From: Hymenochaete sp. R1
Lineage: Eukaryota; Basidiomycota; Agaricomycetes; Hymenochaetales; Hymenochaetaceae
DNA length: 64,000 nt
Assembly: GCA_019400425.1 (NCBI GenBank)
Contig: JAFREE010000031.1
Coordinates: 1 to 64,000 of the forward strand
Direction of reading: 5' to 3'
Shown here: piece by piece, positions 1-64,000 of the stretch
Numbering within the stretch: position 1 is the first letter of the stretch
Layout of the letters: every line of letters starts with the position of its first letter
Notes under the pieces: model-generated
The model's input: the letters and a program-made list of their open reading frames with translations, nothing else
Told to the model about the DNA's origin: nothing
The model's database searches: none
Made by a program: the position numbers and the translations under genes

Positions 1-2311
1 TTCTTTCAGCACGTCTCACATATATCTATCCGCTTTGAGTTGGCTTCCCAAGTCCTCGACGTTATGGGATTCATGGCGATCCGATTTCAAGGAATCCGAC
101 ATAACATCTCGAGTCATCGGCCAAGTGTCGCCCATCCTCTACCAAATAAGCCTACCTCAGTACACCGACGTTATAACCATCTCGTCGGACGGAACATACA
201 TAGCTTCGGGATCGGTGGACGGTGCTGTTAGGTTCTGGGATCTACTTTCAGGTTTCTCTTTTGGCGAGAAGATAAGCATGTTGGAATACCCGGTCAAGTT
301 TCTTGTCGTCTCTTCGGATGGAAGATACATCGCTGCTGCAGACCTCGACACCTTTGACATTCATCTTTGGGATACCGAGGCGCGCCAACCTGTCGGAGGG
401 TCGCACCGCGGTCACGAGGACTACATCCGAGTTTTGGATTTCTCGCCGAAAGCGCCGTTACTGGCGTCGAGCGGCGATGACAAGACGATACGCCTCTGGG
501 ATGCGAGCTCGGGTGATTGTGTTAGGACTATAACTGGTCATGAAGCCAAGGTGAAATCGCTCGCTTTCTCTCCCTCTGGGAACCTCATTGCCTCTGGCTG
601 TAAAGACGGTACGATCTATATCTGGGACGTCCATACCAGTCAATCTGTTACCGAGATAGTCAGAGGTCATACGTTGGACGTTACGGGTCTTGCATTTTCT
701 CCAGACGGTACACGCCTCGTCTCAGGTTCATTCGATTGTAGTGTGCGTATTTGGGATGTTTCCAAGGCCCAAGAAGCTCGGGAGCGGCTGCGAACTGATC
801 TTCCAGTTGGATCTATGGCACTCTCTCCAAACGGCAGATACGTCGCGGCTGGTGCTCGTATACATCCGAGCACAGTCACTGTATGGGAGGTAGCCACGGG
901 GAATGTAGTGACACGTCTCCCTTCCTCTGCCCCTCATCTTGCGTTCTCCTCAGACAGTACGCGGCTGATCGTGTGTTCATCTCTGGACAATGTCCAAGTC
1001 ATTGACTTTTTACGAGGGAAGCCATCCATGGAGCAGTCGGGGATAGGGCATACTGCGCTGGTTTGGACTGCGACTTTCTCTCCAGATGGATCTCGCATTG
1101 TGTCTGCGTCCAGGGACAAATCTGTTCGTTTATGGGATGCTCGGAATGGGGATCCTGTCTTGCAGCCCATCCATCCGCCTAGCTCGACAGAGAAATCTAC
1201 ATGGAAGGCGTTTCGGAAAGCTCTGAAATCTTCGCTTTCGTCACATCCCGTCGAAGAAGGGCAATCTAATGTAGTCGCCGAAAGTGCTCCCCTCCTCCTT
1301 GGGCACGCTGCCGAAGTACTCTCCGCCGCGTTTTCTCCCGATGGAAAACATATCGTAACGGCGTGCAAGGATGGCATGGTCCGAATCTGGGATGCACAGC
1401 GCGGCGTCCTTGCGAAGGATCCTCTTACAGTGCCCTCTGAGCTGATCCTATGCGGTGGATACTCTCCGGATGGGTCGATGTTGGTAACAGGATCAAGAGA
1501 CAATGCCCTCCAACTTTGGGATCCAAGAACGGGACGACTGAAAGGTAGCGTCTTGTCCAGGCTCACCAGCGTCATTACCTCAGTATCGTTTTCCCCCAAC
1601 CCGAAAGTACCTCGACTCGCATTTGCCTCCGTCGACGGAAACATCCGTATCGGCGAGGCGCGCCCCGGTGCAAAAGAAGACAAAACCATCCCCTGCTCCC
1701 AACAAATCGTCGAATGCGTTGCCTTCTCTCCAATCGGAGAGCACATCGCCACAGGTGGGAGCGACAACTCCGTGCGACTCTGGGACGCGCAGACCGGTTT
1801 GTCACGCTGGGGTCCAACAATGATACACAAACGCGCCGTCAAAAGCCTCGCTTTCACTCCAGATGGGAAACACCTGATCTCTGGATCGAGTGACGGGACG
1901 ATCCGTGCGTGGGATGTCCATTCCGGTGACCCCGTAGGCGAACCACTGGTCGGACACACCGACTACATCCTCTCCATCTCCATCTCTCGAGACGGTACCC
2001 GTCTCGTCTCTGGTGCATCTACAGGGTCAATACGCGTATGGGATGCGCGCGCGTTTTTCTGGGACAAGACGCTCAGTGAATGCGGATGCGAGGTTATGGG
2101 TCCTGAAAGGGTTGTGTGCGACGTCTCCGACGATGGATGGATTCGAACGAAGGGTGGAGGGCTGCTTTTATGGGTTCCGTTCAATTATCGGAAGAGGCTA
2201 CGGGATATGAGTCTGTTTTGTATCTCTTTGAAAGAGGAAGATCACCCGATACGCATTTCTTGGGATAGGCTTATTCACGGGCGTGATTGGACGAATGTAC
2301 GGAAGTCATAG
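1..2311 (+). CDS. NLR-E: C-terminal WD40 part of a NACHT-WD40-type protein (5' partial)
   Basis: The frame is open to the left edge: translated from base 2 it begins SFSTSHIYLSALSWLPK, which matches the segment just before the WD repeats in the three other WD40-bearing genes here (for example TPHLYTSTFPWLPKGSKLWD in the gene at 46860-52278). The true start is therefore outside the window, and any start near base 35 would be artificial. The rest is two WD40 propellers with many SPDG..I.SGS.D..IR.WD repeats, split near positions 1170-1290 by a basic linker. The C-terminal non-WD module (CGCEVMG, DGWIRT, LLLWVP, HGRDWT) ends at TAG 2309-2311. WD40 propellers in fungal NACHT-WD40 proteins are thought to be the ligand-sensing part. 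I infer that a NACHT domain lies upstream, outside the window. Confidence 0.85.
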   Translation, partial: SFSTSHIYLSALSWLPKSSTLWDSWRSDFKESDITSRVIGQVSPILYQISLPQYTDVITISSDGTYIASGSVDGAVRFWDLLSGFSFGEKISMLEYPVKFLVVSSDGRYIAAADLDTFDIHLWDTEARQPVGGSHRGHEDYIRVLDFSPKAPLLASSGDDKTIRLWDASSGDCVRTITGHEAKVKSLAFSPSGNLIASGCKDGTIYIWDVHTSQSVTEIVRGHTLDVTGLAFSPDGTRLVSGSFDCSVRIWDVSKAQEARERLRTDLPVGSMALSPNGRYVAAGARIHPSTVTVWEVATGNVVTRLPSSAPHLAFSSDSTRLIVCSSLDNVQVIDFLRGKPSMEQSGIGHTALVWTATFSPDGSRIVSASRDKSVRLWDARNGDPVLQPIHPPSSTEKSTWKAFRKALKSSLSSHPVEEGQSNVVAESAPLLLGHAAEVLSAAFSPDGKHIVTACKDGMVRIWDAQRGVLAKDPLTVPSELILCGGYSPDGSMLVTGSRDNALQLWDPRTGRLKGSVLSRLTSVITSVSFSPNPKVPRLAFASVDGNIRIGEARPGAKEDKTIPCSQQIVECVAFSPIGEHIATGGSDNSVRLWDAQTGLSRWGPTMIHKRAVKSLAFTPDGKHLISGSSDGTIRAWDVHSGDPVGEPLVGHTDYILSISISRDGTRLVSGASTGSIRVWDARAFFWDKTLSECGCEVMGPERVVCDVSDDGWIRTKGGGLLLWVPFNYRKRLRDMSLFCISLKEEDHPIRISWDRLIHGRDWTNVRKS

Positions 2312-2675
2312 GCTGGATGTAAATTGGCCCAACTTTTTATAAGAATCTCCTACCGAATATATTGCCTGCACATTCTCTTGGTGAAGGCGCTGTCATTTAA
2401 CCAAAAGAAATAAATCCCTTTATCTTAGCATAAACTCAACCTTGGAAATGTTTGTAACTCGGCGCTTCATTATAGATCAAAATCATAAGGGGATGGACCT
2501 TGACTTCATGGTTTCGAGGATAAATTATTCCAAACGTTCTTTCGATGCAAGTACGTAGTCAAACTGCGATTTGACAGTGCACCAAACCATTCACATCTTG
2601 AAGCACGCGATGGAAGCACCAAGTTCTATAAAGAAAAGGTAATGCCATTGAATATCGTCTCGCAGGCTTAAACAT
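2312..2675. other. Intergenic, convergent 3' flanks
   Basis: AT-rich spacer between the 3' end of the WD40 gene and the 3' end of the NDUFB8 gene on the other strand. It probably holds both 3' UTRs. I see no coding segment, RNA gene or repeat. Confidence 0.6.
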
Positions 2676-3249
2676 CTATTCTTCCCCTTCTTCACTCTGC
2701 GCAATCGCCTAACAAGAATACAGTTAGTAACAAACTACCTGTCACAAACCGCACGGTACACACCTTGTTCTCCTCAAGCCCGCCGAGCTCGTTGACCAGA
2801 CCATCATACGGATACTGCCTTGATACAACTGGCTTCTCTGGTGTTGCGGCGTATGCAAATAGCATGATAGATCCGAAGACAGACGCAGCAATGCCGAATT
2901 GGTAGAGGGCCGTCTTGGGAGCGATCTTTGGGGGATCTGGACCCCACATTGAGAACATTTCGTCTTTTTCATGGAGCTTTGAAACGAGAAATCAATAGGC
3001 AAACTTGCGCTCGTCACATAAAGAGAGCATAGAAAGACGAACTGTGTCACCAAAATTGCGGCGCATCTGGTTGTCCCACCATCCTGTCTGCGGCAAGTAC
3101 CCCCGAGAGACGTTGGGTAATTCTGGATAGTCTCCCAGTTGTGGGTCCTTCGTTTGGACGGAGTACGGCCTGGTTGCGGAGGGTTGAAGAAGTACTGGGG
3201 CTCGTCTGCCTGCAGCTGCCCGAGCCCGACAGAGAGCAGCGGCGTTCAT
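2676..3249 (-). CDS. NDUFB8: NADH:ubiquinone oxidoreductase subunit NDUFB8 (complex I)
   Basis: Accessory subunit of mitochondrial respiratory complex I, in the membrane arm. Three exons on the minus strand: 3249-3043, 2976-2764 and 2708-2676 (453 nt, 150 aa). The start MNAAALCRARAAAG begins a basic, alanine-rich stretch that looks like a mitochondrial presequence. Family landmarks follow in order: DPQLGDYPELPNVSR, GWWDNQMRRNFGDT, then across the first intron LHEKDEMFSMWGPD, one hydrophobic segment (FGIAASVFGSIMLFAYAA), and the late motif YPYDGLVNELGGLEENK. The last exon adds a short acidic tail ending in TAG. The joints are phase 0 with GT and AG ends. The gene is head-to-head with the methyltransferase gene at 3713. 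The order and spacing of motifs match animal NDUFB8 well, so the identification is firm. Confidence 0.93.
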
Positions 3250-3712
3250 CGTTGAATGTGAAGTGTAACTTGAGGTCCAAGGAGGAGAGGGGAGCTTGCC
3301 AAAGCGCTTCATCGACAAAGGCACGTGATGAAAGAGTCCGTGGGAGAAATATGATCGACACAAAAGCGCCGATCATCGGCTGCTGAAGATCGGAGCCAAA
3401 GCCGGAAGAAGTTGGTTCAGTGGTGGGGAAGATGACCCTGGACGGAAATAATTCTACCGCGGGTTAATATATTATTATTAAATAATTCTTTGAACAAGAT
3501 CGAATGGCGAGCTCAGCGCACACTCGGACTCGGACTCGGACTAGCTAAGCTCGGTTGCCATCTGCACACCGTGTACCCCCCTCAGCTACCCTTAGCCACA
3601 GCCTGCCTCAATTTATCGTCAATTTTTTCATCACAAGCATCGATTCATATCTGCATCCTCGAGCACGAGCCAAAGCCCATCTGGTCTCTTAAAAGACCCA
3701 CCCCGGAGGAGC
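3250..3712. promoter_or_regulatory. Divergent promoter region between NDUFB8 and the methyltransferase gene
   Basis: A 463-bp spacer between two divergent start codons, so it should hold both promoters. It contains an AT-only stretch at about 3464-3487 and a short ACTCGG tandem repeat. I could not assign a specific factor-binding site. Confidence 0.5.
3522..3542. repeat. Short tandem repeat, ACTCGG x3.5
   Basis: Three complete ACTCGG units plus ACT lie about 170 bp upstream of the methyltransferase start codon, in the shared promoter spacer. This could be a small microsatellite or repeated factor-binding sites; the sequence alone does not decide. Confidence 0.7.
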
Positions 3713-5919
3713 ATGGGCAAGATGGATAAACCGCCCCCTGTCGACGTAGAACTGCTCTCGACGACGTCTTCCCGCTCGTCTGGCCCATCCGAAATGCGCC
3801 CGCACGCGTTCAGCTCCTCCGGCAGCTTTGGGATCACCTCGACGTCCAGCTTTGGCCCGGGTAGTCACCACCAAGAGCAGGCCCAGCAGCAGCATGCCCA
3901 TAAAGAGATCGACGCGAACGAGCTGCAGCGGACGAGCTTACGGAAACGTCGGAGGTCTCTCCCTTATCCGCTGCGCTACAATAATGAATTACGCAACTTG
4001 TCGGTTTCTTTTCTTTCCCCTTTGTCTACTTACGAGATGCTGAAGGTTGCGTTTACGACAGTGATTCGATAGACTTCACGTATCTTGTCGGTCTCACTGG
4101 AGGCCTCTCCATTCAGGGCCCCTCTTTCTCTGTTCCGGAACGCACTCTTGACCTCGGTACGTCATCTACTCTGAGTAAAATGCCTTCATTCCTTGACACC
4201 CTCGGTCATAGGATGTGGAGGTGGGATCTGGATTGTAGAAGCTGCAAAACAATGGCCGGTACGTTTGCTCAAAGTTCTGCCTTATCTTTGTCTTACGCTA
4301 AAGTATCCGGCTTCGGTAGAACTCAACTTTCGTCGGTCTCGACATTTGCAAATGCCAGCCCGATCTATACAGAGTCGCTGAAAGAGATATTGCAAGGCGC
4401 ATACAATGGGTGAACACCAATTTGTACGTCAATTTCTAGTCGTTCAGGAGACAAATTGACCCATCCCCCGTCGCTAAAGCTTGGACCCTCTTCCATTCCT
4501 TGACGGCGAGTTCGACCTTGTGAGGATGCAAAACATCGGGATTGGCATCCCGGAAGATGAAGTAAGTGAAGTTTTTTTGCAATTCAAAATATCATAAGGT
4601 GCTCATGTTGTACCCGGTAAATTAAAGTGGCAAAATGTGCTAGAGGTTCGTTTATTCCTTTGTCTGCTCCTCAATCCCGATTTAAACGGGTACCTAGGAA
4701 GTAGGGCGCGTATTGAAACCTAACGGCGTCCTCGAATGCTTCGACGAAGAAATTCTCTTTCCTTGTCCCGAGTCGCCTTCGCAAAAGGCGCCCCACGAAT
4801 CGATGAGTATTCGTAGAAGATCGCCTCACAGGCAGTCAGTATCGAGGGAGAAGATATCATCCACGAACTCTGAAGAAGATCTCGGTAACACTTTGCGCGA
4901 CTTCTTCGATCTTCCGAATACACCTTACGACGAAGACGACGACGAGCATCAGGACCAAGTAAGTGTCTCTTGTGAATGCATTTCTTTGGGGGTATTGGAC
5001 GCTGATTTCCCTACCTCGCAGCGAGACCACACGCGATTAAGAGAAGCATTCAATCAGATGCTCACATCCCGATTCATCAATCCTCGCGTCATCACCGTCC
5101 TGCCGTTCTACCTCGAAGCAACCTTCAAAGACGTCGCCCCCTTACCTGTCCTACGCTTGTACCTCCCTCCCCCAAGCGGCGTTTACGCAATCTACGAGAC
5201 GCCCAATGCTCCCCCCGTCCCTGCTCCAGCCACCTCGGACACAACCTCCGAAAGCTCGTCCTCACTCGAATCCACCTCTTCAGCTACCCTCGTCGACACA
5301 CTGACGCATTTATCCGGGGAAGGACGAGGCGGCCAAAAGGACGTCAAAGGCCCCGTCCAGCTGAACGCTCCGACGAATATCAACGTTAGGCTACATATAG
5401 GCAAGCTGGTCGCGATTGTGCGGGGATGCAAGGAGGCGATGTGGATGGAGTACCAGAAGCTTTACGCGCATGAGCGCGCGGTTCCGAACAGTCGATTGGA
5501 CCGGGACGATTTCGAGGCGTTGCTATACAATTGGGAATGGTACGACTTCCTCGTCTTTTTCCCCTTTCCTCACCACTCAATCTTATTTTTTTGGGTCCGG
5601 ACAATTTCGCTGACTCCACTTCTTCCTGTCTTCGGCCTTTTCTTTCATCCTCCATTCCGCCTCCTGAACGAATCTGCTCGTCAACCTCACCTCCAGCGAC
5701 ATGCAGGACCGATGCGGGATGCGCGACGGCCTCAGTGCGAGCTTCAACTGGACTCTTCCACCGGAACTTCCCAAGCCCGCGTACCAAGAGTGGCGCGAAA
5801 AGGGCGACACGGAGGACGTCGAGGCGTTCTATTCAACTTCGCGCCCAGAACCTATCCGAGCGGCCAGCGGTTTCGTGTGCAGGAACCCGATATTGGCCGT
5901 CGCTGGCGGTCATCAGTGA
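3713..5919 (+). CDS. SAM-dependent methyltransferase (class I, fungal TMT/UMTA-like), 544 aa
   Basis: Nine exons: 3713-3999, 4062-4156, 4212-4258, 4320-4423, 4480-4561, 4628-4645, 4698-4958, 5022-5539 and 5697-5919; every joint keeps frame and the total is 545 codons. The first 90 or so residues are Ser/Gln-rich and probably disordered. The Rossmann core then shows motif I (RTLDLGCGGGIWIVEAAKQW), the acidic post-I strand (FVGLDICKCQPDL), motif LPFLDGEFDLVRMQNIG, and GRVLKPNGVLECFDEE. These mark class I SAM binding. The C-terminal half carries acidic and Ser-rich linkers and NWECDMQDRCGMRDG near the end. The substrate is not evident. Relatives in Agaricomycetes are mostly uncharacterised, so I give no symbol. 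Exon 6 is only 18 nt. An upstream start is unlikely because no in-frame coding precedes 3713. Confidence 0.82.
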
Positions 5920-6441
5920 TCGTGCCGCCCAGCATTTTCCTATTCTATTCAACATTCCGCCTCGGACCAGCTTCGTTTTTTTATCGTTTCTTCTCCTTCG
6001 CCGTCGCCTTCTGCGCTCGCTGATTGCACTTAACTGTAAAATGGAAGTTTCACGCATTTTTCTCCTGGACATAACCAAAAACGCACTCACAATGCAGATT
6101 TAGAGTTATTATACTCGACGCTCGATTCGTCACGAATCAAGATTCTTCTTGTCGCACATAGCCTAGCCATGACTGCTTCATTGTACTGTAGTCCTTCACT
6201 TCCCGCTAAATCCCTTGACAATGCATACTTATGGGCGTCTTTCCGACGTATCTATCCAATCCTAGACCATCCCTCGTCAGACTCAAGTTGACTAGACGCT
6301 CTTTCGCCGGAGGATGCCAAAAGTGGAAGTGATCGTCTCCCTACGCGCGGTCGTTTCAACCTTTACCGTTGAACTTGAAGAAAAAGAAGCGCTCCGAAAC
6401 CCCTTCCTTTTCCCTCTAACGTTTTCCTTATTTCTATCAAT
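5920..6441. other. Intergenic, methyltransferase 3' flank and PA2G4 promoter
   Basis: A 522-bp spacer between two genes on the same strand. The right end, directly before the PA2G4 start, is pyrimidine-rich (6401-6440), a common feature of fungal core promoters. No other coding segment or RNA gene seen. Confidence 0.5.
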
Positions 6442-8313
6442 ATGTCGACGGGCCAGAATGGCACTGATGCGAAAGCGACAGAGGAGAAGGCACGTTCGAC
6501 GGCTGAGGTGGATATCACAAAGTACAAGGTAAGTAAGAGAAAGGTTCTTGAGTCGAGGAAACTTTCGTTTCGTCGAAAGAGTTGCGCCGTTTCTTCTATC
6601 GACTTCACGCTTGACGATGGCTAATAGAGTACTCTATGCCCCACGGAAATAGACCGCAGCGGAAATCGCCAACAGCGTCATGAAGAAACTCATCGAGAAA
6701 TGTGTCGAAGGCGCGAGTGTCCTCGAGCTATGCGTCGAGGGCGACAACCTCCTCGAACAAGGAACAGGCGCCGTATACAACAAGGCGGTCAAAGGCGTCA
6801 AAGTCACCAAAGGTCCGTCGTCTTCATGTTATTTATCTTCAGATCGGCCGAGGATTCTGATCTTGATCTATGTTTTTTTTTCATACCTTTTGTGGGGGGG
6901 TCCCGTGCCGACTGTTATTTGGTTGTCGCTCGTCGTGTGCGGGGTGGTTTTTTGTGTCGGTGGATAGGCATTGCGTTCCCTACGTGCATATCTGTCAACA
7001 ACTGTGTCTCGCATTTCTCTCCTCTCGAGTAAGTGTCCATTTCAATCCTACATGGCCCTCCATATATGCGCATACATGCAGCCCCCCGTCCTCTACGTCA
7101 CCCCATTCCCATCCCATCCCATCCTATCTCCACCTCCCACCCGCCCTTAACCCTACGCACCCTACTCATTTACACACACCCAACCAGATCCGACACCAAC
7201 AACCTCCCTACCCTTGCAAAGGACGATGTCGTCAAGGTCCATCTCGGCGCACACATCGACGGCTTTGCGGCTGTGTCGGCCGAGACGCTTGTGGTGGGCG
7301 CAAGCGCGGAGGCGCCTGTGACCGGTCGACGGGCGGACGTGATCAAGGCGGCGTGGCACGCAGCGGAGGTCGCGATGCGGTTGGTGAAAGTTGGGAATAA
7401 GAATTGGCAGGTGACGGATGCGGTGAACAAGGTTGCGGCGGCGTGGGGTTGCAAGGCCGTCGAGGGTACGTCCGTTACTCTTTTTCTATCCCTTCTCCTG
7501 CCTTCCTCCTTGCTTTTTTGGGATCGGAGGGAATATTGATGAAGGGGTGCGACAGGCATGCTTTCGTGTCAGCAGACTCAAAACGTCATTGACGGTAAAA
7601 AGAGGATCATCCTCAACCCGAGCGAACAGCAGAAGAAAGACTTTGAGACTGTAACGTTTGCGGAGGACGAAATCTGGGGAATCGACATCCTCATATCATC
7701 CGGCGAAGACGGGAAGGTACGCTCTACGCATATACTCAGCCTTTACTCCTCCCGATCCCATTCTGATCCCTCTCTTTCTTTTATCCCGCTCTTTGGTTGA
7801 TTGTCTTTAGAGTCGCTCAGAAGGCACCAAATCAACCGTGTACCAACGCGATAGCACTATCTCGTACAAGCTGAAGATGAAGACGTCTCGTGCGGTGTTC
7901 TCCGAGGTACAAAGCAAAGCTGGCGCATTCCCGTTCAATATCAGAACGCTGGAGGACGAGAAAAAGGCACGGTTGGGTCTGCAGGAGGCTGTTCAACATT
8001 ATTTGGTCAAACCCTACGATGTCGTGTGAGCTTCTCTCTCCTCTCTTTTCTCAACGCAATTTTAACAACTATTGGGTCTGTGATCAACAGTTTCACGCCC
8101 GATGACACCTTTGTTGCCGCCTTCCACTTCACGATCGCTCTCCTGCCCGCCGGCCCCTTACTTCTCACCCAGCCCCCGGTATGGTACAAACCAGAGTTGG
8201 TACAAACCGAGAAGGAGTTAGAAGACGAGGAGCTGAAGGAGCTCATAGGGAAGAAGTTGCGAGATGACAAGAAGAAGAAGAAGAAGGACGCGAAGGAGGA
8301 GGCACAAGCGTGA
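6442..8313 (+). CDS. PA2G4: Proliferation-associated 2G4 / EBP1-like protein (inactive M24 peptidase fold), 394 aa
   Basis: Pita-bread fold protein related to methionine aminopeptidase but lacking peptidase activity. Family members bind ribosomes and nucleic acid and act in growth and ribosome biogenesis. Seven exons: 6442-6528, 6653-6812, 6968-7028, 7188-7465, 7556-7716, 7811-8025 and 8091-8313 (1185 nt). Landmarks: TAAEIANSVMKKLIEKCVEG, FPTCISVNNCVSHFSPLESD, VKVHLGAHIDGFAAV, AWGCKAVEGMLSCQQTQNVI, DEIWGIDILISSGEDGK, and FVAAFHFTIALLPAGP. This matches the human PA2G4 and fission yeast Cdb4 pattern. The protein ends in a strongly basic tail (a run of lysines around KKKKKKDAKEE), as in the family, suited to RNA or ribosome contact. 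Start ATG 6442 opens exon 1 directly after a pyrimidine-rich leader. The 3' end faces PCC1 across about 230 bp. Confidence 0.93.
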
Positions 8314-8546
8314 GGGTGAGGATGAGGTGACTGTATGCGCCATTGATCATGGGGATTGTCTTGGAGTGGGAGAAGTGGAGGAAAGCTTGGAATTGATGTA
8401 CTTGTTTTTTGTACAAAAAAAGAAAGAATTGGAGACCAAGCTTGTGAAGATATGTACACCTTTTGGCAAAAATATACAAAGCACTTGAAGTAGGGTTAGC
8501 GCACACATGAAGTAAAGTAACAGCTCAGCCGACAAAACCTCACTGA

Positions 8547-8980
8547 TTACACCGCTGCAGTCGACCTCTCTGCATCTTCTCCGAATTCTCCCAATGTGCG
8601 TATGACGAGCTCGACATTCTCGAGAAATGAATTAATGGATAAACGGGCCAGCCGGACGGTTAAACAAGTAAAGGACCTGTAACGCATGACCTCAGTACAC
8701 CGATTGTCAGCAGCGGATAGTAAAGAAAACACACGCTATAAGCATGTCACCTTCCACATTCAACGAGCGCTTGACAACCTGTGGTTGAAGCTCCGAATCA
8801 ACTTGAATGACTTGCTGTGCAATAGAAGCGTGTTTTGGCGATGCAAATGGGATGCGTACAGAACTGTATTCATTGCATCGAGTCAAGTCGAGTCAGTATC
8901 TACACAGCATCTTCTTTATAAATAAGACAATGCAGCTACACTGTATGCCAGCCCTCGTCCTCGTTATTGTTGTCAGTCAT
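8547..8980 (-). CDS. PCC1: KEOPS/EKC complex subunit Pcc1 (LAGE3 family), 99 aa
   Basis: Small dimerising subunit of the KEOPS complex, which makes the universal tRNA modification t6A. Three exons on the minus strand: 8980-8940, 8863-8735 and 8676-8547 (300 nt). The spliced product starts MTDNNNEDEGWHTVSVRIPF and continues with ASPKHASIAQQVIQVD, VVKRSLNVEGDMLIA, then TVRLARLSINSFLENVELV and IRTLGEFGED. This is the Pcc1/LAGE3 order: IPF.S...A.IA..V..VD, V.R.L.VEG..L.A, S.N.FLE...LV..T. Yeast Pcc1 is of similar size (88 aa). Both introns are phase 2 with GT and AG ends. The gene is easy to miss because no single exon exceeds about 45 codons. It is head-to-head with the helicase gene, 122 bp apart. 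Confidence 0.9.
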
Positions 8981-9102
8981 TGTCAGAGCTGGTTGGTGGT
9001 GGTCAGTGAGAAAGGAAGGTGGCTATATGCGCGCCTTGAAATGAAATGAAAAAGGGATGTCGGTTACGCGCCTCGACGGCCACCTTCTCCGCTAAGGCGG
9101 CC
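8981..9102. promoter_or_regulatory. Compact divergent promoter between PCC1 and the SF1 helicase gene
   Basis: Only 122 bp separate the PCC1 start (8980, minus) from the likely helicase start (9103, plus), so both must use the same short promoter. An alternative in-frame helicase ATG at 9046 would shrink it to 65 bp. No clear TATA box. Confidence 0.5.
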
Positions 9103-12100
9103 ATGTCAAATTCAGCCCGTCGTCAAATGGGCAAGCCTCAGTCCCAACCTCGTTCTCCCGATGCCAACTCATTTAACAAACGTAAGAAACCGCCTTTTAA
9201 ATCCAAACCACCACCATCCCCGTCCAGTTCCCCAACAAAATCTACACAGAAATCGAGCAGCACGATGGCACGCACAGACGAAGAACTCACGCTCTCCCAG
9301 CTTCTCATCGATGATAAATTCCCGCCTTTCCGCGTTCGAATCGTCCAGGAGATCAATGCTAAGCAGTCTCATATCGACTGGATCCTTTCGGCCGCTTCAG
9401 ATAACCCAAACTCCGCGACGGCGTCTCCTACAGCAAGCTTCGATAGTGTCGACACCGATTCCGACACGCTCGTCTCGCGCTCGGTCACCCCGTCCACAAT
9501 GCCACCCACCCCAACTCACAACGCAGCAGCTGGCAAACGCGTCGTCGGCGTGCAGATCGCGTTCAAGAAGGATGCCAAGCTCGCAGCTGTGTCTTTCTGC
9601 GTGGATAATCGAGTGTTGCTTATCAGTGAGGTGATGAGGACGCCGAGTCGCTCGCGAGACTTCCACCTTCGTACAAGGCTCCAGAAGGATCTGTTTGAGA
9701 AAACGAACGACTTCGCGTTCGTCGCGTTTGACGCGCACCAGGTCGCGCTTCGACTGTTCGAGGACATGCAGCTCTCGTTCTCACACTTATCTGATCTGCT
9801 TGATTTCCCCGTTCCGTTGTCGCAACCCGATGTTATCAAGACTATCAGGGAGGTCGTCGATTCCGACATTGACCTCTTCAAGGACCACATCAATGCGATA
9901 TTCCAGAAAGCGCCGTACGCCAATGAACGTGGCCAGAACGGTGCGGAAAATCTAGCACAGCAAGCCTGGCTTGCTTCGGAGATTGGGAGCCAGCTTGTTC
10001 AGAAGGGGCAGTTGGCTCAGATCGTTCCGATTAACATGATTGGATTCGACAAGACAGTAAGTGCAGCATTCTGTATTTATCGTTGAGGAACTAAACATGA
10101 CCTTGCCGCTGTAGGAAGTTCAATCACTCTCAAGGAACCTCGAAGCACTCATTATCGATGAAATGGAGAAGCCAATGAGACAGGTCGTAGAAAACCACAC
10201 CGTGACATTCAAAGGAAACAAAGCATCGGTCCACCAGCGAAACTACAATAACCGCTTTCAACGCGGCTCTCGCAATCAAGTCAGTCCTTTCAACCTTGTA
10301 TTTTTTTTTTCACTCCCGCTGATCTCATGTTTGTCCATATCCATAGGTACACGAGATCAAGACAAAAGATCATCTAAAGTTCGAAGCAAAGCTTATGAAT
10401 ATCGAAGGCAAGACGGCTTTCTTTCGTGTGGATTCCATGAAGAGCATCCTGGACAAGGATATCGAGTCCATCACGGTCAAGGGCCGTGCAGGTGCAAGCC
10501 TAGCTGAAGTAAATCAAGAAAAATTTATCCGCGACGTTCTCAAACGCGAGCGACCGATGTCCAACAACCTATGGTACAAGGTCTTGTTTCCGAAGAATGA
10601 CACTGCCTTGACCGCCTCCGCGGAACCGGACATTGCTTCATCAGTCTCTGAAGTCAGCACGAATACGAATAGCAACATAACTCAAACTGCCAGCTTAATT
10701 GCACCAAATGGCTTGGGCGCTAATATCTACTCGAGTTCGGCAACAATGGAAGATGTGGACGATGGAACAAAACAAGACGAGAGTATGCCGGTTATGGTGA
10801 CCCCCGACTCTTCGCATTCGCATTACAAAGGCTGGCCTAAAGGCAGTGCGAAATCAGGTTGGGGCTGGGGTACGATCAAGGAAGAGACGCCAGAGGACCT
10901 GCAAAACGAGTCTAAGCCAGAAGCTCAAGGCCATTCATACTTCAAAGGATGGGATAAAGACGAAAGCGGAGATGGGGAAAATGTCGATACTTGGGGTTCG
11001 GGTATCGGTGGGTGGGTTGATGCCGAGAAAGCGAAGGAAAGGAATTCGACCACTCCAAATGGTACCGGTAATGACGGCTGGGATATCGCAGCAACACCAG
11101 CTCAAGCGAATGCTCAAGAAAACGACAACGAATCACAACCAATACCAACTACAGACCCGTTCACTTCCATGAGGTCTACCAATCTCCGCAAGGATCGGTC
11201 CCAGTCAAATGCCAAATCCAAACTTATTGCAGAAGTACATGCACTTTTGTCGCTTTACTAAATTCTTGGACACTGATACGCTTGTTTTAAGATATCCTAC
11301 AATGGACCGCTCAATGACTCCCAGATGCAAGCTGTCGAGGACATGCTTAATATTAAGAAGAAAGTCACTATCGTCAAAGGTCCGCCGGGCACCGGTAAGA
11401 CGACCGTTATAGCCGCGCTTATCTCAAGCCTCCTCGAGGGTACGAAACATTGCGGCTTCATCGTCACGCAATCGAACGTCGGGTTGAAGAACATCGCCGA
11501 GAAGCTGGTCAAGGCCGACATCTCGGACTGGAAACTATTAGTTTCGAGTGACTTCATGGTCGGATGGTGAGTGTTCTCTTCAAGTTCTATCTACGCCGTC
11601 AGTAACGAGTTGGACATTCGGCTAACACGATCAACAGGCACGAACATCTTTACCAAGAGATCCCCGAATCCCGTATTGTACAATCATCAAACTTCAAATC
11701 AATCCCAACGGTCCGTTTCGTGCTTTGCACGATGTCAATGCTTTCGAACCCAAATGTCAAACGCCTCGCCCATCGGGTACCTATGCAGTACCTCATCGTC
11801 GACGAGGCCTCGCAGATATCAATGTCAAGCTACTTACCGGTCCTGTCGACTTACAGCAAGAAGCTCGACAAGATATGCTTCATTGGAGATGACCGGCAGT
11901 GTGAGTAATTTTTGTCTTCCTCGCTGATTATTCCTCGACCGGCTCATCTTCGTTTCCAGTGCCGCCTGTTCACTCCGACAAGTCCGACGTCTTTGATAGT
12001 GCATTCGAGAACTCCGCACTTATGAACTCACTCGAAGTGATCCTGCTCAATGTCCAATGTGCGTCCCTTGCTCTCTCGACTCGATTTTTATTAAGTTTTA

Positions 12101-12796
12101 TACTTTAGACCGTATGCCACCTCAGATTGGCCAGTTCATCTCCGACTCGGTCTATGATGGTGAACTCTCTTCCTCGGAGGACCATCCAATGCAGGATTCC
12201 CTCACATGTCAGTTCATTGATGTTGCAAATGGGATTGAGATATCTGAGAAAACAAGTTACAAGGTAAGTTTCCCTGTCTTATTAATTTCTTTCATTAAGT
12301 TAATAAAATATTTTCAGAATGAGAAAGAAGCGGATATAGCCATTTCTATTGCTACTATCCTATCTGGATTGGACAAATCATTCAAAATAATCACCCCTTA
12401 TCTTCCTCAGCATGATTTGCTCCAGGAGAAGCTCCAAGCTTCAGGTCTTTCATGGGAGAATACTGTCTTCACTGTTGACTCATTCCAAGGTAATGTATCT
12501 TTTCTTTTTATGCATAAACTTAAATGTATTAATGGTCTTTAATAGGGAATGAGGGAGACTATATCATCATCTCTACTGTGCGTACTAGGGATGTAGGATT
12601 CTTACGGGATCTAAGGAGGTCCAATGTCATGCTTACCAGAGCAAGGAGAGGAATGTATATCTGTTCTAACATGAATTTACTAAGGTCATATGGAGCTCAG
12701 GACACTCTTTTGAGCCAGATGGCTCAGGAGTGGTCTGAGAAGGAGAAGGGCATCATTGGGTGTTATGATTTGAAGAAGGAACAACTTATCAATTAG
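9103..12796 (+). CDS. UPF1/NAM7-like superfamily 1 helicase with GW/WG-rich insert, 1073 aa
   Basis: Nine exons: 9103-10056, 10115-10279, 10347-11234, 11292-11566, 11638-11900, 11960-12058, 12109-12263, 12318-12489 and 12546-12796 (3222 nt). Residues 145-250 or so resemble a DEDD-type 3'-5' exonuclease fold ([29 protein letters not shown]), but the first acidic motif is Q-I-A, so activity is doubtful. Residues 530-620 hold seven tryptophans, all in GW or WG context. The helicase core follows: [13 protein letters not shown], Walker [10 protein letters not shown], Walker B LIVDEASQ, motif [21 protein letters not shown], motif [19 protein letters not shown], and motif [15 protein letters not shown]. 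This is a complete UPF1-like helicase. The layout recalls the silencing helicases Hrr1 (fission yeast) and SAD-3 (Neurospora), which is inference. The last exons (after about 12185) have unusual base composition. The start could also be ATG 9046. Confidence 0.88.
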
Positions 12797-12810
12797 TTTT
12801 ACTGACTCTG

Positions 12811-12880
12811 TCTCTTTCTCTCTCTTCTCCCCCTCCCCTTCTCCCCCCTTTCCCCCCCTTTCCCTCTCTCATCTCTCTCT
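12811..12880. repeat. Polypyrimidine (CT) tract between convergent genes
   Basis: About 70 nt of nearly pure C and T on the plus strand, starting some 15 bp after the helicase stop codon. It is low complexity and could form triplex DNA or affect transcript ends. It lies inside the CpG-poor tract. Confidence 0.8.
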
Positions 12881-13002
12881 GTAATAGTCTCAGATAAATT
12901 GCTTTGTAGTTTGCTGTCATGCACTTGTTATCTCATAAAACAGAAAATTCAAATAAAAAGTCAAAAGTCTATTTATTAAAAACTCCTATGCATGCGTTTA
13001 CA

Positions 13003-15463
13003 TTAAAGTCTAGATCTAAATTCTTGTAATTCATTGCCTAAGGGGGTTTGAAGAGAAAGATGAAGATGTTTCATTTCAGATAGTGCTAAGAAGATTGCAT
13101 CTTTGAAAAGATCTGATGATGTCTCTGAACATGAATACTTTGACTCAATGCCAAATTTGATCATATCTGAGGCAGCAAGATCTACATAGAGACTAAGTGA
13201 GAAAGCAAATCAGGTCAAAGCAGAACTCGACTCACAGTTGATACCATAGCCATCCAGATAGGCTGCTCCGAACCTACAAAAACATGCAATTATCATAAGC
13301 CCAAACTTGTGTCAGGTTCGAGAAAAAAGAGAAGCTTGCTTACCCCGTACCCTTGAAATACTCTCCCGCACTTAACCCGCTCGTGCTTAACTTCCACTCC
13401 TGACTTCGAGCAAAGACAGGATCATTGAAGAAGGGAGATGATTCACCCTCCCGCAGGAGGAGTCGCAGACCCATAAGGTGCCGGTCGATACCTTTACCTG
13501 TAGCTGCATCTTTCGTGAGGCGTGCGTGGGTTTTGATAGCTTGGCGGAGGAGGGCAGCACGGGTTTCGTTCTGCATGGAGACAATGTCATTCTGAGTTAT
13601 TTTGCCAGACGGATAGGAATAAACGACGTACGGTGGTGTTAGGATCACACATCGCGAGAACGAAATGACGCGATTCGGTGGTGAGTGTTCGGATGGTCTC
13701 CGTTCGGCCGTGCTCGAAGAGTCGAGTAAGAGCAGTTTCGTACGTCGCGGTGAAGGTGCCACGCGTCCGATACCAGGCTAGTTGCATGGCCATTTGGATG
13801 TATGCGTCTGGGGACAGGAGAGCTAGACGAAAAAGAAAATATAAGGAGTCGGACGAATGTTATGCGAAGGAGGACAATGCACCTTTGTTCTTTATCCAAT
13901 CGTTACCGTAGTCCATAAACCAATATACATTGTCGTCAGAATCAGCGATCAATGCTCGAGCATCTCTTTCCACTCTAATCATCTCATTCTTTAGATATTC
14001 ATCGACTTCCCATTCCATGCGTCCCCAGGTCGACATTTCTTCTTCGCTATTGTCCAGATGCAGCGATACATTCAAGGGTGTTGACCATTCCGACTCTGGA
14101 GGTACGCCTTCAGCGAGCGAGTAATCCGCAACAATACTCGGAACAAGCGCATCGACTGGAGAATGTTCCCCCATGGCACCGGCCCTTCCGTTGCTCTCCA
14201 CTATTAACGAAACACCCTTGTCAAACCATCTATTGCGACCAGAGGTCCCACCGCGGACATTATGAAGGTGGGACTTCATCTCAGATGGATCAGGAGCGTT
14301 GGTATCGTAGGTGTAATTGTCGAGACAAAGAAATAGCAAGGAGTCGTGAATGATCGATATGATAGCCATGTTTGCTGATGAACGAGCCAGGAGGCCATAG
14401 TTCTGAGTAAATGGCGTGAGTATCAAGTATATTCAACTTGACAAAAAAAGTCTGTAGCTCACCTTCGCCCATTTGTTCCTTTCGTCCATAGTCAACACAC
14501 CGATGGGTTCTGCTTTCTCTCCAGCTCGCAGACGTGCGTCTGCATCCGCAGCGATACGTCGGATCCTTTTCTCGAGCGTGGATGAATTGACAGTCTGGCC
14601 TCGCAAATCACGAACTTCCATGAAATACATCCAGTCGTGGATCATGATCACGATTCTCCGCGCGTTAGCTGAGTCAGAATGACACGAACTAAGCTCATCG
14701 CAGCCTCGGACAGGTATGCGATTTACATTGAAGATTCGCGGCACAGTGTTACGCATCCAAATGCCCGTTCGAGTCGTCTCTGGGTATAATTCCTGTCTTG
14801 TCATGATGAGTCCATCAGCGAACATTCGAAAGGGTGAAGCTCGCTGACCTTTCCAGCTTATCTTTGAAATCCAACTTCCGCCCGAGAAGCCATGCAGCCC
14901 TCCGGATTTGCCATGGCGTGATACCAGCCCAAGAGGTGGGCTCTTTCGCATCTGAGGTTAACTTGTCGGGTGAGCTAGGGTCATCTTTGTACGCAAGCCA
15001 CCAGTTCGAATTGATTGGCAACGGAGCACGCCATTCGAGATATGCCTTCTTCAACCAAACGTTATCGTCCAACCAGTTGTGAGGCGATGATTTGTCGAGT
15101 TCTATAATCATGGTTCAAAATTTGGTATTGTGAGAGCCAAAGCGCAGAGGACGAACCTATGAGCCGCTCTTGGCAAATCTTCCCGATACCCTTCTCGAAC
15201 TCATCTGTCATCTGGATACGGGCTTCCATAGCTTTTTTGAAAGGTTGCCCCCCTCGAACCTCATCTTCGTATAGAAATGGTTCTATTGACGTCAGGTAGC
15301 GGTCAAGTGTGTCACGAAGGTGCGGGACAGGGAGCCGTGGTAAGCGCAGCGGTTTCGCAGAGGATATTTTTGAGCTCATGGGTCGGTCCGATAGTCCACG
15401 TCTGAGTATTTTCGATATCAAAGGATGTGAAAGGAACGGATATGGAGCTGTAGTGACGAGCAT
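13003..15463 (-). CDS. CAT2: Carnitine O-acetyltransferase, probably dual-targeted, 682 aa
   Basis: Transfers acetyl groups between CoA and carnitine so that acetyl units can leave peroxisomes and enter mitochondria. Eight exons on the minus strand: 15463-15157, 15101-14849, 14796-14463, 14402-13883, 13822-13632, 13570-13344, 13273-13236 and 13181-13003 (2049 nt). Family landmarks: [37 protein letters not shown], the catalytic region [13 protein letters not shown] followed by [13 protein letters not shown] (catalytic His about residue 378), and [12 protein letters not shown]. The product ends SRL, a type 1 peroxisomal signal. The first ATG (15463) adds 28 residues rich in basic and hydrophobic side chains ([12 protein letters not shown]); a second in-frame ATG at 15379 would omit them. 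Yeast Cat2 uses the same two-start scheme. The 3' exon lies in the CpG-poor tract. Confidence 0.92.
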
Positions 15464-15821
15464 TAAAGGCCGTAATCTGGGTATAAATACTGGTACGTGA
15501 CCTGCAGTGATGTTAGACTCGTGCTCGATAGAGCTACAAAACAAAACATATACTCACGGTATAATCGGATATTCCGTAAATAATCAACTATGGCCTCGTA
15601 TCCATCTCCTTCTCGATGTCGACGGTGATGCTGAGACTACGGACACTGACTGCAGTGTAATGAGCGCGAAGGTTCAAGAACGAATCGGAATTTCGATACT
15701 CTTGAGTGTCAATGATCGACGTTATTACTAAATATGGAAATATCGCGCCTTCCCGAATGCCCCGTCGCTGCTCCGTGTCCCGTCTCTCCCTAAAGTTACG
15801 ACGACCACGATCAACGGTACA
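15464..15821. promoter_or_regulatory. Divergent promoter region, carnitine acetyltransferase and TIM14
   Basis: A 358-bp spacer between two divergent starts. On the minus strand a donor (GTGAGT near 15558) and an acceptor (CAG near 15505) suggest a 5' UTR intron of the carnitine acetyltransferase transcript; the reading frame upstream of it is closed. No other gene seen. Confidence 0.5.
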
Positions 15822-16213
15822 ATGGCTACACCCTTTCTCGTCGGAGTTGGTGCCATCGGCGCTGCACTTATTGGGCGGCAAGTGATGCGCGCGGGGTCGA
15901 AGGGAGCGACGGAATTTGTCAAAGGCGGTTTCAAGTCGAAGATGGACAGGAAGGAGGCAATTGCAATCCTCGGACTCAAGTATGTATTGCTCTTCAGTCT
16001 CAGTATCTGTTCTCGTGTGGAGATAAAAACTGTGGGAAGCTGATTTCAATGCTATTTTTTTGCAGGGAGTCACCGCAACTGAGAATGAGAGTCAAGGATG
16101 CACATCGCCAGATCATGATTGCCAACCATCCTGATCGTGGAGGTTCCCCATACCTCGCCAGTAAAGTCAATGAAGCAAAAGACCTATTAGAGAAGCTTGA
16201 GAGCAAACGGTAA
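15822..16213 (+). CDS. PAM18: TIM14/PAM18 J-domain subunit of the mitochondrial import motor, 101 aa
   Basis: J-protein that stimulates mitochondrial Hsp70 at the TIM23 channel so that precursors are pulled into the matrix. Two exons: 15822-15979 and 16066-16213 (306 nt). A single N-terminal membrane segment ([16 protein letters not shown]) is followed by [20 protein letters not shown] and a short J-like domain with [20 protein letters not shown], including the HPD tripeptide needed for Hsp70 stimulation, then [14 protein letters not shown]. Human DNAJC19 is about the same size. The intron is phase 2. The gene sits beside another mitochondrial gene (carnitine acetyltransferase), sharing its promoter region. 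Confusion with yeast Mdj2 is possible, as it belongs to the same family. Confidence 0.93.
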
Positions 16214-16466
16214 CAATACCCGATGTGCGATATCATAAGTGCGTCCTTTCATTCTCTAAATATGTTTTTCGCTGAAGCTTGAGATATTTCAGTTTTTGAG
16301 ACCCAGCTTTGTCGTAATTTATGTCTTTCTTGACGCCTTCCGAGCACCACTCTACCCTGCGCTACGTTGATATCAATACATTTAATGGGATATACGGGAC
16401 ATGCATGCAACTGTCGTGTAAAAATGAAGTATACTGAAGTCCACAAAGAAAATAGCGCAAGCGCGT

Positions 16467-17838
16467 TCACCACGTCCAACTGGCCTTGCCATAGGCATTG
16501 AACGCAACGCCTCGCATGTTCCAATCACATTCCCGCTTTTGCGTCCTTCCCTGCTCATCCTCCGCTCGACACAAAACTGTAAGCTCATGCGTTCCACCAG
16601 ATTTTTCAACTCTTTTTATCACTTCTTGAACGTCTAATTCGCACTCCCAAAGGGTCCAGCTCCAGGGCCCTTCCTGATAGGTAATTGTAGCTTCCTTCCA
16701 TTTTTCTGCAGCGCCCTCCTCAACGGCAACCTGGACCTTCCTAATCTGCTTCCCTGCCCCTCCTTCGCCCATCGCATACCCCTTCATCCATAACCTCCCA
16801 TTCCCAACTGATTTCAAAGATGCAATGATTGAATTAACGGGCAACGGTCCGATGCTCTTCACTTTGTCCCACACAGGTTCAGCATCGGCAGCATTCTTGA
16901 CGTTGGGCGGAAGGATGCGGTAGTCTCTTTGCTGGTAGAAGTTGGGTGATTCGCGGTGCGCTATGGTGATGTGGTCGACCCATTTGACCCATCGAGCACC
17001 AGTATATCCGGGAACGATAACTCTGAGGGGGTAGCCATGATCCGGAGAAAGAGGTTGCCCATTCATCTGTAATGGGGATTAGCATTAGGACGCTTTCATA
17101 GTAATTACTTTAGTCGGACTTACATCCAATGCCAATATCACATCACCAGCAGGATCCAATGCCTTCCTCAATGGAACAGAACCACCATAATTCTTGTCAT
17201 CCTGACAGGTCGAAACGTTCGACGCAAACCACACATGCATGTCTTCCACGCCTTCCTCAACACCTGCGCGTAAGAGAACGTCACGAAGTCGCACACCGCC
17301 CCATTTGCAGTTGGCGATGACACCGTTATCCCAGGAAATACCCTTGACAGGCTCTATCTCTGCCATTTCTTTTCGGCGGTTCCCCGCGCACTGTTGAGAG
17401 ATGGATGGATGCGCGTTAGAAGTGAGACACAGATAAAAAGTAGGTGGTCGCACCTGAAGTGCCGCAACAACCTCGACCTGTTCAAACTCGGTCCTCAAAC
17501 TCAAGACAGAGAATTCTAGCTTCTTTATGTTGAGTCCATTGCCCTCCTCTCCGTCCACACTCAGTTTATACTTCTCTTCATTCAGTTCAAACACTGGGCC
17601 TGTGTATTTCCCAACGCCAAGTCAGCTCAGTCTGTATACCATCTTTACATGATTATACTCATCGTCCTTGATGGAGATGGATGTAATTCGGCGACTGACT
17701 GTGATTACGACAGTAAATGAGCTCCTCCGGCGTGTACTTGAACTCGACGAGCGCCGTTGCGGGTGGTTCGGCGTTGAAGGGCTTCGCGCCACGCACGATG
17801 AGGTCTTCCGGGTGCTCGACTTCGTTGCTGAAATCCAT
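16467..17838 (-). CDS. Sulfite oxidase-type molybdopterin enzyme without cytochrome b5 domain, 383 aa
   Basis: Molybdenum-cofactor oxidoreductase of the sulfite oxidase family, expected to oxidise sulfite to sulfate. Four exons on the minus strand: 17838-17700, 17599-17454, 17390-17124 and 17066-16467 (1152 nt). It starts MDFSNEVEHPEDLIVRGAKP, with the family signature LIYCRNHSPVFELNE across intron 1. Exon 3 opens with the molybdenum-ligand region CAGNRRKEM (Cys about residue 96), followed by KWGGVRLRDVLLRAGVEEG. Exon 4 carries NGQPLSPDHGYPLRVIVPGY, WVKWVDHITIAHRESPNFYQ and a dimerisation domain ending WNMRGVAFNAYG. There is no b5 domain, as in plant sulfite oxidase, so oxygen or another acceptor may be used. 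There is no evident peroxisomal signal at the C-terminus (SWTW). A decayed copy of its 5' part lies at 25499-25730. Confidence 0.9.
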
Positions 17839-18295
17839 TATGTACGTTAGGTCTGTGATGGCTTATACTCAGGGGGTTAGCTGGAAGTATGAGGGCTTGC
17901 GAGTGGCTGAGGCGAGGAGATACAAGGCGAGAGTATAATGCGAAGGAGGGGATGGAAGCGTGAGGTGCGCAATGGACGGATTTAAGAAAGAATCGAACTT
18001 CAAGCGGCACAGCACGTTGGCCTTGAGGCGTCTCTCTACAGTACTGGTGCTCTAAAACATGCAAGCAGTTAAGCAACCTCCCAATGGCATACTATTTCCA
18101 TGGCATCTCCGGACACTTTTGAAAGTCACATATCGATACATCAAAGACAAGCACGATACGAAGCATGGCTTTGCAAGGAGCAAATAATTTACACGCATTC
18201 GACTGGCGACAAGACAAGAAAGAGAGCTTGGGCATGGTTAATTATTGAAAAAGACAAGAAAAGAAGAAGGATTTCACTGCGAGAGACGAAGCATA
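17839..18295. other. Intergenic, sulfite oxidase promoter and NLR-A 3' flank
   Basis: A 457-bp spacer upstream of the sulfite oxidase start and downstream of the NLR-A stop, both on the minus strand. No coding segment, RNA gene or repeat that I can support. Confidence 0.5.
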
Positions 18296-21200
18296 CTATT
18301 GGGAACTCGTATTATGCACCTTTTCCCAATCGGTTCCGTATATAAGATTGTCCCAGAGAATTCGAATAGGCTGATCCTCCTCCCTCGCGGAAATACGGAA
18401 AAGGCTCGTGTCCTGCACCAGAGCGCGATAGTGGCGCGGAACCCAAAGTAACAGTTCACCTTTCGCCGTTTTAATCCACCCGTCCGGCTCCGAAATGTTC
18501 ATTGGGACCTTTTCAGAGCCCACTGTCAAGACCTCGCATCCGCATGAGTTTACTTCTGGTTCCCGTAAGAGACTTTGCGTCTCCCACACGCGTAATGTAT
18601 GATCATCCGATCCTGATACTATGCGAGACTCGTCGTGTGAGACGTCGATGCAATCAACATCATTCGTATGACCTATCAAAGGCTGGCCGACGGGCTTCCC
18701 AGACTGAGGGTTCCAGACGCGGATTGTGTCATCATACGATCCAGTAATAAGGGTGCCGTCGCTAAGATATTTCATGCTCGTGATCTCCCCAGAATGTCCT
18801 TCCAAGGGACTGCAAGCAGGAAGTTTCGTATCCAAGTTCCAAACGTGCACCATCCGATCGTACCCTATGGCAGCGATTTGCTTCTCGTCTTTGGATATAG
18901 CAACGTCTTGGACTGAGAATTCCACATCCATGAGAACTGACGTTTCCCCAGAGCGAGTGTCGCATATCCCAATTGTGCTGTCGCTGCCATTACAGCTGCC
19001 ATACGCAAAACGATGACCGGTATGGAAGAACGCAATATAGCTGATATTTTCATTGCCATTTGTCAGGGCATTTTCTATGGGCTGCTTCAATTTGACGTCC
19101 CATAAATGTAAGGAGCCATTAGTAGAAACTGTCGCCAGAACATCGCCTGCTGGAGAAAATTTGCCCTTATAAACGTGCGCAGCATGTGCATGTGAGATTT
19201 CCTTTTCGCAATTGCCACTCAGCACGTCCCACATTCGGACCTTCCCATCCCATCCACCAGTGGCAAGACATTTCCCATCTGGAGAAAACGCCACAAAAGA
19301 CGTGGGACATGGGTGTCGCAAAACAGTATGTTGCACGTCATCTCGAGGGAGTTCGGTAGCATCGATACCTTCTTCTCCGGGGCTATGCTGGCCGCAAGCA
19401 AATCGTCCAAAAGTAGACTTGACCTTATGTTTGAAAGATTTCCAAGTAGCTTTCTTGTCGGTAAATGCACTCGAGGTAGGACTGAACGAGACTGGCGCGC
19501 CTGTTTCTGCGTCCCAAATTCGAACTGAATGGTCGTATGATGCGGACGCAATGTTTGACCCAACTGGAGAGTATGCAACAGAAAATACACGACCTGTGTG
19601 ACCTCCTACCATCTCCCTATGAAGTAATTGTTCCTCTTCAAAGGCAATGACAGTTATCTCAAACTCGGACGCGCAAATGATCTGCGTTCCATCGAAAGAG
19701 AAAGCAGCATAGGGCCTCTCCATATCAAACTTCAGTAACTGGTGTCGTGACTCTGCATCCCATACGCAAACCGACGACCACGAACCGGACACAATATACC
19801 TGCCATCTGACGAGAATGCGATCTTCCGAACCTCATAGTCGACGTTTATAGGACTGCCAACTGAACAACGATTTTCTGAATCCCAAAAACGCAAAGTTTT
19901 ATCGGATGATGAGGAAACAAAAGTTGACTTTGATTCGGCAGGTGAGAACGCAACAGCGTGGATTATTCCGGCATGCTCGATTAGGCAAGTACTTTCGCCG
20001 GAGTGTATATTCCATACGCGAATCGTTTCATCGTTAGAGCCCGAAACGAGTTGCTTTGAATTGGACGAAAAGGCGATAGAGCTGACGTCCTCTGAGTGCC
20101 CTGTTAGAACTTTATAGCATTTGAAGTCTGACGTATGCATATCCCATAGCCGAATCGAGGCATCGATGGAAGCAGATGCGAGATACCTTCCGTTGGGTGA
20201 AAATGAAAGGCAAAGCACACCCTCGCTGTGGCCCGTTAGGGGGTTTCCACGCTGATGGTAGCTCTCAGTATCCCATATAAGTATCTGGCCTTCGTCGCGC
20301 GACCCAGATGCAATCAACTCTCCGCTTGGAGAAAAAGTGAGAGCAGTGAGCCAGCTGTCATGGGCCTTGATTTGGTCTTCCCAGAGACCCGTCTGAGCGT
20401 CCCAAAATCTGATATAGCCATCGACCGATCCTGTAGCGAAAATCGTTCCGAGGGGAGAAATTGCCATAGCGACTAAGTATTCGATCCAGTTTATCTGATG
20501 AAGTACATGCGATCCATCGTCGATAGACCTTGATAATACATGTTGATGCTGGAAGCTGTTTCGCCAGTTGTCCCATAATTTAGAAGTGGTTGCAAGCCAT
20601 GGAAGGGTCGAGATATAAAGATGGGGTGTGCTGTCAGAGATCGGAATGAAGAATGTATCCAAAAATCGACGTAGATGAACCGCAGCTTCAAATGTCTTCG
20701 TGGATCGGTCCTTAAACCGGCAAAATACGAGTAAGAACTTGCCCAATATGAAAAAAAAATGCGCACTTTATTAATCGCCCCAGACCAATGAAGCATATCT
20801 CTAGCCGTGTAAAGCCGTTTGATGAGACTCATTATCTCAAGCCAATACAGTGATTTGCTAGAACAAAGAAGGTCCTCCACCATATTATGTATGGTGGCAG
20901 TAACTTCCTGTCGGTTAGTCAAAAGCGCTCTTTGGAGGTGACTAAGCCAATATAGCGAGCTATATCTTAGTTCAATGGAAATGAATTTCTCGATTCGGTT
21001 TCCGAGGTCCTCAACTTCCGTGTTCGAAAGGTAGGCCGATTCTAGCTTGCAGATATTGAACGCCAGACCTGACGGTGCCTTTGTCTGTCTCGCACCATTT
21101 CGAGTTCCGTTCTTCATGATCTCGAAGCAGCCCTCAACCATGGCCATCTGTAAATGCCCCGGATCCAACCAATAGCCCTCGCTCCGCGATTCGGAGGCAG

Positions 21201-23726
21201 CAAAGTCGAGGACGGAAATATGGCAGACGCTGACGAGATCGTCATTATTTACGAGTAAAATGGCGAGCAGTTTGTTGAGAATGGTTCTGAACTCGGAAGA
21301 GGAACCGGTGAGTTTTGCAGGTAAAAAGGCATGAAGCGCATTGACTGTTAGGAGGTCGTTCTCGGATGTCACCAGCAGTAGCCCGAGAATATATCGAACC
21401 ACTTCTTTGCCTTGGTCTGTTTCCCACGCACTGTCCAACACAACACGATAGATATCATCGAGCGCTGACTCTGCTTCACCTGCCGTATCGGATTCAAGCA
21501 CCTTGTTGAGAGCTTCCTTCTTTCCAAACTCTCGTTTCGCTATGAAGTCCACGACCGTACGCATCCAAATGAAAAGACCCTGCGACTTCTCGATAAGCTT
21601 GACCTTGTGATGCTCCTCGATGTAGCCTTGCAGGTCCTTCAATTTTCCACTCGGCGAGAGTTCGTGCTCGAGCAATTTTTGGATATCTGCCTTTGCATCG
21701 TCATCGAGTAGATCATGATTATGCATTAATTGATGAAGGCCGGAGAAACTCTCCCCGATACCCGGAACATCTCGGCTTGTGACCAGAATGAGAAGCCATG
21801 GAGCTAGATGAACCAAACATGAAAGCAGGCGAGCCACTTCACCACGATCATCACATTCGTCGAGCGCATCAACCACGAAGAGAAGGGGCGACGAAACAGC
21901 AAGAGGTTCCATCTGCTTCAATGATTTCTCGATGAGTTGTTCAAATTGAACTTCCAGCTTGAGGTTGACGAATGCGTTTTTGCTTTGTAGCACAGTCTGA
22001 AGGGCTGATTTGAACGGTGGGTTGGAATCTGCCAGTTGAGATGCGATCGACCAAATCAGGCGAATGGGTTTTCTCCGCTCATCATCATCTCTTTTGCAGA
22101 AGAAAGATCCAGCCAATCGGCCCGCACCATCCACTTGCTTTGATATTGTAGCAGCAATGACACTTTTACCGCATCCTGCAGCACCATGGATCCAAAACAG
22201 CCTTGACGACGGGGAATCTTCGGACGCCCATGATGAAATATGCTTCAAAACGGATGTCCTCGTACCATCCAAGCATTGCAGATTTCCTTGGTAAAAGCTA
22301 CCTGACGGAGGGGTCAGTCTTGCCAGAGGGTCACCGCTTTGATGAAGCTCCTGACGCAACATGGTCACATTGGAGTTGGCCGTGTTAGATAAATCTATAA
22401 CTTTATCTAACTTCTTGTTTCCGTCTCTGACTCCTATTTGAATTTCGTTCAAGAAAGCGTCCACGATGAGGCCTTTATGACGAGCCAATCTCTTTTGCAG
22501 AGCAGATAGTGCATTATTCTTCGGAGAGACGAGTTCCTTTCCAACAATATCTGAATTTATCGTAAGCGATATCGTTAAAACTTGACACACAGCGAGACTT
22601 ACGAGATGTTTTTTGCGAATAATATTTGTGAAACTCCTCGGACGCTTTGATGATGCACTCGATGAGCTTGTTCAACTCCCTTCGGACCTGTTTGGTCTCG
22701 AAATTCTTCTTCGCTTGGCGCGCTTCCTCTAAGTCGTCGGCTAGGTCTATGAGCATATCTCGTACTTCCTTGTACGCGTCGGCAATCTTGTCCATTCTCT
22801 GGTACAATATTGGGTTAGAGGAAAATTTAGAATATGCGGAAGAGGTCATACCTTGTAAACAGAGTTGACAATGGCAACTACGGCCTTTGCCGTCACATTC
22901 AACTTGACAGGACAAAGCATCAGTACATTTATGATACTGTAAATAACGGACGAAACACCTCAGACACAGTTACTGCTATGTCCATGAATAAGCTCATGCA
23001 TTTCATACCCCCTTCAAGACGATCCATTGTATCTTTTTTGGCTTCCATCGCATGCATCGCTTGTTGATGTCGATATTCGGCCACCGATATTCCCTGAGCC
23101 ATCTGTCAGCCGCTTATGTATCTCAAGCAACGAATTGACCCACCGAAACCCTTTCCCCGAAAGAGATATTCAATGTAAGCCCATCGTCTAAATCTTCCTT
23201 AAAGATTAAGGAAGACCAATATCAATGAACAGATCCTGAGCTCACAATCACGCTCTGAAGACTCAAAGTCCCGCGCATCATTCTTCATCACATCTACGAC
23301 CATCTGATATTCTTTTTGTGTCGACCAGGGCTGTGTGCGCGTGTGAGAACCAGTTTCTAACAAGAGTTGGCCTGGTAATGCTTGACTGACCGTGTGTCCT
23401 AACCATCCAGTATCCAGACGAGTGATGCGAACCGTGATAGATGATGATTCCAAGTTGAAATAGCTATTGAAGAGGTCTATTGATTGTTTGGAATAGTTGA
23501 ACAAGATGACTTACGTCTTGAATCCTGTCTCCTCATCATTCGACAACTCGACAAGCTCTTTGGCGCCCGTCCCGTGCTCCAACATCACGAGAAACTTGGT
23601 TTTTGGATCTTGCGATACGACTTTGAGATGCGTGACCTCGATGAATCTATAAGCAATAAGAATAAGTGCGCGACAAGCAGTGGAATAACCTCACCGATAT
23701 GTCTCATCGTCGTCTGAGGTGGCCAT
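18296..23726 (-). CDS. NLR-A: complete NACHT-WD40 protein with beta-rich and helical N-terminal domains, 1670 aa
   Basis: Nine exons on the minus strand: 23726-23695, 23646-23515, 23463-23246, 23193-23144, 23093-22959, 22902-22852, 22798-22603, 22550-20767 and 20710-18296 (5013 nt). Residues 1-150 form a beta-rich, possibly C2-like domain (RFIEVTHLKVVSQDPKTKFL). A helical region follows (LNVTAKAVVAIVNSVYK, VRRELNKLIECIIKASEEF), reminiscent of the four-helix bundles of fungal NLRs. The NACHT domain has Walker A GAAGCGKS (about 394-401) and Walker B LLFVVDALDECDD. From about residue 867 come PISDSTPHLYISTLPWLA, two WD40 propellers split by a basic linker (ATWKSFKHKVKSTF), and the C-terminal module (CGCEVLT, DGWIKT, LLLWVP). 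Such STAND proteins are linked to non-self recognition and cell death in fungi. The ligand and the effector function of the N-terminus are unknown. Confidence 0.88.
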
Positions 23727-24914
23727 AATGATGAAAGCGCAAAGGGGACCGGGGGCAAGAGCCTGCTCCGAACCATGATACAATACAGTCTGTGAGAATT
23801 ACGGACCAAGTTCGTCGTGCTTTCATGGAAGTTTGTATGATCCGTAGTACTCGAAGCGCTGGTTGGTGACTTAAAAGGCCCAAGACGCAAAAGTTCGAAG
23901 AAGTGAATACAAGCAAGCCCCAACCGCGTCCCTAAGATTGAGCCATCAATATTTGTCCTCGACTTGCATATTGAATCGGAAAAGGTATCACAACTTCTTT
24001 CATAATAACTTGTTTGGCGACCGTGCTATTGAACTTCGAGTTTGTCTTGTTGAATGGTGTTCAACTGCAAGTCCCGAAGTCACGGTGGAAACCAGTCCCG
24101 TGAAGCTGACTAAGCAGACTGCGCGCTACGTCGGACGCATGCTACCGGTCTATTTTTAATGTTAAGCTGACCAAAGGATAGGATTGAACAAGGAAGTTGA
24201 TGCTGGTCAGCCACAATCAAGAGAAGAAAAGCAAAGTAAAAACGGAAGGGGCTGGATCATTTATCACCAGACACTAGATACAACAAACTAAGGCTCGTGT
24301 CTTATCGTGCACACATGATTTGAACATAATTCCTCAAGCCGGATTGCCGTTATAAAGAATAGCGACGCGCAAAAAAAAAAACTTTTCACAGGAATTCAAA
24401 AGACGTCATCTGATGGAGCCAGCGAAACAGGAGAGTTAGGACAGTTAGGACTAACGTTTGAGTAAAAAGTGCCAGCGCAAAGGGAATCAATTAAAATCGG
24501 CTCCTCGAGTCTTCTTGGGTAGCGACCCAGAGAAATTTTATGAGTTTACGGCTATATCACCACAATACTAACGAACAGCAATGACATCCGGCACCCATAC
24601 GCCCTTTCTGATTCAGTGTCTGCAGATCCGACTTATCCAAAAATAAAGGATCACATTAGACACATTCAGCAGGCGCCCACATCCTGAAACACGTCCGGTT
24701 GTGCCTCCTCGCAACCTTGCTACCGCCGCCAATAGAATTTCAAAAGCAGGTGTTCGGGTTGACTCTGTGGACTGGATGAAAACAAAAGAGAAAATAAATC
24801 CCACCCCCTATGGCTTGAACGACAAGGCATGGCGTGGATAAGCGATACTGCGACCGTCTGGTAGGAAGTCATGTCAGGCTTTTCTACAATATTTCGACTT
24901 CAAGGAGTTTACCC
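23727..24914. other. Intergenic, NLR-A promoter and decayed sequence
   Basis: About 1.2 kb upstream of NLR-A without a supportable gene. On the plus strand near 24550-24710 there is a short protein-like open stretch (containing ADPTYPKIKDHIRHIQQAP) bounded by stops. I do not recognise it, and it may be a remnant of a lost gene. Confidence 0.5.
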
Positions 24915-25045
24915 ACTCAAGATCCCAGATCTTCTTATCTTTGTCATTCCGAGTCTCCGAACATCCTTTCACCACCCAGAGACCTCAGCCATATTTCTTC
25001 AGCATCTCCGGGTCCACCACCACAAACAGTCCCGAGGGCGGTTAC
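24915..25045 (-). pseudogene. Decayed fragment of the CS-domain gene at 26513-28540
   Basis: On the minus strand this segment reads PSGLFVVVDPEMLKKYG, then a stop, then ETRNDKDK. This matches the intact gene's PSGPFEAVDPEMEKKYN and KIRNDKDE near 27380-27500 in order and spacing. It carries a stop codon and lacks the rest of the gene. It is therefore a partial duplicate in decay, on the same strand as its parent about 2.4 kb away. Confidence 0.7.
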
Positions 25046-25498
25046 GTGGTCTTTTGTTATGGAACCTTAGAGGGGTCAAGGTCTGCCTATGTACTTTATT
25101 TGGCTCTTGACTTATCATTGGCACATGTTCGGAAAACTAATGGAGTAGAAAGGTCAGAATCGAGCAACGATATTATCGCACGGCAGGCGCACCATGACCA
25201 GTGACATTTCTCCTCGAGCTCACCACCCTATACAACGGTACCGGAAGCCAGGAAGTGTCTATACAAGCAGCTTTGTAGCTGAAAGTAGCGATTTTTATAC
25301 TCCTAACAGTTTCATTAAGAAGTGAAAGGCGGCATGACAGAAAAGGGCAGAGCGGTGAGATACATGGGCGAAATATCGAGAATCAATCGAACACACCTCG
25401 GTCTGAGTCTTTCTTCATCAGAGGCCCTGGCTTCTTTCATTTCAAATTCGTCTTTTTCTTCTAAGTCACTTCAATGTTTGCACATTATCTTCAGGCTT

Positions 25499-25730
25499 TC
25501 AGTTCAAACACTGAACCCGAACCGAGCTTCTCGACCGTGGAAATATGATCCGCTCTGATGATAAAATCTGCCGTGAGTCGGGCGTAGAGCAATGATCACG
25601 GTATTGGATCAACATATAGGGTATACGTTTGAACTCGATAAGTGCAGCTGCAGGCGATTTGTTGACAACAAAGTTCGGTGCCGCGTACGATGAAGCCATC
25701 CGGGTGCTCGACTTCCTCACTAAGAACCGT
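25499..25730 (-). pseudogene. Decayed fragment of the sulfite oxidase gene (exon 1, intron 1, start of exon 2)
   Basis: The minus strand reads EVEHPDGFIVRGTEL where the intact gene at 16467-17838 has EVEHPEDLIVRGAKP. It then shifts frame and reads AALIEFKRIPY against the parent's TALVEFKYTPE. Near 25499-25515 the bases CAGTGTTTGAACTGAA match the beginning of parental exon 2. Frameshifts and the missing remainder show it is not functional. Weak similarity may continue into the parental upstream region (to about 25860). The copy and its parent are separated by the 5.4-kb NLR-A gene. Confidence 0.75.
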
Positions 25731-26512
25731 TGCGATTTAGCAATTCGCAGTTTGTGGGTCATAAATTGGCATGAGTCTGCCGGCCTGAAGGTGTACGCAG
25801 GTATTTGGGGTGAGGTGTTGAGAGGTTGAGGGTTAAATGATGCGAAGTGGTCAATGGAGGGTCAATGGAGGGTATGCGAAATCTGACGAACGGCTCATTC
25901 TTGTTGCAAACTCGGTGGCACGTAATGATTGACCATCCCCGCGTACCAGTCCCGCTCCGAGTCGTGGAGGGCAATCGAGTTGTCAGAGTGGACCCGGGTG
26001 TCTGGAAGTGAGCAAAGATGATGACCGTTTGCCTCAACCACGAGGAAGTCGGAAGCGGCCGTCCCTGTGTCACTTCCCGCGCGTACATGTACAGATTTGT
26101 ATAAAACCCTGAAGCAAGAGGCAATCATTATGTTTTTCCTTGCATTTATAAGTAAGGAACGCAAACCAGATAGTTATAGAGCTTATGTGCTCTTGATTTC
26201 TCACTTCATAAGTTCAGGACGTAAATGCTACATATAATCATAAGTCTGTCCCGCCACAAAAGCGCCGTGCAAAATGACATATCAGAAATGATTTTTTGAA
26301 GATCCTTCTCTCACAAGGCGTCCTGAAACATTCGCGCAGTAAGAAGAACGTTTTTATCCTAAAGTACTTGTACAAATAAAGCGACGTCTATGAAAGAAAA
26401 GCGTAACCCATCCAAACGAACCGAGCGAGCAAAGCGAGTCCGATGAGAAGGCGGGCGTCCTATCCTGTCGTCCAACCTCCACCTCCAAAACAGAACGCCC
26501 AATGTTCCGACT
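25731..26512. other. Intergenic, no supportable gene
   Basis: The left part may extend the sulfite oxidase duplicate into former promoter sequence. A small direct repeat (GGTCAATGGAG twice) lies near 25850-25872. The right part is probably the 3' flank of the CS-domain gene. Nothing else recognised. Confidence 0.45.
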
Positions 26513-28540
26513 CTAATAATTGTTCCTTCTCCAACTGTTGAACCCAATCGCACCCAGCACGCTCGCAACCAACAACGCTGTCCCAGCCCCAACAAGCCAC
26601 CACGTATCATCATCCTCATCCAACCCATTCCCACCACCATCCCTCTCTTTTTTACCTTTTCCAAACAGCATCTCCGATGCCTCCTGCCTCCGTCTTCGCC
26701 TTCCGTGACTACCCCGGATTGTTTCAGGCGACTCAGGCGGCTTCAGGGTTCCGTCACCAGAGCCATCATCGACGTACAACGATGGCATCTGCAGCTCATG
26801 CTCCTTTCCTATGATATTAGTAGTGGCCCCGGAAGCTGACCGCCTTCCATCATCCACGCCCCTCAGGTCCGTCTCCTCCGGCAAGTACGGGATCGTTCCA
26901 GCCGCATCCAGAGCAGGCGCTAGCGTCCTCGCCCTCTCGAAATATGTCCTTGCACATGCCCGATCGCGTTTCCATGCTGCCGTACTGCTTTCTCGTCTTC
27001 GTGCGGCAGCTGTGGAAGGCGACGGGGTTGGAGGCGGTTCGGCACGTCGGATAGATGCGAGGGGCGAGTAGGCTGCTGCGAGGAGTTTGGAAGCGATACC
27101 GTCTAGATGAGCAACGCCGGCTTCGAGGAAGAGTTGTGCGAGACCTTGTGGGCCGCCGAGGGAACGTACGTAGTATTCGATAGTGCCTCGATGCGGAGGT
27201 GGTGGTGGAGTTGAAGAAGGGCAAAGGGACGAAGGTAAAACGGTCGTTACGGGCGTGAAGTGAGCAACAAGACGCATAGCTGCAAAAGGAGTGTGTAGAA
27301 GATGCCACGATCGACTGGACTATATTCAGTTCTATTTATTTGAGACTAATAAAAGTATGACTTACACAAAGTATTCAAACGCCTCATCTTTGTCGTTTCG
27401 AATTTTTAAACACTCCTCTCCCATCAGCCCAAGAGTTGTCGGGTCGCAATTGTACTTTTTCTCCATCTCCGGGTCTACCGCCTCAAACGGCCCAGACGGA
27501 TGAGGCGAATACATTTCCGGCACTGGCCCGTCGATGATCCGTGGCCAGTACGTCGGTTTGTCTTTCACGAGGATGATCGTAAGCAGTTTTGCGGGGCGTA
27601 CAGGGCGCAACGAGTCGAGTGAGGAAAGTGAAGACTCCATCGAGTTGATGTTCGTCTGCGGCGAAGCCGGATACGAACCAGCCGACGATACAATTGCACG
27701 ATGAGGAAAGGCCGGTACCGTCGTAGCGCTCATGCTCGTGTTCACCTGCAAACGGTCCTGGTGAAGATGATCCCGAGGCAGTTGGACAGGTGAAGACGAG
27801 GACGATCCTGACGTCGCGTCTGAGTCATTATCTGAGACCTGTGCGCTATCCAACGATGCAGCGAACGAGCTTGATATCTCTGGGTCCGACACGTATGCAT
27901 AAGAGGATTGCGTAGAGACTGTAGATGCTGTTGAGGTGGTTCGTCGACGAGGGTTATCAGTTGGCTCGAAGTTCCAATGTGTTGCGTCTTTGTTCACCGA
28001 GTCGTATATCTTTCCCTACAAGTTACAGAGTATCGGAATGGACATTACGCCTTCAGAAACAACGTGACAGCTGCGCAGCAGACTCACCTTCAGCAAAGGC
28101 ATCTGCCCTCTTAAACCCGCCACCAAGTACGGCGGCTCCAACACAATCTAAGCACACACATGCACACATCTTCACTAAGCCCCACTAGAACCTCTACAAG
28201 TAAAAGCAAGCTCAGCTCACCTCCAGGTCATCCAATATCGTCTCATGTGGCACAAATATGTTTATCGTAGCCTACAAACACAAAACACAAGGGTCAGCAC
28301 ACAAACGAGAAACGTGGACATGGATGAGTTGGAGCCCTGCGAACGCAAGGGCTATCACCTCAATCCAGCCCCAACCCTGAGCATACCTGGTCGAGCGACT
28401 GCCAAGTTCACACCCCCATCCCAATTCCAAGAAATATACCATGTGTGTCGCAATGTCAACATCTTCCTATCCGACGCCTAAGACACACACGTACGCACCT
28501 GGTGCCATGAGAAAGCGCCTACGTGTCTATCGTCGTCCAT
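26513..28540 (-). CDS. CS-domain (p23-like) protein with C-terminal membrane anchor, 535 aa
   Basis: Five exons on the minus strand: 28540-28499, 28271-28221, 28147-28088, 28015-27368 and 27319-26513 (1608 nt). The N-terminus has a CS/p23-like pattern: GAFSWHQATINIFVPHETIL, VLEPPYLVAGLRGQMPLLKG, YDSVNKDATHWNFE. The fold then appears interrupted by a Ser/Thr-rich stretch of about 115 residues before the expected last strand, AKLLTIILVKDKPTYWPRII. A helical middle part (IEYYVRSLGGPQGLAQLFLE) and a second disordered stretch follow. It ends with one hydrophobic segment (WWLVGAGTALLVASVLGAIG) and a short basic tail, typical of a tail-anchored membrane protein. CS domains usually bind Hsp90 or act as small chaperones, so a membrane-bound co-chaperone is a reasonable inference. 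I do not recognise a named orthologue. Confidence 0.8.
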
Positions 28541-29274
28541 TTTTCGTGAATCGTAATCCGTTGAGTCGTGAGTGAAGGAGGGTGGAAGAAAAAGGAGAAA
28601 GGGCGGACTGGTGCGCAGCTTCGAGCGTTATGGGTTACGTGCAGCGCCTATTGCTTATTACGAGTCGCGCGGCACGGCACTTCAGCACGAGGTCGCCGCT
28701 TTCTCTCATCTCATGGCTCTCTTATTACTTCCGTTCGCTATTGTATAACTATAAATTCAGCTCCAAATTCCGATTTTATTGGAATAAAGTAATCAAGCCA
28801 TAGAGCCTGGGGATATCGAGAGAGATAAGGGAAACGTCTATGCGATAATCTTATGAACAACAAAGGAGGATAGAGATCGAAAGAGAGGGGAAAAGAAAAC
28901 ATAAGTGAGGAGGCGCTTTGTTAGCGCCAATACATAATTGTCGAACGAACAGGATAATTGATATTCAAAAAGCAAAACTCGAAACTCAGAAAAAGATTCC
29001 ATCAACAAGTAAATGGCAGGGGGTGAGGGTTTGGAGTTGGGGGTAGTAAAAGGGGAGGTAAGAATACATATACAGGTTTATCTTGAGCCCAAAGCGATCG
29101 AATAAGAATTCAAAGTCCGTGACATACTCAGTGAATCATTAAAAAAAGAAAGAGCTGAAGGAGGCGTAAATCATTAACCTATCGTGAACGTTTCGTACTC
29201 TTCAGTGATAAAGCGGTATAAAAGAGCGAGGAAGAAGCAGAGAAAGACGAGAGAGATAAGTTCTCAAAGGGATG
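28541..29274. other. Intergenic, CS-gene promoter and transcription-factor 3' flank
   Basis: A 734-bp spacer between two minus-strand genes. The right part (about 28790-29270) is purine-rich on the plus strand and probably holds the 3' UTR of the transcription factor. No gene or RNA recognised. Confidence 0.5.
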
Positions 29275-32200
29275 CTATTGAGGATAGTATCCATTCCAGT
29301 TCGTATACGCAGCTGTCTGAGTCCATCCGTTTTCGGCATCGCCGTGAAAAGGTGGACCTTGAGGTGCCAAAGAAGACATCGGAGGTGCACCGTTCATCAC
29401 GCCATTTTGAGGACCAGGACCACTCAAGTAGTGCACATCTATCAACTCCGACGGCGAACTTTTCCGCATATCTTTATTTGTAGAATCATCAGTTCCAGTA
29501 TTCGAGCTAAAGAAAGGAGGGGAAGACAACGCACCTGTTGGCAAGCCAACTTCAAATGAAGCAGACGAGATCGGCCCGGGTTCCGGCTGCCCGTTCACAG
29601 AACCGAAGCCAAACGTGTCCGCAGGCATCCCGCTCCGAGTCGAACTCCCAACGTTGAACCCATCGTAGCCCATCTGCCTATGCCCATGTGATCCCTGCAA
29701 ATGAGACTGCGACGCCGGCTGATACGTCGAGCCATCGCCAAAGGGTGAACCAATGGCTGCTGCTGTGAAGTTCGCGGGATTTCCTTGTGAGTGCCCGTGT
29801 CCATGTCCGTGGAAACCCGAGGGTGGGAAGCCGCCGCTGGGAGAGGTTGCTTCGGAAGGAGAGGCAAATGTGGAAGTAGGAAGTGCGGAGTATATAGAAT
29901 GTATTGTCTGTTGATGTTGGGTATCTTGCGGGACGTTGGTCGAGTGCACTGCACTGGGAATCAACCCCTGGGCACTATGATGTGAGCTTTGCGTCGTGGG
30001 AGTCGACGATTGAGTTAAAGCTGGAGTACGAGCGGAGGAGGTGATAGAGTGGGACTGTGATGCTTCGGAGCGCGCAGATGCAGCCGTCGTTGTGCTATTA
30101 GCCCTCGAACGAGCCGTGACGCCTTGCACCACTTTATTCTTCTCTTTACGCGACCTGATCGATATCGTAGGATGTGACGACTTGATCTTTGTGACTCTTT
30201 GCTCGCTCGACTCATTCGAAGCCTGTCGATGAGGGCCACCACGGGTCGGTTTGCTTCCAGACTCGCTTCCCACCTTATTTCCAGCCGGTGCTCGCCCGTA
30301 CAATTGCTCGATACCGTTGACCGTGATTGACGGCGAGCTCGCAGCTGTGATCGCACGATACTGAGGCACCGAGCTGACGACGCCAGTACCGACGAACGGG
30401 AACCGGAAGCGATATAAAAAGTCCCTCCTATCCCTCTCGATTTCCTCGTGCTTCCGCTTTACGACACCAGGTGATCCCGTATACATCGACTCCGCCTTGA
30501 GTATCAATTCTTCCACAATCCTCACCGCTTCGCTCCCATGCGCCCGACCTGTCAGCACGCTTGGGTCCCGGATAACATCACACGCTGTCCGCAAACTACC
30601 CAACGCCATTCCCGCATACGTCGGTTGCTCAATCGCCAGATGCGCGAGGACGACCGCCGTATCGAACAGCTGCCGCGTAAATGAGTATGACATGAAGAGC
30701 GACGGCCGGATGTTCCTGAACACGGTGTGTACGTATTTCCAGACCTTGACGATGTACATAGCCGGCTCGAGGAGAACAAGGAAATCAATCTTCCCCGCCG
30801 GCGCTATGTCTGAGTCAAATGGTAACGCGTGTTTTTTAAGATCCGCTCGTGCAAATGGGAGGCAGGACATGATGAACATGTAGCGGGTGCTGACCGCTGT
30901 TTCGCAGCGAAGAGCGATCAAGTGTGGTGACTCCGATTCGGTACGCTCTCGCTCGGTTGAGGGCCCATGCACTCGCTTTGTGACCCACCTCATGTCCGCT
31001 GGATTCGTGAAGTCCTTTAATCTAAGGTGGTCCGAAAGTTCTGACAGATGACCTGAGATCTCGCCCTGAACCATATCGATCATTTCGCGTCGTTGCAAAG
31101 AATTGGGGTTTTCATTCAATTCTTTGAACGCAATCATCTTTCGGCTCAATTTCTTGACCATTCTAATGAGCCTATAAACGTAAATATATATATCAGAGTC
31201 TCGAAGTTCAGAAAGGAAATTGAACCACTAACTTGCTCCGCTGAATGAAATACTCAAGGTTGCCATTGTCAGATTCGATGTGTGGCGCCGGGAGTATAGT
31301 CGAGTCTGGATCAAAGCTCTCTTCATCCACGTCAGCGGGGAATTTCGTGGTTGCCGAATCGTCTGTAATGAGGGGTGCTTCTCCCAAGCACTCCGCTGTG
31401 AACCTGCGCTTCATTATCAGTATTTGAATAGGAGACGGTGAACCAACATGTAGATATGGTCCAAACACGTAAGGGGATGCACCGATACTTCAGTACGGGA
31501 GAATGCAAAAAATAACTTACACGTCCCAAGCATTTATCTCCCACCACAACCGTCTTCTCATCTCTTTCTCATACAAACTCAACCGCTCGCCCCCTGCGGT
31601 ATCCGGGTCGTGGTTCAGACCCATCATCCGCGCGTTCCCAATCATGTCGCTCACACAACTAATGAGCTCCGGTGCCAACGCCATTGCATACCCTTCGTCC
31701 ACCCCACCGCCAGCAGGTCCGGGTCCGGGTCCTGCTTCTGTCATGACAGTATCCGCCTCGTTGGTAGCACCCTTTTTCTTTCTAGGGTTTTTCGTTTTTC
31801 TATTCCCGACGCACAGGCTCTTGAGCAGTCCTCCGGCATTGTTGACGATTCGACCGAGTCCACGGTGCGAATGTAGAAGATATCGCGCTTGTAGACACCT
31901 CGCAACCATGTAATCGAGGTCAAATGCTCCATATCCTGCACGTTCAATGGACATACTGAGAGCAAGCTTTGCTGCACGATAGAGGTCCCCAGGAAGGTTG
32001 ATTTCGGGAGCTACACTTTCTCGAGAGGAAATAGTGGTGTTAGATGAGGATGCATTAGAGACAGCAGGGGAAGTCGAAACATCCAAGTTTGAACCGGCTG
32101 TTGCACCTGGGGCAGGAGGAGGAGGCATACTTCCAGGCCTAGTTACTGAAGGAGAGGCGAGAGGGCTGGATCTCGAATTTGGAGCTAATGAACCTCCGAC

Positions 32201-33806
32201 AATGTTGAACTCCTGAGCCCAACATTCTGCACCAAGGGCAAGTCCCATGGTTGCGGCAGCGAAGAAATTGATCGTCGGAGGCTTCGGCGGAGATGATGAT
32301 CCGCCGTCGGAGCTAGCGCCCCGCCCTCCCGTACGCTCCTCCGCCCACCGGCACATGGCCTCGATTCTCGACTTCAGCACAAATATGTTCGTGCAAGGCG
32401 CCATGAGGTGCACCTGGTCGAGCCGCTTAAAAATCTCGTTTCGAATATGAGGGGGCGGCAACGCATGGATTATGAGCCTAGGGGTGATACCAATCGAGTC
32501 GCTTTCTTCCTCTTCGTCTGCAGCGTCTCCAGGCGTCGAATCGGTCTCGCTTGGCGCAGGCTGGATCTGAGCCTCCGAAGAGGCGGATGAAGGGACGAGC
32601 GACATCGGGAAACGGTAAAGAGGGATGTGATCCGTCAGAAAATCGACGATGCCTTCATCCGGTATAGCCGGGAAAGGTTGCAATTCGATACCGTCCATGA
32701 TACCGCCTTCGTCTGCGTTAGGTGATTGCTCTGTCGAGGGTTTGTTGAGACCCAGTTGATCCACCCAAATGCCCGCTGTCCCCTCCAAATTCACCGCGAC
32801 AGACGACCCATGCTCCCCAACGGCCAAAAATGCCCTCGACTTCCGAGGTCTACCCTCTGACAATCCTCCCATGTCTTCGCCTCCACCCTCATTCAACTTG
32901 CTCTCGATGTTCATGAGTCGAATATTGAGAGATTGGACGTCTCTGCGGATTCGAACCCGACGGGCCACAGCGGGCGTAACAGTCGATGTCGCGGTCGTCG
33001 ACATGGCGGTAGGGTGAAGAGTCGTTGATAAACGGGAACGAGGTCGAGCGGGAAGGAAGGAAGGTGGGGGGCATGCCGGTGGCAAGTCAGCAAGCTGTGA
33101 CTATTTTAAGACACAGGAGATAGATATGACAGACGTACACTTTTTCAGACGCCGCCTGAGAATAAATGCATCTCGATACGGTGTCCCGCTTCGTGCACGA
33201 CCCGCATGGCGTTCTCCGATCACATTTGAGTTTCAGGCGCTTGCACTAAGGCAAAGAAGGGAAAAAAGGTGTTAGTAGTGTACATATCTGATAGTCATGG
33301 AGAAAACAATGATAAAAATGGGCATGTATGCAGTCCGCATAAACGCACACGAAGACGGCGATATGCATGAATGAATGGGAGGCGAGGAATGCCGTTGTTT
33401 CATTAGGCCTGAAGCAAAGGCCGAGACAGAGGGCGCCCATGCCCTGGAGGGATACGAAACAAGACAAATGCGACCGAGCACGTACCTCTCCGCAAACGAC
33501 CGTGACCCTCTGACGACATCCACTAAAATAAAAGGCACACATCGAACGTCAGAAAAACGGACGCTATGCACGCGCACGGACAGCCCGGAAGCGCGAAGAT
33601 AAAATGACACACGTCGTTGAGGGAGCAGCAGATTTATGGCTCATCACAGACCTCTTAGACTCGGACCCTGCGACGGAGTGGCCTACATAACTGGGTGCTG
33701 CGTATTCGCCGTTGTATTGAGAAGTCGATGCAGCGTCTGAGTCAGCGTCGTATTGGTGTTTTGAAGTCGAGCCGTTCGTTCCGTTCGTGATATTGTGCAT
33801 GTCCAT
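29275..33806 (-). CDS. Zn(II)2Cys6 fungal transcription factor with fungal_trans (MHR) domain
   Basis: Zinc-cluster DNA-binding regulator. The likely start is MDMHNITNGTNGS at 33806. The cluster exon (33245-33139) reads CKRLKLKCDRRTPCGSC and TKRDTVSRCIY. It joins at 32942 to VDVQSLNIRLMNIESKL, the usual linker and dimerisation coiled coil. A long exon (to about 31528) carries much of the middle homology region, ending EKEMRRRLWWEINAWD. After one or two small exons (about 31480-31208), the last exon starts at about 31170 (LIRMVKKLSRKMIAFKELN) and runs to 29275, with DMRWVTKRVHGPSTERER and a long Ser/Gln/His-rich C-terminal tail of the activation type. The first cysteine pair is not resolved: a 16-nt exon at 33522-33507 would give GCRQR before CKRLKLKC, with non-standard spacing. 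The joints near 31400-31480 are also uncertain. Target genes are unknown. Confidence 0.8.
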
Positions 33807-36800
33807 GGCAGAGGCGAAAGCGAGAAGAACGGAGGATGCAGAGACACCAAACTAGTTGGAAAAGCTGCTCATATAACTCGTGCCCGTTGCTGCCTAGTTG
33901 TATCCGGTGAATATGAGGAGTGTAAGACGATGGACGAGATGGAGGTCGGAGGGGAGAACAGGATGGTGAGGGAGAAGAGTCAAGAGGGAGGATGTCTGAA
34001 ATGATCCAGAGCTTTGAATTAACGTCGGGTTACATAAGCACCCGTTATTCCTTTGGCTCAGGGACCCTCGCCTGGCTTCTTTTCTCGCCGTCCCCGCTAA
34101 ACAGTAAACTCAATCATTTTCTTTTCTTTTTTTATTTTCCCTTGCCGACTCACCACTGGCACTGCACTTCTCCTTCCTCTCAATCCCCCTCCTTGGCCGC
34201 CATCTCAGGCCAAAGATACACCTCAACTCATATAATCTAATATCTACATATGATTACTTTATTTCATCCGCATCCCAGCGAGCCAACTGCACGGTCCACG
34301 GCGGAGGTCTAATCAATCCCTGCATCTTCATCTCCGTAGCTAGAGGGTAGTAGAGGCGGCAACTACCTCATTCCTCGGCATCCTGTCCGTTTACTCTCTT
34401 GGTCTTATTAATGCTATTGATTCCGCCCCCTTAAGCTTCCAGCCTGGGTGCGATCACGATCGTCGTCTTTGATGTGAATTGCGGTGCAAAGAAGCGCGGG
34501 AAGGACGTGCGAGCCATCTCTTCCCTGCACGCACGAAGAAGCGCACTTCCACGCACTAACACTCCCCGACCTCTGGCTTCCCTCCGCTTAACTAACTCTA
34601 CAGTACTTTACTTTACTTATCAAATGCAAACATATACTTTGAATAGATGACAACGGGCAATGCGAAATGTAGACATCCTGCTTTTTGTCGGCGCTTTTTT
34701 GTAAGAGATGAATCTTATTGAATGAATGACCAAAAAAAACTGTATACTAGTCGCGTGGTCTCTCGTACACCATTTCTCCCTGGTTTCCTCCTCCAATTCT
34801 GAGTCCTTCTCTCACCCTACTTCTTTCCCCTATCATTATCACATACATCTTACTCTCCATAATCAACATACAATGGATCGCACGGAAACTGTATCGCTCT
34901 AGATTCGATTCGATGCAGTCGCTAATCGATGATCGATGCGCCAGTTGCTGTCCTATAATGATTAGTCCAACGCAAGAAAAACCAATCCGAGTCTTCAAAA
35001 GGTGTCGTATTCTTATTCTTGATATCGCCAGTCAACGGCATTTTCTTAGCATTCCATTGACTCGATTTGAGCCTCGCAATTCAATCTTTAGCACAACATT
35101 TTATCAACAGTGCTACAGTGCCCAAATGATCGCTGGAAATGTATCCATAACTACCTCGTTATCTGCCCCTCCCCGTGCAAAATGATTGGCCAGGCAATCA
35201 GACTTTTCAGTTAAAGCGCCCGTGCTGCGTTCATATTTCTTCAATCACTGCGTTACTGACTGAGCAGGCCTAACTTCGGGCTCTCCCGCCTCTCGGTCCC
35301 GTCCATCGGCTCGTCGATGTTCCTCCTCTCCTCGCTCCCGGACGTACTTATCCACGAACACCAAGAAAGAGACAAAAGACTGTAAAGTTTACGGCCATTC
35401 CATCCATCCATCACCATCAAAACGCAAATGCTAACCTGCTCAAAGAGAACAAAGAACCCCAGAAAGAGACAATCCCATTGTCCTTCACCCCACACGCCAT
35501 CACCATCGAGCTCTCTGAGACACCGAGTCTCTTTTCCCCTTTCTGTCAAGTTTAGTCCCTACTAGTTCAACCCCTGGACCGGGACTGACTGATGACTGGG
35601 GCTTAGAAATGTACCATGGAAAGATATGACCTTCCTTTTGGAATGACAGAAACCTGCATTCCTTGTTATCTCCTCGGACGCCCGTCATCTGACAATGAAC
35701 TCAACGAAGACCATTGGACCAATCCCTGCGACTCTCTTTCCAGGCCGACGTTTGTCCTCGAGTCGCGCCGCATCGGCATCGCTCCGTCCCTCGCAAAAGA
35801 GCACCAAAAAAGGATCTGAAGCGCGGCTCGTCGTCCGGTTGGCGATGCCATAACCACAACATCCTTCTCTGGCGAGTGTACCGTACTGCTCTGCGGAAGG
35901 ACAAATGGGCATGCGAAGGCCCTTCTCGCCCACCGGCCAACTCTAATTGATGATATATTTGCAAACTCGTCCTGAGATGGCGCGAGGGTGGACGTTCGAA
36001 GAAGCTTGATTAATATTGGAGGGGAAAGAGAGCCCGGCACGGCATGGGAGGAGGGTGGGAAGCCTGGAAGAGGGAGGGACCTGATTGATATTGGGTAAGT
36101 CGCTAAGATTTGTCATGAGTTTGTGGGTCCACTCTGTACCTTTTTTGGTGTCGCTCAGACTGAGACTCAGACTGCTTCACCAATCCGCAGGTTCACCGTC
36201 CGGTATCGCTGAAGTCGACCATCTCGAACACGTCTCGCCAATATTTTACCAGCGTCTCCTATATCCAGGGCATCCCCACAGCTGACCGGTGCCAATTTTA
36301 TTCTTTCTGATCAAAGGCCCACTGTTCCCGACTTGTTCACTCCGAACCATCTAAGTTAATCCTCCAGACGTAAACCCGACTCCGTTCATAGCACAAGCGG
36401 CCTTAGGTCCTCCCAACGCTCTTCGCGCATCCGCATCCTCACTATTCCCAATCTTCATCTCGGATTTCTAATTCCGTATGCCCCGAACGCGCTTCCCGAC
36501 GTCGACGTACAGGCAAACCCAATCTCACTCTCGATCCCGGGTCGACGCGCCACAGATCTCTCTCCCTCTCCACGGTTAACTGGCGGTTCCTCGAGCTCGT
36601 CCATCGGATTCGGCAAATACATGCACACCATCTCACTTCCTACACATGGGGCTTCAAAACTCAGAACTTAGATGTAATCATACCGCAAGCATGCGTAGAC
36701 GACTCGTAACAAGACGGCGAGGAACATAGTACACTCTAGCTTAACCCATACAGGCGAGCTCTGTCCTTTTGATTCTTTGCTTTTCCTCCGCGGTAGAGGT

Positions 36801-39086
36801 GCCCCCAAACACCATCTTCCGAATTCTGGAACCTGGACAGCAGCAACACGACCTTCATACAAAGTACCCGGTCGCCGTAGCCGAATCGCATACAGAGCTC
36901 CCAAAACGTGGCGTTCACACCGCACCCACCATCATCTCCACAGCCCGCCGCTTCCCAAATGCAGAAATTAAGAATCGAGCTGTGGGTGCGCGCTTTTTAT
37001 GGGTGTATGCGCGTGTGTTATGGACAGAACATGCTTCTGCTCCGCCACCTTTCAATCTCAACTGAACGTGCAATAGAGTCCACGTCCTAATGGCTTTGCT
37101 AGACCAGCTTGGTGTTCCGAGTCGCCGGCGAGCCCTCAGGTTACTGATCACATTGTCGGGATAATCAATGCGTCGCCCCTTTTCTCTCGGTTTCATATGA
37201 GCACTAACCACTCAAGCCGAGCTTTCGAGTCAGGATCATTCGGGGCGTAGTGAATTAATTCATATGCTTTTGAGAGCTTACCGATCCAAGCATGCACGCT
37301 TAATGAAATCCGCGGAGCCATCGGTCTGAGAACGATTCGGAGCCTAGCACTTGGAAGGTAGCGGAGCGGGTTTCAGAAGCTACGGCTACGGAGTCAGTGT
37401 AAAGTTCACTAGCCAATTTGTCAGGCCGGTAGACATACTAGTAGGTCCCGGAAAGAACTACCATCTGGGTCCACATTACTGCCTTACGCAAATAGTGCCG
37501 GGAAAGCAAGATATAGTCCGGAATTCGTAAGATGAAAATGATAATGCATATTGGTCTTTCAAGTCTAAGTGCTTACAAGCATCCATCCAGACACGACTTT
37601 ACTTCTCCGTCTTTATCTCGACCTCAAACGGTGCTGATTCAGTGCACGCACCTGCATCTGCATATTCAAGCGGTAATTACAACCCCAACACAATGTGCAT
37701 CGACAAACTTCTACCGCGTCCGCATGTGATCTCGAGCTGGTGCAAGTCTCAAGGTTTGGCTAACTGGTGTGACCGGACTATTTGTGCGCGCAGAACAAAG
37801 TTTATTCATTCCTGAACTTTCGATGCCGTTTCTATCAACACTGACATATACGTCGCACACCATGCAGAAGACTTGACCACCCGAAAACCTACTTCAAGTT
37901 AATAAGCTCAGGCTTCCTGGATAGTTCTCATAAGATCATGCTCGAGCTTGCTCCGCGCTCCACGTCGATGAAGCAAGGCACACCGGCAGTCACGGTGATG
38001 CGAAGAAGAGGCTGAAGGGAGGAACGAGGGAAGTACACAGAATCGAACGTTGGATAAACGGATTCAATAGACGGAGCTACGTAAGTACAATACAGGACAC
38101 ATGCAAGCTTGGCTTACTTTGTCCGATGTGCCCGAGGCTAGAGAATTTGCCCTAAGCTTGGAAGTTGATGGTCGTGACGGAGATTGAAGGTGGCGAGCCA
38201 GTCAAGCGTAAATAGGGACCGATTCTTGTAGAGCTTTTGAGCATTCTTCTTTGTCCTGCTAGATAGAGCAAAACGAAACTTAGAAAGCCCGCAAGTAAGC
38301 TGCAAGAGGCAGACCCAGTGCATTATATATTGAGAGAATGGGTTCAGAATCTCACAAACGCACCAGACCAAGAGGTCGAAAAGTTTGACACAAAGTCGAC
38401 ATAATTGAACAGATAAGCAAAAATGAATTTGCCAAAAAAGTAGCTAATACAAGGTAAAGAATAGTAGATGAATGGCGTAAGGTTTGTGAGAATGTGTCCT
38501 GGGAGAAGAAATGGAGGAAGATGAAGAGCAAGACTGTTGAGGTGAATGCGGTAAAAGAAGAAAGAATCACGGAGCGGAAGAGAAAGGATTTGGAAGACTG
38601 AGACAAACGACGAACAAGGAGAGACGCGCAGTTGGAGTAAGTTGATGAACCAAGTAGGACTTGGTTAGCAAGAACAGATGAAAAGAAACCAAGGGGAAAC
38701 ACTGAAAGGAAATAAGAGAAAAAAAGTAAGAATAAAAATAAATCCGCTTCGAGGGGCTCTTGCTTCTATTCGTTCTCCGAATATGGTTGATAGAAAATGA
38801 ACTTGAGTCTGAGAAAAGGGAAACGTGGATACCAAAGGTTTGAGGATCGCAATATTGATGCGTCACTACGTGATAAGAGGGTGGAGGGTATACACGAAAC
38901 AAGTTAATAAGAAACTGAATATATGAATGTCCTATATATTCTTAGAGGTCAATAAGTGGGTCCCAGAGGTAACGCAGAGAAATGTCGAAGTGATAGAAAA
39001 GTGTAAGAGAGGTGGCACCAAGAATAAATCGAAGGGAGGCGTGGGAATAGCGAGAAAGGCAAGGGTTTGATCCATCGGAACATTGA
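33807..39086. other. 5.3-kb gene-poor stretch
   Basis: The longest stretch without a gene I can support. I looked for spliced exons, tRNA B boxes, terminal repeats and transposase motifs and found none convincing. A plus-strand frame stays open for about 100 codons at 36366-36668 (NLHLGFLIPYAPNALPDVD within it) but has no start codon or recognisable homologue. The segment 38350-38900 is purine-rich on the plus strand. The left end includes the transcription-factor promoter. Confidence 0.5.
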
Positions 39087-42000
39087 TTAGGAACTTGATT
39101 TAGAAGAGAGATTCGTCGTGATCCGCTTCAAGACTTCCTTCTCGCGCGCCATATGTTGAACGAGTAACCCGTCCAACCGACGATTCGTCGTAGAGTGAAT
39201 CTGCGCATTCCGAGTAGACTCTGCACTTCCCGAATCTATTCTCCCGTCGTTCACGTTAGACTCAGGACCGAACGACTCCTGCTGTCCGCGTAAATTCTCA
39301 ATCGGAGCATGTTTGAAGGTTTCCTTCCGTACTTGGTCAACGTACGATTCGCTGGCTCGGGGCAAAGCCATGGGTCCGAGATCAGTTCGTTTCCCCTTTC
39401 CGTCTTTCTTCCTAGTCCAAAACCTTCCTCTTCCTTCGTCCCTTCCAGAAATACCGAGCTCGCTGGAAATAGCGTCGTGACCTAGCTGTGGTGAAGACAG
39501 GTTGCGCTGCTGCATGAACGGTGACAAGTGCGTCCGCGTATGAGGGTAGGCTACGCTGTGCAACGACCCAGTGCGTGGATCGAGAGAAATAAGGTCCGAG
39601 ACATCGCTCCTGTGGCTTTCAAAGCTCGAACTGGCGCGGATAATACTGGTCTGTTCCTCCGTCTGAGCGTCGTCTTCGTCTTCGTCCTCCTCTTCGTCAG
39701 AGCTTGAGTCCTCTTCGTGACTCATCGCTTCTACAGCATCGAAAAATGCAATGGGCGAGGTCGGGTTCATTGAACTCGAGCCTCTGGACGGTACGTTCAC
39801 AGTCAATCTTGGGACTGATAGCTGGACATGCGCTGTCTTCGAGCTTGAAGCCTTTGGTGTTTCCGGTTCGTCCATGTCGTGTTCTGATACAAGTCCGTCC
39901 ATTGAGTCGGACCTGGCTGGAGGGGAAGTTAAAATACGCTGAGGTTGAGGTTGGGAGGAATAGAGGCTACTCTCTGAATTCAAGACCGGTGATGGAACGG
40001 GAGGAGTACGTGGTGGAGTGTCTACTTTCCGCAGTACGTTGTGGTCTACTGTCGAAGCGCGAGAAGTTGTCCGTGAGCGCGCACCGTTGCCAAGTGTGTT
40101 GGCGATAGAGACCGAACGTGGGCGGCTTCCTTCAAAGTATACGCTTTCGTTCAAGTCTGCGGAGAAAACATCATGTACGGCCGAAGTAGACGGTCGATTC
40201 GCTTCCTTATCGTCTTCACAAGAATCTTCAGCTGAGGATGCCAGTGAAGGACGCGAAGAAGTGAACGTGGAAGCGATGGTGTGAGCCAAAGGTGTATGGA
40301 AAAGAGCGCTTTCGTCACCCGAGTCGTCGTCTGAGTAGCGAGAGCTGTTTGTAAAGCTTTCTGTCGCTTTAACTGAACTGGGGGCGACCAACTTCGCGGT
40401 TGAGACATATGCAGGACTTTGTTGAGGGCCGCAAGCGCCGTTCGAAGCCTTGCTCATCGCACCTGTCGGATCCGCGTATCGCTCGTACGTGTCCGACAGT
40501 CGGACAGGGAAAGCATGTTGCGTGTCCAACTGCTCATTGCGAGGAGCTATTACTTCGGTCTCATTCTTCTCGACCGAACCTTTCAACCCGGTAGACTGTG
40601 CAGTAATACTCTCCGAGGTCCGATGGCGAGGCGGAGGCAAAAGAGGAGTAGCAGCCACTAAAGGTGAACTGGCACGTGCAGGCGCGCTACCAGAAAACTT
40701 TTCCAGGCTCATGTTTAACGATGTGCCGTTCTTCTCTTGCGTTCCATGCTCCGTTGAAACAGACTTTAGTTTAAGTGACTTCTTTTCCTTCGGGAGGACT
40801 GCAGGAACGTCGCAGAGATCGTCTTGCATCATATGAGCTACGATGCTTCTACCAATGATACGCTGATCTTTCGGTGACGTGACGTCAGAAGTGACGGTAT
40901 ACTCGAGAGCGGACGACTTGGAACTAATCGAACTTGATTTTCTCGGAATAGCGACAACTCTTTCAACGACGGGTGGGAGTGTTTGTGCTGCGATCGAAGC
41001 GGGTGACATTGTCGGGGGCGAGAGGAATGGTTGCGAAGCTAGAGACGTCGAATTCGACGTATGTAAGAGACGGGCTGGTGTTGAACCCGCCCTTGATCGT
41101 GAGGGGGTTCCACCAGATGAATTACTCAATGAATGGTCCACTGCGGCGCGAAGAAGTGCCTTCCTCCAAACGGCTTCCGCAGCGTCTTGCACCCCGGAGT
41201 CATTACCTGAGTTTGACCACTCGGGACTTAATGGGGGGAGATGGTCCGCGAGAGAAGCAGCGTTCACGAAAGCATCGACGGGCATACGTGACAGGTCCGC
41301 AGTCTGGGATCCAAGAAGTACATGTGCATTTGCGTTCAGCGTTGGGAGGTCGACAAAGTCCGTTGGGTCGATTAGAGTGTTATCATTCAACGGCTTATCC
41401 GAGTGTGATTCAGAGTTTGCGCCAGCTTGATGTCTCCTTTCTGCCTCGCGAATTTTAAGATCTGCCTCTACCTGTCTTGCGATTCGCTCCAAATCGTCCA
41501 TTCGTTCCCGAACAACTACAACACGGCCTTTTTTCGCATCTTGACGAGGAGTCGGATGCAAAAGCAGGTGCGGATTGGATTGTGCCTGCAAAGGCGGGAA
41601 AAGCCCAGACACATTTGCTGAATCGGAAGTCGTGCGTAGCACTGGGGTTTGCGTGACTGCACCTGTCTTCTGCTCGGACAAGTTAGTCGTCGTCCGTTTT
41701 CTGCCGACCGATTTCAACATGTCTAAAAATGCTGTTGGGGAAGACGATTTTAGGGGTGACTTTCGCGGGGATTCAAAAGCCGCAACATCGTTGTATGGCT
41801 TCGAGTGAGCCGGAGGCAAATAGTAATTGTTCTGCATCAACAATCGAAGTCTGTATGAGACATCATCGGAGTCCATTCCATGAGGTTGAGTGTCTTCTGG
41901 GTCGACAGCCACAATATGCCGATCATCTATGTCCTGTTCCTGGCCGAAAAGAGATGCTGGAGACGGTAAAGATGATTCAGTTGAAGTCGATTTTGGATAA

Positions 42001-42830
42001 AGTGAACTCGATGCCGTGGACTGATGCGTGGTGCCCGAGTCACGGGCCTGGTGTCGAAATGGGCGGCTGCGAGCAAATATTGGCATAGGCGGAATGTCGT
42101 TGAACGCACTGGGAGTCATGGGACTAGCTTGCTCTGATGAATCGGACAAAGAATTATTACGAAAAACATGTCTAGGTAGACTCAAACCTCTAGGCTATAA
42201 TAGTGAAAGGTTAGGAGTAGTAGGGAGCTAAGGGTTTTTGATATACGCACTTTAAGAGCCCGCCTGCCGTGACCGTTATCTGAGTGCGTTCCTCGACCTC
42301 GTTCGTCAAGTTCATCAAATAAGGGTCGTGACACGCCTCCGTCTGTACTTCGCGTTCTCTGCCTAGTCCCGTCTCCGCCAGCCATATCAGCTGGTTCGTC
42401 CGTGAAAGCGGTCGGAGGCTCAAGACGCTTTGGAGAGCGAGCTGGCCTAGGTGGGATTGTATTTCCCTGCACGATAGAGAGCGATGAGTGTTTGCAATTG
42501 ACGTCGGAAGTATTTCGACTGAGAAAAACGAACCTCCAAAGTGTCACCGGTTTTCGGAGACGCACTGGCTCCAATAGCCATAGGTGGTATTTTTACAAAC
42601 AATTGGCCACTTGATATGTCGCCAATTGAAGAGAGAGGGCCAGAAGAGGACTCTTCGTCGTCGCCTCTTTGGGAAGGTTTCCTGCGAACGCGAGGACGTC
42701 GGGAAAGCGAGCGAGAGCCTTCACTACGTGCGCTGCTCGGCCTCGGTGGTGGTGGGGATTCAGGTCTGATAAAGACCCTTGCTGGTCCGGCGACGACGAC
42801 AGCCCCATCGCAAACGCGATATTCTGCCAT
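39087..42830 (-). CDS. Large Ser-rich, mostly disordered protein of unknown function, 1206 aa
   Basis: Three exons on the minus strand: 42830-42534, 42466-42251 and 42194-39087 (3621 nt), all joints phase 0 with GT and AG ends. The start MAEYRVCDGAVVVAGPARVF is short and ordered-looking. The next 1100 or so residues are rich in Ser, Pro, Thr and charged residues. Local features: a coiled-coil-like stretch (RMDDLERIARQVEADLKIRE), a very acidic patch (EEDSSSDEEEDEDEDD), and a C-terminal helix-prone end with RLDGLLVQHMAREKEVLKRI. I recognise no catalytic or binding domain. The length of the open frame and the clean splice sites argue it is real. A scaffold or phosphorylated regulator is possible, but nothing in the sequence proves it. 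Confidence 0.75.
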
Positions 42831-43766
42831 TACAATGATGGCATGAGCACCTTGAGGGAAGAGAAGGAAGGCAGGTGGATTGACGGAGGAAGCGAGTCGA
42901 GAGGGAGAAGAGAATTCAGAACGCGTGCGGCAAATATTATGTAAGTCATATGACATAAGCTTCTGATCTGTTTTCCTCCGTCGTCAACAAATCAAATCGC
43001 TTGAACGTGAACGTACCTTTGATTCCGGTTCTCAATCCGCCTTGGATTGTTTTCGCGACGAGTTGAAAGATGGAATAAAAAGGTTTCTACAAGTCCGCGT
43101 TGAATTTTTGTAGGTCTGCTATGCGACACAACTCTTTAGGCCTTGCGTCTGGTGGTGAGCTGCAAGAACCCGGGAGTTCACATCGGAGTAGGATCACTGC
43201 CAGTGTAGACTACGGAAACAACCGTAAAGATGCCCTCGAAGCGTACTACTCGCAGCTCTCTGATTATACTAGTACTGTAACATTTGTTTGTCGTAGCTCT
43301 GGCCATGATAGTATTATTGATGTTTTGGGTACACCTACAGGTCGACGACCATTCATTGTGGCTGCGCATCAATATGACATAAACAATAACGTGTTTGGTT
43401 CCTTCAATCCTTGGACGCAGTGAACTTTCTTCTCGTTCAGCGACCACAGAGACTACCCTGCAGACCAAAATGCAGTTCATTTCAATTCAGAATCTTCCAG
43501 GGATGTTCAACCCTGCCGTCGAGATAACATGCACGGGTAATTGCTTCAATGAACAGAAGATCCCAGTTGCTGGTGCTCATCGACTTCCTTCAAGTTCTTT
43601 GGTCCGGCGGCGACCGGCCGGTCCTGTAAAATAGCGCCCAATTCATTTGAAATCAAACCTTCTTGCCCGTTGCGAATCCGTTTCACCACGCATCAGCAGC
43701 AACGCCAACGTCACCCAAAGTACGAATGAATAGACTCCGAGGTTTCCTTCTCTTCAGTTTACCACC
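42831..43766. promoter_or_regulatory. Divergent promoter region, unknown 1206-aa protein and NLR-B
   Basis: A 936-bp spacer between divergent starts. A 107-codon open frame at 43100-43423 has no homologue I recognise and no supporting neighbours. It may be a remnant, so I do not call it a gene. Confidence 0.45.
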
Positions 43767-46068
43767 ATGGCCGTTGCTACTGCTGGACAGCTCGCTGACG
43801 AGGCTCGGTATGTCTTCAGGTTGATTGCCTTCTTGAATCGATAAATTACTTGGCACAGCTTCATACAGATCAAGCAAATATCTATCAATGGTCTCCAGTC
43901 GAAATCGAAGCTTCGAGTGCTTGTTGAGCACGAAAATAAAGCTGAAGAGACATTCACATTCCGCTCGGAGCAAGGCACTGACTTCGAACTGAACACGTAG
44001 GTCAACCTTGTCCATTTTTGTGCAGAGTTAACCGAATCATCCCTTCCAGTTATGTTGATGTGCATGAAAAGACCATCATCAAGATTTCTCGACTGGAAGC
44101 GAACGGACTATTGCAGGCTGTGAGTCTCCCGTGTCTCTGCTGGAGAATAATGTTGATCTCAAAGAGTAATCATAGGTAAAATGCCTTCGGTCTGATGAGC
44201 AAGACCACTTCGAAATTGTTCTCGATATGGACAACGAATGGTTAAACAAATTGGGATCCTCTGAAAGAGAATGTCCGTTAATTCACTACATTGCCTCTTT
44301 CAATGCCTGACACATACTTGTGCAGTTGATTGGGACGGAAAGGCCGTAAAGGTGAAACTTGGTGACAGGAAGCCAGTAAGCTGAGCGCATCTACCGCGTG
44401 GCACGCACATTTAGAATATGTTCTAGGGAACTTACGTGGCCAATTATCATGGTGATCGTGCCATGGAATCTTTGAAAACGAACGAGGATATGATGCGTCG
44501 TCTTGAGGTAGGGACGAAAAGCCTTAGCCTCTTCATGGATCTGGGGCGAGACGTGTCCGAAGTAAGATGGAAATGTGTCATAGTCCTGATTCACGCTGAC
44601 GTATGTTCTTAGCTGAATGAAATCTCAAAGGTTGTGGTAGGAGTTGTATTCACGATTTTCAAGGTATGGTCACAACTGCTATTTCTACTCATTCTAACAA
44701 TTATGTTCAGAGGATAGAAGGAATTCCGACTGCTTTCATGAGATTACGAGATGTGACCCTGGACCTGATAAACGAAGTGGATAGGGTTCGCCGTGCGGAG
44801 AAGAACTTCAACACTGAAGACGTTCGGAAGGAGTTGAATAAGCTCATGGACCTCGTCATTCAAGCTTCGAACAAGCTGCACAAATTTTACTCACAGTCGA
44901 AGACCAGTAAGCTATGAATAATGCAAAAGTGACTACTATACTAACCAGAGACACAGAAATTCTTATCAAAGGGTTCTTCTCTCCTGATGACGGCGAGGCT
45001 GATCAACTGGAGAAGAAGCTCGAGCGACACAAGTCAGCCATCCGCGACGCCTTTCTCAATGAGATCCAAATTGGCGTTACGGGAGTCCGAGTAGATGTGT
45101 CAGACGTGAAAATTGACGTGCGGACAGTCATGGAAGGCGTCAACAAAATAATAAGCCACCAGACGAAGAAAAGTGTGGCCGACCCACTCGAAATTCTGCG
45201 ACCGTCTGACAGCAGTCTGCCTCTCGGGAAACCGAGGTGCCTGGCTCGCACACGAGTACCCCTGTTGGATCGTATACAGGCATGGGTTTTGGATGATACC
45301 CGGACTGCTCGGTTGTTCTGGCTGCACGGGGGCACAGGCTGCGGAAAAACAACCATCGCATCAACTGTATGCCGTAACTTGAGAGATCGATTAGCCGGTG
45401 CATTCTTCTGCAAGAGAGACGAAGACGAAAGGAAAAACCCGATTCACCTCATTTGGTCCATCGCGTTTCACCTGGCCAAAGCAAACCCTGATTTTAAAGC
45501 AGCGCTTCTAACGGTTTTGGACGAGGGCGATGTCTCCGTAAACGTTGATTTAGAGTCGCAGTTCGAGCTCGTGCTAGAGGGGCCTCTCAAGAAAGTACAG
45601 CATCTCTCCATCACTTCCCCGGTCCTTTTCGTCATTGATGCCCTGGACGAATGCGTTGAGCACCTTAAGGTATCCGTTGTACTCACGAAACTCGTCAACC
45701 TCGCGTCATGGATACTATTATTTATCACCAGCCACGAAGTACCAGGCCTTCGAAGAGGGTTCAATCGCTTGGGCAACCTGAAGACGCAGCACGACCTTTC
45801 TGTGGACGATCCGAGAGATGACATGCGTACATTCTTGCGGTACGAATTTTCATCGGAGGGACGGCTTTACGCTCTTCAGGGCTTCGTCAGTGAAGATCAA
45901 ATTGATGGACTTATTGACAAGTCCCAGAAATCCTTCAGATGGATCGCAGCTGCCGTACAAGTCATCGCGCGGGAGGATACTGGCAAGCTTAAGGTCTTGG
46001 AGAACATACTAAATTCCGAGAACTCGACAGAAGCAGAGATCACTCAGGTAATCGCCGGCGCGTCGTAG
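43767..46068 (+). CDS. NLR-B: N-terminal domains plus NACHT, truncated before the WD40 part, 629 aa
   Basis: Nine exons: 43767-43807, 43859-43996, 44050-44119, 44176-44272, 44326-44375, 44427-44561, 44613-44663, 44711-44906 and 44957-46068 (1890 nt). The N-terminal region matches NLR-A and NLR-C: RFIQIKQISINGLQSKSKL, GTYVANYHGDRAMESL, LNEISKVVVGVVFTIFK, VRKELNKLMDLVIQASNKL. The NACHT domain is intact in its key motifs: Walker A GGTGCGKT (about 384-391) and Walker B VLFVIDALDECVE. The frame then diverges from its paralogues after VLENILNSENSTEAE and stops (TAG 46066-46068), where NLR-C continues for about 1170 more residues. No WD40 sequence follows in the 790 bp before NLR-C. It may be a truncated but expressed NLR or an early pseudogene. 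An alternative is splicing at a GTAATC donor near 46050 into an unknown exon. Confidence 0.78.
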
Positions 46069-46859
46069 CAGTCGTAGCGTGCAACGTATTCGCATCTTCA
46101 CGTTCTCATCTCACACTTGTATTTCGTACTTATTTATCCCATCTCAGGCATCTTCTCCGCTCAAATTGTTGTCGAGTCATAATTGTTTTCTTTCTTTCTG
46201 TTCTCACTACGTAATCTTTCTTTTCGCATTTGTCGGTAGCAACCTATCACAGGGGGCGTACTACTCGAATGAATTGATCAGTTCCGAGTCGCACGATACG
46301 TCCGATTCCGCTAAAACTTCGAAACGTGCATTTATTTCGAATTCGCTTCAGTCCCGTCCAAGCTCCACACATACAGTTGGAAGTACATCTTCCACATTCT
46401 CTCCTGAAGCGAGGCTGAGTTTGAGGTTCGCCAAGCGCAAACTTGGGACTCGGGACGAATTTGAGTGTCGATCAAAGCGAATCGAGACGCGACTCGCGTA
46501 CTTTTCTTTCTCAACTCCCGTCAACAAACACCGCGACGAGGCCTTGGAACATTTCAGTTTGAATGTACATGTTAAAGTTCTTCCACGTATATATGAACGG
46601 AGACAGTATTGATGACACGATGCTTCTCGATGGCACGATTTTCCGCGATAATCAGATGCACCTGATGTTCTTTATCGATTCCCACTGCGCCCAACCCGAG
46701 CGGACATGAGCGGCCTTGTTGCATGCTGCTGTTGCCGGCATAGCTTCCCTAGCCCAAAGCTAGCGATGTCAGCCAGGGCCGGACGGAGCACCCTGTTTAT
46801 ATTTAAAGCATGATCATAATCAACGGGTCTTGCTTCATGCCCGGGATCACACCGACATC
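46069..46859. promoter_or_regulatory. Intergenic between NLR-B and NLR-C, NLR-C promoter
   Basis: A 791-bp spacer. A plus-strand open frame at 46079-46612 (Ser-rich, ending PRIYERRQY) has no homology I recognise and could be a residual or alternative 3' part of NLR-B. The right end holds the NLR-C promoter with a TATA-like element. Confidence 0.45.
46798..46807 (+). promoter_or_regulatory. TATA-like element upstream of NLR-C
   Basis: The sequence TATATTTAAA lies about 52 bp before the NLR-C start codon, in otherwise GC-richer DNA. This fits a core promoter TATA box, although the leader would be short. Confidence 0.45.
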
Positions 46860-49800
46860 ATGATCTCTGCCTTGCAGAGTGCGGACAGAGAATCTCGGTG
46901 CGTCCTCACAATGTCTCTGGGACTTCCATCCTGAAATCGCATTGCCTAGCTTCATTGAAGTCAAGAATGTCTCTATCATCGGGCTTAGACCAAAGTGTGA
47001 GGCCCAGATTGTCGTCGAGCATAGGTTTGGTGCGAAAGAAACGATCAAGACAACGGACGGAGCTTTCCCAGAATTCAATACGTATGGTGCCTCTGCAGCC
47101 CAAGGACTAGGCAAGGAGGGTTTCTGAACTTTGTTTTGCAGCTATTTCGACGTCTTCGCACCGCCAATTGTCCGCGTCCGTGTCCATGAAAGTGGGCTAC
47201 TTCACGTAGTGAGCCAAGTTTCAGCCTGGCGCACTAATAGCATACCTAACTGCAGATTCTGCGAAGGCCCGAATCCTCCGTTCCGACGAAAAAGACGAAT
47301 TCCAAGTGAAGCTAGATGCAGATGGTGGAGATCTCAAAGACTGCGAGAATTCCGAGCACGAGTGTGAGTTTTTTTTCTATTCCTGTTTCAGCCACTGACT
47401 CGCCTGCCACTGTAGACGACTGTGGGGCAATGAAAGTGAAGCTCGTGTTCGGGGCGAGGCAGACAGTAATGCAATCACTACGAATAATTTGAGTCTAAGC
47501 ATGACGTTTTTACGTAGGCTACGGTTGTCGCGGACATTCGACGGGAACGAGCTATGAAGGCCCTGGAAACTAGCAGTGATATGATGAAACGGCTTGAAAT
47601 TGGAACGAATAGCTTGAGTTTTTTCTTAGAATTTGGCGAAAGTCCAGCGGCAGTGAGTAACCCTTCAATCCGTTTCCTTCCATAGGTCCGTTAACTAACA
47701 ACTTGTCATAGTTGAATCAAACGTCTGGAATTGTCGTGGGTGTAGCCACCACGATCTTCAAGGTGTGTTCGGTGCTTGACTACAAATTTGCATTGCTTCA
47801 CATCTTTTGACAGAGGGTCGAAAACATACCTGCAGTATACATGACATTATGTGAAAGAGTGATGGACTTGGTCGAAGTTGTGGATAAAGTGCGGCGAGCC
47901 GAAAAGAATTTCAAGGCGGATGACGTTCACAAAGAGCTGAATATTATGATCGATCTCGTGATACAAACTTCCGATGAGCTTTATGAATTCTATGCGCAAT
48001 CAAAGACCAGTAAGTGATTTTCCTCTGACGCGGTGATTAGCAAGATGCTAACCGGTAATGAAGAGATTGCATTGAAGGATTTTCTTGCGCCAAGAAACGA
48101 CCGTCTGGAAGCTTTGGAGCGGAAACTTTCAGTTCAAAAGCAGGCCATAAGTGACGCTTACTTGCATGAAATTCAGACTGGTGTCTCGGACGTCAAGGCC
48201 AATTTATCAGACGTGAAGGACGACATGCGAAAGGTCATCGAAGGGATCAACAAGGTGATCGCCCGCCAGAAGCTCTACGAAAGCGGTAACCCCCTTACTA
48301 TTCTAAGTCCCCCGGAGAATAGTCTGTTCTATGGAAAACCCCAGTGTTTGACTGGGACGAGGGCTCACGTGCTGGGCCGCATACACAAATGGGTTTCGGA
48401 CAAGGATCGTACTTCTCGGTTATTTTGGCTCTTTGGGGTCGCTGGCTGTGGAAAGAGTGCCGTCGCCTCCACGGCGTCTCGCGATCTTAAGGATCAGATG
48501 GCCGGATCATTCTTCTGCAAGAGAGACGAGGACGATCGGCGCAACCCAATCCGCATGGTTTGGTCCCTTGCCTTCCATCTGGCTCGCGCAAATCCAGATT
48601 TTAAGGAGAATCTTCTCGGGGTGTTGAAGGATGGAGACGTTTTCTTGAACGTTGACTTGGACACGCAGTTCGAGCTTCTCCTTGAGGAACCGCTAAAGAA
48701 AGTCAGGGCATCTACCACCACCTCACCGGTTCTATTTACCATCGACGCTCTCGATGAATGTGTGGATCACTCAAAGATGGCCAAGCTTATAGCACGCTTA
48801 GTTGATCTCGCTCCTTGGGTTCTGTTTCTCGTGACGAGCCGAGATCAACCAGGCGTACGGCAAGAACTGACTCGCTTAGGACCCTTGATGATGGATCATG
48901 ACTTGTTCAAGGATGATGCAAAAGCCGATATCCGTTCTCTCCTTGATTACGAGTTGGCACCAGGTGGAAAGTTAGAAGATCTGCAGCCACGCATACAAGA
49001 GAGCCAGCGCGCTACACTTGTACAGAAATCACAGGGTCTCTTCATTTGGATGTATACCGTGATCTTGTTCATCTCTCAAGAAGAAACGAGGCAAGTTGAG
49101 GTTCTGGAGCGGGTGCTCAACTCTGACATGTCAGCTGAATCCGAGGGAGCTCTCGATGACGTATATCGCGCTGTACTCGAGAATGCGTCCTCGTTGAAAG
49201 GAGGAAAGGAAGTTGTCTGCTTCATCGTTGGATTCATTCTTGTAACATCTGCGAACTCGCCACTGACGATCAGTGCGCTCCACGCCTTTCTTCCATCGTC
49301 CATCCCCGTCCTTCAGACAGAATTCACAGCTATATTTAACAAACTCTTACCCGTTCTCGTTGTGGACAAATTTGGACTTGTACGTGTTTACCATATCTCC
49401 TTCCTCGACTTTGCTTCTGGAAAGGGGCGCTCTCGAGAGTATTGGATCATCTCAGCAAAACTTCAAGCAATTATGACTACCGGCTGCTTCGAAATTCTGC
49501 ATCAAGGAACACGCGATGCATCTCGCCAGATAAAAGCGCCGTCTGGTCTGCAGTTCAACATTTGCAGCTTGGAGTCTGCACATGTTCCGAATGACAGCAT
49601 TGCGCACCTCGAGAATAGAGTCTCCGAAGTTATAAGCTCGGAACTGCGATACAGTGCAATGCATTGGTTGGACCATTTGCTGAAAGTTCTCGCTGATAAG
49701 GACGCAGTGGCATACGGTGCAGAACTCGACAAAGTGCCATCTATGCTTCAAAAGCTTCTATTTACGAGCCGCTCTCTTCATTGGTTGGAGGTCATGAGTC

Positions 49801-52278
49801 TCACTGGAAATGTGCAGGTCGCACGTGCCGCTCTACTACGGCTGAGTGCAGTCAATAAAGTGAGTTATTTCTTCTTCGTGTAAGAATGTTTTGCTGAGTT
49901 TGATAAAGCGCGACTTTTGGGATAGCAAAGTCATCGAGATAGCCCTCGAACTGCGACAGTTTCTCGATCAGTTTTCTGTTCCCATTTCCACCAGTACTCC
50001 GCATTTATACACTTCCACTTTTCCCTGGCTTCCGAAGGGCTCTAAACTTTGGGACATTTGGAAAAACGACTTCCAAGAGCCGCAAATTCTTTCCAGAGCC
50101 ATTGGTTATGAATCACCAATTATTTACCAAATTACATTCCCAACTTACATCGATGCTATGGCTATTTCCCCCGACGGATCGTTCATTGCATCAGGAGCAT
50201 ATGATGGAACGATTCGCTTCTGGGACTTGCAATATGGGTTTCCCGTTGGTGAAAAAATCAAAGCGCATGAACCGGTATTGACCCTTGCTTTCTCACACGA
50301 TTCTAAATATCTCGCATCCTCGGGGTGGCACGAACACGATATTTCTGTTTGGGACGTGGAGAATCGTGTTGCTTCCGGACAACCACTATCTGGACATGAC
50401 AGTGCCGTCAATTGCCTTGCGTTTTCTCCCAATACATCATTGCTTGCGTCTGGCTCTGAAGACGCGACAGTTATGCTCTGGGATATAGTAACTGGTTCCC
50501 GCACCAAAGTCATTACCGGTCATACAGCCGCTGTTTATTCTGTTACTTTCTCGCCGAACGGACAAAGTATTGCCTCTGGTTGCCAAGATGGTACTTTCAA
50601 TATTTGGGACGTGGAAAGCAATCAACGCGTAGGCGATGTTGGAAGGCAACATTCCGGGCTCGTTAACAATGTCGTGTTCTCACCCGACGGCAAACGTGTC
50701 GCATCCGGGTCAGATGACAGAACCGTGAGATTTTGGAATACACAAGACGCGCTGCCTATCAACGAGCCGCTGTATGTCGATGACGTGGTGAGAATCGAGT
50801 CCATAGCTTTTTGTCCGGATAGCAAGTCCATTGCTGTTGGCTCGTTAGGCGCCGTACGTATATCAGTGATAGAAACAGGCGAGACGTCTGGTCTCTACCT
50901 TCTCAATGGATGCATCATTGCGTTCGTTCCTGATGGTACAAGGATCATTTGTGCTTCCTTCGACAAAATCAACGTTATAGATTTCCTCAAGGAAACCCAA
51001 CTTGAAAGGTCCTCGGAAGGTCATTCTGGGCCAGTCATGAACGCAGCGATCTCGCCCGATGGTGCTTGCGTGGCTTCCTCGTCTCGTGATAAGTCGGTGA
51101 AGTTGTGGGATCTTCAAACTGGTAACCCCATCTTTCTTCCCAACCCCCCTACTCAGGAACAGAACAAAGCCGCTCGACGACCGTTGCGTTTCACACTTAA
51201 ATCCTTGCTGCCGGGACGCAAAGGATCCAAAGATGGTCACGATGGAGCACCCGAAAGACGAGCCATGGTGCTGAAGCATCCCGAAGTCGTAAACTTTGCA
51301 GTGTTTTCGCCAGATGGAAAGTACATAGCGACCGGGTGTAACGACAACGCAGCCAGAATCTGGGACTTGCAAACCGGAGCTTGCGCCCATGGTCCTTTAC
51401 TGGGCCATAAGGAACTCATTTTATGCGGTGCCTTTGCGCCCGATGGAACGATGTTTGTGACTGGATCTGGGGACAATACCTTTCGACGGTGGGACACCGA
51501 AACGTACAGTCAAATAGGCGAGCCGTTGACAGAGGGAATCAGTTGGGCTAAAGCAATCGCGTTCTCTCCGTCTAGCGAAAAAATTGTGACGGGATCGTCG
51601 GACAGGCATATCCGAATCTGGGACTCACGTACTGGCGACTTGGAGTTGTGCTTTGATACTAGTCATGGTACAATTCGAAGCATTGCATTTTCACCTAACA
51701 GCATGTATATTGCATCTGGAGGGAATGAGGGTACCATCCAGTTATGGGATGCGCGCAATGGGACACCGGTCGGAGAGCACATACGAGCACATCTCAAGGG
51801 GGTAGAAAGTCTTATTTTTAGCGTTGACGGGTCCATTCTCTTCTCCGCATCTTCCAAAGACAATACAATCCGAGCCTGGAACCCTTTGACCGGCTCGCCC
51901 GTAGGGTTGCCTTTAATCGGGCATACAGATGGTGCAAATTCCATTTCTATCTCTGCAGACGGATCTCGCCTTGCTTCCGGCTCCGTCGATAAATCGATTC
52001 GCATATGGGACGTCAGTTCTTTTTATTGGGATTCAGAATTAAGTAAATGCGGTTGCGAGGTTCTTGGCCCGAGGAAAATCCCCAAGCACATCACCGATGA
52101 TGGGTGGATCAAAACGCCGGAAGGAAACCTCATTTTATGGGTCCCTTTCAAGTGTCAAAACGCTGTCCGAGACATGAGTCTTTCTTGCATTTCCATGGAA
52201 GCAGAGGACTCGCCGATACAGATACTTTGGGACAATCTTTGCCATGGACAGGACTGGACAGGAATTCGGCTTTCGTAA
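46860..52278 (+). CDS. NLR-C: complete NACHT-WD40 protein with beta-rich and helical N-terminal domains, 1642 aa
   Basis: Ten exons: 46860-46897, 46950-47081, 47142-47205, 47267-47363, 47416-47465, 47518-47652, 47712-47762, 47814-48009, 48064-49859 and 49909-52278 (4929 nt). The upstream ATG in another frame is closed by a stop, supporting ATG 46860. Order of parts: beta-rich domain (RFIEVKNVSIIGLRPKCEAQ), helical domain (LNQTSGIVVGVATTIFK, VHKELNIMIDLVIQTSDEL), and NACHT with Walker A GVAGCGKS (about 379-386) and Walker B VLFTIDALDECVD. After residue 853 come PISTSTPHLYTSTFPWLPK, a first propeller, the basic linker (RPLRFTLKSLLPGRKGSK), a second propeller, and the C-terminal module (CGCEVLGP, DGWIKT, LILWVP, HGQDWT). 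Exon sizes 97, 50, 135, 51 and 196 nt are the same as in NLR-B. The expected role is a STAND-type sensor of non-self or damage. Confidence 0.88.
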
Positions 52279-52930
52279 TATTCTCGTGAGTCGGCCTCTT
52301 ATCTTATTGCGGAGGTCTATTGTAATATTATGTGTAACGTAGTTGTAGTTAACCATTCATCGATACCAGACATAGGAATGTTTCTAATAAATCTACATAT
52401 TTGAAATGCTCGGATCAAGCGCGCTCAAGGAAGATCAAGGACTCTTCAAGGGTCCTCCGTTTCTCAGCCGACCCTGCTCCTTCCAAACTCTCCATGATTG
52501 AATTGAAAGCTCAGCTTCCCGTTCGTGTAATTCAAGTTGCCTATTCATGGTCATCCGGCCTCTGTTACTGGTGAACCCTTTCCATCACGATAACCTTTCC
52601 CTTATCGGCATAAAGTTAAATAAGCTTTCTCGACCAAAAGGACACCACGGATCTACAGATCCCGCCGTAATATCTCATTTAGCTTTGATAGTATATGTAT
52701 ATGTGTCATGCACGGGAAATATTCACCACTCACTTCACCAAATTTTACAGCAGACCTTCAAGTTCGACAAGTTCGACGTCGATCTTTCTACTAGTAGCTA
52801 TGCTCTGGCTTTATAGTACTAGTCACAAAGACGCGCACGAAACACAGGATGCAATTCGACCTATACGGCCTTCGCACCACCTGCATCTCGAAGCCCTTTA
52901 ACCAAAAACAGGGACGCGCAAAACCGAAAA
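52279..52930. other. Intergenic, NLR-C 3' flank and NLR-D promoter
   Basis: A 652-bp spacer between two same-strand NLR genes. I looked for remains of the N-terminal exons that NLR-D lacks and found none. No other gene or RNA recognised. Confidence 0.5.
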
Positions 52931-55900
52931 ATGGCAACTCAAAATGGACATCAGACACCGTTCATTGGACAACAAGACATTGATGACGTCAAATGGCTGG
53001 CTCCTCCAGACGAGAGTCTCTTTAACGATGCGGAGGGATGTCTGAAGGGTACACGGACCTTCATTCTCAACAAGCTTACCAATTGGGCCCTTGATACTGC
53101 TTCAGAGTCGAGGTTGTTCTGGCTGTGCGGGGTCGCTGGATGTGGAAAGAGCTGCGTCGCTTCCTCGATTTCCAAGAATCTGAGCATTGACGGGCGTTTA
53201 CTTGGATCCTTTTTCTGCAAACGAGGACATAGCGAATGCAGAGATCCAGTCCGGCTCGTTCGGTCCATTGCATTCTGCCTCGCTGTCGCAACTCCCCCCT
53301 TCAAGAACGCTCTCGTCCAATCGCTAGACGATTCCGATGTCCTCATCAACAAGGATCTAGCCGCACAATTCCATGGCCTTTTGGAGGAGCCTCTGAGGAG
53401 CCTTCAGAAATATACACAGTCTGAACGTGTTGTGTTCGTGATCGACGCATTGGACGAATGCGAGGAGAATGAGACATTTGCTGGCTTTCTCAAGACCATT
53501 CTCAAACTCGCACCGTGGCTAACATTTATAATTACGAGCCGAGATACGGAATTTGTACGAAAAAACCTCTCGGGCCTTGATTCTCTCATAGAGCAATTCG
53601 ACCTTTTTGATGCGGACGCGACGGAGGATATTTATGCTTTCATTTCCAAGGAGTTCGCGATGGGCAAACTTGTCGACCTCCAATCTCACGTATCCGAAGC
53701 AGTTAAGTCGGTCCTGGTCAACAAAACTAAGGGGTCATTCATTTGGATTCATACTGTTATCGAGCTGGTCGGTAACTCAGGAGATAGGAGGCTCGAACTT
53801 CTGCAAAATATTCTGCGGAGTCCAGATTCGTCGGATCCCGAAGATTCTCTCGACGAAATCTATCTTCTTATCCTCGAAGACGCCTCTGGGCCTGAAGGAA
53901 AATATAAAGAGCTGGTCAGGATGATTATTGGATTTCTAGTGGCGACATCACGTACCGCCCAAATGTCAATCAGTGCTTTACATGCTTTCCTTCCACAATC
54001 CTGGATCGTAACAGAGTCAGACTTTGAATCGGTACTTCACAAGCTTCTGGCCATTCTAACGGTTGGAGCGGCTGGTATTCACATACACAGTGCGCCTTTC
54101 CTAGATTTCGCATCCACTTCCCACCGGATCAAGAGTTTCTGGATACACCCTTCGGATGTCCATACCGTCCTCGCTTTGGGGTGCTTGGAAGTTATGGACA
54201 TGGGTACCAGGAACGCGGAACGTCAAAATTGCTCACCGACCGGGTTGACGTTCAACATCTGTAATCTTGAGAATTCTCATACACGAAACGTCGATGTGAC
54301 CGACTTGGCCGAACGAATCGATAAGAACATTTCGACGGAGCTGAAATACAGTTGTTTTCATTGGTTGCACCACCTGTCGTCTATTCCAGTAAACATGGAA
54401 GTTTCGGATTACGATCAAAATACGGACAAGATTCCAGCACTGGTTCGAGACCTTCTATGCACAAGCCGAGCGCTGTACTGGCTAGAAATTTTAATTCTAA
54501 CGGGAGACATTCATGTCGCTCGTGCTATTTTGCTACAGCTGAGTGCTGTGCATGAGGTGTGTGCCTTTCTGCTCGAGTCTATGCCACGTACTTACTATGG
54601 CAAAGCATGATCATGGGTTCTGGGACATTGAAGTCAGCGAGATAGCGACGGAGTTGCGACAATTCCTTGATCGATTTTCTCTTCCCATCTCCACCAGCAT
54701 CCCGCATTTATACACCTCGGCCTTACCTTGGTTGCCAAAGGGTTCGAGACTGCGCGACATTTGGAAGGATGACTTCCCAGAGTCCCAGATCCTTTCTGCA
54801 GACCTTGACCACGAATCTCCAATCATATACCAGATACAAATTTCAGACTTCGTTGACGCGATGGCTATTTCTTCCGACGGGTCGCTCGTCGCATCTGGTG
54901 GGGAAGACGGAACCATACGTTTCTGGGATATTCAATTCGGCCTTCCCATCGGCGAGGAAATCAAGGCACACAGCAGCCCAGTCCTGAATCTTTCCTTCTC
55001 TCCCGACTGTCAATATATTGCGTCGAATGGCTGGCGCGAAAAACATATTTGTGTGTGGGATGTGAAGAGGCGTGCCCCTGCTGGGAACCCTCTGAGATGT
55101 CATGGCGGCGCCGTTACATGCATTGGCTTCTCGCCTATCGCCTCACTGCTTGCATCAGGATCTAAAGATGCAACAATTATACTCTGGGATATTGCAACTG
55201 GTCTACGTGTCAAGTCTTTTGCAAATCATTCCGCTGCGGTTTCTTCTCTTGCCTTCTCGCCCAATGGCCAGAGCATTGTCTCAGGATGCAATGATGGCAC
55301 ACTCAACATCTGGGGCGTGAAAAATGGACAGCGTATAGGCGAAGCTGGGAACGAGCATTCCAGTGACATTACTACTGTTGTATTTTCACCTGACGGCTCG
55401 TGCGTCGCAACTGGATCGGAGGACGGCGCAGTGAGGTTCTGGAATGCACAAGATGCACTGCCAGTCAACCACCCATTGTATCTCACGGACATGGCGAGAA
55501 TCGAGTCCATAGCTTTTTGTCCGGATAGTAAGTCCGTTGCTGTTGGCTCATTGGGCGCTGTACGTGTATTGGTTATAGAAACGAGTGAAATGATCGGTCT
55601 CCACCCCGTTGATGGATGTCGTATCGCATTCGTTCCCGATGGCACTCTTCTCATATGTGCTTCATTCAACAAACTCAATATCATTGATTTTTCCAAGGCG
55701 GCCCGACTCGGGAAGTCATTGGAAGGTCATTCTGGTCCAGTGTCGTGTGTGGCATTCTCTCCCGATGGCACTCGTTTTGCATCCTCGTCCAGGGACAACT
55801 CAGTTAGACTGTGGGATGCGCACGCAGGAGAACCTATCCGATCATCTAATCACATAAACAAACCCTCTAGTCTCTGGCAGACTCTCCGATCCGCGTTCAT

Positions 55901-56963
55901 GTTTCTGATATCCCACCAAGAAGAGGAGCAGAACAAGCGCCCCAGTTCGAGTTCTGTCTTATGGCATCCCGAGGTAATCAACTTCGTAGTGTTTTCCCCT
56001 GACGGAAAGAATATTGTAACTGGATGTAATGACTATGGAGTCAGAGTTTGGGATGTGCAGACCGGTACTTGCATTCATGGACCTCTAGTAGGACATGAAG
56101 ATCTAATTTTATGCGGTGCTTTCGCACCTGATGGAACCATACTCGTAACCGGATCCGGAGACAATACCTTTCGCAGGTGGGACACGAGAACGTACAGTCA
56201 ACTGGGCGAGCCCCTATCCCATGGAACTAGGTGGGCCAAAGCAATTGCGTTTTCTCCGGATAGCTCGAAGTTTGTGACCGGATCGGGAGATGGGAATATT
56301 CGAGTCTGGGACGCACATACTGGTGTTTTGGATGCTTGTTTCCAAGCCTGTCAGATACCTATCCGAAGTATTGCATTCTCGCCTGACAATAAGCATGTCG
56401 CATTTGCGGCGATTGACAACGATGTGAGGGTTTGGGAGGCGCGAACTGGAACACCCCTCGGAGGGCCTTTGAGAGGGCATACAGGTCGGGTAGAGAGTCT
56501 TGTTTTCAGCGCCGATGGAACAATGCTGTTTTCAGGTTCCACTGATAGAACAATTCGGGCTTGGAACACACTGTCCGGTGAATCAATAGGCTCGCCTTTG
56601 ATTGGGCACACTAATGGTATCAGCTCAATCTCCCTCTCGATCGATGGACGACACATCGTTTCCAGTTCTTACGATAAGACGATCCGTTATTGGGACACCG
56701 ATGCTTTTCTATGGGAGCCGGAACAGAGTGTATGCGGTTGCGAGGTTCTCGGCCCGAATAAAGTGGTTAAGTATCGCACTAAGGATGGCTGGATTAAAAC
56801 GTCAGATGGGAAACTACTCTTGTGGGTCCCTTTCGACTACCAGAATGCAGTGCGGGACCTGAGTGTCTACTGCATTTCAAAGGGAGCAGAGGATGAGCCG
56901 ATACATATCCTTTGGGATAAACTTCACCATGGAAAAGATTGGACGAGCATACGACGTTCGTAA
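52931..56963 (+). CDS. NLR-D: NACHT-WD40 protein lacking the N-terminal domains, 1327 aa
   Basis: Two exons: 52931-54556 and 54606-56963 (3984 nt). It begins MATQNGHQTPFIGQQDIDDV and reaches the NACHT domain almost at once: Walker A GVAGCGKS at residues 67-74, Walker B VVFVIDALDECEE. The single phase-0 intron sits at the NACHT/WD40 boundary (LLQLSAVHE | HDHGFWDIEV), the same place as in NLR-A and NLR-C. The second exon has PISTSIPHLYTSALPWLPK, two WD40 propellers separated by a linker (SSLWQTLRSAFMFLISHQEE) and the C-terminal module (CGCEVLGP, DGWIKT, LLLWVP, HGKDWT). It is clearly a paralogue of NLR-C, with patches of near-identical DNA. Without the N-terminal domains it may lack an effector of its own, or act with a partner. 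Confidence 0.88.
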
Positions 56964-57560
56964 ATCAGCAGATCCCCGTGAGTGGTCACCTGGACTCCCT
57001 TACGTAGAGCTACCTGACGACGAATCTTTTTACTCAGATAGTAAAAGGCTCGGATTGACCATGCCAGATCTATATCCGCTTTATTATTGACGAACGACTG
57101 GCTCAGAACGAACGCTTCAAGTTTACATCGCGATTGACCGAGATGCTTGTTGAATGCATATACCCTGTCTGTATTATACTTCCTTCCTGAATTCCGTCAT
57201 CAAAAGTTCGAGCGTTCAGGTACTCGATTGCCCTTGCTTTGTATTATGTATCTTAGTCCGAATCTTACTTTCTGGATGTACTTTTGTTTTTATAGATTTT
57301 GTGATATGTATACTGATGAATATGATAGTAATGTCTCTGTATGCCCTAAGAGCGGACAAAGAAAGCAAGTAGCATGCAGAAGTGTCACAGATAAAAGATA
57401 GATATGCGGTATGCAAGAGAGAAGATGAAGAAGAATGATCCAGTGATATGTGAAAACCAACTGACCGGTCATGCCAGTGAAGCGATTGTACAATGTAGAA
57501 GACATATGTACATGCATGCTTTGAAACCCGTCCGAGCTCGCATGGAAAGCAAAACAAGTT
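56964..57560. other. Intergenic, convergent 3' flanks of NLR-D and SPT2
   Basis: A 597-bp AT-rich spacer between two genes that point at each other. Likely 3' UTRs; no gene or RNA recognised. Confidence 0.55.
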
Positions 57561-58937
57561 CTACCGGCCCATTCGTTCCTTCTCTTTCCTCTTTCTCCTC
57601 TTCGTTTCTTCATGGCGACGCTCTTCTTCGAGCGCTGCTTCGTCTTCCCTCTTAGCAATACGTTCACTGGAAAACAGAACAATGGCGTAGGCAAACATTA
57701 ATCATTTAATAAAAAAGCAGAAGGACACGTACCTCCTCATTTCTTCCCTCCTTAACGCAGCCGCATTTACCTCCATGTCGTCCTCATCATCACTATACAC
57801 ATCGTTTGCCATATACCGACTCCGATCCTTTCCAAACAATTTCCAAATCTCCGAACTGATATCATTCTTGGAGTTGTTGGCGAGTCGGCGTTTAGATGGA
57901 GGTGGAGTCATGTCCATATCGTCAGAGTCGTATTCCTCTTCATCCGAATCTGAAGCGGCGGAGTAAGAATGTGAACGCTTCTTGGGGAGTGAGGCTGAGA
58001 GCGGAGTTTGTTTGGAAAGAGACGTATCGGATCTGTTAGCCTTTGTAAATGAAATAGAGCCTTTAAGGTCAGGACGGAAAGTTTTGATTTTGGTCTTCGG
58101 AATTGCTGGTGCGGCTTTGGACATTCGCCCCGGATCCGGCGAACGTCCACGCGAAGACAGAGACACGTCCCGTTTCCCATTCTTCAACGACGCAGTAGCC
58201 TTCCTGCGTGCAATATCGTTCTGGATTTCCTCGATGGTCCGGTTGTCGCGTTTATTGAGCCCCAGTTTCGTAAGTTCCGCGGGCATAGCTTCGAGCTGCT
58301 TGCGCACGGATCGGATGTCCTTATTATCGACACTGCGCACCGACAAGCCCGACGCCGATGCGCCGTTCAGTCCGCGTGAAGCTAGTAACGACGACGTAGA
58401 CGGACCAGGACCGGCCTTGTCCACAATAGCTCTCTTGAATCCCGGAGACATTGAAGATCCTAGCGGCATGCCCTTTCTCGACGACGTGAACGTCTTGCTC
58501 ATATCCATGTTGAGCCTCCGCATCCTCTTCTCTTCTCTCGTGAGCGTCTGCGTGGCATTGTCCTCATCATCCGAGCCCGTACGCGCTTTCCTCGCCCTCC
58601 CACCGCCGCCCGAACTAGCCCAACCCGATTTCTTCTGCGATCCATAAATTATCTTGCGTCTTTGTTCCTCTTCCTTCCGTGCCATGAGCGCTTCCTTCTT
58701 CTGCTTCTCCTCCTCGGCCTTGCGCTTCCGCTCCTCTACGAGTTTATCGGCTTCGAGTTGGCGCTTTAAGGCAAGCGCCTGAGCCTCGCGATCTTTCCTC
58801 TCTTTTGCAAGCTGCTCTTTCTTTCTCTGTTCCTCTTTGCGGCGTTTCTCCGCGAGAATCTGTTGCGTGGCGGCGTCTGACTGAGCGGTCTGTGCCTCAC
58901 TCATGGCGAGGAGCTCGGCGAAGCGACCGCCTGACAT
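57561..58937 (-). CDS. SPT2: SPT2-family chromatin protein (histone chaperone), 436 aa
   Basis: Nuclear protein that binds histones H3-H4 and DNA and helps keep chromatin in order during transcription. Two exons on the minus strand: 58937-57733 and 57666-57561 (1311 nt). Residues 20-110 form a long, highly charged coiled coil (KRRKEEQRKKEQLAKERKDR). The middle is Ser-rich and basic. The conserved SPT2 domain is at the C-terminus: EIWKLFGKDRSRYMANDVYS, then DDEDDMEVNAAALRREEMRR, and across the intron SERIAKREDEAALEEERRHE with a basic end. The domain position and the acidic-then-basic order fit the family. The intron is phase 2 with a GTACGT donor. The start at 58937 (MSGGRFAELLAMSEAQTAQS) is the first ATG of the open frame. 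Confidence 0.9.
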
Positions 58938-59158
58938 TTCAAGAAACTAAGTAGAATGGGTCGTTAGTGTCGTATAAAAGGCACAAAAATGAGCGTTAGA
59001 AGGGCAGTGAAGGAGGAAGGGAGAGGCAGAGGGAGAAGACAAGGGGAAGCTTAAGTATGCGTGGAGGACAGTCAGTGCTGGCCTTAAGTAGTAGTGATTA
59101 TGTAATCGGCTTATTCTCTCGGCCGAGCTTTTCTTTGCTTTCCTTGCTTCAAACGACC

Positions 59159-59850
59159 ATGGTCCGCTTCAAAGTACGTCTGTTGAGCCCCATTGTAATC
59201 ATATATCTAAAAATTTCGCGCTAGAACAGATGGTTGCTGGTCGAGCTTATACCCTGCAGCGACGGCGTCGCATCCTACGTACCCTCCGATGGCGTTACAG
59301 GCAAACACATCTGGATGGCTCTGAAAGATAGTGTGATATCAAACTTTGGAGATGCAGGGTGGGGTGCTGTCAGTATATCTTTGACCGGTACGTTTTGTTA
59401 TATTTCTTGTGTCCTTCTGTGTGATCGTTGAAAAGTTATGGTATTCCAGTCAAATATTTCTCGCCGATGACAAATATGTGCATCATCAGAGTTGCAAGAG
59501 ACCACCACCGGATCGCGTGGGCTGCGGCAACGTTCATCAAAAGAATACAAGGCAAAGTCTATGTGCCTAACGTCATTCATGTTTCCGGTGTGTTTTTGTA
59601 CTACTTGATTAGTTTGGCGCAGTAACTTACTATGGAGGCTAGGAACAATAAAGCATGCCCAACAAGCCGCGATAGTACACAACAGGACCACAATAGCGAA
59701 ACTACGGGCGTTATCGATGATGCCTAGTGAGCCTTCTGCCCTCCTTACAATATTGATTTTGAGCATTATTCTATCCAAGCAATGTACCAGAGCAGATATG
59801 ACGAATATCTCGAAACGAGCACGAAAGAAATCGAAACTCTTCGAGATTAA
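59159..59850 (+). CDS. POP5: RNase P/MRP protein subunit POP5, 156 aa
   Basis: Protein subunit shared by RNase P (tRNA 5' maturation) and RNase MRP (rRNA processing), acting in the nucleus and nucleolus. Five exons: 59159-59173, 59225-59387, 59450-59587, 59643-59726 and 59780-59850 (471 nt). The tiny first exon codes MVRFK, joined to NRWLLVELIPCSDG, the usual Pop5 opening (VRFK.RYLL.E). Then come ALKDSVISNFGDAGWGAVSI, VKYFSPMTNMCIIRVARDHH, AWAAATFIKRIQGKVYVPNV and HVSGTIKHAQQAAIVHN (the conserved H..GT...C/A motif). The last exon ends LETSTKEIETLRD. All joints keep frame. The stop codon lies 12 bp from the stop of the gene on the other strand. Confidence 0.92.
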
Positions 59851-59862
59851 GTGTCGATATTT

Positions 59863-61419
59863 TCATAACCTTGCGACGGGTCTTGCGTTCCGGGTCCATT
59901 TCTCAACAGTGATACCATCTCCCTCCGCAATTGAGCGCTGTTGCTTGGTCCATTCTACAACACCATCAATCAACCGATCAACGTCGTACCGCGAGTTTCC
60001 AGCGTGTAAACAGACGCGCACGCGATCCTTTCCCTTCGGTACTGTTGGCCATGTTATTGGACGTGCATTGAGGCCTAGGACACGCAGGTGGTTTGATAAT
60101 GGTCTGGGCATAGGCGTCATGAGGGGGATGATGGGTGCGAGGAGGGTTTGCCGATTGAGTGTCGGGATAGCGGAGAGATGCCGCGGAAGCGCGATTAGGG
60201 ACGAGGGTAAATACTCGAGTTGCTGATGGAGGGATGTAAGAGTGTAATGGATGAGAGATTGGAGATCTTGGGCGAACTGGAAGCAATGATGGTCAGAGAT
60301 AGCGTGGGGAGTGATGAAGGGCACAACTCACATTGCTTGCCGTCCCATCGTCTAAGATGTCCAACGAGCAATTAATTGAGACAACGTTGGCACAGCTCAG
60401 TGCCGTTGTGTAAATGAGAGGACGTGCATAGTTCAGCAAGTAGCTTTTCACGAGCTCGCTGCTCAACACAACAGCTGGTCAAATTAATGCGTAAGCATAT
60501 ACCCAGCAATGAAACTAAATCTCGGCTCACCTCCACTGCTCGCCAATGCTTTCCCAAACGTATGCAGCCTCAAGAACACCCTTTCTTCCAACCCATAATG
60601 TGCAACAAGTCCCTTCCCGTTCGGCCCATACAACCCCGTCGAATGTGCCTCGTCCACAATAAGCAGCCCGTTACCTCGAGGAAGAAGCTCATCAAGAACC
60701 TCGACGAAACTAGGAAGCGGCGCAAGTGTGCCATCCATGCTATACAGCGCCTCAACAGCAAGGAAGACGCTATGTTTACCCGCATATAGTGCTTCTCCAC
60801 GATTTGGGTCGTTGAGGAGCTTGGTGAGGGTCGACCGGAGTGCGTCAACCGAGTTATGCGAGAACGCTATCAGCGAACTCGAGCTTGAGCTCGACCCATC
60901 CCCAGATTCCTCCTTATTTGCGCCCACACTCGAAGTCGAAGAATTCCGGACCCTCGCAATCCTCGACGCCCTCAACCCATCATGAACACTCGCATGGATC
61001 GCCTCATCATACACCACAACGTCCCCCTCCTGTGGTAGACACGCAAACACGCTCGCATTCGCGTCGAAACCGCTATTGAATAACAACGCCGCAGGTGCCC
61101 CAAAGAACTTCTTCAACCGGTCCTCAAGCGAGGCATGGCTGGAAGGGTTGACGAGTAAGCGGGAGCCACCTGAGCCGAGGATGGATGGGGCAGCATTGAA
61201 GGAAGTGAGGAGACGAGTGCGCAGGTCGGACGAGCGTGTGAGTGATAGGTAGTCATTTGAAACGAAGTCGACGAGTTCTGCTTCGTCGTCATTGAGTCGG
61301 GGTGGATGTGAGGACGTGGATGGACCGGGACGCGTTGGGGAAGGAAGACGACGGAGGATGTTGCGTTTTCGTCGCGAGTCGAGCGCAGCTTCCAGACTCT
61401 GATTCAACGACGAGGACAT
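59863..61419 (-). CDS. bioF: 8-amino-7-oxononanoate synthase-like enzyme (AOS family, BioF type), 481 aa
   Basis: PLP enzyme that condenses pimeloyl-CoA or -ACP with alanine in biotin synthesis. Three exons on the minus strand: 61419-60531, 60474-60332 and 60276-59863 (1446 nt). Landmarks: LVDFVSNDYLSLTRSSDLRT, GSGGSRLLVNPSSHASLEDR, LFNSGFDANASVFACLPQEG, YDEAIHASVHDG, SMDGTLAPLPSFVEVLDELL, LLIVDEAHSTGLYGPNGKG and the PLP-lysine motif HTFGKALASSGG (Lys about 290). The C-terminus ends ARL, which fits a type 1 peroxisomal signal. Fungal BioF proteins such as that of Aspergillus are peroxisomal, so this supports BioF over 5-aminolevulinate synthase, which would be mitochondrial and carry a presequence. 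A short Ser-rich insert lies near residue 180. Another AOS-family substrate cannot be excluded. Confidence 0.85.
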
Positions 61420-61667
61420 CTCAAGAAAACTACGAGGAAAACACCGAGAAGTATGAGACCAAACGAAAAGAGTCTAGGTACAGGATGGCGCAGGATGAAG
61501 GAGGCAAAGCAGAAAAAAGAGCAGCAGAAACATTATGCGCATATAATAAGTGTAAATAAACAAATCTCATCCAAGAAATCAAATCAGTCGTTAGGCCCGA
61601 AAGGAAGGAATGCGTCCCCGTGTCTTCCGTCTCGGGCGCAGACACCACGACTTGACTATAGCTGGTC

Positions 61668-64000
61668 TTAGCACCGACGATAGATCCCGTTCCGCATTTC
61701 CTCCTCTCTTCAATCATTGTCAGTATTGAAATCAGTTCAAAGTAAACGAATAGACTTACCTGTACTCGAACATGACTTGAATCGCAACGAAAATACATGC
61801 ACACGCGACAACCAGAAATTGTAAACCTGAAAGGAATAATGTGAGCCAAGAAATGTCGGAGGGCTGGTCCTGGTAACACAAACCATTTGAGGTCCCAAAA
61901 ACTTGCTCGGCCAGGTATCGTGTTCCATCCAGACCAAGCACAAATCCGATCAAATTGGCGATAAGCATCATCAAGCCATTCACAACACCTCCTGCGGCAC
62001 ATGCATGACGATACCAAGGTCTATTTCCATACTGCAAATTATGATGAGCTCTGGCCAGTCCCGTGAAGAGCGTGACTCGGGCTATTCACCTTGGCAGAGG
62101 GGAGTAGATATGTTGCGACGACCTCTGGAACGATGAAGAGGCTTATAAGCCACCCCCATGCGAGGAGTTTAAAAGTAAGATCGTGCCATAGTGCGACAAA
62201 GGTGAATATAAGGACAGTGGACAAAAGGAGGTTTTTCGTTCCACCAAGTGGGATGTAAATATATCTGAAGAAATGCGAGACCAAAATTGGATCATATATA
62301 GTAAGTCAACAAGAATGGACACTTACCTGACCAGCCAAAGGTTGAAAGAACGGTGCCATGACCTCCAGAACCCATACGTTGAGTAATTATTTGCCATGCA
62401 CCTGATCATGTTTTCCTGTGGCTCTATCCCATCTGCCAACGCCCATAACCGGAAGAAACGCCAGGGTAGAAGAAGCTTCGAACATAGACATTGTAATGTC
62501 AGACATCCATATCATCAACAAAACTCTTTCGAAATACCTTGAGCCAAACTATGATGAGGTTCCAAAATCCAATCATACTCAACTCCATCGGCGTGTCTCC
62601 CCGCCAAGCTGAAGAGTCCTTGATCGCCACTACATACATGAAATGCAATACAAGTTCCATCGTCAGGAGGCAGGACACGAATCGAACGGCATAGTGAGCG
62701 ACGCTTTTCAAGCTTGGTGGTTCAAATGGACCTATATGCTAGATTAGGCATTAGCATAAAATTTGCTGAAGATCGAAGACAACGTTTCACCTGCCACATG
62801 AAATCATTAAACGTCATGATGGGGCCCGCAAGGAACAGAGGTGGGTACAGCACGTAGGCTACACAGTTGATGAACGAATACGTCTGTAGATCCTGAGGGG
62901 TGGTTGTCCGCTGCTTATGGTTCATTTCCTTCTCCGAAGATACATCCTGCATCCCAAAGTGAGCAAGCTTCACTCATAGCCGAAATTCGGGCAAATTACG
63001 ATACGGAAAGGGACGATGCCAGAGGCTTTACACGCCCAGTAATAATCCATATTGAAAGACACGAGGCGTAGCATAGTGAAGTTGAATGGAATGAACCATC
63101 GATGGTATGCACCTTGCATAGCATCCTAATACTTATTAGTACCGTGCCGTGAGCATTGGTCGGCACTCACCAAAAATTCCAGCGATGGAGACATTTCACT
63201 ATACGGAAAGCCCGAATACCGCTCACTCGCGAAAAGGACTGAAATATTCCACGCCCATGTCAACACGGGCGTTGCTTTCGACGCCCCAAATGTTTTGGCA
63301 ATCCCATAGTTGACTCCAATAATGAACAGAATCTTAAAAATATTGGTCCCGTGTAGCCCAAATACGTACGCAAGTGAACAGGCAAACGTGAAAGGTATTA
63401 AATGCGTCCGAGAACTGTTGGTATTGGAGGCGGAAAGTGTAGTACTGGGAAAGACTCGAAGGTAGAGGAACTTTAGGGCAAAGAGGGCGACAGCAATGGC
63501 GGAGAGGAGCGGAACGTTGTTACGGAAGGTTCGAAATTGAGCATCGCTATTGTCCTGAAAAATGAGGTTAGCCTTGAGATTGCTCTCGAGTGAGCAAGAA
63601 GCAACAGGCAAAGCGCACGATCTTTCGTCCGAATAGCCAGCCATCCTCCAGTCTGTGGCTATAAAGATTATAGTTCGGGTGTGATTCTAGACATTGAACC
63701 GTCTTTAGCTATCTGCACATTATTTGATGGAAACATCACGCTCACCTCGACTTAGTTGCACTGGTTTCCACACCATGATTGGCACCACAACCACAAAAAC
63801 CACATAGTAAAAGTAAAACTCCGGCGTCTTCCATCGAGGCGCAGGCCTCGTCTGAACGAATTTCGAAGCTTGATTACCCCCAGACACGTTAACTGTAAGG
63901 CGAAGAATCCCTTTTCTTTCAGCGCCGGTGCCCATGTCAGAGTTGACTTCCTTGAGGAACGGCTGTTCGTCAAGACCGCCTTGTACAGGTTTACTGCCAC
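61668..64000 (-). CDS. GUP1: GUP1-like MBOAT O-acyltransferase (5' end possibly outside window)
   Basis: Multi-span ER membrane acyltransferase; yeast Gup1 remodels GPI-anchor lipids. Minus strand, many small exons. The first visible runs from the right edge to 63746 ([20 protein letters not shown]). Then come 63686-63619 ([20 protein letters not shown]), 63554-63171 ([20 protein letters not shown]), and an exon starting near 63126 ([19 protein letters not shown]). Next are segments with [20 protein letters not shown] (near 62790-62890), a further one near 62530-62710, and [15 protein letters not shown] with the MBOAT histidine motif [18 protein letters not shown] (near 62160-62280). The last exons end [15 protein letters not shown] with TAA at 61668-61670. 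The frame is open to the right edge; an ATG at 63935 could be the start, but coding-like sequence continues upstream, so it is treated as partial. [14 protein letters not shown] and WHD are typical Gup1 landmarks. Confidence 0.88.

Follow-up and report, generated by a model that had tools for sequence, protein, structure and literature searches.

A confined CpG-depleted tract covers the convergent ends of intact helicase and carnitine acetyltransferase genes in Hymenochaete sp. R1

The locus lies in a 64,000-base stretch of Hymenochaete sp. R1 DNA (hereafter the window; CpG observed/expected 1.05, G+C 49%), taken from a draft assembly of 336 contigs and 27.8 Mb. Two genes converge within it. 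The plus strand carries an SF1 (NAM7/UPF1-like) helicase gene at 9103..12796, with nine exons encoding 1,073 amino acids and the domains AAA_11 and AAA_12; its predicted start is placed at the first ATG in the spliced model. The minus strand carries a carnitine acetyltransferase (CAT) gene at 13003..15463, with eight exons encoding 682 amino acids and the domain PF00755. Each spliced frame is open to a single terminal stop, in agreement with a first-pass annotation that had described both reading frames as intact. Top identities for the helicase were to Coniferiporia weirii (59%) and the best bit score in the homologue search was to Antrodiella; in the tree, the protein groups with Coniferiporia, Pyrrhoderma, and Sanghuangporus. 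The nearest relatives of CAT are from Phellopilus, Fomitiporia, Sanghuangporus, and Phellinidium, and outside the tract described below it shares 60–63% identity with four Hymenochaetaceae proteins. Antrodiella aside, all of these genera belong to the Hymenochaetaceae.

The two stop codons are separated by a spacer of 206 bases (12797..13002). Close to its helicase end lies a pure pyrimidine run of 60 bases on the plus strand (12811..12870; purine on the CAT strand), which is the sole pure purine or pyrimidine run of at least 40 bases in 232 kb scanned. Repeat scans of the region returned only a single short direct pair and some weak arrays rich in pyrimidines.

A CpG-depleted tract covers these convergent gene ends. 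Two-rate segmentation placed its maximum-likelihood limits at 12176..13318, an interval of 1,143 bases with 6 CpG against 77 expected at the flank rate (observed/expected 0.14). The two-rate model gained 48 log units over a single rate, and the Poisson probability of six or fewer CpG where 77 are expected is approximately 1e-25, uncorrected for segment choice. For the slightly narrower interval 12185–13227, to which the first-pass annotation had drawn attention, observed/expected is 0.11, compared to 1.05 for the window, and our recount gave exactly the four CpG that it had listed (12331, 12581, 12605, and 12995). Its counts for the flanks (three CpG in 12121–12180, five in 13261–13380) and for G+C (18/60 at 12301–12360, 20/60 at 13081–13140, 33/60 at 11401–11460, and 34/60 at 13681–13740) were also right. 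Over about 1.1 kb, CpG density is less than a tenth of that in the surrounding DNA, while the proteins are undamaged. The local loss of CpG is genuine, statistically extreme, and silent, and the surroundings keep their CpG.

The tract takes in the end of helicase exon 7, helicase exons 8 and 9, the spacer, and the last exon and last intron of CAT, with the penultimate CAT exon included at the widest fit. It had been described as sharply bounded, which holds for one side. The left edge falls in mid-exon between 12150 and 12206 (2-lnL range) and follows 13 CpG in the preceding 200 bases; the data there also allow a ramp as wide as 400 bases. The right edge (13202–13366) is looser and possibly graded: a gradual change over about 300 bases has a slight advantage over a step, with all widths from 0 to 600 bases within 1.5 log units. 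Mean identity to relatives, computed over those of 120 homologues with enough overlap, was 0.43 in the tract and 0.46 outside it for the helicase, and 0.47 and 0.53, respectively, for CAT; a BLAST version of the helicase comparison (117 homologues) gave 0.46 and 0.47.

We compared the 228 codons in the tract with 7,191 codons of long frames in the window, using Fisher tests. Among pyrimidine-ending codons followed by G, none of the 28 in the tract ends in C, compared to 698 of 1,362 in the window (p = 2e-9); before other bases, the proportions are alike (41/91 and 1244/2519; p = 0.46). Purine-ending codons behave similarly, as NCG accounts for 1/20 NCR codons in the tract and 568/1061 in the window (p = 9e-6), whereas NNG accounts for 39/78 and 1024/2015, respectively, of the other NNR codons (p = 0.91). 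This last count is made up of 3/17 in the CAT part and 36/61 in the helicase part. Arginine is encoded by CGN at 2 of 11 tract sites, against 334 of 473 in the window (p = 6e-4), and the remaining nine sites use AGA or AGG, the prevalence of which had been noted earlier. Third positions are mostly A or T, again as noted, with GC3 being 0.40 in the tract and 0.52 in the window frames; it is 0.58 for the same genes outside the tract and 0.49 for one other CAT exon. The annotation's judgment that this is not simple decay was supported by the intact spliced frames together with the silent, CpG-specific codon change. Since the spacer is also depleted (1 CpG against approximately 5.7 expected), more than a codon effect is involved.

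To separate loss of CpG from other compositional change, we simulated sequences that kept the protein and penalized CpG at a strength chosen near the observed loss, under two codon-use baselines. For the helicase part, this model reproduced the GC3 count (76; 74 or 80 expected) and the numbers of TG (36; 36 or 34 expected) and CA (40; 40 or 45 expected), indicating that little changed in the helicase exons other than the loss of CpG. By the same counts, the tract shows no excess of TpG or CpA beyond that of CpG-free codon choice. The CAT tail departs from the model, with a GC3 count of 14 where 25 or 27 was expected. Across both genes, AT dinucleotides numbered 72, against 60 or 58 in the model, and TC dinucleotides 61, against 46 under one baseline and 53 under the other.

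Two helicase introns on the plus strand (12264..12317, G+C 12/54; 12490..12545, G+C 12/56) and the last CAT intron on the minus strand at the right edge (13182..13235) provide non-coding sequence. Both helicase introns lack CpG, which is uninformative on CpG loss given expectations of 0.5 and 0.7; the CAT intron has one (13228). The 12 introns of both genes outside the tract have 37–50% G+C (pooled 299/720, or 237/658 with CpG bases dropped). With CpG allowed for, the helicase pair is richer in AT than these 12 (p = 0.003), and all three tract introns together gave p = 0.08. A general AT-richness of tract introns was rejected, as it is undone by the normal G+C of the CAT intron (23/54). Confinement of the change to CpG contexts is seen in the pooled codons and the helicase part, while the CAT tail and two of the three introns carry an extra shift towards AT.

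We next considered how rare such a tract is. The sample comprised 231,961 bases (the window and 18 further stretches), which is less than 1% of the 27.8 Mb genome, and nothing comparable was found elsewhere in these 232 kb. Their three longest CpG-free gaps (390, 250, and 233 bases) all lie inside the tract. Among 1,051 overlapping 1-kb windows, search loci included, none fell below an observed/expected of 0.5 and six fell below 0.6; this count excludes the tract's own windows, i.e., starts 11000–13400 and the loci L035 and L037 that overlap the tract. The segment score of the tract was 52, compared to about 10 for the runner-up in the sample. A property of the helicase family was rejected as an explanation: the other helicase loci sampled contain no 1-kb window below 0.5, and CGN encodes 9 of the 12 motif VI arginines at five of them.

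The first-pass annotation had proposed overlapping tail-to-tail transcripts as a focus for CpG methylation and deamination. Defining convergent junctions by open frames of at least 150 codons, we found 17 in the 232-kb sample. At all 16 others, CpG observed/expected is normal (0.81–1.29), and the tract locus has 0.63 at its displaced midpoint. The tract thus stands apart from the convergent gene ends of this sample, a likeness to which the annotation had named as grounds for dismissing it. Convergent orientation as a sufficient trigger is not supported in the sample.

The products of the loss bear on its history. Of the 49 NCN codons in the tract, 19 end in A and 22 in T, whereas direct deamination of NCG to NCA predicts about 25–27 ending in A; the departure from this prediction has p = 0.026 with window codon use and p = 0.0009 with the same genes outside the tract. 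The fit of a codon use without CpG is better (p = 0.13 or 0.04), if also marginal with the same-gene baseline. At arginines conserved in at least 97% of homologues, three of four in the tract are AGR; outside it, AGR was found at 5 of 30 arginines conserved in at least 60%, nearly all in CAT (p = 0.03). A silent C-to-T change cannot convert CGN to AGR. The NCN pattern and the AGR codons at conserved arginines make a recent burst of deamination unlikely, and are consistent with a long-settled CpG-free state, reached either in place or elsewhere. TG/CA observed/expected is 1.08 (12251–13250). Relative to plain codon use, both genes together show a modest excess of TG (46; 39 or 35 expected) and CA (57; 45 or 50 expected). 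Residual CpG occurs somewhat more at arginine codons than at silent sites, which is the direction expected of deamination, although the difference is not significant (p = 0.13). Of the earlier deamination idea, long-term methylation is still a possible cause, but TpG/CpA does not exceed the level set by CpG-free codon choice.

A repeat-bearing stretch of the same genome, L022, provides a comparison. Its CpG observed/expected is 0.44–0.99 per 500 bases with TG/CA of 1.05–1.37, and part of it recurs elsewhere in the genome at 67–71% identity. As no Pfam domain was found in five of its frames, we do not call it a transposon. Such milder CpG loss at these TG/CA values makes it probable that CpG is mutable in this genome; CpG depletion in the tract goes far beyond that of L022. 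Matches to the DNA methylase family PF00145 occur at three places in the genome, all partial. The replication-foci domain of DNMT1 has a weak, partial match on C291, 2.2 kb away from one of the three, a layout that a DNMT1 would show. There are also 16 RdRP-type matches. The presence of these families carries no information on the tract itself.

Hypermutation resembling RIP, acting on a duplicated copy, would remove CpG by a route already on record in this phylum: two reports describe transposons of basidiomycetes in which CpG has undergone C-to-T change (PMC4352252, PMC4457147). The likeness to that RIP-like or methylation-linked mutation is that CpG is lost and that the tract's genome has methylase matches. 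The tract differs from the transposons so described in having no second copy, no stops, and no clear TpG/CpA excess, and in that its genes are intact and its CpG loss near-complete. A DNA search of the draft genome with 11900–13500 returned itself only, where a copy missing from the draft is possible, and other genome matches to the helicase tail have 36–51% identity at the protein level. Usable splice sites and conserved arginines also speak against both such hypermutation and an assembly or contamination artefact. So does the family grouping of the helicase, which is identical on both sides of the left edge, and two preserved spliced frames would hardly be expected of an artefact. We regard hypermutation and artefact, taken together, as very unlikely.

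Rhizoctonia solani AG8 is closer in one respect, being an Agaricomycete in which CpG-biased change is reported to affect protein-coding genes (PMC4014442). The change described there consists of genome-wide heterozygous SNPs between nuclei, whereas the tract is one bounded segment with normal flanks. No comparable tract or gene-tail methylation was found in the literature, as judged by titles and the openings of abstracts. The methylated DNA of vertebrates is CpG-depleted, with protein sequence held by selection; the tract, in contrast, is a single 1.1 kb in a window with an observed/expected of 1.05.

Selection against CpG itself could produce the same codon pattern if the DNA or transcripts of the junction were kept CpG-free, either to avoid methylation or for a function in chromatin or RNA. 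Codon choice, conserved arginines included, does fit plain avoidance better than direct deamination. Such selection would have to extend over the spacer, three complete exons, and a portion of another (1.1 kb) with no known element to act on; Rfam gave no match above gathering scores in 11000–14500, the 16 other junctions are unlike this one, and the extra AT-richness of the CAT tail is left unexplained. We consider this explanation distinctly improbable, if less so than hypermutation or artefact.

Alternatively, the tract may have been imported. Through homologous recombination, some 1.1 kb of this gene pair could have been replaced by the corresponding DNA of a CpG-poor, AT-rich Hymenochaetaceae lineage. 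A single such event would cover the CpG loss and the AGR codons, the AT-richness of two introns and of the CAT tail, the tight left edge in mid-exon, and the absence of like tracts elsewhere in the 232 kb. In fungi, introgressed or converted tracts show a composition break inside a gene; compared to those, protein discordance is weak here, and the host's own genome yielded no donor sequence. The CAT and helicase locus tags are consecutive in Sanghuangporus sanghuang (ACEPAF_8468/8469) and Candolleomyces aberdarensis (EST38_g3021/g3022), making a donor with a like arrangement conceivable. A donor from outside the Hymenochaetaceae is not supported for the helicase part. In FastTree analyses, both the tract (0.98) and the rest of the domain (1.0) group with the Hymenochaetaceae, and a clade uniting the seven outgroups received 93% support. 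For the CAT tail (59 columns), the tree leaves the position ambiguous.

Within the family, the helicase shows a shift in affinity. At sites that distinguish Pyrrhoderma from Sanghuangporus weigelae, agreement of the host protein with the former and the latter is 46:14 outside the tract and 9:21 inside (p = 2.8e-5), whereas substituting Coniferiporia for the host gave 36:27 and 9:10 (p = 0.6). With the consensus of four Sanghuangporus, a break at residue 237 (the start of the tract) gave p = 0.0026; of 70 trial breakpoints, the best was at residue 245–250 (p = 0.0004). The tract tree pairs the host with Sanghuangporus at 79% support. Other observations run against import. Nine of the 21 Sanghuangporus-like agreements in the tract fall within one 30-residue stretch. 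Three outgroups used in the comparison with host and Sanghuangporus shift in the same direction (p = 0.049, 0.074, and 0.091), which suggests that rates are unequal; the helicase segments also have different branch lengths. Residues absent from the seven outgroups are split 2:13 outside and 5:5 inside (p = 0.075) under asymmetric criteria that are stricter for Sanghuangporus. For the sequence outside the tract, one tree joins the host to Pyrrhoderma (0.945), and another does not (50–63% support). The relatives' helicase gene models are incomplete over the last third. The introgression signal, strong in the first affinity test, became weaker with more sequences and outgroups. Together, the protein comparisons hint at a different within-family ancestry of the helicase tract.

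Also against an imported tract, codon third positions outside CpG contexts look host-like, and no second copy was found in the genome. To our knowledge, no fungus has coding CpG this low. The normal G+C of the third tract intron lowered our confidence slightly, and we now see conversion or introgression as a possible but doubtful origin.

The explanation we tentatively prefer, with a probability of about 0.4, is an old, confined domain of CpG mutability that arose in place, probably through methylation, under purifying selection. Cytosines at CpG in the tract would have been methylated across many generations, rendering CpG far more mutable there than elsewhere; deamination and further turnover would then have removed CpG until codon use was CpG-free, with purifying selection discarding harmful changes. 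A candidate trigger is homology-directed methylation attracted by a duplicate or repeat that has since been lost; another is a local chromatin or RNA feature of the junction, such as its unusual pyrimidine run. In favor of this explanation, we counted the CpG-context specificity, the affected spacer, the model fit of the helicase, the methylase and RdRP matches, L022, and the published cases of CpG-directed change in basidiomycete transposons and in genes of R. solani AG8. Against it, we counted the NCN codons without a shift to NCA, the AGR arginines, the tight mid-exon left edge, the extra AT in the CAT tail, the AT-rich pair of introns, the AT excess (and that of TC under one baseline), and a depletion exceeding that of L022. 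We prefer the in-place domain since the helicase exons show a CpG-specific change and no unknown donor has to be postulated. Conversion from a CpG-poor relative ranks a close second and is the simpler account of the arginine codons and the left edge.

Loss in place would mean that CpG methylation in fungi can persist at one fixed kilobase of non-repeated genes for the time needed to rewrite their codons, with the genes left intact. If the tract was imported, it would mark a recombination tract from a CpG-poor relative as yet unrecognized. With its flanks serving as an internal control, the locus is a clean test case under either reading. A more specific version of the in-place domain is that of gene-tail methylation, i.e., a stable, locus-specific domain of CpG mutation that has been long renewed and is possibly anchored by the pyrimidine run; we consider this version improbable but not negligible. 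A G-quadruplex pattern lies within the run on the minus strand (12829–12858), and such patterns are not rare, numbering 29 in the 232 kb.

In the homologue listings, the locus tags of the SF1 (NAM7/UPF1-like) helicase and the carnitine acetyltransferase follow each other directly in Sanghuangporus sanghuang and in Candolleomyces aberdarensis. In several, but not all, other Agaricomycetes the two genes lie on contigs for which the same length is listed. The helicase-acetyltransferase neighbourhood (window positions 9103-15463) therefore looks old. Elsewhere in the Hymenochaete sp. R1 genome, helicase matches occur in both orientations within a span of less than 2 kb (contig C325, 17287-19145).

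Between the stop codons of the two genes, inside the CpG-depleted tract, lies a 60-base pure pyrimidine run (12811-12870), which was the sole pure purine or pyrimidine run of at least 40 bases in the 232 kb of the genome scanned. A minus-strand G-quadruplex pattern overlaps this run, although the same sample contains 29 such patterns.

Outside the tract, the longest gap without a CpG in the window extends over 162 bases (8338-8500). A milder CpG loss than that of the tract was observed at L022, a stretch of contig C140 of the same genome (20001-29991), where observed/expected ratios were 0.44-0.99 per 500 bases for CpG and 1.05-1.37 for TG/CA. Copies of part of this stretch, with 67-71% identity, are carried by contigs C190 and C293.
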